The position numbers and the translations under genes were made by a program. A stretch of 64,000 nucleotides of DNA, taken from positions 10,039,282 through 10,103,281 of the forward strand of contig NC_065535.1 in the NCBI RefSeq assembly GCF_932294415.1, written 5' to 3'. Origin of the DNA: Quercus robur. Its lineage: Eukaryota; Streptophyta; Magnoliopsida; Fagales; Fagaceae. This document shows, piece by piece, positions 1-64,000 of the stretch. Below the pieces are notes generated by a model. That model searched no databases and was not told where the DNA came from. It was given only the letters and a program-made list of their open reading frames with translations. Each line of letters begins with the position of its first letter. The first letter of the stretch is position 1.

Positions 1-366
1 TTGTAATAACTATTCCTTAGTAAATGTATTAATTTCTAAAATTAATATAATTTCAAATAAAAAAAACTTTCTATATGCATATATAATAACAGCTATGAAA
101 ATAAAAAATCATAAAAAATTAACTAATCTCTCTTTCAAATTAAAAAAAAAAATATTTTTTAGGGAATATAATTATATGAGTAAGATATTTCTTAAAATAT
201 ATCTTAAGTTTAATTTAAAATGTTTTTATTCCATTGTCTTCAGAATTCTATTATTGTGTTGTTACCAAACAAATAGTAATAAGTATTACATTACAAGATC
301 TTGTATTCTTTGTAATACTTATTCATATTCCTATGCAATTACCGTTACAGTTTACCAAACGTGCCC
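1..366 (-). mobile_element. Tourist-like MITE, reverse copy, cut by window edge
   Basis: This stretch is the reverse complement of about 1025-1385 with roughly 85-90% identity by eye. Its right end reads ACCAAACGTGCCC followed by TTAA, matching the terminus of the forward copy. PIF/Harbinger (Tourist) MITEs are known for GGGC-N-TGTTTGG ends and 3-bp TTA/TAA target duplications. Small open frames here are chance. Confidence 0.7.
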
Positions 367-1024
367 TTAATATATCTCTAAAATTCGGATTCATCATTGT
401 GTGTAAATTTGGACATATTAACATGATATACAAAGCCTAAGATAAGGTTCTACCATGTATTATTGCTGGAGCAACCATGGCTTGACATGGGGTTAAATTT
501 TGTATTTATTGATAATGATTTAGACAACTGATTCCAATTGGCACAATTTTTGAGAAAGCCAATTGGCACAATTTGATTTGTCCATCTCAACCTTATTGCT
601 TACTATATGGTTTCTATGTATTATTAACAAACGTTATCCATAAATTCCTTAAAAATATCATTAAATGTACATTATTAGTCTCATCAAATATTCCATTTTT
701 TTTTCTTTTTTGGCTAAAATATCATTAAATGTACATTATTAGTCTCATCAAATATTTTTGATGATTTTTTATTTCCATAATTGTTATATGGATATGGAAA
801 GTTTTTTATTTGGAAATATATTAGAACATGTTTGGTAAACTGTAATAGACAAATGTTATCCATAAATTCCTAATAAAATATCATTAAATGTATACTATTA
901 ATTAGTCTCATCAAATATTCCATTAATTTATTCATTTTTTGGCTAAAAAAAACTTATTTATTTTATGTAATAAATATTACCATTCTTGTTGTAATCCACA
1001 CTTAGTGTACCAAATGTGTCCTTA
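367..1024. repeat. Rearranged MITE pieces between two inverted copies
   Basis: A block of about 40 bp ending in TAGTCTCATCAAATAT occurs at about 650-690, 716-755 and, diverged, near 870-915. A fresh MITE-like terminus (ACATGTTTGGTAAACTGTAA) starts near 826. The segment looks like several partial copies of the flanking MITE family broken into one another. No gene is visible. Confidence 0.5.
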
Positions 1025-1541
1025 AGGCACGTTTGGTATACTGTAACGGTAATCACAAAAGAATAGGAATAGATGTTACAAGGAATACAAAATGCTATAA
1101 TGTAATGCTTATTATTATTCATTTATTTGGTGACAACATAATAATAGAACCCTGAAGACAATAGAATGAAAGCATTTCAAATTAAACTTAAGATATATTT
1201 TAGGAATATCTTACTCATAAATCATATTTCCTAAAATATGATATTTTTAAAATTTGAAAGAGAAAATAGTTATTTTTTATGATTTTTATTTTCATAATTG
1301 TTATGTGCATATGGAAAGTTTGTTTATTTAGAAATATATTAATTGTAGAAATTAATACACCTACTAAGGAATAGTTATTACATCCCTTCTAGAGATAAAT
1401 AATTATTCCTCATTTTAAAGAATAGTTATTCATAGGGAATGGTTATTCTGTGTGATAAAAACATAATCAAACTACTGAATAGTTAAACTATAAGAATAAT
1501 TATTACATTACAGTACCTATTACAGTCTACCAAACATTCTC
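1025..1541 (+). mobile_element. Tourist-like MITE, full length (about 517 bp)
   Basis: Starts GGCACGTTTGGTATACTGTAA and ends TACAGTCTACCAAACATTCTC, which are imperfect inverted repeats, and is flanked by TTA(A) on both sides (1022-1025 and 1542-1545). Terminal sequence and TSD fit the PIF/Harbinger superfamily. It has no coding capacity. Confidence 0.7.
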
Positions 1542-1548
1542 TTAATGT

Positions 1549-1752
1549 TAGAAATTATTAAACCTATTAAGGAATAGCTATTACAACATTTTTAGAGATG
1601 AATAATTATTCCTCATTTTAAAAAATAGCTATTCATAATTTCATAAGGAATGACTATTCATTGTAATAAAAACATAACTAAACTATTGAATAGCTAAATC
1701 ATAGGAATAACTATTACATTACAGTGTCTATTACAGTCTATCAAACATGACA
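1549..1752 (+). repeat. Tandem duplicate of the MITE 3' half
   Basis: About 200 bp here repeat 1336-1541 in the same order, ending in a second copy of the terminal motif (CTATTACAGTCTATCAAACA). It is a second, partial terminus directly behind the first. Confidence 0.65.
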
Positions 1753-1762
1753 TAAGTCTTTT

Positions 1763-2320
1763 CATTAGTGTTTGTTTGGTTGTGGTGTGGAAAAGTAAGA
1801 GAATAGAAAATGGGAAAGAGATGGAAAAATGGGGGATAGAAAAGATTTTAATTTTCTCCTGTGGTGTTTGGTTGGGCGTGGAAAAATGAAGGAATGAAAA
1901 AAAAAATTGTTTGTAAGGGAAAAAAAAAGGATGAAAAATGTGATTTGTATAAATTTATTTTCACGCCCCATTAGATTTTTTTTTAAAAAAAGTAACAAAT
2001 TACCCCAGGGGGGTAAACAATTGAATGAGAAGTACCAAAAAAGGACAAAAATTAAAGGAAGAAAAAACTCAAAACAAATGAGTGACAAAAAATGAAAAAA
2101 TTGGGGGAAAAAAAACACGCAAAACTCGTTTGAATGTTCAACAAGGGAATTTTGGTCAAACACACCCGAAAATTTTATTCCATTTTTCCCTTTAGTTTTT
2201 TTTTTTCCCATTTTAGGAAGATTACATTTTGGTAGGTCGGGGGAGAAAATACTTGGGGTCCCACCAATTTTCCATCCAAAAATCACCCCCCAACAACACC
2301 CAAAAGATATTTTTGGCAAA
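1763..2320. repeat. Unclassified MITE-like element
   Basis: Opens with GTTTGTTTGGTTGTGGTGTG and repeats a related motif at 1860-1885 (GTGTTTGGTTGGGCGTGG). It ends in a C-rich stretch that could be the inverted terminus (CCCCCCAACAACACCC). A 184-codon minus-strand open frame covers it, but the product is low-complexity Phe/Ser/Pro and is best explained by purine-rich composition, not coding. Confidence 0.4.
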
Positions 2321-2613
2321 ACTATGTCACTGGTCTCTAATGTTTATCCTATAAACACAATTGGTCTCTTAAGTTTTAAGTGAACACTATTAGTTCCTCA
2401 AGTTTTAAAAATGAACATAATTAGTTATTTTTTTAACTGTCATTAGTAGTATTACATTACATACATGACTAACCGAATGGTGTCATGACTTTTTTTTTTT
2501 AATGATGTGGCAACTATTTAATGAAAAAATTATTTTTAACATTACTATTTATAATTATTCTTCCTAAACCGGTTGTCAAAATTTGTTTAGTCAAAAGCCT
2601 TTGAACTTGAAAT

Positions 2614-3628
2614 CAAGGTTTTGAAATACGGACTGGCCGATTGGACCGCGGTAACCGAAAACTGGTCATCAATTCGGTTCTTTAGAAGTATAAAACCGAA
2701 AAATTTTAATTTGCAACGAACCGTTTGGACCGCAGTCAAACCTCTCAGTTTCCAAGATCGGACACGGTTTTACCGGTTAGATAACAAATACTTTGAAAAA
2801 AAAATCTGCAGTGGTCTATCTTGTTTTTCTTCACCGGAGGCCAGAGCTTGACATCTTGTTTAACCAAAATGCTTCACCGTCACTGGATCTTTCTCTATTA
2901 TCACTGGTTCTTGCCATTTAGTTTCTGTCGAAGGAAGGATAAATTTATGTTTGTAAAGAGAGACTATAGGGATAGAGAGAATCCTGGGGAGTGAAAGAGA
3001 AAAGAAGACGAAAGGGAAAGAGGTGAGAGTGGTAAGTGGGGGCAGGTTGGCTCTAATGTTGTATTGAAGAGAGGGTGATATGACATATGAGTGGGTTGCT
3101 TTGGAAATAGAAATTTTTTTTTTTTAATTAAATAAGATGTAGTACATAAGTGGCTGTAGATTTTTTTGTTTGTTTCTTGGTTTTTTTTTTTCTTTTTTTT
3201 TTTTTAAATTTAAAATTTGAATTTGAAGGGGTTATAAAAAGTGACGGCATTAGTTCCTTCGGGTAAGGTGTTTTTTTCTTTAAAAAAAAAAAAAAAAAAC
3301 ATGACATTTGTTGGCTCATGGCATTATGGCTGTAGGTTTTCTTTTTTTATTCGGTTTGTTACATTTTTTGGCCTAAAAGTATTAAAATATAAAAGTTGTA
3401 AAAATATATTTGAAAGAGATTACTATTCTATATTTTTTAGAACAAATATTCTATATTTTTAGATCAATATTGTTTATTTTTATAAATTTGTTACATTTTT
3501 TTTATTTAATTATTAAATTAATTATGATGTCATCATGGTTCGACTCCAGTTCGACTTCGGTCCAACCTCAAAAAGCTTGAACCTCTCCTTTTTACAGTTC
3601 ATTGAATGGTTTAGGTTTCAAAACCTTG
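2614..3628. mobile_element. Non-autonomous hAT-like element (1015 bp)
   Basis: The termini CAAGGTTTTGAAA and TTTCAAAACCTTG are perfect inverted repeats of 13 bp. The flanking 8-mers CTTGAAAT (2606-2613) and CTCAAAAT (3629-3636) match at 6 of 8 positions, as expected for an aged 8-bp hAT TSD. Inside are T-rich tracts and a short open frame (2621-2851), but no transposase. Confidence 0.65.
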
Positions 3629-3857
3629 CTCAAAATCAGATGATTATTCTCGCAAGAAGCTAGCCAAGCTTCCTTCACGAGAAATGAGAGGAACCTGGTT
3701 GAACTTGAGACTTGATAGCCTCTGGAGTCTCTGGGACTATGGGCCTTTGATCTTAACAAGGAAATGAGAAATTGCCCAAGACTGTGTAGTTGGACTTTGG
3801 TTGGGAAATTGCCTAAGATTGTGTAGTTGGGCTTTGGCTGGGAAATAAGGATGCTTA

Positions 3858-4006
3858 GGGGGTGTTTGGTTTGTGTTTCAAAAAACCATTTTCAGTTTTT
3901 AAACAACATTACACGTATTTCCACACACTTTTTCACCCACATGTATTTTCACAAATGTTTTCAAACAACAATTTTCAGTTTCTAAACACATGTATCAAAC
4001 GGACCC
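3858..4006. mobile_element. Tourist-like MITE (149 bp)
   Basis: Starts GGGGGTGTTTGGTTTGTG, ends CATGTATCAAACGGACCC, and is flanked by exact TTA duplications (3855-3857 and 4007-4009). Confidence 0.75.
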
Positions 4007-4489
4007 TTAGGTGTTCAAACTAATTTTTTGAAGATTTTTTTTAAAAATAAAAATAAAAATTGTTCAGTTTTGGCAGTTTATTTGCCAACTGCAATGGGTA
4101 CAAGAAGATTTGTGGTAATCTTAGATTGGTATTTGGTTTTTCATATGGACGTCAGGTCGATGATGGTTGAAGAAATTTGGATTGTTTGGGGTTTGGCCCG
4201 TTAGGGATAAGTGTAATTTGATAAAATTTGAAAGTGTTTGACAAGTGAGATTGTGAGTTGGCTTTGATGTGTAATTTTTTAATAATAAAAAGTTGTCATA
4301 TTACTTAAAAAGTTGACACATCAATCTTTCATTAGACATATAGGCAAAAAAAACCTATCAAAAGTTAGCAAAGGAATTGATAAAGTTCATTTTTCAAACT
4401 TCAAGGACTAATAACAGTGCTCACTTTAAACTTTAAGAATTAATTGTGCTCATAAAGTAAATTTTAAGAACTAATAGTTGTTGAGGGGG

Positions 4490-6430
4490 AAATTGATGCC
4501 TCTATCTAAGATGTGGGAAGCCAAGCTGAAACTCGATAATGGGCTCTTGAGATGGTACCCAAAGGCTTTTGGTGTGATGACAAAGCCTATCCAAGCAAGA
4601 AATTATGGCTGCACTTGACAAAATAGCAACAAAAAGCCCAATAAAAAATATCTTACAATATTTAATTAGTACATTAGTGGTCTTGGTCTGATAGTTCGAG
4701 TGAAATAAATCTCCAGCAGTAAGAATAAAATTACACTTAGTCTAGAAAAAATAAATTTTAAATAGTCCAATGGTTAATGATTAAATAAATTTAGGAATGT
4801 ATTAACTCCTCGGGGTCCTTGCATGTCTTGGTTGGGGGAGTTCATTGTACTTTTAGCCATCATTACATCAATGTGAGGGAAAAGTTCGATTGTTACATAT
4901 ACATTATATCCTTCAACCGTAAAATAAAAAGTAAAAATTAAAGATTCCATGGGAAGAGAAAAATGATTAATTGGCATGGTGTGAAAGGAGAGAGGGATCC
5001 CAGCTCAGTGCAGCAAGTATTAAACTAAGATTTTGGTGGGTAGGTGTTCATAAGGCATGAATGAGACAATATGGGCTATTTTAGTGAGTGGGATGAGATT
5101 AACTCTGAGATTAAGGCTTTTTGTGAGTTGTGGGAGGCATTTATGAGCTGTGTTTGTGTAAAAGAGATGAAAGAATATTTGAGGTTATATGAACATGGGC
5201 TAAAAGGGATGAGTAGTGAGCTTAAAGAGAGCTAAACTACTAGTAAAATGGCAAATAGACCAGGGGTTTTAGAGGGAGTTGTTGAGTCCCTGTGGGCTGA
5301 GATGCTTATGTATTTATAATGGAGCTTTAGGGAAGCATTAGTTAACATGAGTCCAAAAAATGTAGGGTTAATCAGAGGTGGAGAACTAGGATTAATCTTC
5401 CTGAGATTTTTGGTCAAAAGTAGAAGGATTGCTTTATGGGCTGCTTTGCTTTTTTGAGTAATGATGGGACTTTACATTAAATGCCAGGATTTCTGGGGCT
5501 GAGCTTAATCAATGTGATTGGGGCGTGTATCAAGAGCAAAATCCTAAAACTGCAACTGAGATTTAGACCCCCAAGAAGTAAGATTCAACACCCCAAGCCA
5601 GGTGTCAAGTTCTAAGCCTACTTTAGGGGGTTCTGCTGGAGGTCCCTTTATGCCCTCCAAATTACATGTTCCCAATTTTTTTCCCTTTTAGGATTCATGG
5701 GCTTGGCACATGAATTATTTCTTGAACGTTTTTAACATTTATAGCATCAATTTGCTGGAGTTTAAATAATTTGGTTTTAGCTCCCCTTCCGCTGGAGGTG
5801 CAGTCTTGAAAAAGATGATGGAGTTCCATTACCCTTTAGACTTCAGCTGATGTTACAAGCCTCGGGTATTGTTCACATCAGGTAAAGAGTGACCCAAAAG
5901 TCAATAGGACAACCTCTAGTTCATCTTTAAGGACTTGGTTCTCTTGTTGTGCTTTGGTCAAGGATGAACAAGGGTTGTTTTGCCTACTTTTAGTCCTTTG
6001 CTTCTTGCTGGGATCTCTTAGATTGGGCCTATTCACCTGGGCTAGTTTCTTTGGGTCGGGTTGTGTACATACTACAAAATCAACAACACATGTTGCCATG
6101 GGCTTTCCTCCTTCATGGACTTTTATTAGTAAATATTCTTTGGGTTTCTATAGATACTTGCAATGGGCCTTTTGGGCAATTAAGTGTAATGTTTGAAGCA
6201 ATATGACAAGTTTTCAAAGTACCTTCGAAAATAACATTTACTATTATGAATCAAAAATAACGTTCATGGCTTTTAATAGTCGCATCATAATTTAAATGGT
6301 AAGCTTGTGGGATCAAGCATTTTTCCATGAGCATTGGAGATATATATTATGGATGTTGTGATGCAAGTGATGACCATGTGTTTCATGGGTTATAATGTGA
6401 GAACATATTCTTCAAGATAACTCCCTGTGA
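4490..6430. other. Intergenic, possible decayed retroelement
   Basis: This stretch is richer in G+C than its surroundings and contains only short broken frames on both strands, for example a Lys/Gln-rich minus-strand frame at 5878-6099. It resembles an old LTR-retroelement relic in composition. No terminal repeats, polymerase motif or integrase motif could be found, so no family is assigned. Confidence 0.3.
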
Positions 6431-6538
6431 GCTTTTATAAAACAATTGGTATGGTTTTTTTGCCATAGTAATACTTAAGCAATAATTGTTCATGATACTT
6501 TTTTCTTTGCCAAGTGTTAATAATCTCGGGCTCTTTGA

Positions 6539-6736
6539 TAAAATAGTGCCAATGAAAAAATGAGTTTTTGGATATTGCCAATGAAGATTGGGCTTTTGAC
6601 ATTGCCAATGAAAATTGAGTTTTTAATATTGCTAGCGGAAACTGGGCTTTTGATATTACCAATGAAAATTGGGCTTTGATGTTGCCAATGAAAATTGGGC
6701 TTCAAATATTGCCGATGGGGATTGAGCTTTTGGATA
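6539..6736. repeat. 27-bp minisatellite, about seven units
   Basis: Units are variants of ATTGCCAATGAAAATTGGGC followed by TTTTGAT, in seven tandem copies differing by substitutions and small indels. Because 27 is a multiple of three, minus-strand frames show 9-residue repeats of the type SPIFIGNIK. There is no start or domain context supporting a protein. Confidence 0.8.
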
Positions 6737-7111
6737 AATAAATTACCATGGGTTTAAACCATGAGCTTTGATTATGGACTTGAATTCCATTGATAAAGTT
6801 GTTTTACCATAAATTTGAATCGTGGGCTTTTTAAATCTTGCCAAGCATAAGTATTCTTGGTCTTTTAGAAAAGATTAGATTTTATCTCACTTTATTAAAT
6901 AATTCGGGTTTTCATGAGAAAGTATCGGGTCCTATAGCGTAGCCCAATTTTGTGGTAGAAAGGAGAAAGGTTGTGGACTAGCATAGTAATAGCTGAAAAA
7001 GATATTTAAGCATGTCCAATAATACATCTAAAAGGAAAATAAATAGGTGTTATTTAAATAACATTAGGTGTAAAGAAAAGTACCCCAACAATAGTATAAT
7101 TTTGCCTAGGA

Positions 7112-7625
7112 CAAAATTTAGTTACAAGATAAGATTAGTTGTAGCTTAAGGCTACAACCTTACTCAATAAAATAAACATTATTACATATTTTGAAAATCT
7201 AATTGTTAAATTGCATATTCTTTACGCTCTTAATACACATGTCAAATTTTGTGTTAATTGGATATTATTTACTATATGATTTGTAAGCTTATATTTTATG
7301 CATAATTTGAAAATCTAACTGTTAAATTGCATATTCTTTACGCTCTTGATGCCCATGTCAAATTTTGTATAAATCGGATATTATTTACTATATAATCTAT
7401 AAACTTATATTTTATGCATAATTTTAAACTACAAAAACTTGTAATTTAAACAATTTATTGATGACATAGCTATTGATCTTTAATTTTTTAGAAATTTTGC
7501 AAGCATGAAGGATATAAAAAAAAAAAAATTAATCCAATGATAGATTTGTCAAAATTCACCTCGATATTGAGTAAAGTTGTAGGCTTGTAGCCTTAGGTTA
7601 CAACCATTTTTGTAACTAAACTTTG
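7112..7625. mobile_element. Terminal-inverted-repeat element with internal tandem duplication
   Basis: The two ends pair over about 55-60 bp: CAAAATTTAGTTACAAGAT with TAAGGCTACAAC on the left, and GTTGTAGGCTTGTAGCCTTA with GTAACTAAACTTTG on the right. Inside, a unit of about 117 bp (7189-7305) is repeated directly at 7306-7422. The long TIR suggests a Mutator-like MITE, but no 9-bp TSD was identified. Confidence 0.6.
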
Positions 7626-7731
7626 TTCTTTCATCTATATTTTTCTCTCTACTTTCTTTCCTCCCTCGTTGTGCACAATTAATTCTACTTAATATCTCCC
7701 TAAAATTCAACTTTATCATTGTGTATTAGGA

Positions 7732-7756
7732 GGGGGGGGGGGGGGGGGGGGGGGGG
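7732..7756 (+). repeat. 25-nt poly-G tract
   Basis: An uninterrupted run of 25 G on the plus strand. It is able in principle to form G-quadruplexes, and its true length is hard to assemble. Confidence 0.9.
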
Positions 7757-8035
7757 AGTACAAGGTCAACCTGCTGACCTTGTCCTCCAAGATTACACAA
7801 TAATTTTCCATGTATTTGTGTGTATAATTGAATATATTAGTATGACTATGACCCTTTATTTACCGAAGAACCGCAAAATTTAATGTGACAATTAATTTGG
7901 TCATTTCACCCTAAGTATTTGTAATGCTTACTCAGCCATGAAACAAATAAAACCTAATGAAGATAAAGATAAAACCCTTCCAAACACGAATTACTTGGAT
8001 CATTAAGCAGCATATGTAATATTTTAGTAATTGGT

Positions 8036-8386
8036 GAATCGAATTCCAAAAGAGAAACCAATCAATGTGCTGATCGGCTTGCCAAATCCAGAACTAAGTT
8101 AGAACAAGATTTTGTTGTTTATGGTTCTCCTCCTTTGGACATCAGTTTGTTGTTGTTTTACTATTTGTCTGGCATATACTTTGAGAGGCTTATGCCTTAC
8201 TCTGTTCCTTTTGTTTCGTTTATATTAATTCCTGATTTACCCAAAAAAATTTTGGTAAATCAAAAAAGAAATGTTAGTAATTGGAAACAATTTTCTATAA
8301 TTAAGTTTCTTGCCTTCCATAAACAAATTCAGCATTATTTTCTACTATTTCCTACCAAAAAAATGTCCCAAAACTACGTAGTGTAA
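8036..8386 (+). pseudogene. LINE RNase H C-terminal fragment
   Basis: An open frame read from 8036 contains ETNQCADRLAKS, followed by a tail with DFVVYGSPP. This matches the typical end of the plant L1-type LINE ORF2 RNase H domain, where the signature is R-E-x-N-x-x-A-D-x-L-A and the Asp is catalytic. Nothing upstream of the motif (no reverse transcriptase) is present, so this is an isolated 3' piece of a LINE. The frame stays open to a stop at 8384-8386 and the tail after about 8210 is unrecognised. Assignment to the LINE family is firm from the motif; boundaries are approximate. Confidence 0.7.
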
Positions 8387-8529
8387 TTTGTGTTTCAAAC
8401 AGACAAGAACAAAAGTTTCCTTATCAACGTTAATTCTAATCTGAGAATACTAAAGGTCACATGGCATCTCACAAGAGTAACTTCAAGGCTCTTCCGTTAG
8501 TATATATATGATGTGCATTACTTTACATT

Positions 8530-8760
8530 TTTTTTTTTTTTTGAGAAAATAATAATACTGATTAGAACACACAAATACGAAAGTATTATATAGAGATTAT
8601 TTATTTATTTATTTATTATATAAGAATTGAAACTCTAACTCACAACCAATGTGAGATAACCATTCCTATTTATTTTTTTTTTTGAAAAAACAGTAATACT
8701 TATTGGAACACACAAATATGAAAGTAGTATATAGAGTTTTTTACACAAAAGTAGTACTTT
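8530..8760. repeat. Direct repeat of about 80 bp with poly-T heads
   Basis: Two copies (8530-8600 and 8675-8745), each beginning with a T run then GAGAAAA or GAAAAAA and containing GAACACACAAATA. Poly-T heads can mark reverse-oriented retroposon tails, but no family was recognised. Confidence 0.45.
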
Positions 8761-9390
8761 ACATTGATTGTTAAAATCATTGCTCCGTTGGTTTGTACTT
8801 CAATGCTCTCCCTAGATTTGCAAGTCTGTTTTATTGTCTATTTTATCAATGCTTTTCGATTTGTCATTTTGTTTATGTAGTTGTGACCACTAGATTTTTA
8901 ATGTTTCGTGGGAAAATTGAGGGAAGTCGAACCTTGCAAAAAACTATAAACTACATAATATATATTTGTTGTGTACTATGCTTGTTTCGTTGGAAAATTG
9001 AGAGAATAAAAATAGAAGATTGACTCTTTTTTTGGTTTGACAATTAGTAACCACATGGATTGAGGCTTTAGGTCCCTTCCCATATGACCATATCTGTAAG
9101 ATTTGTCTGTGAAAATATAACGAGAAGGGTTGAAATTTGAATGCCTTTTTTGGTTACGGAATTCTACAGATCTTGGAAAATTGTTGTGATTGAGAAGGTA
9201 GGTAGCCAATAGGTTTGGACCCATCTGTTTGCAGTTGTTATGGTTGAGATTATTTATATCTTCTTTTAAATCAACCCCTCTCCTGTTTCCTAAAATAGAA
9301 ATACTTAGTAGACTAATGCTTTTATTTATTTATTATATTAGTCTAGTCAGGGATTGCGGCCATGCTGAAGAGTGAAGAATGCAACGCTTA

Positions 9391-9481
9391 TGGCTTGTTT
9401 GGATTAAAGAGCAAGGGAGGGGGAGCAAGGGAGAGTAAAGTAGAGTTGGCTCGAATACTCCTCATTAATCCAAATGGACCA
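9391..9481. mobile_element. Tourist-like MITE (91 bp)
   Basis: Ends TGGCTTGTTTGGATTAA and TTAATCCAAATGGACCA are inverted repeats, with exact TTA flanks at 9388-9390 and 9482-9484. Confidence 0.7.
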
Positions 9482-9704
9482 TTAAAGATGGAATGGTCAT
9501 TTAGATGATTAGATCTTTGATACTTGCAAATACTTCTTGTCAAGATTGAGCCAGTGCTGCAAGCATTTTTGCAGCTAGTTTTTGGTTTTAAATTGCAAGC
9601 AGTAATGAACACTAGCAGGAATGCCCCTATATATGTAAATCACTAATTCCTTAGATATCCCTAAGAAGGCCTCCTAGTCCCTGAATAAAAAGAACTGTTG
9701 TTTG

Positions 9705-10130
9705 TTTCCATTCAGGCCAAACTACAATCTTGATCTCTGTACGTTAGTCACACTTCCAATTTTGCCTAAATAATTTTAGTCTCTGTACATTTGTCATAGT
9801 TTCAATTTAGTCTTTATACATTTAGTTGTATTAAGTTCATCCTTCAAATTTCAATATGAAGACCCATCAACAATTAAATGTGTTAATTTCATCCTTTAAT
9901 TTTCAAAATGAATTCAATGTCACCCATCAATTTTTAAATTTATGATAATTTTATTCTCATAAGTTGATTTTATTGAAATTAAAATTGATTTGATTTTGAA
10001 AATTAAATGACATAATTAACATAATTAATAGTTGAGAGATGAAATTGACACAATTAAATATATAGGGATGAAGTTGAAACTACCCCATTGTTGGATGACT
10101 CAGACTAAAAGTATAATTTGCCTTTTATTT
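9705..10130. repeat. Unclassified repeat between LINE tail and mannanase
   Basis: Repeated phrases such as AGTCTCTGTACATTTGTCA and TAGTCTTTATACATTTAGT, followed by a partly inverted half ending ATATAGGGATGAAGTTG. It resembles a common plant dispersed repeat with loose inverted symmetry. There is no coding evidence. Confidence 0.4.
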
Positions 10131-10367
10131 ATTTTTACTGGAAATCCACAACTCCAGTCCTGGGTGATGTTAAAACTAAAAATATTAGACACTCAGCCTA
10201 ATACATTGGTGTAAATCTCTTTACTCTTTTTTCAATCCTACTCTCCTGGATGAAAAAATATCATCTGTAACATATAATTCACCTCCTAAAAGTCATACAT
10301 TTCCAGTACACAGCTTATAATGTGGGTAATCTGTAACTACTCTTAATATTGTTGGGATTCTCTTCGC

Positions 10368-13300
10368 TCAATTTCCATTATTATTGCCCCTGCTTTTAAT
10401 CTCTCTTGCTCTCTTCCACTTCTCAATGTTTCTCAGCCTAGCATACATCTTTCTAAGCCTACCAAGCTTTTGAGACTCCTGATCAATCACACTAGCTATT
10501 GAGGGGTTCTCACTGAGGATTATTTCATACCCATCTCGGAAATTGTCCAGTCCTGCAGCAAGAAGTTGCCAGAACGAGCCGCCAACGGCTGCACCTCCAC
10601 CACTTGCAGATGAATAGATTGTTGAGTAAACTGTCTTGAAAAGCTCAGTCCTTTGTGTATTATTAGATAACTTCAAAGACTTTCCAAACTCTGCAACTAG
10701 AATTGGTTTGTGAAGGATTTTCTGTGCATCTTGTATATGATCATTAAGCCAACTATTCAAAAATGAGAGTTGGTCTTCATCACTAGAGCCAGGCAACCTG
10801 CTCATCAAACAAAATAAACCTCTTAAGGAAATGATTGTTAGTTAAATGTTAGCAGAAACTTTATTTGATTTAATCCATACCATTGATCAGGGTATGCGTG
10901 GACTGTGGCAAAGTCGATGCCAGGGATTTGATTATTTGTGATGAAATCTGTTCCTACTTGAAAATTAGGATTTGATGGCTGCTTTGATGCGCCGTAAAAC
11001 CCTTCCAGACCAACTTCTAGTAAGTGATTTCTATCTATGGATTTCAGGTAGGATGCCATCTCTGTAATCCAGGCCTGTCAGAGAAACTCATTATAGTAAA
11101 ACCACATATATACCTTTTTTCTTTTTTTTAACTAACTTGCAATTTGATATATTTTTCTTGTTCAGAGTGTGTGACTGGTATTATATGCATGATATAATAA
11201 TAGCCATGTTTCACATTTTCTTATGCTAAAGGCATTAGTGAAGAGGTTAGCTCATCAGGCCTTGTGCAGTTACCAATGCCTTCTATCCAAATTCAAATCC
11301 AAGAATTGTCTCTCAAAGAAAAAATAAGAATAAGGTTATTTAATAGAGAGATGCTACGTCTACAACATTTTTACAACAAATCACAGGTAGTTAGTTATTA
11401 ATGGTTCAAATTTGAAACTAACACTAAAATTGCTTTTTTGCCCTAACAATAACAACCTGTCACTTATAATTTGTTGTAAAAATGTTGTAGACATATCATT
11501 TCTCTATTTAATAATCACTTGTCTCAGTCTCTCATCCCCGCAAAAGTCGAAGTTATATATGCTGAGTATGACCTTTTTTTCTCCAAGGCAATGGTGAAAT
11601 TGGTGAAACTAACTGTTTCTTAACTGATGCTAATGCAAGAACAAAGTCACGGACAATTTTTTTCTTTTTCTTTTCCTAAAATTTATATAATCAACCTGTC
11701 CAAAGCCTAGTTAATAGGTTAGGTTCAATTCCTGCCCCTTCCTGCTTCAGGCAGGTAATCAAAGAAAATCTATTCCATCAATTTCTCTTGGGGCAGTTGA
11801 AGTGTTGAACACTCATGACTTAAGTCCATGATAAGGACCGCTAAGGCGCTAAGCACTAGGTAAATTTAATTTTTATATAAAGCACTGGTTGAATTTAACA
11901 TAATACCAACTCCAATTTAAGAACATGAGGATGAGGTCTCTCTCTCTATGGAAAAAACACAAAATATTGCTGCAAAATACTGTTTTCAAAAGTGACTTTG
12001 GTCAAAGTAAAAAGTATACATGGGAAACACATTTTTAGATTTTAAGAGTCTGATTTGGGAGGTTTTTGCTAACCTGAATGGTCTTTCCTGATTTATCTGA
12101 AGGGCACCTGGGTTCATTCATAAGCTCCCATGCCATTATGGTTGGATCATCTTTGTAAGCAATTCCAGTAAGGCTATTACGCCTTGTAAGAACAGTCTGT
12201 TACACAATACACACACACAAAAAAAAAAAAAAAAGGGGGTTAAATTACATAGAACAAGGAAAATACTAATTTTACCTGTGTCATAACTCATAACTTCTCA
12301 AAATTAAAATTTTCAGGAACAATGGTAATATTACTAATATATTTGTTCGTCTCTAATGTGTAAAGCACTAAATCCGGCCTTTCCCAAAATGAAATAAACC
12401 AAATCTTGAATTTACAACGAAGCATTTAATCTTAGGGAGACTTTTATTTCCTTGTGGGCCAAAGTTGGTAAAAGTAGTCTACCACCATTTTCCAAACTAC
12501 TAGCAAATTAATGTATACTCTTACCACAACCAAAAACACAGCAGAGGAGGAGAATAAGACAGCTAATGTTGGACGATTCATCATTCATTTACCACTAATT
12601 TCAACTTCCTATTTTTGTTCGACCCAACCACCCAATTACTTGGCCAAAAAAAAAAAAAAAGGAAAATGAAAATGAAAAAAAAAAAAAAAATCATACAGAA
12701 CCCGTTTAAAATATGAAACACTTGGTAAATTAATATACAGCTAGCTCAAAAGAGACAGAGAGAGAGGAGGAGAGAGTTACAGTGTAATATACCTTGATAT
12801 GGTTCTTGTAGTACCCCTTCACTACAGAGTTGGTGAAGAAATCATCCTCAGATGTTACAGATTGGCCCTGACCTTTTGCCCAGTCCACATACTGTTTCTT
12901 TCCTCCAAAGTTCTCATAGTTATTCACCAAACTCAACACTACCTTAATATCATATTTTTTAGCTTCAGATATTACAAAATCCAACCCCTACAAACCAAAC
13001 CAAAAAAATAAAAAAGAATGTCAAAAAAAAAGTGCAAAAGAAAAGCAATAACAATTCTAATCAAAACTAACCTGGAACATTTGTTCATTGTAGGAGCCAG
13101 GAGAGTCCTGCAGAGGTCTATATCCTCCATCACTGAAAGCCCAAGTTCTTGCAATTCTAAGACCATGTTTTGTAGCGTCTTGAAAGGCAGATGAAACTTT
13201 GTCTCTCTGAGATGAGTCGGAGGCCACATACATCATCCAGTAGGCATTAAATCCATTTGCATAGTAGGGGCTCCCATTCAATATAAGCTGCACTCCTTTG

Positions 13301-13395
13301 GTTTTCACAAACCCATTATCTGCTTCTACATGCAGGAAAATCCCATAGTTTTGAATCAAAAGAAGAACAAAGAAAGCTACACCCAAATGCTTCAT
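10368..13395 (-). CDS. MAN: Secreted mannan endo-1,4-beta-mannosidase (GH5), five exons
   Basis: Endo-beta-mannanase cuts internal beta-1,4 bonds of mannans and glucomannans in the apoplast, in wall remodelling and seed reserve release. Exons on the minus strand are 13395-13072, 12987-12793, 12196-12074, 11074-10881 and 10797-10368. All introns are GT-AG, and they give 421 residues, the usual length for this family. Residues 1-25 form a signal peptide with a hydrophobic core, and [12 protein letters not shown] starts the mature enzyme. WELMNEPRC (exon 3) holds the predicted acid/base Glu201, and ILVAEFGKS (exon 5) holds the nucleophile Glu315. The protein is closest in memory to Arabidopsis MAN7/MAN2-type enzymes. 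No stops or frameshifts disrupt it. Intron 3 (999 nt) carries a Mutator-like MITE. The only Met codon upstream of the conserved region lies directly after a GA-rich leader and TATA box, which supports the start. Confidence 0.93.
11346..11504. mobile_element. Mutator-like MITE (159 bp) in mannanase intron 3
   Basis: Termini GAGAGATGCTACGTCTACAA and TTGTAGACATATCATTTCTC are inverted repeats. An exact 9-bp duplication TATTTAATA flanks it (11337-11345 and 11505-11513). A 9-bp TSD is the hallmark of Mutator-like elements. Related copies lie at 14393-14561, 60993-61161 and, diverged, near 18868. Confidence 0.85.
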
Positions 13396-13456
13396 ACTCT
13401 TTCTCTCTCCCTCTCTTCTTCCTCTTTCTCTCTGTCTCTCTCTTTCTCAATGCAGT

Positions 13457-13462
13457 TTTATA
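13457..13462 (-). promoter_or_regulatory. TATA box of the mannanase gene
   Basis: The minus strand reads CCTTATAAAACTGC about 60 nt before the ATG at 13395. Between them is a GA-rich leader (plus-strand CT repeats at 13396-13448). Initiation would be expected about 30 nt downstream of the box, giving a 5' leader of about 30-40 nt. Confidence 0.6.
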
Positions 13463-13867
13463 AGGAAACGGCTAAATAAAGTCATAAATCCAATAAAGGT
13501 TTCGTGGTCGTGTATATGATAGTGTTTATGGATGGATTTGCTAAAAATGTACACGTTCTTTTTTTGGTATATTTTGATAAATACAATGTCGAGAGGGTTT
13601 ATTTGCTTATTTTGAGAAGGCTAGGGGATTTAAATAGAGTAAATATAAGAGGTACTAATGGAATTATAAGCAGCTTGACTCAGTTAACCTTTAATTTATG
13701 AGCGATGTTATGAACCTTGCATTTATCTTTTTAATCGGTTACATAATATGACCAAATTTAGAAAAGACGCGTTATTACTTAAAATTTGTTAAGGATTCAA
13801 TACCATCATTTAAGTTGTTAAGAATCTTTTTTTTTTTTTCTCTTTTTAAATAAATAAATTTATTTAA

Positions 13868-14037
13868 ATAACACCACCGCACACCCTTAATGCAATGGTC
13901 ACTTCACAAGTATAAGTATTTGTGAGGTGTGGGGGGCAAGGCCCGGAGTTTAAGTCTCCAGGAAGGAGTTTCACACACATATATACTTAGATTAGGTTAG
14001 AGTATAAATTCTATCTTGTAAAAAAAAAAAAAAAAAA
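13868..14037 (+). mobile_element. tRNA-derived SINE with poly-A tail
   Basis: A tRNA-like head (TTAATGCAATGGTCACTTC) is followed by a degenerate pol III B-box-like segment (GGAGTTTAAGTCTCC). The body ends in TTAGAGTATAAATTC, CTATCTTG and a poly-A run at 14021-14037. This matches a common dicot SINE design; TSDs were not resolved. Confidence 0.55.
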
Positions 14038-14392
14038 TATTAAAGATATGGAATCATTTGATACAAAATACTTTTTTCATGCTCATCCCTCCCTCAGTTG
14101 AAAAGTTTTTTTTTTTTTTTTTTAGAAATAAACACACACAAAAGAGAGAGAAATGAGTTCTAATATAAAAACACATTACAAACTCCACTCAAAAGCATGG
14201 TAACTTTTAAGGGAGAGTGAGACAAATTATACTACACAAAAGAAAGAGGAAAATGGGTTCTCTCAGTTGAAAAGATTCAATGAGGAAGAAGGGAGATGAA
14301 AATGGGTCCAAATGAATTACAATATGAAGTTGTTAAAGAATAAAAACATCACTTTAAATTTCAAGAATTAATCAATTCATGGTTAAAGTTTA

Positions 14393-14561
14393 GATAAATG
14401 ATATGTCTACAACATTTTTACAACAAATTCTAAGTGGTAGGTTGTTACTGGTTGTTATTGTTGGGGCAAAAAAGTAATCTTAGTATTAGTTTCAAATTTG
14501 AACCAATAACGACTAACCACATTTGATTTGTTATAAAAATGTTGTAGACGTAGCATCTCTC
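14393..14561. mobile_element. Mutator-like MITE (169 bp), same family as in the mannanase intron
   Basis: Ends GATAAATGATATGTCTACAA and TTGTAGACGTAGCATCTCTC. The 9-bp flanks TAAAGTTTA (14384-14392) and TAAAATTTA (14562-14570) match at 8 of 9 positions. Confidence 0.8.
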
Positions 14562-14679
14562 TAAAATTTAAGGTCCAAGTCAAGAGCCTTGAAGTTTAAT
14601 TGTTTGGTATCTCATGATATTTCAAATGCAAACATCCATAATTCAAATCTTCCAACCTATTGTGAAAGTTTAAGATTCA

Positions 14680-14910
14680 AGCATTTCCTCTATATTAGTG
14701 TAATAACATATTTTTTCTATTTTACATAACTATTTTTTAAAACACAGACATCATATTATTTATTTTACACTAAATTTTATTAAAATATCTTAAAATCCAA
14801 GCATTTCTTCTATTTTAACTTAAAAGAACTTATTTTTTTTATTTTACATAATCACTTTTTAAAAATACAGACATTAGATTATTTATTTTACACTATATTT
14901 TATTAAAATA
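14680..14910. repeat. Tandem duplication of about 112 bp
   Basis: CAAGCATTTCCTCTAT through TTTTATTAAAATATC is repeated once at about 85% identity. A reverse-oriented relative lies at about 16940-17050 (TAAAATGTAGTATAAAATAA). Probably a dispersed AT-rich element; no coding frame. The rest of 14910-15780 is AT-rich intergenic DNA with nothing further recognised. Confidence 0.5.
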
Positions 14911-15780
14911 TTATTTTTTATCAATTTAAATGATATTTTTATATATAATTTGGTAATTAAGAGTAGAGATTTGAAGTTGGATATTTCTATTAGAAATGCC
15001 AAAGCAGTATCAATTTGTTTTACTTCTTTTTTTTTTTTTGAAGAATCTGTTACATGGCTCTTGACACCTGAGAGTTTTGATAGACAAAAAGTCAATCTAG
15101 TACAAGCATACCGTGTTATAAACACTAGAAAAACGAAGTCGTTTATGCAATTTGACATCACTTAAATATATTGTAGGCTCTGTATCTGTCCTGAAAACAA
15201 TACTTTTTCCGCGTTTAAAATCTTCAATTAATGGGATGCAGCTGCCTTTGCTTTCGGTTGTGTCTGTTCATGAGGAAGAAACAACTTTCCAGAACATTAA
15301 AAGATGAACCTTACATTACATGTGTCATGTAGGCATGGCACATACTAGATCCTTTTTATCTGCTCAGATGTACTTCCAGGTTCTAAGTTTCTATAGAGCA
15401 TTCCCACAAGATGTATTATGCCTCGCATCAAAATTTACTTTATCAATTTTAATACAGTATTTTTCAATATGCTATATATTAGATATTTTATTTTAACATT
15501 ATACTATATTAAAATAATAATTAAAAAACACTCAGCTATTATACTGTAGCAGTAAAAAATGGTACGCAATTTTATAGTACAATTCTACTAGTACAAATTG
15601 TTATTTAATTTGAAACACCTCATGCTACAGTAGAATTGTTATTTAATAGATAATTAAAAAAATTGTTATTTAATTATACAACATACAATTCTATCAATAC
15701 AATTATACTGTAGCAATTTGCTAAAAAAGCTAAAACTTTTAGCATATGAAACATCTTATGAATCTTGTTTTTTGGTGTTT

Positions 15781-15818
15781 GGTGTGCCAAATGTCAAAAA
15801 TTTGACATTTGGCACACC
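15781..15818. repeat. Perfect 18-bp inverted repeat with 2-nt spacer
   Basis: GGTGTGCCAAATGTCAAA, then AA, then the exact reverse complement. This near-perfect palindrome sits immediately before a recent tandem duplication. It may be a collapsed foldback transposon or the fused ends of an excised element. Confidence 0.85.
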
Positions 15819-15819
15819 T

Positions 15820-16390
15820 GATAGGCTAATAATTGTTAGTAGACCAAAAAATATAAAATTCATTCTTTTTTTTAGCCAAAGACCAAAATAATTGTTTTTT
15901 TTTTTTTTGGGGGGGGGGGGGGGGGGGCTAATAGACCAAAATAATTGTTAGTATTCAGACAATATCTCATACATACAAAATCAATAATGACTCCTCAAAA
16001 AACTAAAAAACAGCACCAATTAGACTATTGTAGGTATTTTAATTTCTTGCTTTTGCAAATGCTAGATGGGTTTTTTATACAACATTTTTTATAATTTTTT
16101 TTTTTAATCATTGTTAAGATGATCTTGGTATATGTGATGGGCTAATAATTGTTAGTAGACCAAAAATATAAAATTCATTCTTTTTTTTAGCCAAAGACCA
16201 AAATAATTGTTTTTTTTTTTTTTTGGGCTAATAGACCAAAATAATTGTTAGTAGTCAGACAATATCTCATACATACAAAATCAATAATGAATCCTCAAAA
16301 AACTAAAAAACAGCACCAATTAGACTATTGTAGGTATTTTAATTTATTGCTTTTGCAAATGCTAGATGGGTTTTTTATACAACATTTTTT

Positions 16391-16421
<31 letters not shown>

Positions 16422-16452
16422 CATTGTTAAGATGATCTTGGTATATGTGATG
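15820..16452. repeat. Recent tandem duplication, 316-bp unit
   Basis: Copy 1 (15820-16135) and copy 2 (16136 to about 16452) are near identical. The main difference is in homopolymers: copy 1 has a T run followed by 19 G (15909-15927), whereas copy 2 has only T then GGG at the matching place. Confidence 0.85.
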
Positions 16453-16454
16453 AG

Positions 16455-17640
16455 TAAAAGTAATAATAGTCTAATCATAGCCTAAGTAAAAGTTTCTTGA
16501 AATTCAGTTATCTTAATTGCTTCTCAAAAAAAAAATTTAATAAAAGTCTATTGATTTGATTTCATCCTTCTTATATTAAAAATTAATTAATGTCTTAGTC
16601 TAATAATAAAAAATAATTATCACAAAAAAAATATTATAAATTAAAATTAAATGGCATCTTTAAAAAGTTACAAAAAAATGAAATGGTACTAAAAGCACTC
16701 ACATTAGTTGATGTATAATAGAATAAGGTGTAAAATTTACACAGTTTTATTTAAAAATGATTCACATCAATTAGTGTATAATTATATAAATTTACAAGTT
16801 TGCTATAGTAATCATGTAAATTTATACTGACACTATGCATTTTGCATTTAATTTTTTATTCTTTCTTTAGGATGAAATAAAAGAGTAAATGGTAGTTGTT
16901 GTGTGTGAAGAAAGAGAAACAATTAAAAAATCAAGACAATTTGATAATTTAATAAAATGTAGTATAAAATAAATAATCATGTGTGGTGTTTTAAAAAATG
17001 AGTATGTAAAATGAAAAAAAAAAAAAGTAAGTTCTTATACTTAAATAGACAAAACATTTCGCACAAATTGATGCTAATACGCTTTTTTTTATTGATGCTT
17101 TGTTCTGTTTCGATAGAAAACATTGTGTAAAGATAGTTTTTCATATTTTTCAGTGTTTGATAGCATAAAAAAAATAAGTAAAAAGAAAACTATTTTTAGT
17201 TAACATAAAAAGTATGACTTATTTTTAGAAATCGTTTTCCACTTTTTTTTTTTTTTTTGGGAAATCAACTCTATCTCACAACAAACTAAATAAAGAAATT
17301 TAGAATATTATTTTTCAACTTATTTAAGGTTGCTACTAAACATAGAAAAATGAAATAGTTTTATAGAAAATATTTTTTTGGAAAATGACTCATTTTCTAG
17401 AAATGACAAAACTTATATACAATACCTTACGTGTTATTCTTTAGATTCTCTTTTTAAAATTCTATCATGTAGCTATCTAATTAAAAAATACATTTTTATT
17501 TCATGAAAAAAAAAAAAAAAAACCATATGACAAAATTTTAAAAGGAAAACTTAAGGTGCAGCACCTTAATACTATACTTAAATATTGTTTTTCTAAAATA
17601 TATCATCGCTAAAACAAACATAGCTCTTTACTAGTTTTTG
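16455..17640. other. AT-rich intergenic DNA with MITE-like relics
   Basis: 16690-16850 repeats phrases such as CACATTAGTTGATGTATAAT. 17100-17420 resembles a MITE of the GTTTCGATAGAAAAC / GGAAAATGACTCATTTTC type seen elsewhere in plants. No gene or intact element boundaries were identified. Confidence 0.35.
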
Positions 17641-17748
17641 GGACATGGTCTACAGCCCCTTTCAGACGCCGGGCAATATGTTTAACATTAATTACAAATT
17701 TGAGCGCACATCACGGCGACAATTTTAGTTAGTAGTTAGTTCATCCAT

Positions 17749-17791
17749 TCAGCTACGAGGCCATCGCTTTTAAACAATGCCGCGTAGCTGA
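17749..17791. repeat. Imperfect hairpin in a small GC-rich island
   Basis: TCAGCTACGAGGCCAT and ATGCCGCGTAGCTGA pair with one mismatch and one bulge around a 12-nt loop. The surrounding 17640-17800 is clearly less AT-rich than its neighbours. It may be a subterminal motif of a lost transposon; function unknown. From 17800 to 18550 only unsupported short frames occur. Confidence 0.5.
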
Positions 17792-18552
17792 GGAAAAGTA
17801 GAACTATGAAGTACAAGACGGTTTGTCTTTGACTTTTGTAGTTTTGTGACCACACTAGTGGTCTACGATCGATGGTCCTACCCTAAGGATAGTGTAAATC
17901 CTACAAAGAAGAAGATTAGATTAAAGCAACTTGTGCAAATGGGAACAAAAGCTCTTTGGTTTAGGCACGTAAATGGAGACAAGCTGAAGATTCAAAAGCA
18001 CAAATGAAAGGAGAACCACGCAAAGTAAAGAATAAGTGGAAACAAAGTTATCATCATTCACGGAAGAAATTTGTTTCACTATTGCTTTTTTATTTATTTA
18101 ATTGGTGCTGGTTATTTGGTGGGTCGATGTCACTTTTTCCTTTCCATTCATGGATTGGTTTATATTTTTAAAAGATATGTTGTTTTTTTTTACCATAAGA
18201 TATGTTGTTTTCCAATAAATAATTATCAAATTGAGCATTTTGGCGACATCCTCACATCAACGTTATTCGACAACCTTAATCTCATCACTGCCCACTTAAA
18301 GACGAATTTTGTGACTTTTTTGAACGCTGGACTACGTCATCTTAAATTCTGCCCATAAGTGGTGGAGTTTCCTTCAACAGTGACTGTTTATAAATTAAAA
18401 TAAAATTTGTGGAAAATATCAAATTGTTGCAATGATTAGAGTCTTAATTTTTCATTAAAAAAAAAAAGAGTTGATTTTATGTCCTTTTCTTTTAGGGGTA
18501 GAAATTCAATATTTATTCAATGAATAATAATAGTATTCACTGGGGTAAAAAT

Positions 18553-19258
18553 CATGAGTGAAACTATTAGTCATTTCACAGGAGATATGGGTCTTTTTGC
18601 TGACCCATGGCATGGGCCCGCAATCCCTGTGAGAGAATTAGAGGAATGGGGACTACTCCAGTGAATAGCATCTTGTACTTGTCCCATGCTTGAGATGACA
18701 TGGCCGTCTGATTTAGGTACAATCAAGAGAATATATTAGTTCAGCCAAAAAACAAATTTAAGAGAATATATTAGATTATCTAAAAACAATTTAAGAGAAT
18801 ATATTAATATTATTGTGTTTTGGTGAGTCTGAAATGTGTCCTATGAAAACTTGAGAAGTGTTTCCTTTACAATATTTTAATAACAATTTCGCAACAAATC
18901 TTAGTGAGAAATTATTATTAGTTATTATTAGTTGATAAAAAGTAATTTCGGTTTGGGTCTAGATTAGAACTAATAACAACATATCATTTATAAATTGTTG
19001 TAAAAATGTTGTGGATGTAAATCATGGGTGAAATCAGTACTTCTGACTTCCTTTTACAGGGGATTTGTTTGGGTCTTTTGTAGGAGCTATGGTGTGGGCC
19101 CATAATTCTTGTGAGAGGATTAGAGGAATGAGGACTCCTCGGTGAATAATATCTTGTAGTTGTACTATAGTTGAGATGACATTGTAGTGTGATTTAGGTA
19201 ATATATTAATAGTCTTGTGTTTTAGTGACAATGAAATGTGTGCTACAAAAACTTAGGT
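18553..19258. repeat. Old direct duplication with a diverged MITE between copies
   Basis: 18553-18855 and 19025-19258 share a colinear series of motifs (GGCCCRYAATYCYTGTGAG, GAGATGACATKG, GTGATTTAGGTA, TGAAATGTGTSCTA) at about 75% identity. Between them, about 18868-19020, is a decayed copy of the TTGTAAAAATGTTGTGGAT MITE family. Confidence 0.5.
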
Positions 19259-20267
19259 TCAAAAGTTCTAAGGTCCAAAATATGGAAGAAAGAGATGTTT
19301 TTACAACTCTACTACCCAGTCAATTATGTTCCATTTAATCACTATTTCATAGCCACATATCTTTCCAGCTAAGGAATGGTATATTTTATGTTGTTACATG
19401 AATCCAATTTTTGTTTCATTCAGGCAAAGCCATCTCTTTTAACAATGTTTTTGTGATATGATCCAAGCATTTCGTTAGAAAGGAACAGACTTGATAAATA
19501 TTGATAACTCTTGGATGGAATATTAGAGAGATATTTGAACCAAGATTTTTAATTTCCAAGTAATCTCATCAATTTTGTATAAATGAATGATGTTCCTATA
19601 GAAATTATTGATGAGGTGGCATCCATTTGCAATCATAAATTCGAGATTCAATTTAATGATTATTAATCAAATTAAAAATCAGGAACTTAAACACAATGTC
19701 ATTGGCTAATCTAAATTTCATTTCAGAAGATGATTTTTTGGTTGGTACAATAAATTCACAATATGGCTATACAGCAAAATTGATATAATTTTTATACAAA
19801 AATTAACCCAACCCATATGGATTTCAGCAATAAAACTCTATTGCAGGTCGCTTGCATAGAAATCAGTCACTCACATCATATGATCATGCGCAGAAAGTTT
19901 CCTATCCAATCCACGTGAGAAGCTGTCCCCACTCCCCACTTACATGTTTGCCATAAATTTTTTGTTAGCAATGCATGTGAACCTAAATCTACCAATGTGA
20001 TCTGAAGCCTCTGTCCTCTTTAACTTTTATGATAATCTGAAAATGACATTTTTTTTCCTTTTAAGGGAAAAAGTAAATTTCTTTCTCACACGATAAGTAA
20101 TATATGTCTTGTTGAAAATAGCTAGCAACCGACTCAGTGAGTCACGACGCACTTAATAAATGGTTCGAAAATGGAGGCATTTTCTGCTCACCCGTGAAGC
20201 CATTTATATAGCCAAAGAGTTTAGGATCTCGTAGAATCTTCATTCGCTTTTTGTGTTTTCCAAATTC

Positions 20268-20402
20268 TCTTAGTTTGTTTGGATTGAAGGGGGAGGGAAA
20301 GAATAATAGATTTGAGTCAAAATAAGTCTATTTTTAGTAAACTTTATTCTACTCTACTCATCTCCACTCCTCCTTCTTCTCCCCTCAATTAAAACAGCTC
20401 AT
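20268..20402. mobile_element. Probable Tourist-like MITE (about 135 bp)
   Basis: Loosely inverted ends: TTAGTTTGTTTGGATTGAAG on the left, and CTCAATTAAAACAGCTCATG on the right. The interior is A/G-rich on one side and C/T-rich on the other, as in the 9391-9481 element. TSD is not clear. Confidence 0.45.
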
Positions 20403-23300
20403 GTTAACATTAGGTCTCATCACAAGCACGTGTAATAAGGTTTTTTTTTTTTTTTTTTTTTTTTGTGTTTAGTATCACAATTTCCCCATTTAAAAAAAAA
20501 AAAAATTGGATAAGTTTGTTTTGAAGACATGAATTAGTAAGAGAGTGTCCTATTTTGTAGGCATTTTAAATAGAGTTGGAGTTATACTTTTACGAAGTTA
20601 TCCTCAATTTTTTTCCCTGTTAAATGTAAAGTTTAGGGATATTTCTGAACCACATAAAAGTCTAGCTCAAAAAGATAAATCATCTTATAAATAGTATAGA
20701 TAAACAATAACAAGAAGCCCTAGAAGATTAGCAACCATTAGGTTGAGCAAATCTGAATAATGACCCGCACGGTTTTAAGTTCCATGCGTAAAATCCCAAA
20801 ATATACATACATCTAAAAAATGGGCTGGCTTGGGAGGTATTTTTCAACCCAATCAACCACTTTGAATTGAAAAATCTTTAGCCCGACCTGATCCTAAAGG
20901 ATTTGGCCATTTGTCAAGCTTAATTACAAAAATTATTTTCATTAAATTATTTATGACTTTTAAGTTCATTATTCAATAAATTATTGCAATTTACACAATT
21001 GGACATGGCATTTCAATTTCAATCAAAATACTAAAATAAATCATACTAATCGAAAACTTTGTCACCTTTGTAACTTTAGACCCAAACTCAACCCTAACAC
21101 AATTTGATATGTTTTGAGTCTTTTGACACTAGAAAGTGTGAACACATCTTTGATCCCGAACATTATACAATGGGTATAAGTAACACACTAAAACATTTAA
21201 TTGTGAGACCTATACATGTGGGTATGTATGGAAGTGAGAATAATATTGTATATACCTATTATATAAGAAATCACCTCTGCCATAAAACAATAATCCAATT
21301 ACTCAATTAGTTTTACACAATTATCAGACGATTAAAAAATTTTGTCAGACAACAAAATAAAAAGTGTCTATAAGCTATAAAGCCTTTCTTTTTTTTCTTT
21401 TTTTCTTTTTTCTTTAAAGACATTTTCGGCGGATATTATGCAGAGGCCCATTATTGGACCCCTCTACTCAGATGGAAGAGAGGACCCATTTGTTTCATTT
21501 CTGGATCTCTGGCTACTTAGATATCCAAATTAACAGATTATATTGCAAGATCATGTACCCTAGCGACCCAAATTATACAAGAGAAATTAAATGAGAGGGC
21601 CTTAGAGACAATGTACACTGCTTACAAATAGGGTCTCAAGCCTCAGCTTTAAACAGCATTTTTTTATAATAGAGAAGAAACTCCCAACTCTTGAGGGCCA
21701 ATCAAGTGACACACTTTCTTCCTATGACCCCAGCTAGTACCACCCTTACTTGTTAGTGACCTTGTAACTTGTGACAACAATGGTTTCTGATATTTATTTT
21801 TTTATTTTTAAATACAAAGATAGAAATATCTTAGATTTCTTATGGGAAAAAGGAAGAGAAGAAGTACCATTAAACTATAAGAGCATTGATGGTTTTAATA
21901 ATTGAATAACCAAATATTCTATCACAAAGTTTTAATGAAGAACCTTTAATATCAGAAGAATTATTTGGTCATCCTATAGAAAGATAGCACAAGGCTGTGA
22001 TTTTGATTAGATTTTAAGGAATTTTTAGGAGAAAATTGAGTGGAAATTAGCATTTCCTTATTGCCATTACACTCCTTTCTACTAAACTCCAAAAAGGAAA
22101 TGAATTAAACATTAAAAAAAAAAAATCGTTTCAATCTATCTCATTCCTTTCCTTGCCCTTCGCAAATGGACTTAGGCTAATGAATTTGACAGAAGAATCA
22201 TTATTTAAATAGAATCTTTGAGTCTTTTTCATTATTTTTTTCTTTGATTTTTTTTTTTAATCTTCATTTTGGTGAATTTTCATGCAGTTTGAATTCTCCT
22301 TTTTTTTTGGGGGGGGGGGGGGGGGGGGGGAAAGGGAGTGTTAGGGGGAAATTTTAAACACACAAAAACGAAAAATAGAAGATCAAGAACGTCCAAAAAA
22401 CATTGACAAAGTGGATTGTAGTTTTTTATGATTGGATAAAAAATTTAGGATTTAATCTCCGTTTACATTAAAAACTAACTGGTGTCATGGTTTAATAATA
22501 AAGGTGAGACAGAGAACTTGAGACTTTTTGGGGGTGAATGTGTCTCTGAAATGTGGAATGTGTCTCTGAAAGTTAAGCCAGACAAGAATTATGGGCCCCG
22601 AAGTGGGTTCGGTACTGCAATTGGGCCACGCTTGTGCTGGAAAAAATAAATAATTAGAGTTGTCGTTTGGCATTTAGCACAAAGCTTTTGTTTTTGCCCT
22701 TTGTTTTTGCCTAGCGTTTAACCAACAATTTAAATAACATATAGTAAGAAAATGTTTTTTTTTTCAATAATTTAACTTTTATGTTTTTATCTCACATTTA
22801 ACAAATAAATTACTGAAAATTACACCACAAATGACATTTACTAAGCAGATTGCGTACTTTATACGTTATCAAATTTATGCCTAATAATAAGTTTAACTAC
22901 ACAACAAAATTCAAAACTTTTTAAATAATTTCTCAATTGATATGTTATAATTATTAGTCCCATGTGAAATTAATGATATACAAATCACAACAAACCATCC
23001 TAATAAATTTAAAATCTTTCTAAAAAAAATTATCACATTAAATTATGATTTTTTTTTCTTCTTTTTATGTTACTTTGTTAAATGCATAATTAGCGGTGAT
23101 TAGGAAAACTTATATATCTTTTTTTTTTTTTTTGTGCCAAGCTTACTTACGTGATCTTGTAACTAACTAAGTCATTAAAGTAGTTGAAAATATGGTGAAA
23201 TTAGCTTAATTTAGAATTGCATGGTCTTTTGGTCTAGAGTCAACATTGGCGTACCCCCTTGTCCTTAGATTTTAATCAACAAAATCCAAACTTAAATATT
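20403..23300. other. Intergenic desert
   Basis: AT-rich with long T and A runs and only short random frames. 22450-22520 carries a tail fragment (AACTGGTGTCATGGTTTAAT) of the SINE family seen in DFR-A intron 1. No gene, promoter or complete element is recognised. Confidence 0.4.
22309..22330 (+). repeat. 22-nt poly-G tract
   Basis: A T run passes directly into 22 consecutive G. This is the third long G run in the window, with 7732-7756 and 15909-15927. Confidence 0.9.
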
Positions 23301-23307
23301 GAAATCA

Positions 23308-24432
23308 GGGAAAATTACACTTTACCACCCTAAACTATACACCAGATTACACTTTACATCATAAACCATTCAAATGCACACTTTACACCCTAAACTATCA
23401 CATTTTTCAAACTTTACAACCCGGCATTACTCTTGCTGTTAAGTTAAACAGAAATTAATAGCACATGACTTGTATATGATTTTTGCTTAAGGAACACACT
23501 GTTTAAAAACCAAAACACCCTTTTCACACACAATTAAAAACAAATGCTTTCTTTTCTTTCCAGGTCTTTCTCTTTCTCGTCCAACAGCTCTTCTCCTCTT
23601 TCTCATTGTCCAGTTGCTCCTTTCCCCAAATCAAACTCACAACTCACAAGTTATCTCTAACCCAACAAAATTGGACCCTTTCTAAGCATAGTAGTTGATG
23701 AAACTATATCACCTTCCATGGCTGCCTTGCATCGTAATTTCCGCAATGGCCAGATAGTAGCTGAAGCATTAATGCATTATAGATATAGAAAAACCATCCA
23801 AAACATAATGTTCAGCAGATTACCAGTCAACCAGGTAGATACCAAAGCTTTAATGAGTTTGGGAACCAAGTTAACCACTGGGATTGTTAATACAACTTGT
23901 GTATTCTTTTAATAGTGAAGTGATTCAATCTTCATTCTTCGGTTAATCGGTTCCTACTATTCGTCATGTTGAACTCGTAGTGGCCCAGTTCGTACGTGAT
24001 CTTGATTTTGCAACTATTCGACCTTTCAAGCATGGCCCAACAACTAAAGACCCAAAACGGAACCATATTGATCTTTGTTATGGAGCGTTTCTTGTACATC
24101 ATATTTCGTTTTGGTACCGTTGATGATTTTGTTTTGGACTTAGAGATAACTTGTATGTTTGATTTGGGGGGAGAGGAGCAACTACACAATGAGAAAGAGG
24201 AGAAGAGTTCATGGGTGAGAGAGGGGAAGAGCTGTTGGGTGAGAGAGACCTGAAAAAAAAAAAATGGTTTTAATTGTTTGTGAAAAGGGTGTTTTGGTCT
24301 TTAAACAGTGTGCCACCTAAGTAAAAATTAGGTGCAAGTCATGTGCTATTAATTTCTATCTAACTTAATAGTAAAAATAATGATATGGTGCAAAGTGTGA
24401 TAGTTTAGGGTGCAGAGTATGATATATTTTTC
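23308..24432. mobile_element. Mutator-like element with long TIRs and unknown cargo
   Basis: The left arm (about 23308-23570) and right arm (about 24245-24432) are inverted copies over about 180 bp, sharing CACCCTAAACTATCACA, AATTAATAGCACATGACTTG and CAAAACACCCTTTTCACA. The left arm is longer by an extra copy of its first 56 bp. About 670 bp of less repetitive sequence sits between them, with open frames on both strands (23718-23912 plus, 23932-24189 minus) that are not recognised. This layout is typical of Pack-MULE-type elements. No 9-bp TSD could be confirmed. Confidence 0.6.
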
Positions 24433-24500
24433 ATAATGTCACTTTATGTCATATAAAAGAAGGCGAGTCTTAAAATCCGTGATTGTGCCAAGGGGCGGGG

Positions 24501-24652
24501 AAATTATTGTGTACTCCCGAAGTATCATAAATACGTACTCCCTCCTTTCACATGAATGGTGGGTCCCACTAATTAAATTCATGGTGAAACTCATCATTTA
24601 TGTGAGAGGAAAAAATACGCATTTATGGTACTCCGAGAGTACCTAATAATTT
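24501..24652. mobile_element. Foldback MITE (about 152 bp)
   Basis: AAATTATTGTGTACTCCCGA and its counterpart TCGGGAG-like arm (CTCCGAGAGTACCTAATAAT) pair over about 45 bp on each side, leaving a short centre. It interrupts a sequence resembling the Helitron 5' region (GATTGTGCCAAGG). Confidence 0.6.
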
Positions 24653-25667
24653 TTCTAAGAGGGTTTACCTTCTTTGTGCTAAGTGGCTAACTTTAATTAA
24701 AGATTTTGATAAATTATATAATTCCCCGATAATTCAGGTACTTTTAAATTAAATTCTAAATTTTAAAAAGGTTTAATTAAATCATTTGTTTTTTCAATTC
24801 ACGCTTTCAATGAATCACTATTAATTATGACTAAAACTTATCATACACCATAAATATTTTTAATATTTATAATTGTAGGACATTTGATACACTATCAGAC
24901 TTTTAGTTACTGTCACTAAAATGTTTATAGTAAAACTATTTTTTTTAATCATTATAATAAAACTAATTTTATTATTTATTTTCAATCATATACTATATAA
25001 TAAAAGTTGGGTTTAGAAGTCGTGGTTGTGCCAAGTGGCTACACCATATTGTAGAAATTTTTTTAAATTTTTAGATTTTTAAAAATATATATAATTTTTC
25101 TTCTCCTATAATTTATAAGTTGATAAATATCTTAATTTAATTACAATTCAAATTCTTCATCTAATACATCTAATCCTTATTTAAAAGAAAACATTTATAT
25201 ATAAAAAAGGTAGCACGTGTATTATAAAAAAAAAATAACAGCAACGTGTATTATGGGGGGAAAAAAGAAAGCAAGATAGTGTAATCTAATCCTTCTCAAA
25301 TTCTTCATCTTATCCTGATATATAAATAGCCACGTGTACTACAAAAATTATATTAAAAAAAAAAAACAGCAATGTAGTGTAATCTAATCCTTCTCAAGTT
25401 CTTCATCTAATCCATCTAATCTTTATTTTTATTCCCAAAAAAAAAAAAACAAAAGATAGCAAGTTATTTGTTCATACTAATTTACCAAAATTGTTTTTGG
25501 ATAAAGTAAAAAAAATTGTAAAAAACACTTCCTTTTTTGTCAAAAGAAGCGTTTTTCTCCCTCTTCCCGCAAAACAAATGGATTATAATAAGAATTAGCT
25601 AGACAGGGGTAAGACTACACCATCTCTTTTTCTACAATAAATGTTGAATTTAGTTCTTTTTTCATGC

Positions 25668-26343
25668 TGTGGGGCCCAATAATTTGTGGCCCTGGCCCAT
25701 TTTTACATTAGGGCCTAAGGCCCGAGCCGAGGAGGGATATAGCCGAGGACGTATAATAAAAGTCTAAGTAGTCTTGAGACATAGTCGAGGATGATTCTGT
25801 CCTCGGCATTCCCCAGGGTCCTCCTGAAAGAAAGGGAAAGAACTGTATAGGAACAGTTTTGGAAAAAATTTAAAATATCTATGTCAATAGAGAAGGGGAC
25901 ACGGGATAGTATAACGACCAAGGACAAAGGGAAAGCTGTCATTACTTCCATTGAATACTCTGCACCTGACAGAACCATGCTCTTCAGCTTTTACAACCAC
26001 CCCCAACCACTTTGGGTACGGGCTGATGGGACAAGTATCAGTCTTGGAAAGTCGATCCTACACATGGATGTAGGATAAAGGGTACAGGCTAATATAAAAG
26101 GAGAAGCAAGCAATCCAGAGAAGAGGCTAGGAAAAAGGCCAAGAACTAGAGCCTCCCAGACCGCCTCCAGGAGAAAGACTCCTCGAGCAAACACGGTTTA
26201 ATACTGTATGAATACCTCGACTAATCACCGTCCAATGACCAAGGTCTAGCCTTTCAAACCCATGCTCTACAAATGATATTGTTTAGGCCTTCTTACGTGC
26301 GAACCCAGTATCATTTTGGGTCGTCACAAATTGAATCCTTACA
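25668..26343 (+). repeat. 5' LTR (676 bp)
   Basis: Begins TGTGGGGCCC and ends TTACA. It contains GGCTAATATAAAAGGAGAAG (TATA-like, around 26090) and should promote the element RNA. Confidence 0.88.
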
Positions 26344-26564
26344 ATTGGTGTCGTCTGTGGGAAAGGCTTGTGTGTTGGCACAGGCGGTAGGTCAAGACAA
26401 TCCCCCACATCAATTCCAACAGCCGGTTGAAGTGTCCTAGCACAAAATTCCACTAGGGGCTATGCCTCGTAGCGCTAGTAGCGCGGATGGTTCTAGGAGC
26501 TTGGCCGAGGAGCTAATCCCCCTAAACCACGGTCCCACGCCATAGCCGAGGGGTTAATTCCACC

Positions 26565-27062
26565 AACTACTTAAAAATCAAGTTTTGGACAGAACCAAGG
26601 TATTGCATGGTCCTCGGACTCAAACCTATGGGAAAACCAACTACTTGAAAAGCTAAGTTTTGGACAGAACCAAGGTATTGCATGGTCCTCGGACTCAAAC
26701 CTATGGGGAAACCAACTACTTGAAAAGCTAAGTTTTGGACAGAACCAAGGTATTGCATGGTCCTCGGACTCAAATCTATGGGGAAACTAATTACTTGAAA
26801 AGCTAAGTTTTGGACAGAACCAAGGTATTGCATGGTCCAACTACTTGAAAAGCTAAGTTTTGGACAAAACCAAGATATTGCATGGTCCTCGGACTCAAAC
26901 CTATGAGGAAACCAACTACTTAAAAGTCAAGTTTTGGACAGAACCAAGGTATTGCATGGTCCTCGGAATCAAACCTATGGGGAAACCAACTACTTAAAAG
27001 TCAAGTTTTTGACAGAATCAAGGTATTGCATGGTCCTCGGACTTAAACCTATGGAAAAATTT
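26565..27062 (+). repeat. Tandem array, about 75-bp unit, seven copies
   Basis: Each unit begins AACTACTT, contains GGTATTGCATGGTCCTCGGA, and ends CCTATGGGGAAACC. The fourth unit is shortened. The array lies near the 5' end of the LTR element interior; the minus-strand frames over it are a consequence of repetition. Confidence 0.88.
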
Positions 27063-27129
27063 GCTACTTAAGGAGAATTCTAAGTCGCTCAGTCCTCGGA
27101 CCAAATACCTGGAGGTCATTATGAAGATG

Positions 27130-27450
27130 GCAAAATGCCTTATTACTCAGCAACCCGCAGGGGCTGTTCATTTTGGGTTACATATCCTCGGATGATTACT
27201 TCCTACACAGCACCGAGCATTCAGCCATCATCTCGTTCGGTTTGGGGTATACAACCTTTTTTCAGGTCGGTCTTATTATGCCAGACAGATCTAATAAGCT
27301 CATAATAACATCTTTTTTTTTTTTTTTTTAGTAAGGGTTTCTGCCCTAAGTATCATTTGTTCAGATCGGCATTATTATGCTAGATAGTTTCAATAAGCGC
27401 AAAGTAAAGTCTTTTTATTAACAAGGATTTCGGCTCTAAGCATCGTTCAG
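27130..27450 (+). repeat. Two diverged copies of a roughly 95-bp unit in the LTR element
   Basis: TTATTATGCCAGACAGATCT... and TTATTATGCTAGATAGTTTC... head two colinear units that both end in a phrase like GGGTTTCTGCCCTAAGTATC. They form a second repeat array inside the element. Confidence 0.55.
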
Positions 27451-28116
27451 AGTATAAAAATGAAAAGAAGTCATACAGTAGTACGTCCATTCACGGCATA
27501 ACTATTGCAGGGAAGAAAGAATACATAGAATAAAACAATGGCAACTTTTATTAATGTAAAGAAGTAGTACAGCGTACAATAAAGGGCTTAAACAAGCCTA
27601 TATAGGAAACAAATTACCAGAACTAGAATAAAAAAATAAAAAATAAATAAAAAAAAACAACAACAAAAATAAGAAATCTTGCTAAGTTCTGCTCTAGTAG
27701 CTACCATATTGAGAGGAGGACCTCTTTTGATGGATGAGGAGAAGAAGAGGAAGAAGGAAAAGCACCAGGATGAATCTGGTGATGGGAAAGAAGAAGGGGG
27801 GTCAAAAGGAGGCACCAGTGAAGGAAGAGAGGAAGAAGCAGGGATACTTAGTCCCTGCATCAGCCCTGACTCCTAACACGCTGGTGCCATATTAGCTATG
27901 CTCATAGGAGAGCGGATGGTACTGATGATGAGCAAACCCAGCTCAATTGCACCAAAAGCTTGATGCGATTAGCTCCTGCTTCGGATTGTGGCTGAAGGAG
28001 GATGAGAAATATCTTGAGTCTCTGCCAACCCTGTCCTGACCGAGCCATCTTAAGCTTCGGAGGGACACGGTGCTTTTGGAAAGGATGTGGTCTCTTTCCC
28101 CCCGTTTCTACCTCAG

Positions 28117-28249
28117 ACATATCACACTATAAGATTTGAATGTGCTGATAAGGAAAGCTTTGAGCGCAGCTTGAGGTTTAAGGCTTTAGAAATGTTAAAG
28201 GATCTTTATGCAAAGGAAGTACCCTCTCATCTGGCTTCTTATATGGAAG
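28117..28249 (+). other. Exon-like segment captured in the LTR element
   Basis: A pyrimidine tract and CTCAG acceptor (28112-28116) precede a 133-nt open segment, which ends GAAG before a consensus GTAAGT donor (28250). The reading frame gives a charged, helical peptide of 44 residues containing ECADKESFERSLRFKALEM and LYAKEVPSHLASY. It is unlike any retroelement domain I know. It may be a host exon with its splice sites, or a degenerate element gene; the family is not recognised. Confidence 0.45.
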
Positions 28250-28582
28250 GTAAGTTCAATGGCATTTAATCCGTACAGATTTCCAAGAAGAGCTGCAAAC
28301 GATATAGTGTCTGTTCAACTCCCTAATGTCATCTATAACTGTCAGATTTGATTGGTCTCGTAAAGGAAATTTATTAAAGCCGCGCCTCGTACACTGAAAT
28401 GGCAGGGGCGCATCGTGTGTAAATCTAGAAGAATGTCTCATAACCCGGCGCATTTCCTAAGCAGATGAAGAGACACCAACATTAATGAAGGGCAGAGTTA
28501 AACGAATTGCAATAAAGGCTTGGCATCACCAAAACCCTCATATCCGACCAAGAGGTCGGACAGTAGGATTTTGAGGGGCTAT

Positions 28583-29258
28583 TGTGGGGCCCAATAATTT
28601 GTGGCCCTGGCCCATTTTTACATTGGGGCCCAAGGCCCGAGCCGAGGAGGGATATAGCCAAAGACGTATAATAAAAGTCTAAGTAGTCTTGAGACATAGC
28701 CGATAATGATTCTGTCCTCGGCATTCGCCAGGGTCCTCCTGAAAGAAGGGGAAAGAACGGTATAGGAACAGTTTTGGAAAAAATATAAAATATCTATGTC
28801 AATAGAGAAGGGGACACGGGATAGTATAACGACCAAAGACAAAGGGAAAGCTGTCATTACTGCCATTGAATACTCTGCACCTGACAGAACCATGCTCTTC
28901 AGCTTTTACAACCACCCCCAACCACTTTGGGTATGGGCTGATGGGACAAGTATCAGTCCTGGAAAGTCGATCCTACACGTGGACGTAGGATAAAGGGTAC
29001 AGGCTAATATAAAAGGAGAAGCAAGCAATCCGGAGAAGAGGCTGGGAAAAAGGCCAAGAACCAGAGCCTCCCAGACCGCCTCCAGGAGAAAGACTTCTCG
29101 AGCAAACACGGTTTAATACTGTATGAATACCTCGACTAACCACCGTCCGGTGACTAAGGCCTAGCCTTTCAAACCCACGCTCTACAAATGATATTGTTTG
29201 GGCCTTTTTATGTGCGAACCCAGTATCATTTTGGGTCGTCACAAATTGAGTCCTTACA
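28583..29258 (+). repeat. 3' LTR (676 bp)
   Basis: Same length and ends as the 5' LTR. It is followed at once by the TSD CATGC (29259-29263). Confidence 0.88.
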
Positions 29259-29274
29259 CATGCATATACACAAA

Positions 29275-30050
29275 TGTAGGATTAAGGTCCCAAATTATAT
29301 ATTGGGGTTTGGGCCTTGTCCAAGAGCATGGATGGTTTGAGGAGGAACAAATGGTAATGAACGGTTCAGGCTTAGGATTTAATGAGCAAGGTACAATGGG
29401 AAGGTTGTCCGAGGAGGAATATCTCCTCGAATACAATAAGCACAGCTCAAATATGTATTCCAATGATCAGAGTGACCTTTCATGAAGTTCCAGTGATAGG
29501 GACGTGTATCATGAACATATAAGAAGGAGGGGAACCCAAAAATATCTAAGGGAAAACTGCTACCACCACATTGAATGCACTGCAGCTACTTTTCTGGCCG
29601 TATTTATGTGGAGAAGACCTTTGAACAGTGTTGCCTCAGCTACCACAACTCACAGAAAGTTAGAGAGGGTGTCTGATGTGACAGATACTCAAATAAGGGT
29701 TCAAATGACCAACAAGTGTAGGATCAAGATAGTCCAAAGGAAGTTATATAATGTAAGAGACCCTCCATGAGGAAGGGATAGGAAAAATAGAGAAAGAATA
29801 CTGTAACAATCAAAATTATACTTGTACCCAACTGTTATTGATTTGTATGACAAAATACCTCCTCGAACAGTGAATTCATTTAACTCTATTTTCTTTGTTC
29901 TTGCTTGATCATCTTTTAAATCCATACAAGCCGTTGTCAAATTCATTAGGGCCTAGTTCTTTGACCCACTCTCTACAAATTTATTGTACTGGGCTCACTA
30001 GGCCAAGATCTCATACATCTTGGGCTTGGGCTGCAAAACGTATCCCTACA
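29275..30050 (+). mobile_element. Solo LTR (776 bp)
   Basis: Starts TGTAGGATTAAGG, ends GTATCCCTACA, and is flanked by an exact 5-bp duplication ACAAA (29270-29274 and 30051-30055). It has no second LTR or interior, so it is the product of LTR-LTR recombination. It is unrelated in sequence to the 676-bp LTR beside it. Confidence 0.8.
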
Positions 30051-31706
30051 ACAAACATGTAGCATGATTTTTACTTTCAATTTTTACTTTTGATTATATA
30101 ATTGTAATTCATTTAGCTATTAAAAAAATTATACATTTTATGAGTTTATACTCACGGGACTTAAACTTCAAGTTTTAGTGCCTTCTCTCATACCTTTAAG
30201 CAGGGGCGGAGCCACATAGTGGCTTGAGAGGGCCGTGGCCCCTGCAAAAAAAAAAAATTCCCATTAGACTATGAAGAAAAAATAAATAGGCCCCCCCAAC
30301 ATTAGACAGCCGGCCCCCCTTACCAATTTCTCACCCATTCTCCTAGGCCTCAATCAAAAATTAGGAACACCCTCAAATTTAAAAAATAAAAAATAAAAAA
30401 AAAAAAAAAAAAAAAAATAACAAAGAAGCCCACGGCAAGCTAAGCCCACGGTGAGCCCAGTAGCTCGATCACGGCAAGCCCACAGATTCTCAACCAAAAA
30501 AAAAAAAAAATACAGAGAATCAGAAAATCGAACCCATCACGTCAGTGGCAGAGAAATCAAACCCCAATGCCCAATACTGCCTATACAGAGCAAATCCGCA
30601 AAGCAAATCAAACTCAACAGCAAACCAAACACAGAGAGACAGAGGTGTTTATCTAAAAAAAAAAATCCCCAATACACAAACCAAAACCAAACCCCAGTAA
30701 CCCACGGTCACGTCGCCGCGACGCCGCAGCTCGCTCGTGCTCGTCGTCGCTCACCCCTCATCGCAAATTGGAGATCGCAGATCGCTTTGCCTCTGCTCCG
30801 GTGCTCCCTCCGGCCCTCCCTCAAGGTATTTCTCTCTTTTTCTCTCTCACTGTCACTGAAATAAAAAATGAAATGAAATTTTTGTAGATCGTAGACGCTA
30901 GACGGTAGATCGGTCATCACTCATCGGAGATCGCAAACGGTAGATCGCTTTGCCTTTGCTCCGGTGCAGGCATGCAGCGTTGCTCGTTCACTTGTTGCTT
31001 CCTCCGCTCCAGCTCCGGCAGTCCGGCTCTCCCTCAAGGTTTTTCTCTCTGACTCTCTCTCAGTCTCTCTCTCTCTCTCTCTCTATCTCACTGAATGACT
31101 GAATGAAAAAATAGAAATGAAATTTATGATTTAGAACATCTCTCTCTGAGTCTCTTTATTCTTTAACTTTAATAGCCTATCTGTAATCTGATCTCACTCT
31201 TTTATTGGTTGCCTTTTGCTTTTTTTTTTTTTTTTTTTTTTGAGAAACGCCTTTTGCTTTTTTTCTGTTTTTGTCTTTTTAAATTTGTCTTTATCTTATC
31301 CTTATTTGTTGATCAGTGTGTTGGTCTTTAGTGTAACGTGTGTTTACTGTTTGAAAGACAAATTAATTAAATTAAAATTTTCCAATACATTATAAAAGAC
31401 ATTATAAATGTATATAATTAAATTTTCCCATTTTCCAATACTGTTCGAAAGACTATATAATTAAATTAACCAATACATTATAAAAGACAAATTAATTAAA
31501 TTATTTTTGTTTTTGTTTGAGGGGTTATTATTAATTAAAGTTGTATTAAAAATGGGTTGACTGTTTAAATTATAGTGGAAATTTTGTTTTTTTCTTGAGT
31601 ATGAATAACATTCATATAACTAAGCAAAAATTTCTAATTAAAATTTTATTTTTTAAAATTCTTTTCAGGTTAATTTTTGAGTCATATTCTTAAAGCTAAA
31701 AGAATT

Positions 31707-34128
31707 ATGAGCAAACGAAAAACAATTGATACATTCTTTAAGAAAAAAGATGTTAGCAATTCAGAAATTAGGACACCTGTGACTGTAGAAACAAATGTTA
31801 ATACTTCGATGCCTGATGAACACCCCTCCAAATGTCCAAAACTTCAATCTGAAGAGATAGATCGTGATCCAGGAACACGTAAACAAATATGTGAATTTCC
31901 TATCAACAAACAAGATGAAATCCGATGAGCTTATCTCATAGAAGGTCCATACCAACCTAAAGATATAGTCTATCCATACAATGATGATACTCATCGTCGT
32001 CGATTTCAACCTTCATGATCTGTTTCACATAAGGATTGGTTGGAATACTCACCTTCAATGGATGCGTTATATTGTCTACCTTGCTACCTTTTTAGTAAGA
32101 AACCAATAGGTTGTCCCGAATCAGATGTATTCATTTCAACAGGTTTTAATAATTGGAAAAAGGTGAAAGATGGAATGAATTGTCCTTTAATTCGTCATGA
32201 AGGGAAAGAACCAAACTTCCCACATAAAAATTGCTGTGAAATGTTGCGAGGATTTAAAGAATTATTCACGACTTATTGACAAGCTAATTGAGAAACAAAC
32301 GTCAAAAGAATTAGAGAATAATCGATTGCGGCTCAAAACCTCAATAGAGTGTGCTCGATGGCTAGCATTCCAAGCTTGTACTTTTAAAGGTCATGATGAA
32401 AGCATTGATTCAAAAAATAAAGGTAATTTTATTGAATTGATAAAATTCACATCAACTTTCAATGACAAAGTAGCTAGTGTTGTCTTGGAAAATGCTCCAG
32501 GAAATGCCAAATATACATCACCCACAATTCAAAAGGAGATTTTGCATATTCTTGCTAGTAATGTGCGAAATGCTATTCGTGAAGAAATTGGGGATGCAAA
32601 ATTCTGCATTCTTGTTGATGAAGCCCGAGATGAGTCGAAGAGAGAGCAAATGGCCATCATTTTGAGATTTGTTGATAAATAAGGTTTCATTAAAGAGCGT
32701 TTCTTTCATGTTGTGCATGTTAGAGACACTACTGCATTGACTTTAAAGAATGAGATATGTACTGTCCTTTCTCGTTACAACCTCCACATTGAAAATATTC
32801 GAGGTCAAGAATATGATAGGGCTAGTAACATGCATGGTGAATGGAATGGATTACAAGCTCTTTTTCTTAAAGACTGCCCATATGCTTATTATGTACATTG
32901 TATGGCTCATAGGTTGCAATTAGCTCTAGTTACAGCATCTAGAGAAGTAAAAGATGTTCATCAATTCTTTGATCATTTGGTTAATATTATCAATATTGTT
33001 GTTGGTTCTAGTAAGCGTAATGATGAATTACAACATGCTCAAGCAGAATAAGTTGAGAATATGATTGCTTCTAATGAAATTGAGACTGGAAGAGGTGCAA
33101 ACCAGATTCGTACTTTGCAACAAGCTAGAGATACTAGGTGGGGATCTCATTTTCAATCTATTTGTAGTTTGATTAAAATGTTTGATACTACTTGCAAAGT
33201 TATTAACACTATTTCTGAGGAAGGGGCTAACTATAAACAACTCGGTGATGCCGAGGGAGCTTATCAGGTATTAACATTATTTGAATTTATTTTAATCTTG
33301 CATTTGATGAAAGAGATAATAGGAATTACTAATGTTCTTTGTCAAGCTTTGCAACAACATTCTCAAGACCTTTTAAATGTCATGCATTTAGTTTCAACTA
33401 CAAAATCACTTATTCAAAAGTTGAGAGATGATGGATGGGAGCCTTTACTTGCTAGTGTTATATCATTTTGTGAGTAACATGAAATTGATATTCCTGATAT
33501 GAATGCTCGTTACACTAAAGGCCGAGGTAGATATCGTCGTCAAGATGATGATTTAACAATGGAACATCATTTTAGAATTGGCATATTTACAGTTGCAATA
33601 GACTTTCAATTGCAAGAATTGAAAAGTAGATTTTGTGAGCTAACAACGGAGCTTGTCATTCTTAGTTCAGCTTTAAATTCCAAGGATGCTTTTAGATTAT
33701 TCAAAATTGTTGATATATGCAATTTGGTTAAGAAATATTATCCTCAAGATTTCACTGAACATGAACAAGAACTTTTGGAGTCTCAATTGCAACATTATGA
33801 GCTTGATGTGATAAAACATCCAGATTTTCAGAATATGAGTACAATTTCCGAGCTATGTAGGGGATTAAAAATTTCAAGAAAGTCTAAAATCTATTTTTTG
33901 ATTGATAGACTTATTCGTCTTGTGTTGACCCTTCCAGTTTCTGCAGCAACTACAGAACGAGCTTTCTCAGCTATGAAGTTGTTAAAAACAAGACTTCGCA
34001 ATAGAATGGAGGATGAGCTTTTGGCAGATAATATGATAGTTTATATAGAGAAGGAAATTGCAGGGAATTTCACTATAGAGATGATAATGGATGAATTTTA
34101 TTCCATGAAAAATCGTCATCAGGCATGA
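31707..34128 (+). pseudogene. hAT transposase pseudogene (TTF-type/ZMYM1-like)
   Basis: The reading frame follows the plant hAT family annotated as zinc finger MYM-type protein 1-like. It begins MSKRKTIDTFFKKK. A TTF-type region follows (WLEYSPSMDALYCLPCYLF, about 32038-32095), then the RNase H-like core with FCILVDEARDESK, and then YYVHCMAHRLQLAL. The hAT dimerisation domain near the end has SAATTERAFSAMKLLKTRLR. It is broken by stops at 31926 (TGA), 32017 (TGA), 32680 (TAA), 33049 (TAA) and 33475 (TAA), and by one frameshift between about 32197 and 32279. Each stop is one C-to-T or G-to-A change from the expected codon (CGA, TGG, CAA). No functional enzyme can be made. The last residues abut a solo LTR, so the true C-terminus may be cut. 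Confidence 0.9.
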
Positions 34129-34505
34129 TTTGATCCGGTTGATGACCCGACCTAACCCGAATAATGGGAGATTTACTGAGGCTTAGTCCATGGAGCGGAG
34201 GCTTGGGCCGACAAAAATTTTTTGGCTCGTTTTGTAGCCTATTGTGAATCATGTGCGCCGGATATAAAAGCCGTTTTTTTGGTGATTGGGGTTTTGTCTT
34301 GTTGTTGTTTTTGAGAAAGAAAAACACTGTAGCCGCACATTGTAATTTTCTTTGATAATAGTGAAATCCCTGCAACTCTGTGGACGTAGGCAAATTGCCG
34401 AACCATATAAATACTGTCTTGTGCGTGTGATTGTTTTACTTTTGGCGTTTTGTTTTCTCTATTTTTTTGTTTCTCACAGGTTTGGAATTTCGATTGAATT
34501 CCCAA
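34126..34505 (+). mobile_element. Probable Copia-type solo LTR inside the hAT element
   Basis: It contains GCCGGATATAAAAGCC (TATA region) and CTGTGGACGTAGGCAAATTG then CCGAACCATATAAAT, a phrase typical of the R/U5 part of plant Copia LTRs. It likely runs from TGATTTGATCC to TTCCCAACA. A TSD was not resolved, so both ends are provisional. Confidence 0.6.
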
Positions 34506-35043
34506 CATGTTCAAGTATATAATAATACATGAAAGTTGATAATTTTGTATCCAATAGACTTAAGAATTATATTTAGTATATCTCTGTTACAACCCGACCC
34601 CCCCAAGTATGTATTCCTGGCTACGCCCCTGCCTTTAAGGACAAAAATTAAATTCTCATGTGAGTCTCTCTACTTCAAAAATTTAAATGTTTAGTAATTT
34701 AGATTGTTCTTAATTATTGAATTGAGGTTTCCACTTAAATATGGTTTCAATTGTTATTTTCAATAGTTTTTAATTATTAAATTCAAGGTTTATCCATTTA
34801 AATAAATGTGATTAATTGAGCCTTAAAGTTCAATGTATTATTGAAAATCATTTTATATATTTTTTTAGGTATTTCTACCATCTTTCATTCAATTTATATA
34901 TATATATATTTGTGTATGTGTATGTATTTTATGATATCTTAGTCTCACACAATATGCATTCATTATATAACTTAAAAGTAAAATATTCATTTATTTTTAG
35001 GTAAATTAATAAAAAATTTATTTACATATGAATTTTGATTAAA

Positions 35044-35070
35044 CCGTGCATGCACGGGCATAATGCTAGT
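35044..35070 (+). repeat. Helitron 3' terminus
   Basis: Palindrome CCGTGCATGCACGG, eight bases, then CTAGT and a following T. This is the 3' end of the element that starts at 24986. Confidence 0.75.
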
Positions 35071-35239
35071 TATTTTATAATCTTTGTTTTTTTATTATTT
35101 TATTATTATAACTATATGAACTGTGTGATCGTGAATCTCGTGATGTAGCTTATAAAGTAAATTGTATTCTTTTATATTTTACTATCTATTTTATTAATCA
35201 ATTTTAATTATATATATTTTTGCCGATTTACATTATAGC

Positions 35240-35313
35240 AGTGGTAGAGCCAGGATCTAACTTAAGGAGGGGAAAAAATTACATTTGACATCACATTTAC
35301 GCACGTGCAAGTG

Positions 35314-35349
<36 letters not shown>

Positions 35350-36115
35350 GTATTTGAGATCAATTTGCAAAATAACAATTCATTCATGTGTATATTAAGC
35401 AATATTTGAATGCAAGAAAATTCAAAATGAAATAACATATTCATTATATTATTTATCTATTAGGGGTTTATTTACATAAAAAATCATTTGAAAATTGTAA
35501 TTATAAAAAATATTATGTCAAGAGGGTTTTGGTTTTGGTTTAAAAAACCATCCTATTTATTAACCATTTATTTATATAATTTTAAATGCATTTATTGTGT
35601 TATAATAATAATAATAATAGGTGAAGCTGAGAGAAACACAAATTAGAGTTCCAAATTAGAGTTCCAATTTTGTGCCATGTGTCCTAAATTATTTATTCTT
35701 AAAGAGTTTTATTTTTTAAATTTTAGAATTAAATATGGAACCACATTATAAATATTCATCCAAGTGAGTTATTAAGTACAAAAATCAAAGAGTCTAGAAT
35801 AAATGAATCTTAAAAAAAGAAAGGTGTTTCACAATAATTTTTTTTAAAAAAAATGGATAATTTACATTTTATACCTAATAATATCCTTACAAATTTTTTT
35901 AAAGAATTAACAAAATATAAAAATAACTATCAATAGTATTTAAATTATATATATAAGAATTATATCATGCATTTTATTGTATATCTTCAAGTGTTTTTAT
36001 ACATATGCATGAGATTACATGCTAGTATAATATAATAGAATAAATATTAATAGATTTTTTGGATGGGGGCAAGGGAGGCAAGTGTCCCCCTCGACCCCCC
36101 GGCCCTGCCAGACTG
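35240..36115. repeat. AT-rich block with hAT-like ends and an (AC)n microsatellite
   Basis: The left end has CAGTGGTAGAGCCAGGATCT and the right end CCCCCCGGCCCTGCC, which are loosely inverted and of hAT style, but no TSD was found. (AC)n runs from 35314 to 35346. A second Helitron-like 3' end (GCATGAGATTACATGCTAGT) lies at 36007-36026. Confidence 0.35.
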
Positions 36116-36222
36116 CCACACATGTTACATATTTGCAGGGAAACAACAAAGTGGTAGGCGTCACGCCCTCACCTCACCACCAACAGGTTAAGTGATCATG
36201 TGTGGGAAGCTACTTCTAACAT

Positions 36223-36241
36223 ATATATATATATATATAAG
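36223..36241 (+). promoter_or_regulatory. TATA-like tract of DFR-A
   Basis: An alternating AT run (CATATATATATATATATATAA) about 125 nt before the DFR-A start codon. Upstream, 36165-36186 has CCTCACCTCACCACCAACAG, resembling MYB-binding AC elements. No CACGTG G-box was seen between the transposon stack and the ATG. Confidence 0.45.
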
Positions 36242-36363
36242 TAACCATTCATCCCCAGCACAATGCATTAGTCTTTCCCATCAAATTATATTTCTGATTT
36301 CTCTTCTAGCTTGTCTTTCCCATCAAATTATATATATTGCTTTTTTTTTTTATCAGAATTATT

Positions 36364-36499
36364 ATGGGTTCAACTTCTGAAACAGTCTGCGTTACTGGAG
36401 CAGCTGGTTTTATTGGATCATGGCTTGTCATAAGACTTCTAGAGCACAATTATACTGTCAGAGCTACTGTGCGCGATCCAGGTTCATTTCTTTTCAAAC

Positions 36500-36534
<35 letters not shown>

Positions 36535-39498
36535 TTTTTGGTAACCCTACGACCACATGTACATTATCCACGTGCACAATTATACAATTCAAGCCACCGA
36601 CACAATACTTTATTTTCATTTTTTATTAATAGACGTGAGTTTCATTCTATGATAATTTGATATTTATTATCTTATTAAGACATTAATTGATATAGGTTTC
36701 AATTAACTTAATTGGTAAAGTTTTTAATGGTTGAGAGCTATCATCAAGAGTAAATGTCATAAGTTGAAATTCTCTAAAAAAAAAAAAAAAAAAAAAAAGA
36801 CATCAATTGATTTTTAGATGTAGGTTCTAGTTAGCTGAATAAGAGATTAGGGTTAGGGTTCATTCATCGCCTATACCAAAAACTGATTACTGTCTTGATC
36901 TGATGATAAAAGAGCTATCATAGGAGTGGAAGATATAGGTTGAAACTTTCTTTAAAAGAAATAAAGGTTTTTGGTGTATCTTCTCAAAAATAAAAATAAA
37001 GATTGGTTTTTGGTGTAAAATATGTTCAAACTCTAGATTTTTTATTCAACAACAAATTTTTTTTATAAGTTGAGTTAATCGAAACCCACCAGACTCAATA
37101 CATTCTAAGGCTTAAGACAATAATTTAAATGGAGTTTTCTATAATACTTAAATATTAATTAATATTATATATATATATTATAGAAACCATTTGTCTTTTA
37201 TTTATATATGTAATAATACTAATTAAGGTTTTGTGTTTCGGTTTAATTAATTTTTTTCCATTATCTTTAAAAAATTTATAATTCAACAGTTACAATGGAT
37301 AGAAGATGATTTGAATCCTAAATGTCTCAATTGGAAATACAAGGAGGTGCCAACCAATTATACTATTATCTATAATTACAATTTTTGTAAAAAAATCTAT
37401 AATTACAATTAACAATAGTGATCCAATTAAAATCATAATATTACAATAATAAAATAAATTTTAAAGGGTAGATCAATATAATCTAATTTATTATATTATT
37501 GCAACTTCATTTATTGATTTACAAAAACTAAAGTATCAAGTTGTTAGGAAAATAGATTGTCAATGATTATTAGGCACACACATAATTTTTTAATTAAATT
37601 GTTTAGGGTTTTAATTGAGTTGAGTTTCTATTGACAAAATATTTCAAGGATCTTCTTGGAGGTGGGGAAAAGAATGCAAAATATACCTATTTATTGTTTT
37701 CTTTTTTTTTTTTTTTAAAAATGATCATTTTTCAAATTTTGGGACTTTTTTTTGTACAAAATTAAGGACCTTTTATTTATGTAATTGGGATCTTTAAAAA
37801 AAAAAGGGGGGGAGAGGGGCCTTAGGCCTAGACCTTGAGTGGGTCTCGAACTTATATATTATGTAATTTATTGTGAATGCTTTGGTAATTAAAAACTTCT
37901 TTTTTTCTTTTTTTTTTTTGAGAATCTTGGTAATAAAAACTTAATGATTGATAATTATCACAGATTTCATATATTATATTAGAGGTCTTATAATTTTGCA
38001 TGGAAGTGTTTCTTTAGATAGTTTTTAGTTACAACTTATGTAAATTTTTATTTCTTTTAATTTTTTTTGAGAAACTATTTCTTTTAATTAATAGTGACTC
38101 ATTGATGACGTGAATTGAATGATATAAATAGCTCATAATGTTAATTGAAGTTTTTTAAAAACTTAGGATCTAATTTGAAACAAATAGAAACTATAGGGGA
38201 ATTATGTAATTTACCAAAATATGTAATAAAGGATAGTCACTTAACACCAAAAGAGTATAATCATTATGAAAAAGAAAAAATAACCACTCTACATAACTAT
38301 GACATATGAGATGTAACTTTTATCATATAGTATTTGATTAATTAACTTTCTCTATTTAATTAATTGCATGTATTTTTTTTATTATAAATTTATTTGTGTG
38401 GAAAATTTTGCTCTATTTTAAGGGTTTAACGTATAAGAAACAATGCAAAAAGAATTTTTTTAAAAAAAATTAATTGTTGATAAAGGTCAAAATAATTATT
38501 TTTTACTTAAAAATATTTAAAAAGAACTCCTCGTAAATATTTTGATGTTTTATATTCATTCTTTTTATAATAATTTTAGTCACCAAATTACTTTTCTATG
38601 GAATTAATTAAGTCATGTATGTAATAAGCTTATTTTCAATAAATTCTTAGCATTGAATCACTTGTTTAAGAATTATAAACTGTGTATCCATAATTCTTTT
38701 GCGAAATTGAAATTAAATTTATCTTCGTTTATTGTCGATTTTTAATTCATTACTTGTTAAAGTTAGCACCAAATATGCTCAAATTTTTAGTTAATATTTA
38801 TTTCTTTAGGCACCATGAATCATATTAACACAACCAAATCATATTGTATTTTTGTTTTGTTTTTAATAGAAATCATATTTTGGTTTACCAAATTGGGAGA
38901 TCTTAGCTGATTGGCATCTCTTGGTAAGTTTATGACATCCAAGGTTCAAAACCATCATCTCCTGGCGTAACTATATATCTAATTATAAAATAATAAAAAT
39001 AAATTAAGAGGTCTCAAGTTCAATCCATCACACTATTTGCCTATGGGTTTCTAAGATGTCTCATGATCAAAAAATAAAATAATATGGCTAAAGACTTGAT
39101 CATTTAAAGAAATTATATATTTTAAATGATTTATGAATATCCTTGAACAATACTAATTTAAAGAAATTTTTTACTTTAAATAATGAATGAGGTTGTAGTT
39201 CAATAAATGTCTAAATGGAATACAGAATGAGCAAACTATTGATATAAGATGAGTAGTGAAAAGTACAGTTCTTTTATATACTAATTGATTAAAATTTTAT
39301 TTAATTATTAAAATACTTTATTAATTCATATTTGGTTTTGCTCCTTAAAATAAAATTATAACTTTATTGCTGCATAGAAATGCATATTCTATAATGAGAA
39401 AAACCTTAAATTAGTATGTTAACTTAACCTTAGATTTTAGTTAGCTCAATAGATAAAGTTTTTTGTTGTTAAACAAAAAATCTAAAAAATTTAATTAA

Positions 39499-39531
<33 letters not shown>

Positions 39532-39847
39532 GTTAACTTAAACGCATACATGGTGACTTAAATCCATAACCAAGTTCAATTGGTAAAGTTTCTGATGATT
39601 GAATAAGAGATCTGAGGTTCAATCCTCGCTTACACCAAAAAACTGATTGGTGTCTTAGTTTGATGATAAAGAATTATCAGTAGGAACGGACACCATAGCT
39701 TATTCAATGGGAACGACATTATGACATTATACATGTAGCAAAGAAAACAAATGAAATGACCATTTTTTTTTTTTTTTTTGATAAAGAAAATGACCAAATC
39801 TCATTTCTAAAAGACTATCTGAATGTTCTACTTGTTTTTTCTTATGT

Positions 39848-39900
<53 letters not shown>

Positions 39901-42900
39901 AGTTCAAATTTGATTTTAGGAAGTTACTTAGTAGTAATAACTTAAAATATAGTGCTTAAGATTATTGAATTGGGTAAAAAAAGAAAAGAAAAAAAGGAAC
40001 AAACCCGATTAAAATCATGTTGTTTTAACTTGAACTTAAACCATACTCAACCTAATACATTGTGAGAAGGCTACTATATATCGAATTATATACCTAGAAA
40101 TTTCTATTGATGCATAAATTCTGATTTTTTTTTTTTTTTTTTTTCCTTTTTGGGGGCGTTTTTTGTGTATTGATTTTAGAGAATATGAAGAAGGTGAAGC
40201 ATTTGTTGGAATTGCCTAAGGCATCGACACACCTGACACTGTGGAAGGCAGACCTGAATGAAGAGGGAAGCTTTGATGAAGCAATCAAAGGGTGCAATGG
40301 TGTTTTCCATGTGGCCACACCCATGGACTTCGAGTCCAAGGACCCTGAGGTCTGATTTTGAGTTTTCACCTCAAAAATGGATGCCAAACTCGTTTATTAT
40401 ATCGTGCTAAGTGTGAATAAGAGGAAAATTCTAAAACTACAAACTTTTTTAGAATAAGTTGTCAATAAAAAAATTATGTGTAGTGGGCTATGATAAAAAC
40501 TAGTAAAAATTTGTCACGTTTTTTAAATTTTGAGTAATGTTATACACACAAAAATTTTGACAATTTTTTTCACATTTGTTGAGTTGTCAAGCTTTCATTA
40601 GTTTTCATTTGTATCAGTGATTATTGGTAAGTAAAAAGTGATGTCAGTAGTGGGCCATGATAAATACTAGTAAGAATTTGTCATATTAATAGTTTGTAAA
40701 AATATTTTTAAAAATTTAAGTAATGTTATATGCACAAAAATTTTGACAATTTTTTTTACATCTGTTGAGTTGGCAAGTCTTCACTAGTTTTCATTTGAGC
40801 CCTTCACCGACATCATTTCGTTTACATACTACTAACAATTTGTCACATTAACAGGTGTCAAATTATTTGCGCTAGTAGACTTTCTAAAAAAATTTGTAAC
40901 TGTAACATTATTCTTTTACTAATATTGAACTAATTTTTTTTAATGCCAAATAAGTAAATGAATTGAAACTATCTAAATTCTAAATCATTCCTATTAGAGT
41001 CCTAACTAAATGTTTGCTATGCAGAACGAAGTGATAAAGCCCACGATAAATGGGATGCTAAGCATCATGAAAGCATGTGTGAATGCAAAAACTGTCCGAA
41101 AGCTGGTATTCACATCATCTGCAGCAGCAGTCAGATTTGGAGAGCATGAAAAGCCAGTATATGACGAAAACTGCTGGACTGATGTTGAATTTTGCCGCAA
41201 CAAAAAGATGACTGGATGGGTAAAGTTTTATGTATTTATTTATTTATTATTTTACTCATCAACAAAATTTGGCTCCAAACATTCTATAATCACTAATAGG
41301 AATAGGAAATTTATCTAATTTAGTGCATCAAGTGTATTACACATGACACTAGAGATGTCATTTTCCTATTGGTGGTTAGAAGTCAAACATTTTCCTTTAG
41401 TTATTATCTAATGTTTGTGTTTGGTTTTATTGGGATAGAGCACAAGGCTCCAAATGCATGCTTGGAACCATTGTTCATTACATTCGGTTTGTTTTGAAGT
41501 AAATATTTTTCTATTTTACAGTATGCAGTAAAATATGGTTATACTTGTAAAATATTTTCCATTAACCATAAAATTAATTATAAAAATTTGGTAAAACATT
41601 TTATAAAAATACACAGTTACCCTCTCCCCTTGGGTGGCTAGGCCATCGGTCTAGCACATTGGGCAGTCGGTGTCGGCAGTCAAGTCGTTAAAGACAACAG
41701 AACTACTGGTTCAGTCATCGGAGCTGCTGCTCTGTAGGCTAGTGCCTATGGTCAGGTTGCCAAAACCACTAGTCTAGCAGCCGGAACGGCGATCCAATCA
41801 CCAAACATTCGGCACTAGCAGCTCCGGTGGCTGACTGTCGGTTTTGGTGGTTTGTACTTGAAAAATTTTACATGTCACACTAAACAGCTGAAAATATTTT
41901 ATTTCGAAGCGAACAGAGCATACGTAAGTGATTGGGATAAAGTATATTCTAAGCAATTTGTTTGGGTGCGCAGATGTATTTCGTGTCCAAGTCACTGGCT
42001 GAGCAAGCTGCATGGAAGTTTGCCAAAGAGAACAATTTGGATTTCATCACTATAATCCCACCTCTTGTGGTTGGTTCATTCCTTATGCCATCAATGCCAC
42101 CAAGTCTCATTACTGCTCTTTCTCCTATCACAGGTACATGTTGCCATGCCCTCGTTATCATCGAACATGTAGTTCAATTCACTTGTCCCTTGAAATTTAC
42201 ATTAACATGTTCCATTGCAGGGAATGAAGCTCATTATTCGATATTGAAGCAAACCCAATTTGTTCACTTGGATGACCTCTGCAATGCTCACATTTTTCTG
42301 TATGAGCATCCAAAGGCAGAGGGAAGGTATATATGCTCTGGCTGCGACGCAACCATTCATGACGTCGCAAAATTGCTTAGAGAAAAATTCCCCGAGTACA
42401 ATGTCCCTACAAAGTGAGCCCTCTCAACTTCTCGACATTTTGCATTTGTTTTACTCTTTTTTTCATTTTCACCAACAAGGTGGTATTTATTTAATTTTTA
42501 AATATCACATGTCTTACATCTAAATAAAAATTTGAGGGAACTTGAAGGATTCAATTGGAGAGAATCTTATCCCTAATAAACATAATATCAATGATAAATC
42601 TAAGTGAAACTAATGTCACTTCAACTACAACGGGTCATAAAAATTGTGACAATACTGTCCCTAACATTTTTTCTTCTTCTTTATATACGTGTACAATATA
42701 AGATTATAAGATTGACCATCAGGCTAATTAAGGCTTTGAATACTCAGGTTCAAGGATGTAGATGAGAACTTGGAGATCATCTCCTTCTCTTCCAAAAAGA
42801 TTAAAGAGTTGGGGTTCGGGTTCAAATACAACTTGGAGGACATGTATGTAGGTGCTGTTGAAACATGCCGAGGCAAGGGTTTGCTTCCTCAAGCTGCTGA

Positions 42901-42967
42901 AAAACGTGTTAACGGCACAGGTTTGCTTCCTCCAGCAGCTGAAAAACGTGTTAACGGCACAAGCTGA
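36364..42967 (+). CDS. DFR: Dihydroflavonol 4-reductase paralogue A (DFR-like), six exons
   Basis: DFR reduces dihydroflavonols to leucoanthocyanidins with NADPH in the cytosol, an anthocyanin and tannin step. Exons are 36364-36481, 40180-40349, 41025-41219, 41974-42133, 42221-42413 and 42748-42967, all GT-AG and in frame, giving 351 residues. The Rossmann motif [12 protein letters not shown] is at 10-21, catalytic Ser128 is in FTSSAAA, and Tyr163/Lys167 are in MYFVSK. The substrate-choice position, Asn133 in grape-type DFR, is Arg ([11 protein letters not shown]), and VVGPF of DFR-B is VVGSF. The C-terminus has a 14-residue tandem repeat ([28 protein letters not shown]). Intron 1 is 3.7 kb and holds SINE copies. 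The frame is intact, so it may be functional with altered specificity. It could instead be assigned to a DFR-like reductase of another substrate. The in-frame Met at 36337 is less likely because the family starts at MGS. Confidence 0.9.
36697..36800 (+). mobile_element. SINE copy with internal deletion, DFR-A intron 1
   Basis: Head TTTCAATTAACTTAATTGGT and tail CATAAGTTGAAATTCTCT followed by A-run. It shares both ends with the next two SINE copies but lacks the middle. Confidence 0.5.
36817..36960 (+). mobile_element. tRNA-derived SINE, DFR-A intron 1
   Basis: Contains TTCTAGTTAGCTGAATAAGA, then the family body ACCAAAAACTGATTACTGTC and GATGATAAAAGAGCTATCAT, and the tail ATAGGTTGAAACTTTCTT. 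The A-box region is partly lost. Confidence 0.55.
36965..39560. other. DFR-A intron 1 interior
   Basis: AT-rich intron sequence without coding frames. 37798-37850 has a short GC-rich patch (GGGGCCTTAGGCCTAGACC). 38895-39010 resembles another tRNA-derived SINE (GATCTTAGCTGATTGGCATC, with AGGTTCAAAACC as B box). Nothing else is recognised. Confidence 0.4.
39566..39702 (+). mobile_element. tRNA-derived SINE, best-preserved copy
   Basis: A box-like TTCAATTGGTAAAG and a clear pol III B box AGGTTCAATCC (about 39615-39626), followed by the family body ACTGATTGGTGTCTTAG and TGATGATAAAGAATTATCAG. A remnant of the same family is at about 46857-46990. Confidence 0.65.
39855..39899. repeat. (AT)n plus poly-T in DFR-A intron 1
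   Basis: An alternating TA run followed by about 20 T. Another T run (40125-40144) lies just before the exon 2 acceptor. Confidence 0.8.
40480..40850. repeat. Tandem duplication in DFR-A intron 2, about 167-bp unit
   Basis: Two copies begin GTAGTGGGCTATGATAAA (40480) and GTAGTGGGCCATGATAAA (40647). Each contains CACAAAAATTTTGACAATTT and GTTGAGTTGKCAAG. Confidence 0.7.
41482..41918. mobile_element. MITE-like element in DFR-A intron 3 with GC-rich core
   Basis: Ends TTCGGTTTGTTTTGAAGTAA and the inverted ATTTCGAAGCGAACAGAGC flank a core rich in G+C (41630-41840) that differs sharply from the rest of the intron. TSD is not resolved. The core has no long frame. Confidence 0.45.
42878..42961 (+). 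repeat. 42-bp tandem duplication inside DFR-A exon 6
   Basis: Units 42878-42919 and 42920-42961 differ at only two bases and keep frame. They add 14 residues before the terminal Ser and stop. Confidence 0.9.
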
Positions 42968-43018
42968 GATTGAATATTACAGCTTCTGAGTTGACATGTC
43001 TTATAGTATTCTAGTCAA

Positions 43019-43024
43019 AATAAA
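43019..43024 (+). terminator. Poly-A signal of DFR-A
   Basis: AATAAA 52 nt after the stop codon. Confidence 0.55.
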
Positions 43025-43049
43025 ACTGCCAACCTATGAGATCCAGTAC

Positions 43050-43815
43050 TATGGGTTTTTTTTTTTTTTTTGATGAGTTGTACTATGCTATCTGTATTTT
43101 GTTATTGTGAACAAGTTTACTTACATAAAATTGTTTGCAATTGCCAAGGTAGTAAGCTGTTATTAGTAGATAAAAAGGTAATATTAGTGATGATGAATTA
43201 ATAAAAATTTCTCAATTCAATTGTTGTATCTGTAGCATTGCTCTATTGTAAGTTTGAGATTTCAATCAAGTGTTAGAGAGTGTATGAGCTTATTATGAAT
43301 AAAAATAAAGTTGATTTTTGGTAGTATTTTCAAAGAAAGATTCCAGTTACTGATGAATGCTCCTTTTCAGTTTTGATACTCTGGCCAAATTTATCATAAG
43401 AAGTCCCAGATGAATGAGATGATGCATGTACAACCTTCCGTATTGAAAAACAGATACAAGCACATATATCCAATGAAAAATTAGATCAAATGAAGATCCC
43501 CACAACAAAACTTTCCAACTGCATTGGTACATATATCTAGAAAATTAAAGAAAGGTTACGCAAAACTTTCCAACAGCATTAAATGTATATAACATGAAGA
43601 CACAAACTCAAAATGACACTTGACGTGGGCTGAAACCATGCCCAAAAATTGATGAAAACAATGGACTCCTGCAAACTCACACTAATCTTCATTTCTAATC
43701 CTTCCAGCAAAAAGTGCAAACTTTTTTAGCACAAAATATTTAAGCAGCAATGTAATGGGCTTCTCTATCATGGACCGATCCACTTTCAAACAAGTTAATC
43801 AGCAATTGTGGCTAT
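43050..43815. other. Intergenic DNA downstream of DFR-A
   Basis: No supported gene. A 61-codon minus-strand frame (43347-43532) has no recognisable features. Confidence 0.4.
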
Positions 43816-43817
43816 TG

Positions 43818-44560
43818 GGTCTAAACATTACAACAAGGCAACTTAAACTCATTGAGCTCCATATATTCCTACAAGCTTCAATTTGTTTTGGGCTATTCTA
43901 AACCTTCTAGCAAAGCAACTCTGACCCATTGAACTCCAACGAATTCTTTGTATCCTCCAGTGGTTTTGGAATATAACATTGGGTCTAAACTCTTAGGGCA
44001 TGTTTGGTTTGTATTGAGGCTATATTCATTTTCTATTTTCTTTTTTTTGGTACTCATTTTCTATACTCAAATCTTGTACTCATTTTTTGTTTCCAACTAT
44101 TTTTTTGTTTGATATCATTTTCTACTTTGTCTTCCCCTTCACTTCTTTTATGACAACCACCAACAAATATAGATAGAGAGAGTTCTTTGATGCGACAAGT
44201 CAGTGATAGTGGGACCTGCAAATTTTATTATTTTACAAAAATGCCTTTGTATTCATTTTCAAGGAAATGAAAATACCAAAAAGTTATATTCAGTTTTTGT
44301 ATTCAAATCATATTTTTTTGGATACAAAAACTGAAAACTGAACACAAATACAAAGCCAAACAAGTTTTTTAATGATGGGTCCCACAAAAAACTGAAAATG
44401 AATAATACACCCCTTTTTTGCTCAAACCAAACATGCCCTAAACCTTCTAGCAAGGCAACTCAAGACACATTGAGCTTCAAAGATTTCCATAACCTTTCAA
44501 GTGTTTTGGGCTACAGGATCTAAACCTTTTAGCAAGGCAATGATCCTCAAAGCCCAAAAC
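43818..44560. repeat. Tandem repeat of about 85-90 bp, interrupted
   Basis: Four units carry TAAACCTTCTAGCAARGCAA, then CATTGAGCTYCA and GTTTTGGGCTA. Units are near 43818, 43905, 44439 and 44520. A Tourist MITE splits units 2 and 3, and the LINE at 44567 splits unit 4, whose remainder resumes at about 46562. Confidence 0.6.
43996..44438. mobile_element. Tourist-like MITE (443 bp)
   Basis: Perfect terminal inverted repeats GGGCATGTTTGGTTTG and CAAACCAAACATGCCC. Flanks are TTA (left) and TAA (right), consistent with a 3-bp target duplication with one change. Confidence 0.78.
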
Positions 44561-44566
44561 GTGCAT

Positions 44567-46561
44567 TTTTTTTTTTTTTTTGGCATAAACAGGAGATATA
44601 TTAGATAAACAGAAGTCTTGCAAACAGAAATATTACAACAGGACTACAGTGCAAGGAAACACATCAACTCACAAACTAAACTGAAGCAAACTAAACACAA
44701 ACCGAACAACACCAACCCGAAGAGAGGAATAGTTGAAACTAAACAAAACACCACTAGATCCTTATTAACCGCGACGACTTCGGGATGAGACAAAACCCAT
44801 GGAGTCCCAATATAAACATTGTCACAAAAAGGTGGGGCATGTATCATACAACACTTCTTTTTCCGATTGAGAAGCATCCCTCTTTGCCAGTAAGTTTGCA
44901 CAACTATTAGCCTCTCTCCATATATGTTCAACGCATGCCTCCCAATCCCTATTGAGGAGCCACCTGCAATCCAAAATCAAGTTAGCAAATTCCATAGGAT
45001 AATCTTCATTAGTATTCAAACATTTGTAAGCAAGAAGAGAATCTATTTAAAGACAAACTCGATGATGCCCCTTGGCCTATGCTCGAGCCAACGCCTTTCT
45101 ATTACCCCACAGTTCAGCCATAGTATTATTGGTGACTCCCAAGTGTAAAGATAAACCCCACAACCATTCTCCATTGGCTGAGTGTGCCACGCCACCCACA
45201 CCAAACTCTCCGAGGTTACCTAACGAGCTTCCGTCTGTATTAAGAGCTACGTTAGGGAAAGGAGCCGGGCTCCACCTAATATATATGTGGGAAGACGGGG
45301 ATGAGTGCCCCGACAGAACGGTGCTAAGGAAGAAAAACTTTGTGGCATGAGATATAGCGTTTTGTTTTAAAACATGATAAGGAATGAATTTTCCTGTAAA
45401 TATCAAAGAATTTTGACCCAACCAAATCGCCCATATGGTAAAAGCGAATATGTTATTCCATGGGATATAACACGAAGGGGAATTAAGTTTGGAATTAAGT
45501 TTACACCAAGCATGGAGCTCAAGCTTGAAAAAATCAGAAATAAGGAAGTGCATAGGAAAGGAGGACCAAATATGATGTGCAAAGTGGCAATCACGTAGAA
45601 CATGAATTGGCATTTCAATCTCATTGCAATGGGTACACACTTGGTCACTCAAGGCAGCATAAGGGAAAATGATCGATTTGGTGGGAATACGATGGTGCGC
45701 ACATTTCCAAACGAAAAATTGAATTTTAGAAGGTATTTTTAACTTCCAAATCCAAGACCATGTTATCGATGTTCGCCATGTAACCTCGTTGGATTTAGGT
45801 AAAAGAGAATGGTAAGTGGATTTTACTGAGCAAATAACCGCATAATGGTCCCAGACACAGTCATCTGTAAGAGTAGCAGGAGAAACAGGAATAGGCAATG
45901 GCTAAGCATAAATAAATTGGGTTATTGTCGATGGCAATACCATACTAAGAGGTGTGAAATCCCATTGGTGAGTGCCAGTGATCATTCTAGCCACCTTAAA
46001 CTCATATTCATGAGGAAGAAGTGGGCCATGAATGAGACCTCAAATTGGTCTCGGGGGCAACCAATGATCTGTCCAAAAATTTATATTATGGCCATTACAA
46101 ATAATCCACCACAGACCACAAAGCCTTCCACGAGTGAGATCTAGTATGCAAAGTGGTTTGCAAGAAATCAGTTGTTCAATAATGCTTTTAGGAGTGAAAT
46201 TTGGCTAATAGAGAATGCGGGTTCCGCCATATTTGCCACACCTGATTCATAAGAAAGGCATCATTGATAGTTTCGAAATCCCTAATACCCAACCCACCAC
46301 AGACCTTAGGCTTGGTGAGCGTGTCCATTTAATAAGGTGCACATGCCGTTCTATCAATGTGTCTCCCCATAAGAAATCTCTTATGAACTTGTCTATAATA
46401 TTCGTAGTGCTCCTAGGAAGGACAGTTGGTCCTCAGTTAATGGGAGGGAATCTCTCATTGTATTCTTAGTCAGCATTGTGATGGCTTTGAGTACTGTCCT
46501 AATGACTAGCTTTGGAGCACTCGATGTTTGGAGGGACTGTGTCCGGGAAATACATGGGATT
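44567..46561 (-). mobile_element. 5'-truncated L1-type LINE with RNase H
   Basis: The plus-strand T run at 44567-44580 is the poly-A tail. Target duplications CAAAACGTGCAT (44555-44566) and CAAAACATGCAT (46562-46573) differ at one base, fixing both ends. Minus-strand translation gives, in order, GGLGIRDFETINDAFLMNQV near 46300, a zinc-finger RT-associated region (WKCAHHRIPTK, CTHCNEIEMPIHVLRDC) and an RNase H domain (NTDGSS, MAELWG). After stops at about 45077 and 45041 in the same frame, it continues to REANSCANLLAKR. The usual CAD is CAN, losing a catalytic Asp. The reverse transcriptase core is absent by truncation. Not functional. Confidence 0.88.
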
Positions 46562-46599
46562 CAAAACATGCATTTACCACTGGATCTAGGTTATTATTT

Positions 46600-47280
46600 G
46601 CTACCATGGGACATCCAATCATCATCGACCATAGTTATTTGATATCAATATCATCTATTAATTTTGTCTTCTATTAAAGTGTGTTAAATTGTACGTAAAT
46701 AAGTTGCACAAAAGTATATTTATACCTACAAAAATAAAACTAGAAAAAGCTATGCAATAAATAAATAACTGATTTTTTTTTTTTTTTATGGGAATAAACT
46801 GTGATCTTATACTAAAACAAACTCAAATCTTAATAACCAACATTTGAAAAAAAAATAGAGAATTTTAGTTAACTTTACTAATAAATTCTCCTGTCATCGA
46901 ATAAGAAATATGAAGCCAAATCTCATTTAAACCAAAAATTGATTATTGAATTAACCTGATAATAAAGAGGAGTCATTATAGAACCGGACAAAAAAACAAA
47001 TCTCAGTGTTAAACTTTGCATAGATCAAAGGACCCGAAACCTAATTGACATAGAGAGAAGAACGACGCAGGCTTGTAGACCTATAGCCCATTGTGCACAT
47101 GATGCTTTGCCCAATTAACGAGATGACGATGAATTAATGTAAGGTAGGTATCCGTTGAGCCAAATGACATGAAAGTCCCAAGGTTCAGCCTCGTTAGAAA
47201 GCCAAAAATTCAAGGCCATAATAGGAAAATAATAGTTCCGAGATTAGGTGTGTTTTTTAAATTTTTTGAGCAAAGAGTAG
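46600..47280. other. Intergenic DNA upstream of DFR-B
   Basis: Contains a degraded SINE (about 46857-46990). No gene was found. Confidence 0.4.
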
Positions 47281-47333
47281 GTGTGATTAGACTCTGGCTC
47301 TTCCATCTACCACTACAACTTCGTGGTAGCAAA

Positions 47334-47370
47334 CACGTGCGATTACTGGCTGGTAAGTGATAACCACGTG
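47334..47370 (+). promoter_or_regulatory. Two G-boxes upstream of DFR-B
   Basis: CACGTG occurs at 47334-47339 and 47365-47370, about 190-230 nt before the ATG. A nearby CCATCTACCACTACAACTTC (47302-47321) resembles a MYB AC element. G-boxes are known sites for bHLH and bZIP factors, and flavonoid genes are often driven by MYB-bHLH-WD40 complexes. Use in this gene is inference. A TATA-like TATTTATAG is at about 47434. Confidence 0.6.
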
Positions 47371-47561
47371 AGATTTAGCTGTGCGACAAAAATTGTGTTA
47401 GATTCCATAGCAAACAAGGCATAGGTGACTATTAGTATTTATAGTCAAGCATTGCAAGACCCCGAAACACCATTATCGGCGTTAATATTTTATTTTCATT
47501 ACAAAATAGTCTCACTCTCTCTCTTATACTTTTACTTTCCAAACAAGTAAAGAGAATTAAC

Positions 47562-50500
47562 ATGGGGTCAGAGGGTGAGACCGTTTGTGTCACTGGTGCT
47601 GCTGGGTTCATAGGATCATGGCTGATCATGAGACTCCTAGAGCGTGGTTACACTGTCAGAGCCACCGTAAGAGACCCAGGTCTGGTTTTGTATTTCTTTT
47701 CTCAGTTATTACCACAACTTATTTCGATTCTGATGGGATCGACTGTGAGTAATAAAGAATTAAATCAACTTACTACTTTTTCTCTATCATTCGCAAACAC
47801 ATCAAGTCGTGACAGGAACATAAAAAGTCTATTATTCTTAGTGATTTTTGTTTGGTTGTGGTGGGTTGCAGAGAACTTGAAGAAGGTAAAGCATTTGATA
47901 GATTTGCCTAAGGCATCGACGCACCTGACACTGTGGAAGGCTGACCTGAACGAAGAGGGAAGCTTTGATGAAGCAATTAAAGGATGCACCGGTGTTTTCC
48001 ATGTGGCCACGCCCATGGACTTTGAGTCCAAGGACCCTGAGGTAAGGTTTTTGGTGTTGAGCTCAAAAATAAATATGATACAAGAAAAAATGACTTTGCT
48101 TGTTGCTTTTTGTTTCTTTTCCTGCACTTATCAAATATTAATAAAAAGGGCATGATCAATCTTTGTATCTGAAAAGAAAACTATCAATATGTTAATTTGT
48201 TTGTGTGTGTAGGATTTATTTTCGTTAATGAGCAGTGATAATTGGAGTGTCTAGCAGCTGTGGTGGCCGGAATTTAGGATGTAGAAACTAGAAAGTTAGG
48301 CCGGAAGGAATGGGAGAAAAAAAAAGTCATACTCTCGTCTGTTGCTGTCACCAATAATGTTTAGTGGATAATTCCCATGTCCTTTTAATATGGGCCTCAC
48401 GGTGTACTTTGATAAATTGCATGTCCTTTTAAAATGGGCCTCACAGTGTACATTGATGAATTGCATGCCCTTGTACCACAAATTGCTCATGTGCTTCTTA
48501 GTGATAAAGTTGTGTTCTTACGATGAATCCATTATTATATTTTTACCGCTCATAACTTACCATGTGAGCGAGTTGTCACAAAAATTATATCATTTTATGT
48601 GGTCTTAGCATTACTTAGGCGATCAAAGATTTAACAAATGCATTTTACAATTTGTTTTATTAGGTGGTAACTGGTGGGCCAGATGAACAATCCAAAAAAA
48701 AAAAAAAAAATGTTAATATTAATGACTCAGTTGAAATGAAAAATATTGTGTCTAGAATAATATTCATATAAAAATGTTAAAATTAATATAATATTTATTA
48801 AATAAAACTTACAAATTTATGTGATAAGAAACGGCATGGTTCAACCACTTAATAAATTTTAAACTTTTAAATTGCTTTTTTTATGATGGGAAATGCTAAA
48901 ATTATTACAAATTTTACATCTTAAACTTACAAACTGGCATGTCAATAAATGTGATTAGTAGATTTCAACTACCTAATAAATGAATGAATTGTTTTGTGGT
49001 GATTGGTGACACACTAGTTTGTAAACTTTATGTAGTAAATTTTTTAGTATCCCTAGAATCACTTTTTTTGTGATTAGTTTGTAAGTTCTATGTAATAAAT
49101 TTTTTTAGTATGCCTACCCTAGCTAATTAACAAATTGTATTAATCATTCCAATAATAAGGGGTGGTCAAATGGTAAAAATACAATAACTTTTTATTTGTT
49201 TTTTTACAGAAACCTTATAAATGTGTAATTTTTTTATTCATACGATAAAGTAGTAATAAAGAAATTTATTTATTTGGTTATTAACATGGAATGGTTCATT
49301 TTTTTTGTCATATTAGTTTTTTATAACTATAAAAAAAAAAAAAAAATGCTCTATAAAATAATAGAAAATATGTTTGGTTGGATTAGAGGGGATTAGAGGA
49401 TCACCACACACAACAACAACAACAAAAAGGGAAATGTGAACACTTAGATGATCACCCTATTTTTCAGTACAGTTTAAGAGGAGAACCCAAAAAAATCAGT
49501 AATAAGTGCCATTTAAAACCCATTCAGGGCCGGCTCAAGGCCTAGGCAAGTTAGGCCTAGGCCTAAGGCCCCACCAAAAAACAAAAATTTTCTTATGAAA
49601 AAAGGCCCCATTTTTCATAGTTAAAGGCCCAAAATTTTAAATATTTTCTAAAGGTTGTACATTTTTTTTATTAGTGATGTTAAGGGTATTACAAATTTTA
49701 CTATTGACTTACAAATTGTCATGTTATTAATCACAAATAAGTGATATAAACATTCATTAGTTAAATTGATGAAGTTCATCAATGAGAGACAGTGTCACAT
49801 TATATTTTGAAAATTTTATAGTGCTTTTAATTAGTGCATTTTTCTTTTTCATTTCTATTAATGTTCTCAAATTACGAGACCAATAGAACCTTAACTCAAT
49901 TGAAACCCTAAAATATTTCAAAAAGATGTTGCAAATGTGTTAAATCATCAATTATAAATTAATCTCCCTTGATAGTTTGAGACTTTGATTTTTGTAAACT
50001 AATATCGTACAAAGTCACACACCAAATAATATCTATCTCTCTCTCTTAAAATCAAAATATAAAATTAAAAATTAGATTACAACTTTATTTAACTATGCAT
50101 CGTCTTATATCCAAAATAAAGTATCTTTTTCAATCGCAATATATTTTTATTTCTTTTTATTAATATTTATAATTAAACTATGATATTCAATTCTCTATAT
50201 GAAATTAACATTAGTCTAGTTGGTATTATTTATGTATTTAATGTATCAAATTAACTTTAATTTGATTAGTATTAAATAATTTTGTTTAATTAATATTTAC
50301 ATATTAAAGGCCCCGCATAAATTTTTCGCCTTAGGCCCCAAATTATGTTGGGCCGCCCCTGAACCCATTGGCACATGAATTTCCAACTTTTTGACCTACA
50401 CCTACTCTACATTCATTCAATTTTGAATATTTGCATTGCAGAATGAAGTGATAAAGCCAACGATAAATGGTGTGTTAAGCATCATGAAAGCTTGTGTCAA

Positions 50501-51671
50501 TGCAAAAACTGTTCGAAGACTAGTATTCACATCCTCTGCAGGAACTGTCAATGTTGAAGAACACATAAAGCCTGTTTATGATGAAAATTGCTGGACTGAT
50601 GTTGAATTTGTCAGGAAGAAAAAGATGACTGGATGGGTTAGCATTCATTTCATTTCGTTTTGTCTCTCTTTTGTTATATTTATAAATTTTCCCTTAAAGA
50701 TACCATTGTTCTGGTTTGTGTCTAATTTTGTTGGCAAACTAAGTGATGAATGATATGAGTAATTCTTCTGTGTTCAGATGTATTTCGTGTCCAAGACACT
50801 TGCTGAACAAGCCGCATGGAAGTTTGCAAAAGAAAACAATTTGGATTTCATCAGTATTATACCACCACTTGTGGTTGGTCCATTTATCATGTCGTCAATG
50901 CCGCCAAGTCTTATAACCGGACTTTCTCCTATCACTGGTACATACTACATATTGCTATTGCCATTGTGACATTGTACTAAAATCATGAAACTTAATTACT
51001 TAACCTATATAAAATCTAGGTAAAATCCTTTAGGTGTTGGTTAAATTCAATAATATGACTGCATTGGCCAATGCAACCACGTATATGGTTTAATTTAATT
51101 TTAAAGCATAAGGAACAATACCTAAATGACTATATCTAAGTTTTGTCATAAAGACTAACTTGTTTAATTACAGGTAATGAAGCTCATTACTCAATCATAA
51201 AGCAAGGCCAATTTGTTCACTTGGATGATCTCGTGAATTCTCATATATATTTGTATGAGAATCCAAAGGCAGAGGGAAGATATATATGCTCCCGGACCGA
51301 AGCTACCATTCATGACATTGCAAAATTGCTTAGAGAAAATTTTCCAGAGTATAATGTTCCTACAAAGTAAGCCCTTTTTAATTCCCACCGTATTTGACAT
51401 TTTGCAAACATTATTTTTCTTCTTAGTTTATGTTTTCTGGTACAACTGTGAGCTTAGCCATTGAGACAATTAAGCATTGATTCTCAGGTTCAAAGGTATC
51501 GATGACAACTTGGAGATTGTCAGTTTCTCTTCCAAAAAGCTTACGGACTTGGGGTTTGAGTTCAAATACAACTTGGAGGAAATGTTTGTAGGAGCTGTTG
51601 AAACATGCCGAGCCAAGGGATTGCTTCCTGCTGCTGGTGAAAACAATGTCACTGGCACGAAAAAAGATTGA
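47562..51671 (+). CDS. DFR: Dihydroflavonol 4-reductase B (DFR), six exons
   Basis: Same reaction and pathway as paralogue A, here with the canonical features. Exons are 47562-47679, 47872-48041, 50442-50636, 50778-50937, 51174-51366 and 51488-51671. All introns are GT-AG and no frame break occurs; the product is 339 residues, a normal DFR length. The NADP-binding [12 protein letters not shown] is followed by [13 protein letters not shown] and the DFR hallmark [17 protein letters not shown]. The specificity segment is [19 protein letters not shown] with Asn133. The catalytic set is Ser128, Tyr163 and Lys167 (MYFVSK). Intron 2 (2.4 kb) hosts an 837-bp hAT element with intact splice sites. It lies 4.6 kb downstream of DFR-A in the same orientation, so the pair is a tandem duplication. 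Anthocyanin or proanthocyanidin synthesis is the expected role. Translation from MGSEGE matches family starts. Confidence 0.95.
48376..48463. repeat. 44-bp tandem duplication in DFR-B intron 2
   Basis: Two units starting CATGTCCTTTTAA and containing TGGGCCTCACRGTGTAC. Confidence 0.8.
49525..50361. mobile_element. Non-autonomous hAT element (837 bp) in DFR-B intron 2
   Basis: Ends CAGGGCCGGCTCAAGGCC and the inverted GGGCCGCCCCTG, with an exact 8-bp TSD AACCCATT (49517-49524 and 50362-50369). The subterminal regions are rich in GGCCTAGG/GGGGCC motifs. There is no transposase. It ends 80 bp before the exon 3 acceptor. Confidence 0.88.
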
Positions 51672-51730
51672 AAATTGTTAGTTTCTTGCGTGATTCATGT
51701 GACAGCTTAAATATGTGTGCACAAGTTATA

Positions 51731-51736
51731 AATAAA
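51731..51736 (+). terminator. Poly-A signal of DFR-B
   Basis: AATAAA 60 nt after the stop codon, in TTATAAATAAATG. Confidence 0.55.
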
Positions 51737-51759
51737 TGTATTTCTATCTATGAATGAGA

Positions 51760-53300
51760 GCTATCCGCTAATGTGATTCGACTGATTCCCAAATTTTACT
51801 ATATACTTTTCCTAGTGGTGTATCTGTTTTTTTTTTTTTTTTTTTTTTGGGTTCAATGGAGGGCTCTGGGCTCTAAGTTCACCTACCCAAAAAAGAAAGT
51901 GTCTTTCTATGAAGCTTTAATTGGTAAATACCTTTCTTCATTTGTAATTTGTAAGCAAAATCGAAAAAAAAAAAAAACAATAAATTGTTACTGAAAAATA
52001 ACAATAGATACTACAAATTAAGTATCAATTATTTCAAAAGATAAAAACCTTTTAGTAATTTGCAAACTTTACCTAAATATTAAGGTCAGTATTACTATTA
52101 GTATTTTCTAGAAAGACCAAGCTATACCCAAGGTTTTTTTTTTTTTTTTTTTTGGCTGAATATTCTATACCTAAGTGACTATAAAGTTTTTAATTCAATC
52201 CTCAACCACCAGTCGCCACTCGCCACACCTATGGTGTGTGCGGGTGTTGGCTGAATTAAATTATATTATGATTATTATCCTCTGTTCTTTCTTGGACCAC
52301 TCGAGCAAAACCAACGGTTAAGTTCTTATAGAAATAATGATTTCCAAGAAATTCTTACTCCTTAACACTTAACCCCCTGTGTTTTGGGAGCAAAGGAGGA
52401 GGTAAGTCAAACCCATCAAGCCGCCACTTTTATTGAAGCTAAACTTTGTCAAAAAAATCTGCACATTTTAATTTGACTCTTTTAAAGATAAATTCTTAAC
52501 TTCTTTACTATCTGGGTTCCATTACACTGAGCTCATTGAACTTGCCATAAAAGTCCATGTAATTGGTCAAGTAGTTCCATGAGAACAACAACCCTAAAGG
52601 TTCGAAGATTCTAGCTCTCTCTCTCTCTTTCACTCACTTCTTTTTTTCTTTTATAATTCAATAATTATAACAATAGATAATGGAATTTGAATCTTAATTC
52701 TCTTCATAAATAAAAATAAGTAACATCATTGAATTATAAAGCTTTTGACTTCTTTTTCTTTTAATCGCTTTTATTACACCCAAAATATAGGTTGGTAAAT
52801 GGATGACCAGCCCATAACACATTACAACTGACAGCCTGGTGGCCCTATTAGGCTAGCTTATGGGCCTCAATCATGTAAAGATACTGTAGAGCTTGGGTTT
52901 CAATGAGATAATGGCAACTTCTTGCTGCTTCTTTTTTTTCCCCCTTTTTGGAGACACAGCGACTTGATTCTTGAATATGGTGTCTAGGGGCAATTGGACG
53001 AATTAGGGGAAATCCTATTTTATTTGGAGTAACATAAGATTAAAACTTTTTTTTTTTTAACAATTCAATAATTAAGAAAAATGAGAATGAGAAATTTAAA
53101 TTTTGAATATCTCCACTAGAACACGTGAAATATAACTTATAGCAACTTACAATATTTGAATAATTTAAAAATGATCTGCATTTTATAGTTGCTAACAAGC
53201 TTTAACACGTGTACAATCAAATTCTTACCATTTTAGCTAGGGATGAGACTCTAAAATTGAGTGGCACTTTTTTTCTTTCTTTCTATGTTATAAAAATAAG
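51760..53300. other. Intergenic DNA downstream of DFR-B
   Basis: AT-rich with T runs at 51831-51848 and 52136-52154. No gene and no bounded element were recognised. Confidence 0.4.
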
Positions 53301-53329
53301 TGATACAAACTTTGGGAAGTGATACTATG

Positions 53330-53740
53330 GACGTAACATTTGGTGAAAAATTAACGAATAAGAATGGACATCATTTATTGTTTTTCACACTATGGTGTAT
53401 AGGAGGAATTAATAGCGGTATCCATGATACCATGAATGTAACATTTAGTAAAATTTAAACAAATAAAGATGGATTAGAGTGGAATCCCATAGATGAAAGC
53501 AATAAAATAATTTTATAGTTTTTCACATAATGGTGTAGAGGAGGGATCAACGGTGGTATCCATCTTGTCCTTTAAAGTGGTTGTGTTTTTCTTAATAAAA
53601 TGAATAGATATGGATGAGAACGGGTCTAGCTTATCTCCAATATTTTTTTAACTGAAATCTTAAAAAAATACTTGAGGTAAGTCAAACTAGATAAGAGCAA
53701 TGATTTGTAGTTTTTGACATCATGGTGTATAGAAGGGATC
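53330..53740. repeat. Three diverged direct repeats
   Basis: The phrase GTTTTTCACATAATGGTGTA followed by GGAGGGATCAA recurs at about 53380, 53518 and 53709, with partly conserved intervals. Family unknown. Confidence 0.5.
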
Positions 53741-53780
53741 AAATATTAGATACAAATATTGGATACAAACAAACACCCCA

Positions 53781-53797
53781 CCCCCCCCCCCCCCCCC
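53781..53797 (-). repeat. 17-nt poly-C (poly-G on minus strand)
   Basis: CACCCCA then 17 C. It could form a G-quadruplex on the minus strand. Confidence 0.85.
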
Positions 53798-54042
53798 AAC
53801 ACAAGACTAAGCATATTGACTTAACAAGTTATATAGCAAATATACCACTCAAACAAAAAAATATATATGTCTTTAATTTGTTGGGTTTTATTCAAGTTAC
53901 AAGTAAACTAGTAATTTTTTTTTTTTTTGAAAGCGTTATTTAAATTTAGTTTGAAACTTAAAAATGTTTTTTCCCCTTGTCAAGCTTTTGCAATTGTAAC
54001 TCTAAAGTAATCCCCTTAATTATAAAGATTTTCTCAGTATAT

Positions 54043-54228
54043 TTGGGGTCTGTTTAAATACAGCTGATTACTGAAAATACTGTAAATAAAGGTAAAAGTT
54101 AATTGAAATAGTACAGCAAGGCTCATGAATAGTACCAAAAAATGTAGTGGAACCCATGAATAGTACTAAAAATAAGTTGAATAATAAAATAAAAATAATT
54201 TTTCATTGGTATCCAAACACACACTTGA
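54043..54228. mobile_element. MITE of the GTTTGGATAC family
   Basis: Ends GGGGTCTGTTTAAATACAGC and GGTATCCAAACACACAC. It contains ATGAATAGTACC motifs shared with the 56548 and 62804 elements. Confidence 0.55.
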
Positions 54229-54229
54229 T

Positions 54230-55700
54230 GAATTTTTTTCAGGCAATATAATTAACCTTGACTTTAGGCATTTGATTTACCATATCTTAGCGTGATTATA
54301 TATAGTTATATACAATACAATACAATGGATATGAATTGGATTTGGAATCTTTGGAATATACAATACAGTGCAATGGATATGGATTGGATTTGGAATTTTT
54401 GGAGTCATGTTCCAAACCTATAAGCCCACCACCTAGTACTCCTATGAGGCTTATTTTAACCTGAAAATTAAGATATCATTACATTAATTTATATACTAAC
54501 TTATATGGTGACGTAAATAGTTAAAACAAATTATTCATCAAATGTTTTTTTTTTAATTTATTCTTTAAATATTTTCATTAAAATAAATTGAAATTTTATA
54601 TTAAAAGAAAAAAGGAACTCATTACAAATGGATGACCAAATATATATAAAAAAATTTAAAGAAAATTTATAAAGTTTCGTACAAACAAAACAAAACAGTT
54701 CTAGGATGTTGTCACGTGGATGGAATTGAGCCACACGATTTCATCACCTCTCAGGTCTTATTCGATGCTATCAAGGGATAATAATTCTACTGTGATGATG
54801 ATGTAATGGTTTTTTTTTTTTTTTTAATGAATGAAGGTGCAGGTCTTAAAATAATAATAATAACCGCACCCAAAAAAAAACACTATGCTATGTCAAAAAA
54901 ACAAAATTTTGACATTTAAACTTATTTAAAGAAATTTAAAAATTACAGTTATATTATATATAACTCAAGACTTTGATATTGTTGGGGGAATAATTGGTAC
55001 ATATTAGTATTATTCGGGATATTAGGTCTTTTTTTTTCCTTTGTGTAACCATAATATATAATGCTTCTCTCATGTGGAGAGGTTCTATAAGTGTAGAACT
55101 CACCCTTATATGAGAGGAGTGTTACATAACACAATTACACATATTACCACCTCCTCGAATAGACATCCAAATTTACAAAAGTTTTCGATTATTTCATTTT
55201 AATCTTTTGACATATGATGTAACTTCATCTCGACTTTTTGATATTAATGAGATTTCGAATTTTCTTTAAATAAATAAATAAGTGCGGAACTAACTCTTCT
55301 AAGAGAGGAGTGTTATACAACACAATCAATCAATCATACATAGGACAAAATTTATGTCTAAACTGTTTTAAAATTATCTCATCCATCTCATCACGTAACA
55401 ATTTATAAAACTATCTATACATGTGTATTATTTAAAGAAGTTATGTAACTAAAACTAGACACAAATAGTTTTTTCAATGGATTGAGACCTAGATATTGCA
55501 CCATGTGCAATTACTCTCTTTTACAATTTTTTTTTTAATTTTTCACTTTTTTACAAAATTTTTTTACTTAATGGTTGAGATTAATTTTTTTTTTTTTTTT
55601 TTTAGCTAAACTTTCTCATTATATTACATATGATCTCAAATCAAGGAAACAACTTTAAACCGATTTAGAGCTAAACTTTCTTCAAAAGATTCATTGATGA
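54230..55700. other. Intergenic DNA
   Basis: A short direct repeat (ACAATRCAATGGATATGRAT) lies at 54315-54380. Otherwise AT-rich sequence without genes. Confidence 0.4.
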
Positions 55701-55714
55701 AGAGGATAAAAATT

Positions 55715-56230
55715 AAGGTTGACGGTTCCGTCCAAATAAACCTGATGATACTAAATTAATGGGTTATAAAAAATAAGACGACGAATTGAGCTACTGGACG
55801 GAGAGATCACATGACAGATCGTCCTTCTATATGGACGGATTCTAGGTACATGGGCCCGAGACCGAAGAATACTGAGGCCACGTGGTATTCACATGGCTTA
55901 AGTAAGCTCCAAGGAATCCTAAATGGAAATGTCTTGTGCCCTACGATAGCCCCTGGTCAATGGAGTCCCTATATGGGAAGAATCCCGCAAAATATGTACA
56001 TTTATTAGTATCTTTTTCTATAAGGAAAGATCTTTCTGCCCAAGAAATAGGAGTCGGTTCTACACTACTATAAAAAACCCCAAGCCCTCATAAACAAGGT
56101 ACGCATAATTTACCCCAGCTCTAGCACTCTAGGGTTGTGAAAAAAATTCTCTAACTTAACTTTTGGAGGGTATTTGGCTAGTATCGCACCAGTACTCTTT
56201 GTAAGGTCTAATTCTTTTTCTATGTTATGC
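55715..56230 (+). mobile_element. Probable LTR-retroelement LTR fragment
   Basis: Less AT-rich than its surroundings, with a TATA-type phrase ACTACTATAAAAAACCCC (56066-56083) followed by a typical LTR transcribed region (CTTAACTTTTGGAGGGTATT). Resembles a solo or partial LTR of a Gypsy-type element; no second LTR, TSD or coding region was found. Confidence 0.45.
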
Positions 56231-56369
56231 AGATTTTGTCTAAAGCACGTAAGGACTGTGCAGCTTATTGACGACTTTCGGCATCATCAGTTGAGATTTA
56301 CAAAAATCACCGATTATTTCAAGGTATTTAGTCATTGTAGTACTCCTATTGCCATTGTTTTTTTACTCA

Positions 56370-57530
56370 GTGTCATAAATAAAAATAAAAATAAAACAAG
56401 GGAGGATTGGCCTTTGCCACACATGACACAACTTTGAAAGTCATTTCAGTAATATAAAATAAAATCAAATGAGCTGTTTAAGTAAATTTAATAATTTATT
56501 CCCAAGTTTCAAGCAAAATAATAATAAATTTATTTCCCTAGTACTTAGGGTCCATTTGGATAAAACTTATTTTGCTGAAACTGAAAACACTGTAGCAAAA
56601 TAATTTTTAAATGTGTGAATAGTACCGTGGAACCCATTTTTAGGGTCCGTTTGGATACAACTTATTTTTGCTGAAACTGAAAACTGAAAACACTGTAGCA
56701 AAATAATTTTTAAATGTGTAAATAGTACCGTGGGACCCATTTTTAATATTTTTAAATGCATGAACAGTGCTGCTACAGTGCGTGAACAGTGGTAATTGTC
56801 TCCTGCATAGTAAATCCATGTGATTTTACTATTCATGCGTTGAAAAAAAAAAAAAAAAAAAGAGGAAGGAAACGTGAAATAGAAAACATAGACGCACAAT
56901 AAGTCCTATCCAAACACATACTTAATGAAAAAGTTGTTGAAAAGTGAAGTTTGTGGGTCCGTGAACAGTACACGGATGCACTGTTCATGCTGAAAAGTCA
57001 ACAAAATCGGCTATCGAAAAAAAAAAAAAAAGTGAAAGCGCAAAACGCAACGCAGGAAACGCGGATCCAAACCGCACCTTAGTATAAAGTATAAACCCTC
57101 TTTGCTTTTTCAAAGCCTATTTATTCACAAGTAACAACAAGTCAACAACAACACTCAAGCTCAGTTTCACATTCTTGCTATTGCTCTTGTTAAGCTTCTC
57201 AGAGATAAACAACAATGTCGACGATATTTTCTCATTGTACCCCAATTGCCTTAGACAAAGTTGTGTCTCCATCCTCCTCATTTTTCGGTCACAATCTTTA
57301 GCAACCCTCTCAATTCCCAGATGGAAAGTTCTTCTCGAGCATTTTGGTGTCTTCTCCGGAGAGCTCTCCAGCATTCCGATCAAGGATTGCATGCCAGACC
57401 TCCTCCTTCTCCATTGCTTCACCACCTTCTTCCTCCGTCAATGGCCCAAGTCAATGCATGTCTCTTTATCATCAAAATAAGACACCAATCAGTTTTTGAT
57501 GTAAGCGGAAATTAAACCTAGATCTCTTAT
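56370..57530 (+). pseudogene. Duplicate of promoter and exon 1 of the right-edge gene
   Basis: From about 56380 to 56545 and 57085 to 57480, the sequence is colinear with 63095-63690. It shares AACAAGGGAGG, TATAAACCCTCT, CACTCAAGCTCAGTTTC, GAGATAAACAACAATGTCG and the Ser-rich coding start. The equivalent ATG is at 57215. Codon 29 is TAG (57299-57301) where the other copy has TGG, and the exon-end donor GGT is changed. A 531-bp MITE splits the promoter part. The alternative +1 frame is open in both copies, so the coding frame of the parent is not fully certain. It is most likely a non-functional partial duplication. Confidence 0.7.
56548..57078. mobile_element. Tourist-like MITE (531 bp) with duplicated 5' end
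   Basis: Starts GGGTCCATTTGGATAAAAC, ends GCGGATCCAAACCGCACC, with exact TTA flanks (56545-56547 and 57079-57081). Its first 93 bp are repeated directly at 56641 (GGGTCCGTTTGGATACAAC). Confidence 0.7.
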
Positions 57531-57669
57531 ACAACTATCAAAGACTTTACAGGTTGACAATGGCGACTCCAAGATTTTTTTTAGGAGGGTCAATAGTGTC
57601 AGAGCTATGAATAGTCTGGAAAGAAAATTTATTACTTTATTTTGTTTAACGAAGAAGCAATTTTAATAG

Positions 57670-57830
57670 TAATGCTACTAATGCAACACTTTCATAATAA
57701 AATATAGGTAACTTGTTAAAGGTATGTAAAAAAGTGATGTCAGCTGTGAGTCTAGATAAAAACCAATTACAACATACCACTTAACTTTTATTGTAAAATT
57801 AATGTGAAAATATTGTGAAAGTAGCACTAA
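57670..57830. mobile_element. MITE with ATGCTACTAATGCAACAC end
   Basis: Left AATGCTACTAATGCAACACT and right AATATTGTGAAAGTAGCACT are inverted. The interior GTGATGTCAGCTGTGAGTC also occurs in part in DFR-A intron 2 (40637). Confidence 0.5.
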
Positions 57831-57897
57831 GATAATTTTATTTAAGCTTATTTCAACTAGGTTCAAACAAAATTTAGGTTTAGGGTGTTCAAATTTT

Positions 57898-60139
57898 TTA
57901 TTTATATATATTTTTTGATAAGCTGCATATTCATTCAAAGAAATTACGAAGGAAAACAAGAGGGGGTATCTCCCTTACAAACTACCTCAATGGCAGGGGG
58001 GAGCATACCTTCAGAAAAACAAAATGATTGCATATAGTTCAAAGTAAATCTTGCAGGTACATGGGCTGCAAAGTTGCTACTCCTACGCACCCAACCAATC
58101 TACAAGAAGAAAAACAAGAAGATAAATTACGGATATTGAGAATGGGTGTGTCAACAGACCATCTAGGAGTCTGATCAGGGTGGTTCAAAGCATCAAAGCA
58201 TATTTTTGAGTCTCCCTCGAACATGATAGAGTACCAGCGGTTTTGGATGGCGAGATGGAAAGCCCAAAGAAGTGCTAGAGATTCTGCTTGTAAAGAAGGA
58301 CCGAGTTGATGAACTTTTCCCCAAATGAAGAGCACCTTTCCAAGGTGATTTCGGGCAACCACAGCTAGAGCAGACTTTGATGAGTTTAAGGCCGCATCCA
58401 CATTAATTTTGATATGATCTGGCAGAGGAGGTGATCAGGAGGTAGAGCATGATCTCTAGATGGGGTTGCTAGTTGGGGCGAAAACTTTAGAGATTTCTTG
58501 AAACCTTGCTTGCACACGAACCTTGGCATTAATCAGGTTAGCTTGCTCTTGTTTGAAAAGCTTGTGGTTTCTAGAATTCCAGATTTCATCCATGATGAGT
58601 GCCATGTTTAGAGTTATAGTCCATTGCTCATTTGCTGGAATTGGTGCATCAAGTGGGTTAATGATGAACTTTAAGATGTCTTCACTTGAGGTAAGTGGTG
58701 CAGTATCAATCCTGATGCCCCACCCTACAACTGCCCAAAGGGCTCTGGCAAATTGACATTCTAAAAAAAGGTGGGTGCTGCTCTCAACTTCATTGTTGCA
58801 AAAAGTGCAAGCCAAGTCTATATGTTGTATTCTTCGTTGGAGATTCTCTCTTGTGGGAATGACATTGGCTCCGATCCTCCATAAAAACATTTTCAGGCGT
58901 TCCAAAAGCCTCGCTTTCCATAAATTCTTCCAAAGGGAGTTAACTGGGCTTCCATCATGGACCTAGGTAAAAGCCACACCATGAACAGATTTTACATTAA
59001 AAGTTCCCTTGGGGTCAGGTAGCCAAATGAGCCTATCTTGCTTGGGTGGTGTGGGAATGGGATTGAGAGGATTTCCTATGCAACTTTAGCTGAAAAGACT
59101 TCCTTTACCATGTCTTCATCCCAAGCTTTAAAGGTGTGGTCAATGAGATGGTGTGCCTTGATGGGGAGCTGCAGGTAGTCATTTATCCCTGGCTTCGGCT
59201 TAAAATCCTCAATCCAAGGCACCCACGGATTAGCCCATATGTTAATGGATTTCCCATCTCCTAACAGGAAGCAAGCTCATTTTTCAATCAACTTCTTTGC
59301 TCTCTCTATCACACGCCATGTAGGAGAAGCAAATTTACTTGGCTTTAATCTAAGCCAATCCTCCTTAACTTTATACTTCGACCGCAACACTTCCATACAT
59401 AGGCTTTGTTTGCCAGAAGCCACAATCCAAGCAAACTTGGCTAGAAGTGCTTCATTAACTTCTCTTGTTTTTTTGAAGCCGAGACCACCTACACATCTTG
59501 GTTGACATAGCTTGTTCCACCCTTTCCAAGCAATGTATCTACCTTCCTTCTCTTTGGGTTTCCACCAAAACCTTCTAGAGAGCAAGTCCAATTTGTCACA
59601 ATTCCTAACAGGTACATCAAAGGAGAAAGAGGGTAAATAGGTATAGCTTGGGTTACCGAGTTTATAAGTGTGCATCTACCTGCCCAAGATAAGCAATTGC
59701 TCCTCCAACCTGTTAATTTTGCCTCCAACTTGTCTTGCAAAAATTTAAAATCCTTAGAGGGTGATTTGGACAAAACAATGGTGTTCCAAGGTACACTGCA
59801 TCTTTTTTGAGTCTTTTCATGTTAAGTTGCTGCCTTATTGCTCTTCTGCTATTAGGGCCAGTATGCTTTGAGAAGAAAATCCCAGATTTGCCTCTATTAA
59901 TGCTTTGCCTTGACCATGTGCAGTACTTTTCTAGGCAATCAGCAAGCCTTTTTGCAACATTTCTTGTTGCTTTGGAAAAAAGGACTATGTCATCCGCATA
60001 CATAATGTGAGTTATGGCAGGTCCCCTTATGCTTGGTTTAGCACCACTAATGTTGCCATCTCTAAGCTCCTTACCCAGCATTCTTGATTGAACTTCCTGA
60101 CCCAAAATGAATAAATAAGGCGACAATGGGTCGCCTTAG
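57898..60139 (-). mobile_element. L1-type LINE relic (RT to RNase H)
   Basis: Minus-strand reading gives, in order: reverse transcriptase palm (GDPLSPYLFILGQ, then THIMYADDIVLFSKATR with the YADD core, about 59990-60120); the RT thumb/connection (LTGWRSNCLSWAGR, then RFWWKPKEKEGRYIAWKGW); GGLGFKKTREVNEALLAKF; a zinc-finger region (MFLWRIGANVIPTRENLQRR, CTFCNNEVESSTHLFLECQF); and an RNase H part (AESLALLWAFHLA, FEGDSKICFDAL). At least three frameshifts separate these. The 5' side stops abruptly at an (AT)n run at 60145, so the endonuclease part is missing. The A-rich 3' end is near 57898. Confidence 0.88.
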
Positions 60140-60142
60140 GGG

Positions 60143-60144
<2 letters not shown>

Positions 60145-60196
<52 letters not shown>
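60145..60196. repeat. (AT)n microsatellite
   Basis: About 50 bp of alternating TA at the truncated edge of the LINE. Similar tracts occur at 61705-61749 and 62212-62231. Confidence 0.9.
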
Positions 60197-60198
<2 letters not shown>

Positions 60199-60199
60199 T

Positions 60200-60990
60200 T
60201 GGCCAAGTTAAGGGGTTCAAATGAATCCCTGAGCTGGCTATAGCGCCACCCATGACGGTTGAACTAACTAAAACCCACATATACACATTGAAGTTGAAAA
60301 CTTGAAATTAAGTCTCTCTATTTGGGATATTTATAACGTTTGCTACCATGGTATGGAACTTTTTTTTTTTTTTTTGAGAAACGAATGCTATAGAAGTATA
60401 AAAGTATCTAATAGTATAAAACCAAATTCATTAATTATTAATTCAATGAATTAGATAACACAATACAATGCAGCTAAAAAATATATTATCTAAGCAACCA
60501 AATACTAGAAATAGCATATTGACTATTTTTGTTTTGGTTAACAACTAAGATATTAAATATTTAGAACATTTATTAACTTGTGCAAAAATTCATATCTATT
60601 TTAGCACAAACCTCTCAAAAAAAAAAATTTTAGCACAAGAACCTTTTTTTAAAAAATATTTTAAATAACCATTTTTCAAAAATACACCTACCATATTATT
60701 TATTACATTGTCTATTTCATTAACATGTCAATTTTTCTTGATTTTTTAATTTTTTACCTCTCTTCACATATCATAATCATTATCCATTCTCTTCTTTTAT
60801 TTTCGAAAAATGAAAAATAAAAAAAGTAAAAGTACATATACATGGTTACAATAATTGTTTAAATTTATACCAATACTGTAATTAAAATGGAAAAATGCTC
60901 TAAGAAATGAAACAAAATAAATTGAGAAAGTGTCAACGTGGACCTAACAAGAGTATATTAGTGAAATTTTATATAAAGAATCAAATAAAT
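60200..60990. other. Intergenic DNA
   Basis: AT-rich, with no supported genes or bounded repeats. Confidence 0.4.
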
Positions 60991-60992
60991 TA

Positions 60993-61161
60993 GAGAAATG
61001 AGATGTCTATAATATTTTTACAACAAATTCTAAGTGGCAGGTTGTTATTGATTGTTATTGTTGGGGTAAAAAAGTAATCTTAGTGTTAGTTTCAAATTTG
61101 AACCAATAACAACTAACCACTTGTGATTTGTTGTAAAAATATTGTAGACGTAGCATTTCTC
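60993..61161. mobile_element. Mutator-like MITE (169 bp), third clear copy
   Basis: Ends GAGAAATGAGATGTCTATAA and TTGTAGACGTAGCATTTCTC, with an exact 9-bp TSD AATAAATTA (60984-60992 and 61162-61170). Same length as the 14393 copy. Confidence 0.85.
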
Positions 61162-61307
61162 AATAAATTATACCCACAAAATGAAGATGAAATTTATTTT
61201 AAGAATTAAAAACCTGAAGAGATAAGTACAGACGTAGTCTCATGATCACTCTCTTAAAAAAAAAAACAAAATCTAATGTCCTATGCTACCCCAAGTCCCC
61301 ACCTCAA

Positions 61308-61499
61308 TTTGTTAAATGAATGAATGAAAAAGTTTAGGTATGCGATGTGACTCAGAATATAAAGCAATTACCAAGAATAAAATAAGAAGAAAGTAAAACA
61401 AAATTTGTTAAATGAATGAATGAAAAAGTTTAGGTATGCGATGTGACTCAGAATGTAAAGCAATTACCAAGAATAAAATAAGAAGAAAGTAAAACAAAA
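61308..61499. repeat. Near-perfect tandem duplication, 96-bp unit
   Basis: TTTGTTAAATGAATGAATGA starts both units (61308 and 61404). I see one substitution between them (AGAATATAAAG versus AGAATGTAAAG). Confidence 0.9.
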
Positions 61500-61700
61500 T
61501 AGCTAGAATAATGAGAAAGTTAAAGAAAGAAACAAAGGTTTTAGAGAAGTACTGAACCTGAGGAACATACTCAGAGAGGAGAAGAAGGTCCAAAGTGTGG
61601 CAGTTACAACAAAGCTTTATAAAAAGACCTCTTTTTATGCTTTAAATAGAAAGTGGGGCAAAATTTTCAGCAATTAGTACAAGAAAAATTGAGGTTTGAG

Positions 61701-61752
<52 letters not shown>

Positions 61753-62800
61753 TTTGATTTCAGTTTTTTTTTTTTTTTTTTTTTTTGGGATAAGCTTGAT
61801 ATCAATTGTTTGATTGAGAGAGAGAGAGAATGTGTTTTTTCAACTCCTTTGAACGACAGATTAATGAGTTCTACAATCTAAAACTCCCATAAAGAATATG
61901 AAAGGTTAGTTCCAACATAAAATTTCTTTGTTCTAATAGCTTTTGTAATTATTTGTTAAAATTTGTGGTTTAATTAAGGATTGAGATAAGGTGCACCATG
62001 TGCAATTGCTCTCAATGGCTGAGATTGAGAGATGAAAAAAAAAATCTTTCAATCTCAACCACTTAATTAAATAGATTAAAAACATTAAAAATTAAATGGT
62101 AAAAACTTTTTTTGAGAGGAAAATGCGTAAGTGATCCCTTAATTAATACTCTTGGGGAAAGAGATGTCTTTTTGGTTAGAAGTAATGTTACAGTACACAA
62201 CATTTTTTCACAATATATATATATATATATATTGAGAAACAAACTAGCTGCTAAACACACATACACACTTAATTACACTCTTTCACCAAGGTCAAACACA
62301 TTACTTAACCCAAAGTACCACTACATTAGTTATTTTTAGTCAACATGTTTTTTTAAGTTTTTATGTGGGCTCATCATTGCCATTATATTAGTATCTATCA
62401 TTCACAAATCATTATTCATTATTATGAAGGTTGTGTTTCGTTCGACGAAAAATATTTTTAAGTGAAAATATTTCAAGAAAAAAAAATATTTTTAAGTGTT
62501 TGGTTGCATTCCTAAAACTACCCCGAAAAATATTTCAAGTATTTGATTACATTCTTGAAAATGTTATGGAAATATATTTTCTACTATTTTCTCATATCTC
62601 AAGCATATATATAATTAAAAAAAAAAATAGATTAAAAAAATTGTGATTGGGAATTGGCAACGATTGGCCACTGGAGGAGACTGTGGGCGTTAGTAGGGGT
62701 GGTGTTTGGGCAGCAAACAGTGGGAATAGGAGGTAGAGATTCCGTCAATAAGTTTTTGGTAAAGCAAAAAAATGAAAGCGTAAATCAATTTTTGTCATAC
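61500..62800. other. Intergenic DNA with weak minus-strand promoter-like block
   Basis: On the minus strand 61640-61545 reads a TATA-like TTTTTATAAAGC followed by a CT-rich leader and a possible short frame (61408-61593). No domain or splice structure supports a gene. 62425-62620 resembles the TTTCGTTCGACGAAAAATATT type of MITE. Confidence 0.3.
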
Positions 62801-62803
62801 TTA

Positions 62804-63064
62804 GAGTGCGTTTGACGCACGTTTACGTTTCACCATTTTTTTTTTTTTTTTTTTTTTTTTGGTCAAGCAGTAACTTTTTGACTTTTCTGGTGTGAATAGT
62901 GCTTTTATGTACTGTTCATGAGTCCCACAAAATACACTTTTCAACAACTTTTTCATTAAAAATGGGTCCCACGATACTATTTACACATTTAAAAATTATT
63001 TTGCTACAGTGTTTTTCAGTTTTCAGTTTCAGTTTTCAGTTTTCAGCTGTATCCAAACGGACCC
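62804..63064. mobile_element. Tourist-like MITE (261 bp), reverse orientation
   Basis: Starts GAGTGCGTTTGACGCACG, ends GCTGTATCCAAACGGACCC, flanked by exact TTA (62801-62803 and 63065-63067). Same family as 56548-57078 but inverted, and inserted at a different point relative to the duplicated promoter. Confidence 0.72.
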
Positions 63065-63433
63065 TTAGTCTCTATTGTCATTTCTTTTTCCTTATGTCAT
63101 AAAAAAAACAAGGGAGGTTTTATAGCCACACAGCTTTGCCATTTTAGTAATAAAATAAGGCAGATCAAGTGAATTTATTCCCTAAGCATTAGGTACTGTA
63201 TTATTGTTTTTAGTAAATTTTTTCTTCTACTTTTACCATCCAAAAAATAATAATAATAATAATTCTTTTTTCTCTCAAAAAGAAAAAAAAAAGGTGTAAA
63301 CCCTCTCTTGCTTTTTTAAAAGCCTGTTCACAACAAGAAGTAACAAACAAACACTACACTCAAAGCTCAGTTTCTCGCTATTGCTATTGCTCTTGCTCTT
63401 TCTCTTTGCTAAGCTTCTCAGAGATAAACAACA

Positions 63434-63668
63434 ATGTCGGCGATATTTTCTCACTGTACACCTATCACCTCAGACAAAGCCGCCTCTCTCTCCTCCTCAT
63501 TTTCCGGTCACGATCTCTGGCGATCGGCCCAACTCCCCCGAAAGTTCTGCTCGACCATTTCGGTCTCTTCTCCGGCGAGCTCTCCGGCTTTACGATCATG
63601 GATCGCTTGCCAGATTTCCTCCTCCGCCGCCGCTACTTCGCCACTTTCTTCCTCCGTCAATGTCCAAG
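63434..63668 (+). CDS. First exon of unidentified gene, Ser-rich transit-peptide-like, continues off window
   Basis: The ATG sits in a good plant context (AACAATGTCGG) after a 5' leader that is conserved in the 57-kb duplicate. The frame gives MSAIFSHCTPITSDKAASLS followed by a Ser/Ala/Arg-rich, acid-poor stretch, as in chloroplast transit peptides. It reaches a possible donor after VNVQ at 63668 (AAG|GTCAAA, a weak consensus), and without splicing it stops at 63686-63688. Downstream sequence to 64000 looks like intron. Two other frames are also open here (63381-63749 and 63406-63699), so the frame choice rests on start context and composition. No domain is visible, so the product cannot be named. 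Confidence 0.5.
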
Positions 63669-64000
63669 GTCAAACGCATGTCTCTTAATCTTTCGTTGAT
63701 TACGAAGCTTTTTGTTTATAGTCTATCTGTTTGGGCCGATTCAATTTGATGTAGGGTTTATGGTGTTTGCTAATATGCTATAGAGGAAAGAAGAAAAAAA
63801 CTTGAATTTGGGTTTAAGAATTGGAAAATAGTTAAGAGAGGTATAGGAATCTTTGTGTTCGTTGGACAATGCATGTTTATCTGTATCTGTTATTTAGGCT
63901 CCTTGTAATGCATGTCGTGATAATTGGGGTTTCTGATTGAAATTGAACATTAATGGACCAAAAAGGTTTTGAATTTATTTCGTTTTTGTTAGGGTTTAAG

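What the first reader, a model, noticed from the sequence alone, without database searches (positions are those of the whole stretch)
41025..41219. DFR-A has Arg at the substrate-specificity position (Asn133)
In exon 3 the conserved TVNVEEH of DFR-B becomes AVRFGEH in DFR-A, placing Arg at residue 133. Asn or Asp at this site is known to govern which dihydroflavonol is accepted. Ser128, Tyr163 and Lys167 are retained and the whole frame is intact, so this is not simple decay. A bulky cation in the B-ring pocket suggests a changed substrate. The linked change VVGPF to VVGSF is also in the pocket-side half.
Basis: partly seen in the sequence, partly recalled or inferred. Interest (0 to 1): 0.72.

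Follow-up and report, generated by a model that had tools for sequence, protein, structure and literature searches.

The report
Arg-type DFR beside ordinary Asn-type DFR
This plant gene is an intact copy of the pigment and tannin enzyme DFR with arginine at the residue that chooses its substrate, a type already reported in ferns, beech and cork oak that most likely still makes common pigment precursors but refuses the most hydroxylated one.

Summary
Exon 3 of DFR-A is 41025-41219 and residue 133 is Arg (AGA, 41133-41135); tandem neighbour DFR-B has Asn. DFR-A is complete: six GT-AG exons, 351 aa, catalytic residues kept. A and B are the only true DFRs that exon 3 finds in the 786-Mb genome; the next hit is ANR-like, 49% identical. 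Pairwise dN/dS is 0.15 at dS 0.64, and A is not significantly faster than B.

Fern "Arg-type" DFRs reduce dihydrokaempferol and dihydroquercetin but not dihydromyricetin, and Arabidopsis N133R loses dihydromyricetin. R133 DFRs are already named for Fagus sylvatica and Quercus suber; 14 of 745 surveyed homologues are Arg-type, 8 from ferns. Best reading: a working DFR narrowed to less hydroxylated dihydroflavonols, with DFR-B the generalist. Activity and expression are untested here; a weak or inactive enzyme is the main rival.

The parts
36364..36481 (+). DFR-A exon 1 (start codon, Gly-rich stretch [11 protein letters not shown])
40180..40349 (+). DFR-A exon 2
41025..41219 (+). DFR-A exon 3, with the substrate-specificity stretch AVRFGEH
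41133..41135 (+). codon AGA, Arg133
41974..42133 (+). DFR-A exon 4 (Tyr163, Lys167, P196S)
42221..42413 (+). DFR-A exon 5 (Gln227)
42748..42967 (+). DFR-A exon 6 with stop
42878..42961 (+). 42-nt in-frame tandem duplication, 2.0 copies, adding 14 residues near the C terminus of DFR-A
47562..51671 (+). DFR-B, Asn133 type, 339 aa; exons 47562-47679, 47872-48041, 50442-50636, 50778-50937, 51174-51366, 51488-51671

Best explanation
DFR-B would carry the dihydromyricetin flow. Shown here: the sequence, an intact gene, retained catalytic residues, low pairwise dN/dS, two true DFR loci found by exon 3. Inferred: activity, substrate range, division of labour.
For: Complete gene and retained residues; best solved relative is grape DFR 2c29, 78.5% identity; codon model dN/dS 0.148, dS 0.636, 2dlnL 108.7 against dN/dS of 1; no significant rate excess of A with three outgroups. 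Published: fern Arg-type DFRs active on dihydrokaempferol and dihydroquercetin, not dihydromyricetin, and AtDFR N133R without dihydromyricetin product; R133 DFR sequences in Fagus sylvatica and Quercus suber; authors who propose that tandem duplication is linked to the rise of the DFR types.
Against: No enzyme assay or RNA evidence was available. A differs from B at four more of the residues 130-135 (G130A, T131A, V134F, E135G), changes that the single mutant N133R lacks. The fern Arg-type DFRs lie outside the DFR clade in the tree of PMC11356453, and in PMC12027299 Arg-type homologues lie mostly in Group I, whereas Asn and Asp types are in Group IV, so the analogy is by residue, not by descent. 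Lotus DFR1 (Ser133) and Ipomoea DFR-A (His133) are reported to lack DFR activity. Pairwise dN/dS averages both branches and does not isolate A.
Confidence: 0.6

Rival explanations
1. DFR-A is a stable but weak or inactive DFR-like protein, kept for another role such as regulation or complex formation, or only recently losing function.
For: Lotus japonicus DFR1 (Ser133) and Ipomoea nil DFR-A (His133) are reported without DFR activity; five changes at 130-135 and P196S lie in or near the substrate region; the C terminus has a 42-nt duplication.
Against: The catalytic residues are kept, and pairwise dN/dS is low at dS 0.64; fern Arg-type enzymes and AtDFR N133R are active, as is Anthurium DFR with Ser133.
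Confidence: 0.25
2. DFR-A has taken a different substrate (for example a flavanone or a non-flavonoid ketone), a true neofunctionalisation.
For: A bulky cation and four neighbouring changes in the substrate-specificity stretch.
Against: 78-79% identity to grape DFR and 9m3k and no significant acceleration; known Arg-type DFRs use ordinary dihydroflavonols.
Confidence: 0.1
3. DFR-A is a dying copy or pseudogene.
For: Long intron 1 (3.7 kb) and transposon pieces nearby; no expression data.
Against: No frameshift, inner stop or lost splice site in six exons; pairwise dN/dS 0.15, exon values 0.06 to 0.42.
Confidence: 0.05

Closest known systems
R133 DFR sequences of Fagus sylvatica and Quercus suber (PMC11356453)
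   Same: Angiosperm DFR with Arg at position 133; the authors call for study of residues beyond Asn, Asp and Ala there
[quoted passage not shown]
   Same: Arg at 133; DFR activity shown in vitro, and DeDFR2 raised anthocyanin in Arabidopsis tt3-1
   Different: Fern enzymes are 43.48% and 46.34% identical to AtDFR and lie outside the DFR clade; DFR-A is 78.5% identical to grape DFR
Grape DFR, PDB 2c29
   Same: Aligned over residues 1-335 without gaps; Ser128, Tyr163, Lys167, Gln227 the same
   Different: Grape has Gly130, Thr131, Asn133, Ile134, Gln135 and VVGPF where A has VVGSF
DFR-B of this window
   Same: Same exon plan, 283 of 339 aligned residues identical
   Different: Asn133; no 42-nt duplication; none of five introns nor the 1.5 kb upstream aligned with A's by blastn at E 0.001

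Membership tests
Dihydroflavonol 4-reductase (DFR, SDR108E) | Closest to solved DFRs rather than ANR, CCR or vestitone reductase | tested here: met
   2c29 616 bits, 9m3k (deposited as ketoreductase) 612, switchgrass DFR 8fem 494; ANR 2rh8 316, vestitone reductase 288, CCR 4r1s 240
Dihydroflavonol 4-reductase (DFR, SDR108E) | Gly-rich NADPH motif and Ser-Tyr-Lys triad (roles recalled) | tested here: met
   [11 protein letters not shown]; Ser128, Tyr163, Lys167
Dihydroflavonol 4-reductase (DFR, SDR108E) | Glu equivalent to Gerbera Glu145, whose change to Leu gave a non-functional enzyme | tested here: met
   Glu144 in A and B, equated by the same offset of one as N134 to N133; Gerbera result as told in PMC11356453
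Dihydroflavonol 4-reductase (DFR, SDR108E) | Reduces at least one dihydroflavonol | not testable with these tools
   needs an enzyme assay
Arg-type DFR | Arg at residue 133 (134 in other papers) | tested here: met
   AGA at 41133-41135, residue 133
Arg-type DFR | Uses dihydrokaempferol and dihydroquercetin, not dihydromyricetin | not testable with these tools
   published for two fern enzymes and, as to dihydromyricetin, for AtDFR N133R
Pseudogene | Broken frame or splice sites, or dN/dS near 1 | tested here: not met
   (pairwise dN/dS; a branch test was not possible)

The most novel reading that the evidence does not exclude
DFR-A belongs to an old, retained Arg-type DFR lineage of the beech and oak family that arose beside the generalist copy and converged on the fern Arg-type substrate range, or went beyond it to another carbonyl substrate through the added changes at 130, 131, 134 and 135, splitting tannin or pigment flow between two neighbouring genes.
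Probability: 0.25. Interest if true: 0.5.

Novelty: new member of a known kind. Interest (0 to 1): 0.27.

Why it matters
If DFR-A is active, one genome holds an Arg-type and an Asn-type DFR side by side, a natural pair for testing how residue 133 directs the flow between pelargonidin, cyanidin and delphinidin type products and condensed tannins. PMC11356453 states that residues beyond Asn, Asp and Ala at 133 deserve study, directly after naming R133 of Fagus sylvatica and Quercus suber, so an assay of this pair would answer a stated question. It extends known work rather than opening a new kind.

Tried and rejected
Missing exon 1: rejected, exon 1 is at 36364-36481. Gene conversion from an ANR gene at TSSAAAV: the ANR-like locus L003 also reads AAAV, but its DNA shares only runs of a few bases with A there (alignment); not supported. 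Significant clustering of changes: 1372 of 20000 permutations reach it; not claimed. Faster evolution of A: Tajima counts A against B are 25 to 15 (grape, chi-square 2.5), 18 to 20 (9m3k, 0.11) and 19 to 12 (switchgrass, 1.58), none significant; maximum-likelihood branches are 0.129 (A) and 0.081 (B). In that five-sequence tree the split that joins A with B has only 70% ultrafast bootstrap support, so a duplication older than the grape split is not excluded. A true branch-specific dN/dS needs outgroup DNA, and I had no plant DNA outside this genome. Exon 1 dS (2.1) is close to saturation. A sigma-70 promoter scan is not suited to plants and was ignored. NCBIfam gave 22 SDR-type models, each below its cut-off. 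Paper searches: N133R with dihydroflavonol gave 0 papers, but it also missed PMC7194404, which prints AtDFR with N133R as a superscript, so that zero means nothing; Arg-type DFR gave 3; others. Structure prediction was not asked for, because the tool takes proteins that the DNA gives letter for letter and this one is spliced.

Full report
What is there. The window holds two DFR genes in tandem on the + strand. DFR-A has six exons (36364-36481, 40180-40349, 41025-41219, 41974-42133, 42221-42413, 42748-42967), DFR-B six (47562-47679, 47872-48041, 50442-50636, 50778-50937, 51174-51366, 51488-51671). Boundaries were tried one base either way; for each gene a single combination gave GT-AG introns and an open frame, of 351 and 339 aa. 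The interval of the finding is exactly exon 3 of A. Residue 133 is Arg (AGA, 41133-41135) in A and Asn (AAT) in B.

Context of the residue. In the five proteins aligned (A, B, grape 2c29, 9m3k, switchgrass 8fem) position 133 reads R, N, N, D, N. A alone of the five has Ala130, Arg133, Phe134 and Gly135; at 131 it shares Ala with switchgrass. Ser128, Tyr163, Lys167 and Gln227 are kept in A, though switchgrass has Thr at 128; Glu144 is kept too. The catalytic roles of the triad and the contact role of Gln227 are recalled.

Is it decaying? Pairwise codon model over the 336 colinear codons: dN 0.094, dS 0.636, dN/dS 0.148, 2dlnL 108.7 against 1; by exon 0.057, 0.108, 0.154, 0.067, 0.143 and 0.424, with exon 1 dS near saturation. 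Of 56 residue differences 16 fall to A, 13 to B and 27 are unresolved by the three outgroups. Tajima counts show no significant excess in A. Sharing dN by the protein branch lengths and dS equally gives about 0.18 for the A branch; this is my rough arithmetic, not a branch test. None of five introns, nor 1.5 kb upstream, aligned between A and B (blastn, E 0.001), in line with an old duplication. The last exon of A carries a 42-nt in-frame duplication. Very recent loss of function cannot be excluded without RNA.

How old is the pair? A and B are 83.5% identical to each other, 78.5% and 81.5% to grape. The tree joins A with B with only 70% support, so whether the duplication is younger than the split from grape is likely but not shown.

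How many DFRs? The window lies in an unnamed assembly of 785,749,727 bases in 42 contigs. Exon 3 DNA of A finds 2 places, A and B. Its peptide finds 25 matches (E up to 0.001) among 42 candidates; after A (100%) and B (85%) the next is 49%, locus L003, which by eye reads like the grape anthocyanidin reductase shown. In my re-alignment 23 of the 25 loci were hit by the A peptide and 22 gave a residue at 133; Arg occurs in A only. With the B peptide 19 were hit and 18 gave a residue, again Arg in A only. In the distant paralogues the residue depends on gap placement: five of them read Asn against B but not against A. So A and B are the only true DFRs that this search found. The tool warns that only best candidates are scored and that common words are skipped, and the whole-protein search did not complete.

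What is known. PMC7194404 (abstract, the first of two parts of the Results, the mutagenesis section and the Discussion read) named the Arg-type DFR: fern DeDFR1 and DeDFR2 reduce dihydrokaempferol and dihydroquercetin, not dihydromyricetin; AtDFR N133R gives about half the dihydroquercetin product of AtDFR and no dihydromyricetin product; the authors argue from the grape structure that Asn133 meets both B-ring hydroxyls of dihydroquercetin and that Arg can still meet the 4'-hydroxyl. PMC12027299 (abstract, first part of the Results, section 3.5, Discussion, legends, passages) counts 207 Asn, 70 Asp, 14 Arg and 454 other among 745 homologues; eight of nine fern sequences are Arg-type, so six Arg-type sequences remain for eudicots (my subtraction). 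The survey used a 45% identity threshold, and its Arg types lie mostly in Group I, fewer in III and IV, so some may be DFR-like rather than DFR. The authors link the types to tandem duplication. Quercus and Fagaceae have 0 occurrences in its main text, and its supplement was not open to me. PMC11356453 (abstract, first part of section 3, sections 10, 11 and 16, passages) names R133 among DFR sequences of Fagus sylvatica and Quercus suber; I saw no assay of them in what I read. It lists Ser133 and His133 copies without DFR activity, and active DFRs with Ser133 (Anthurium) and Val133 (cranberry, buckwheat). PMC13136753 (passages) repeats the Arg-type preference. PMC9603646 (passages) reports cyanidin and less delphinidin glucoside in Quercus aliena leaves, which suggests, without proving, that dihydromyricetin is reduced in oaks; the passages say nothing on two DFR copies. 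PMC9250652 (passages) shows that residues just before the substrate-binding region can switch DFR activity in tea.

Reading. DFR-A is best filed as a DFR by sequence and as Arg-type by residue. Its likely action is that of a DFR narrowed to dihydrokaempferol and dihydroquercetin; this is inference by analogy. Whether A is the ortholog of the Fagus and Quercus suber R133 sequences was not tested.

Verdict. The useful remainder is a clean natural pair, Arg-type and Asn-type in tandem with low dN/dS between them, ready for assay.

Noticed in passing
window 42878-42961: 42-nt tandem duplication in the last exon of DFR-A adds a second [14 protein letters not shown] near the C terminus, in frame.
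   Followed up: partly
window 32191-32682 and 33478-34128, + strand: Open frames with DUF4371 and hAT dimerisation domains, likely pieces of a hAT transposase, ending about 2.2 kb upstream of DFR-A exon 1.
   Followed up: no
window 45077-45901 and 58456-58962, - strand: Two zf-RVT (reverse transcriptase zinc-binding) open frames, likely LINE pieces, the first of them between DFR-A and DFR-B.
   Followed up: no
window 10368-10841, - strand: Open frame matching the C-terminal part of mannan endo-1,4-beta-mannosidase (9m20, E 1.7e-35); no Pfam match at 0.001.
   Followed up: partly
window 40519-40611 and 40705-40797: 93-nt direct repeat, 88% identical, 186 apart, in intron 2 of DFR-A.
   Followed up: no
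window 48376-48472: 44-nt tandem repeat, 2.2 copies, in intron 2 of DFR-B.
   Followed up: no
window 47334-47370: Two G-box CACGTG sites at -228 and -197 from the DFR-B start codon; in the 1.5 kb before DFR-A there is one, at -1062, besides five CACATG or CATGTG sites, so the two genes may be regulated differently.
   Followed up: no
genome contig C2, 16.32-16.37 Mb (L005, L007, L010, L016, L018) and C37, 55.26-55.27 Mb (L004, L006, L011): Clusters of reductase-like paralogues elsewhere in the genome, 36-48% identical to the exon 3 peptide of DFR-A.
   Followed up: no
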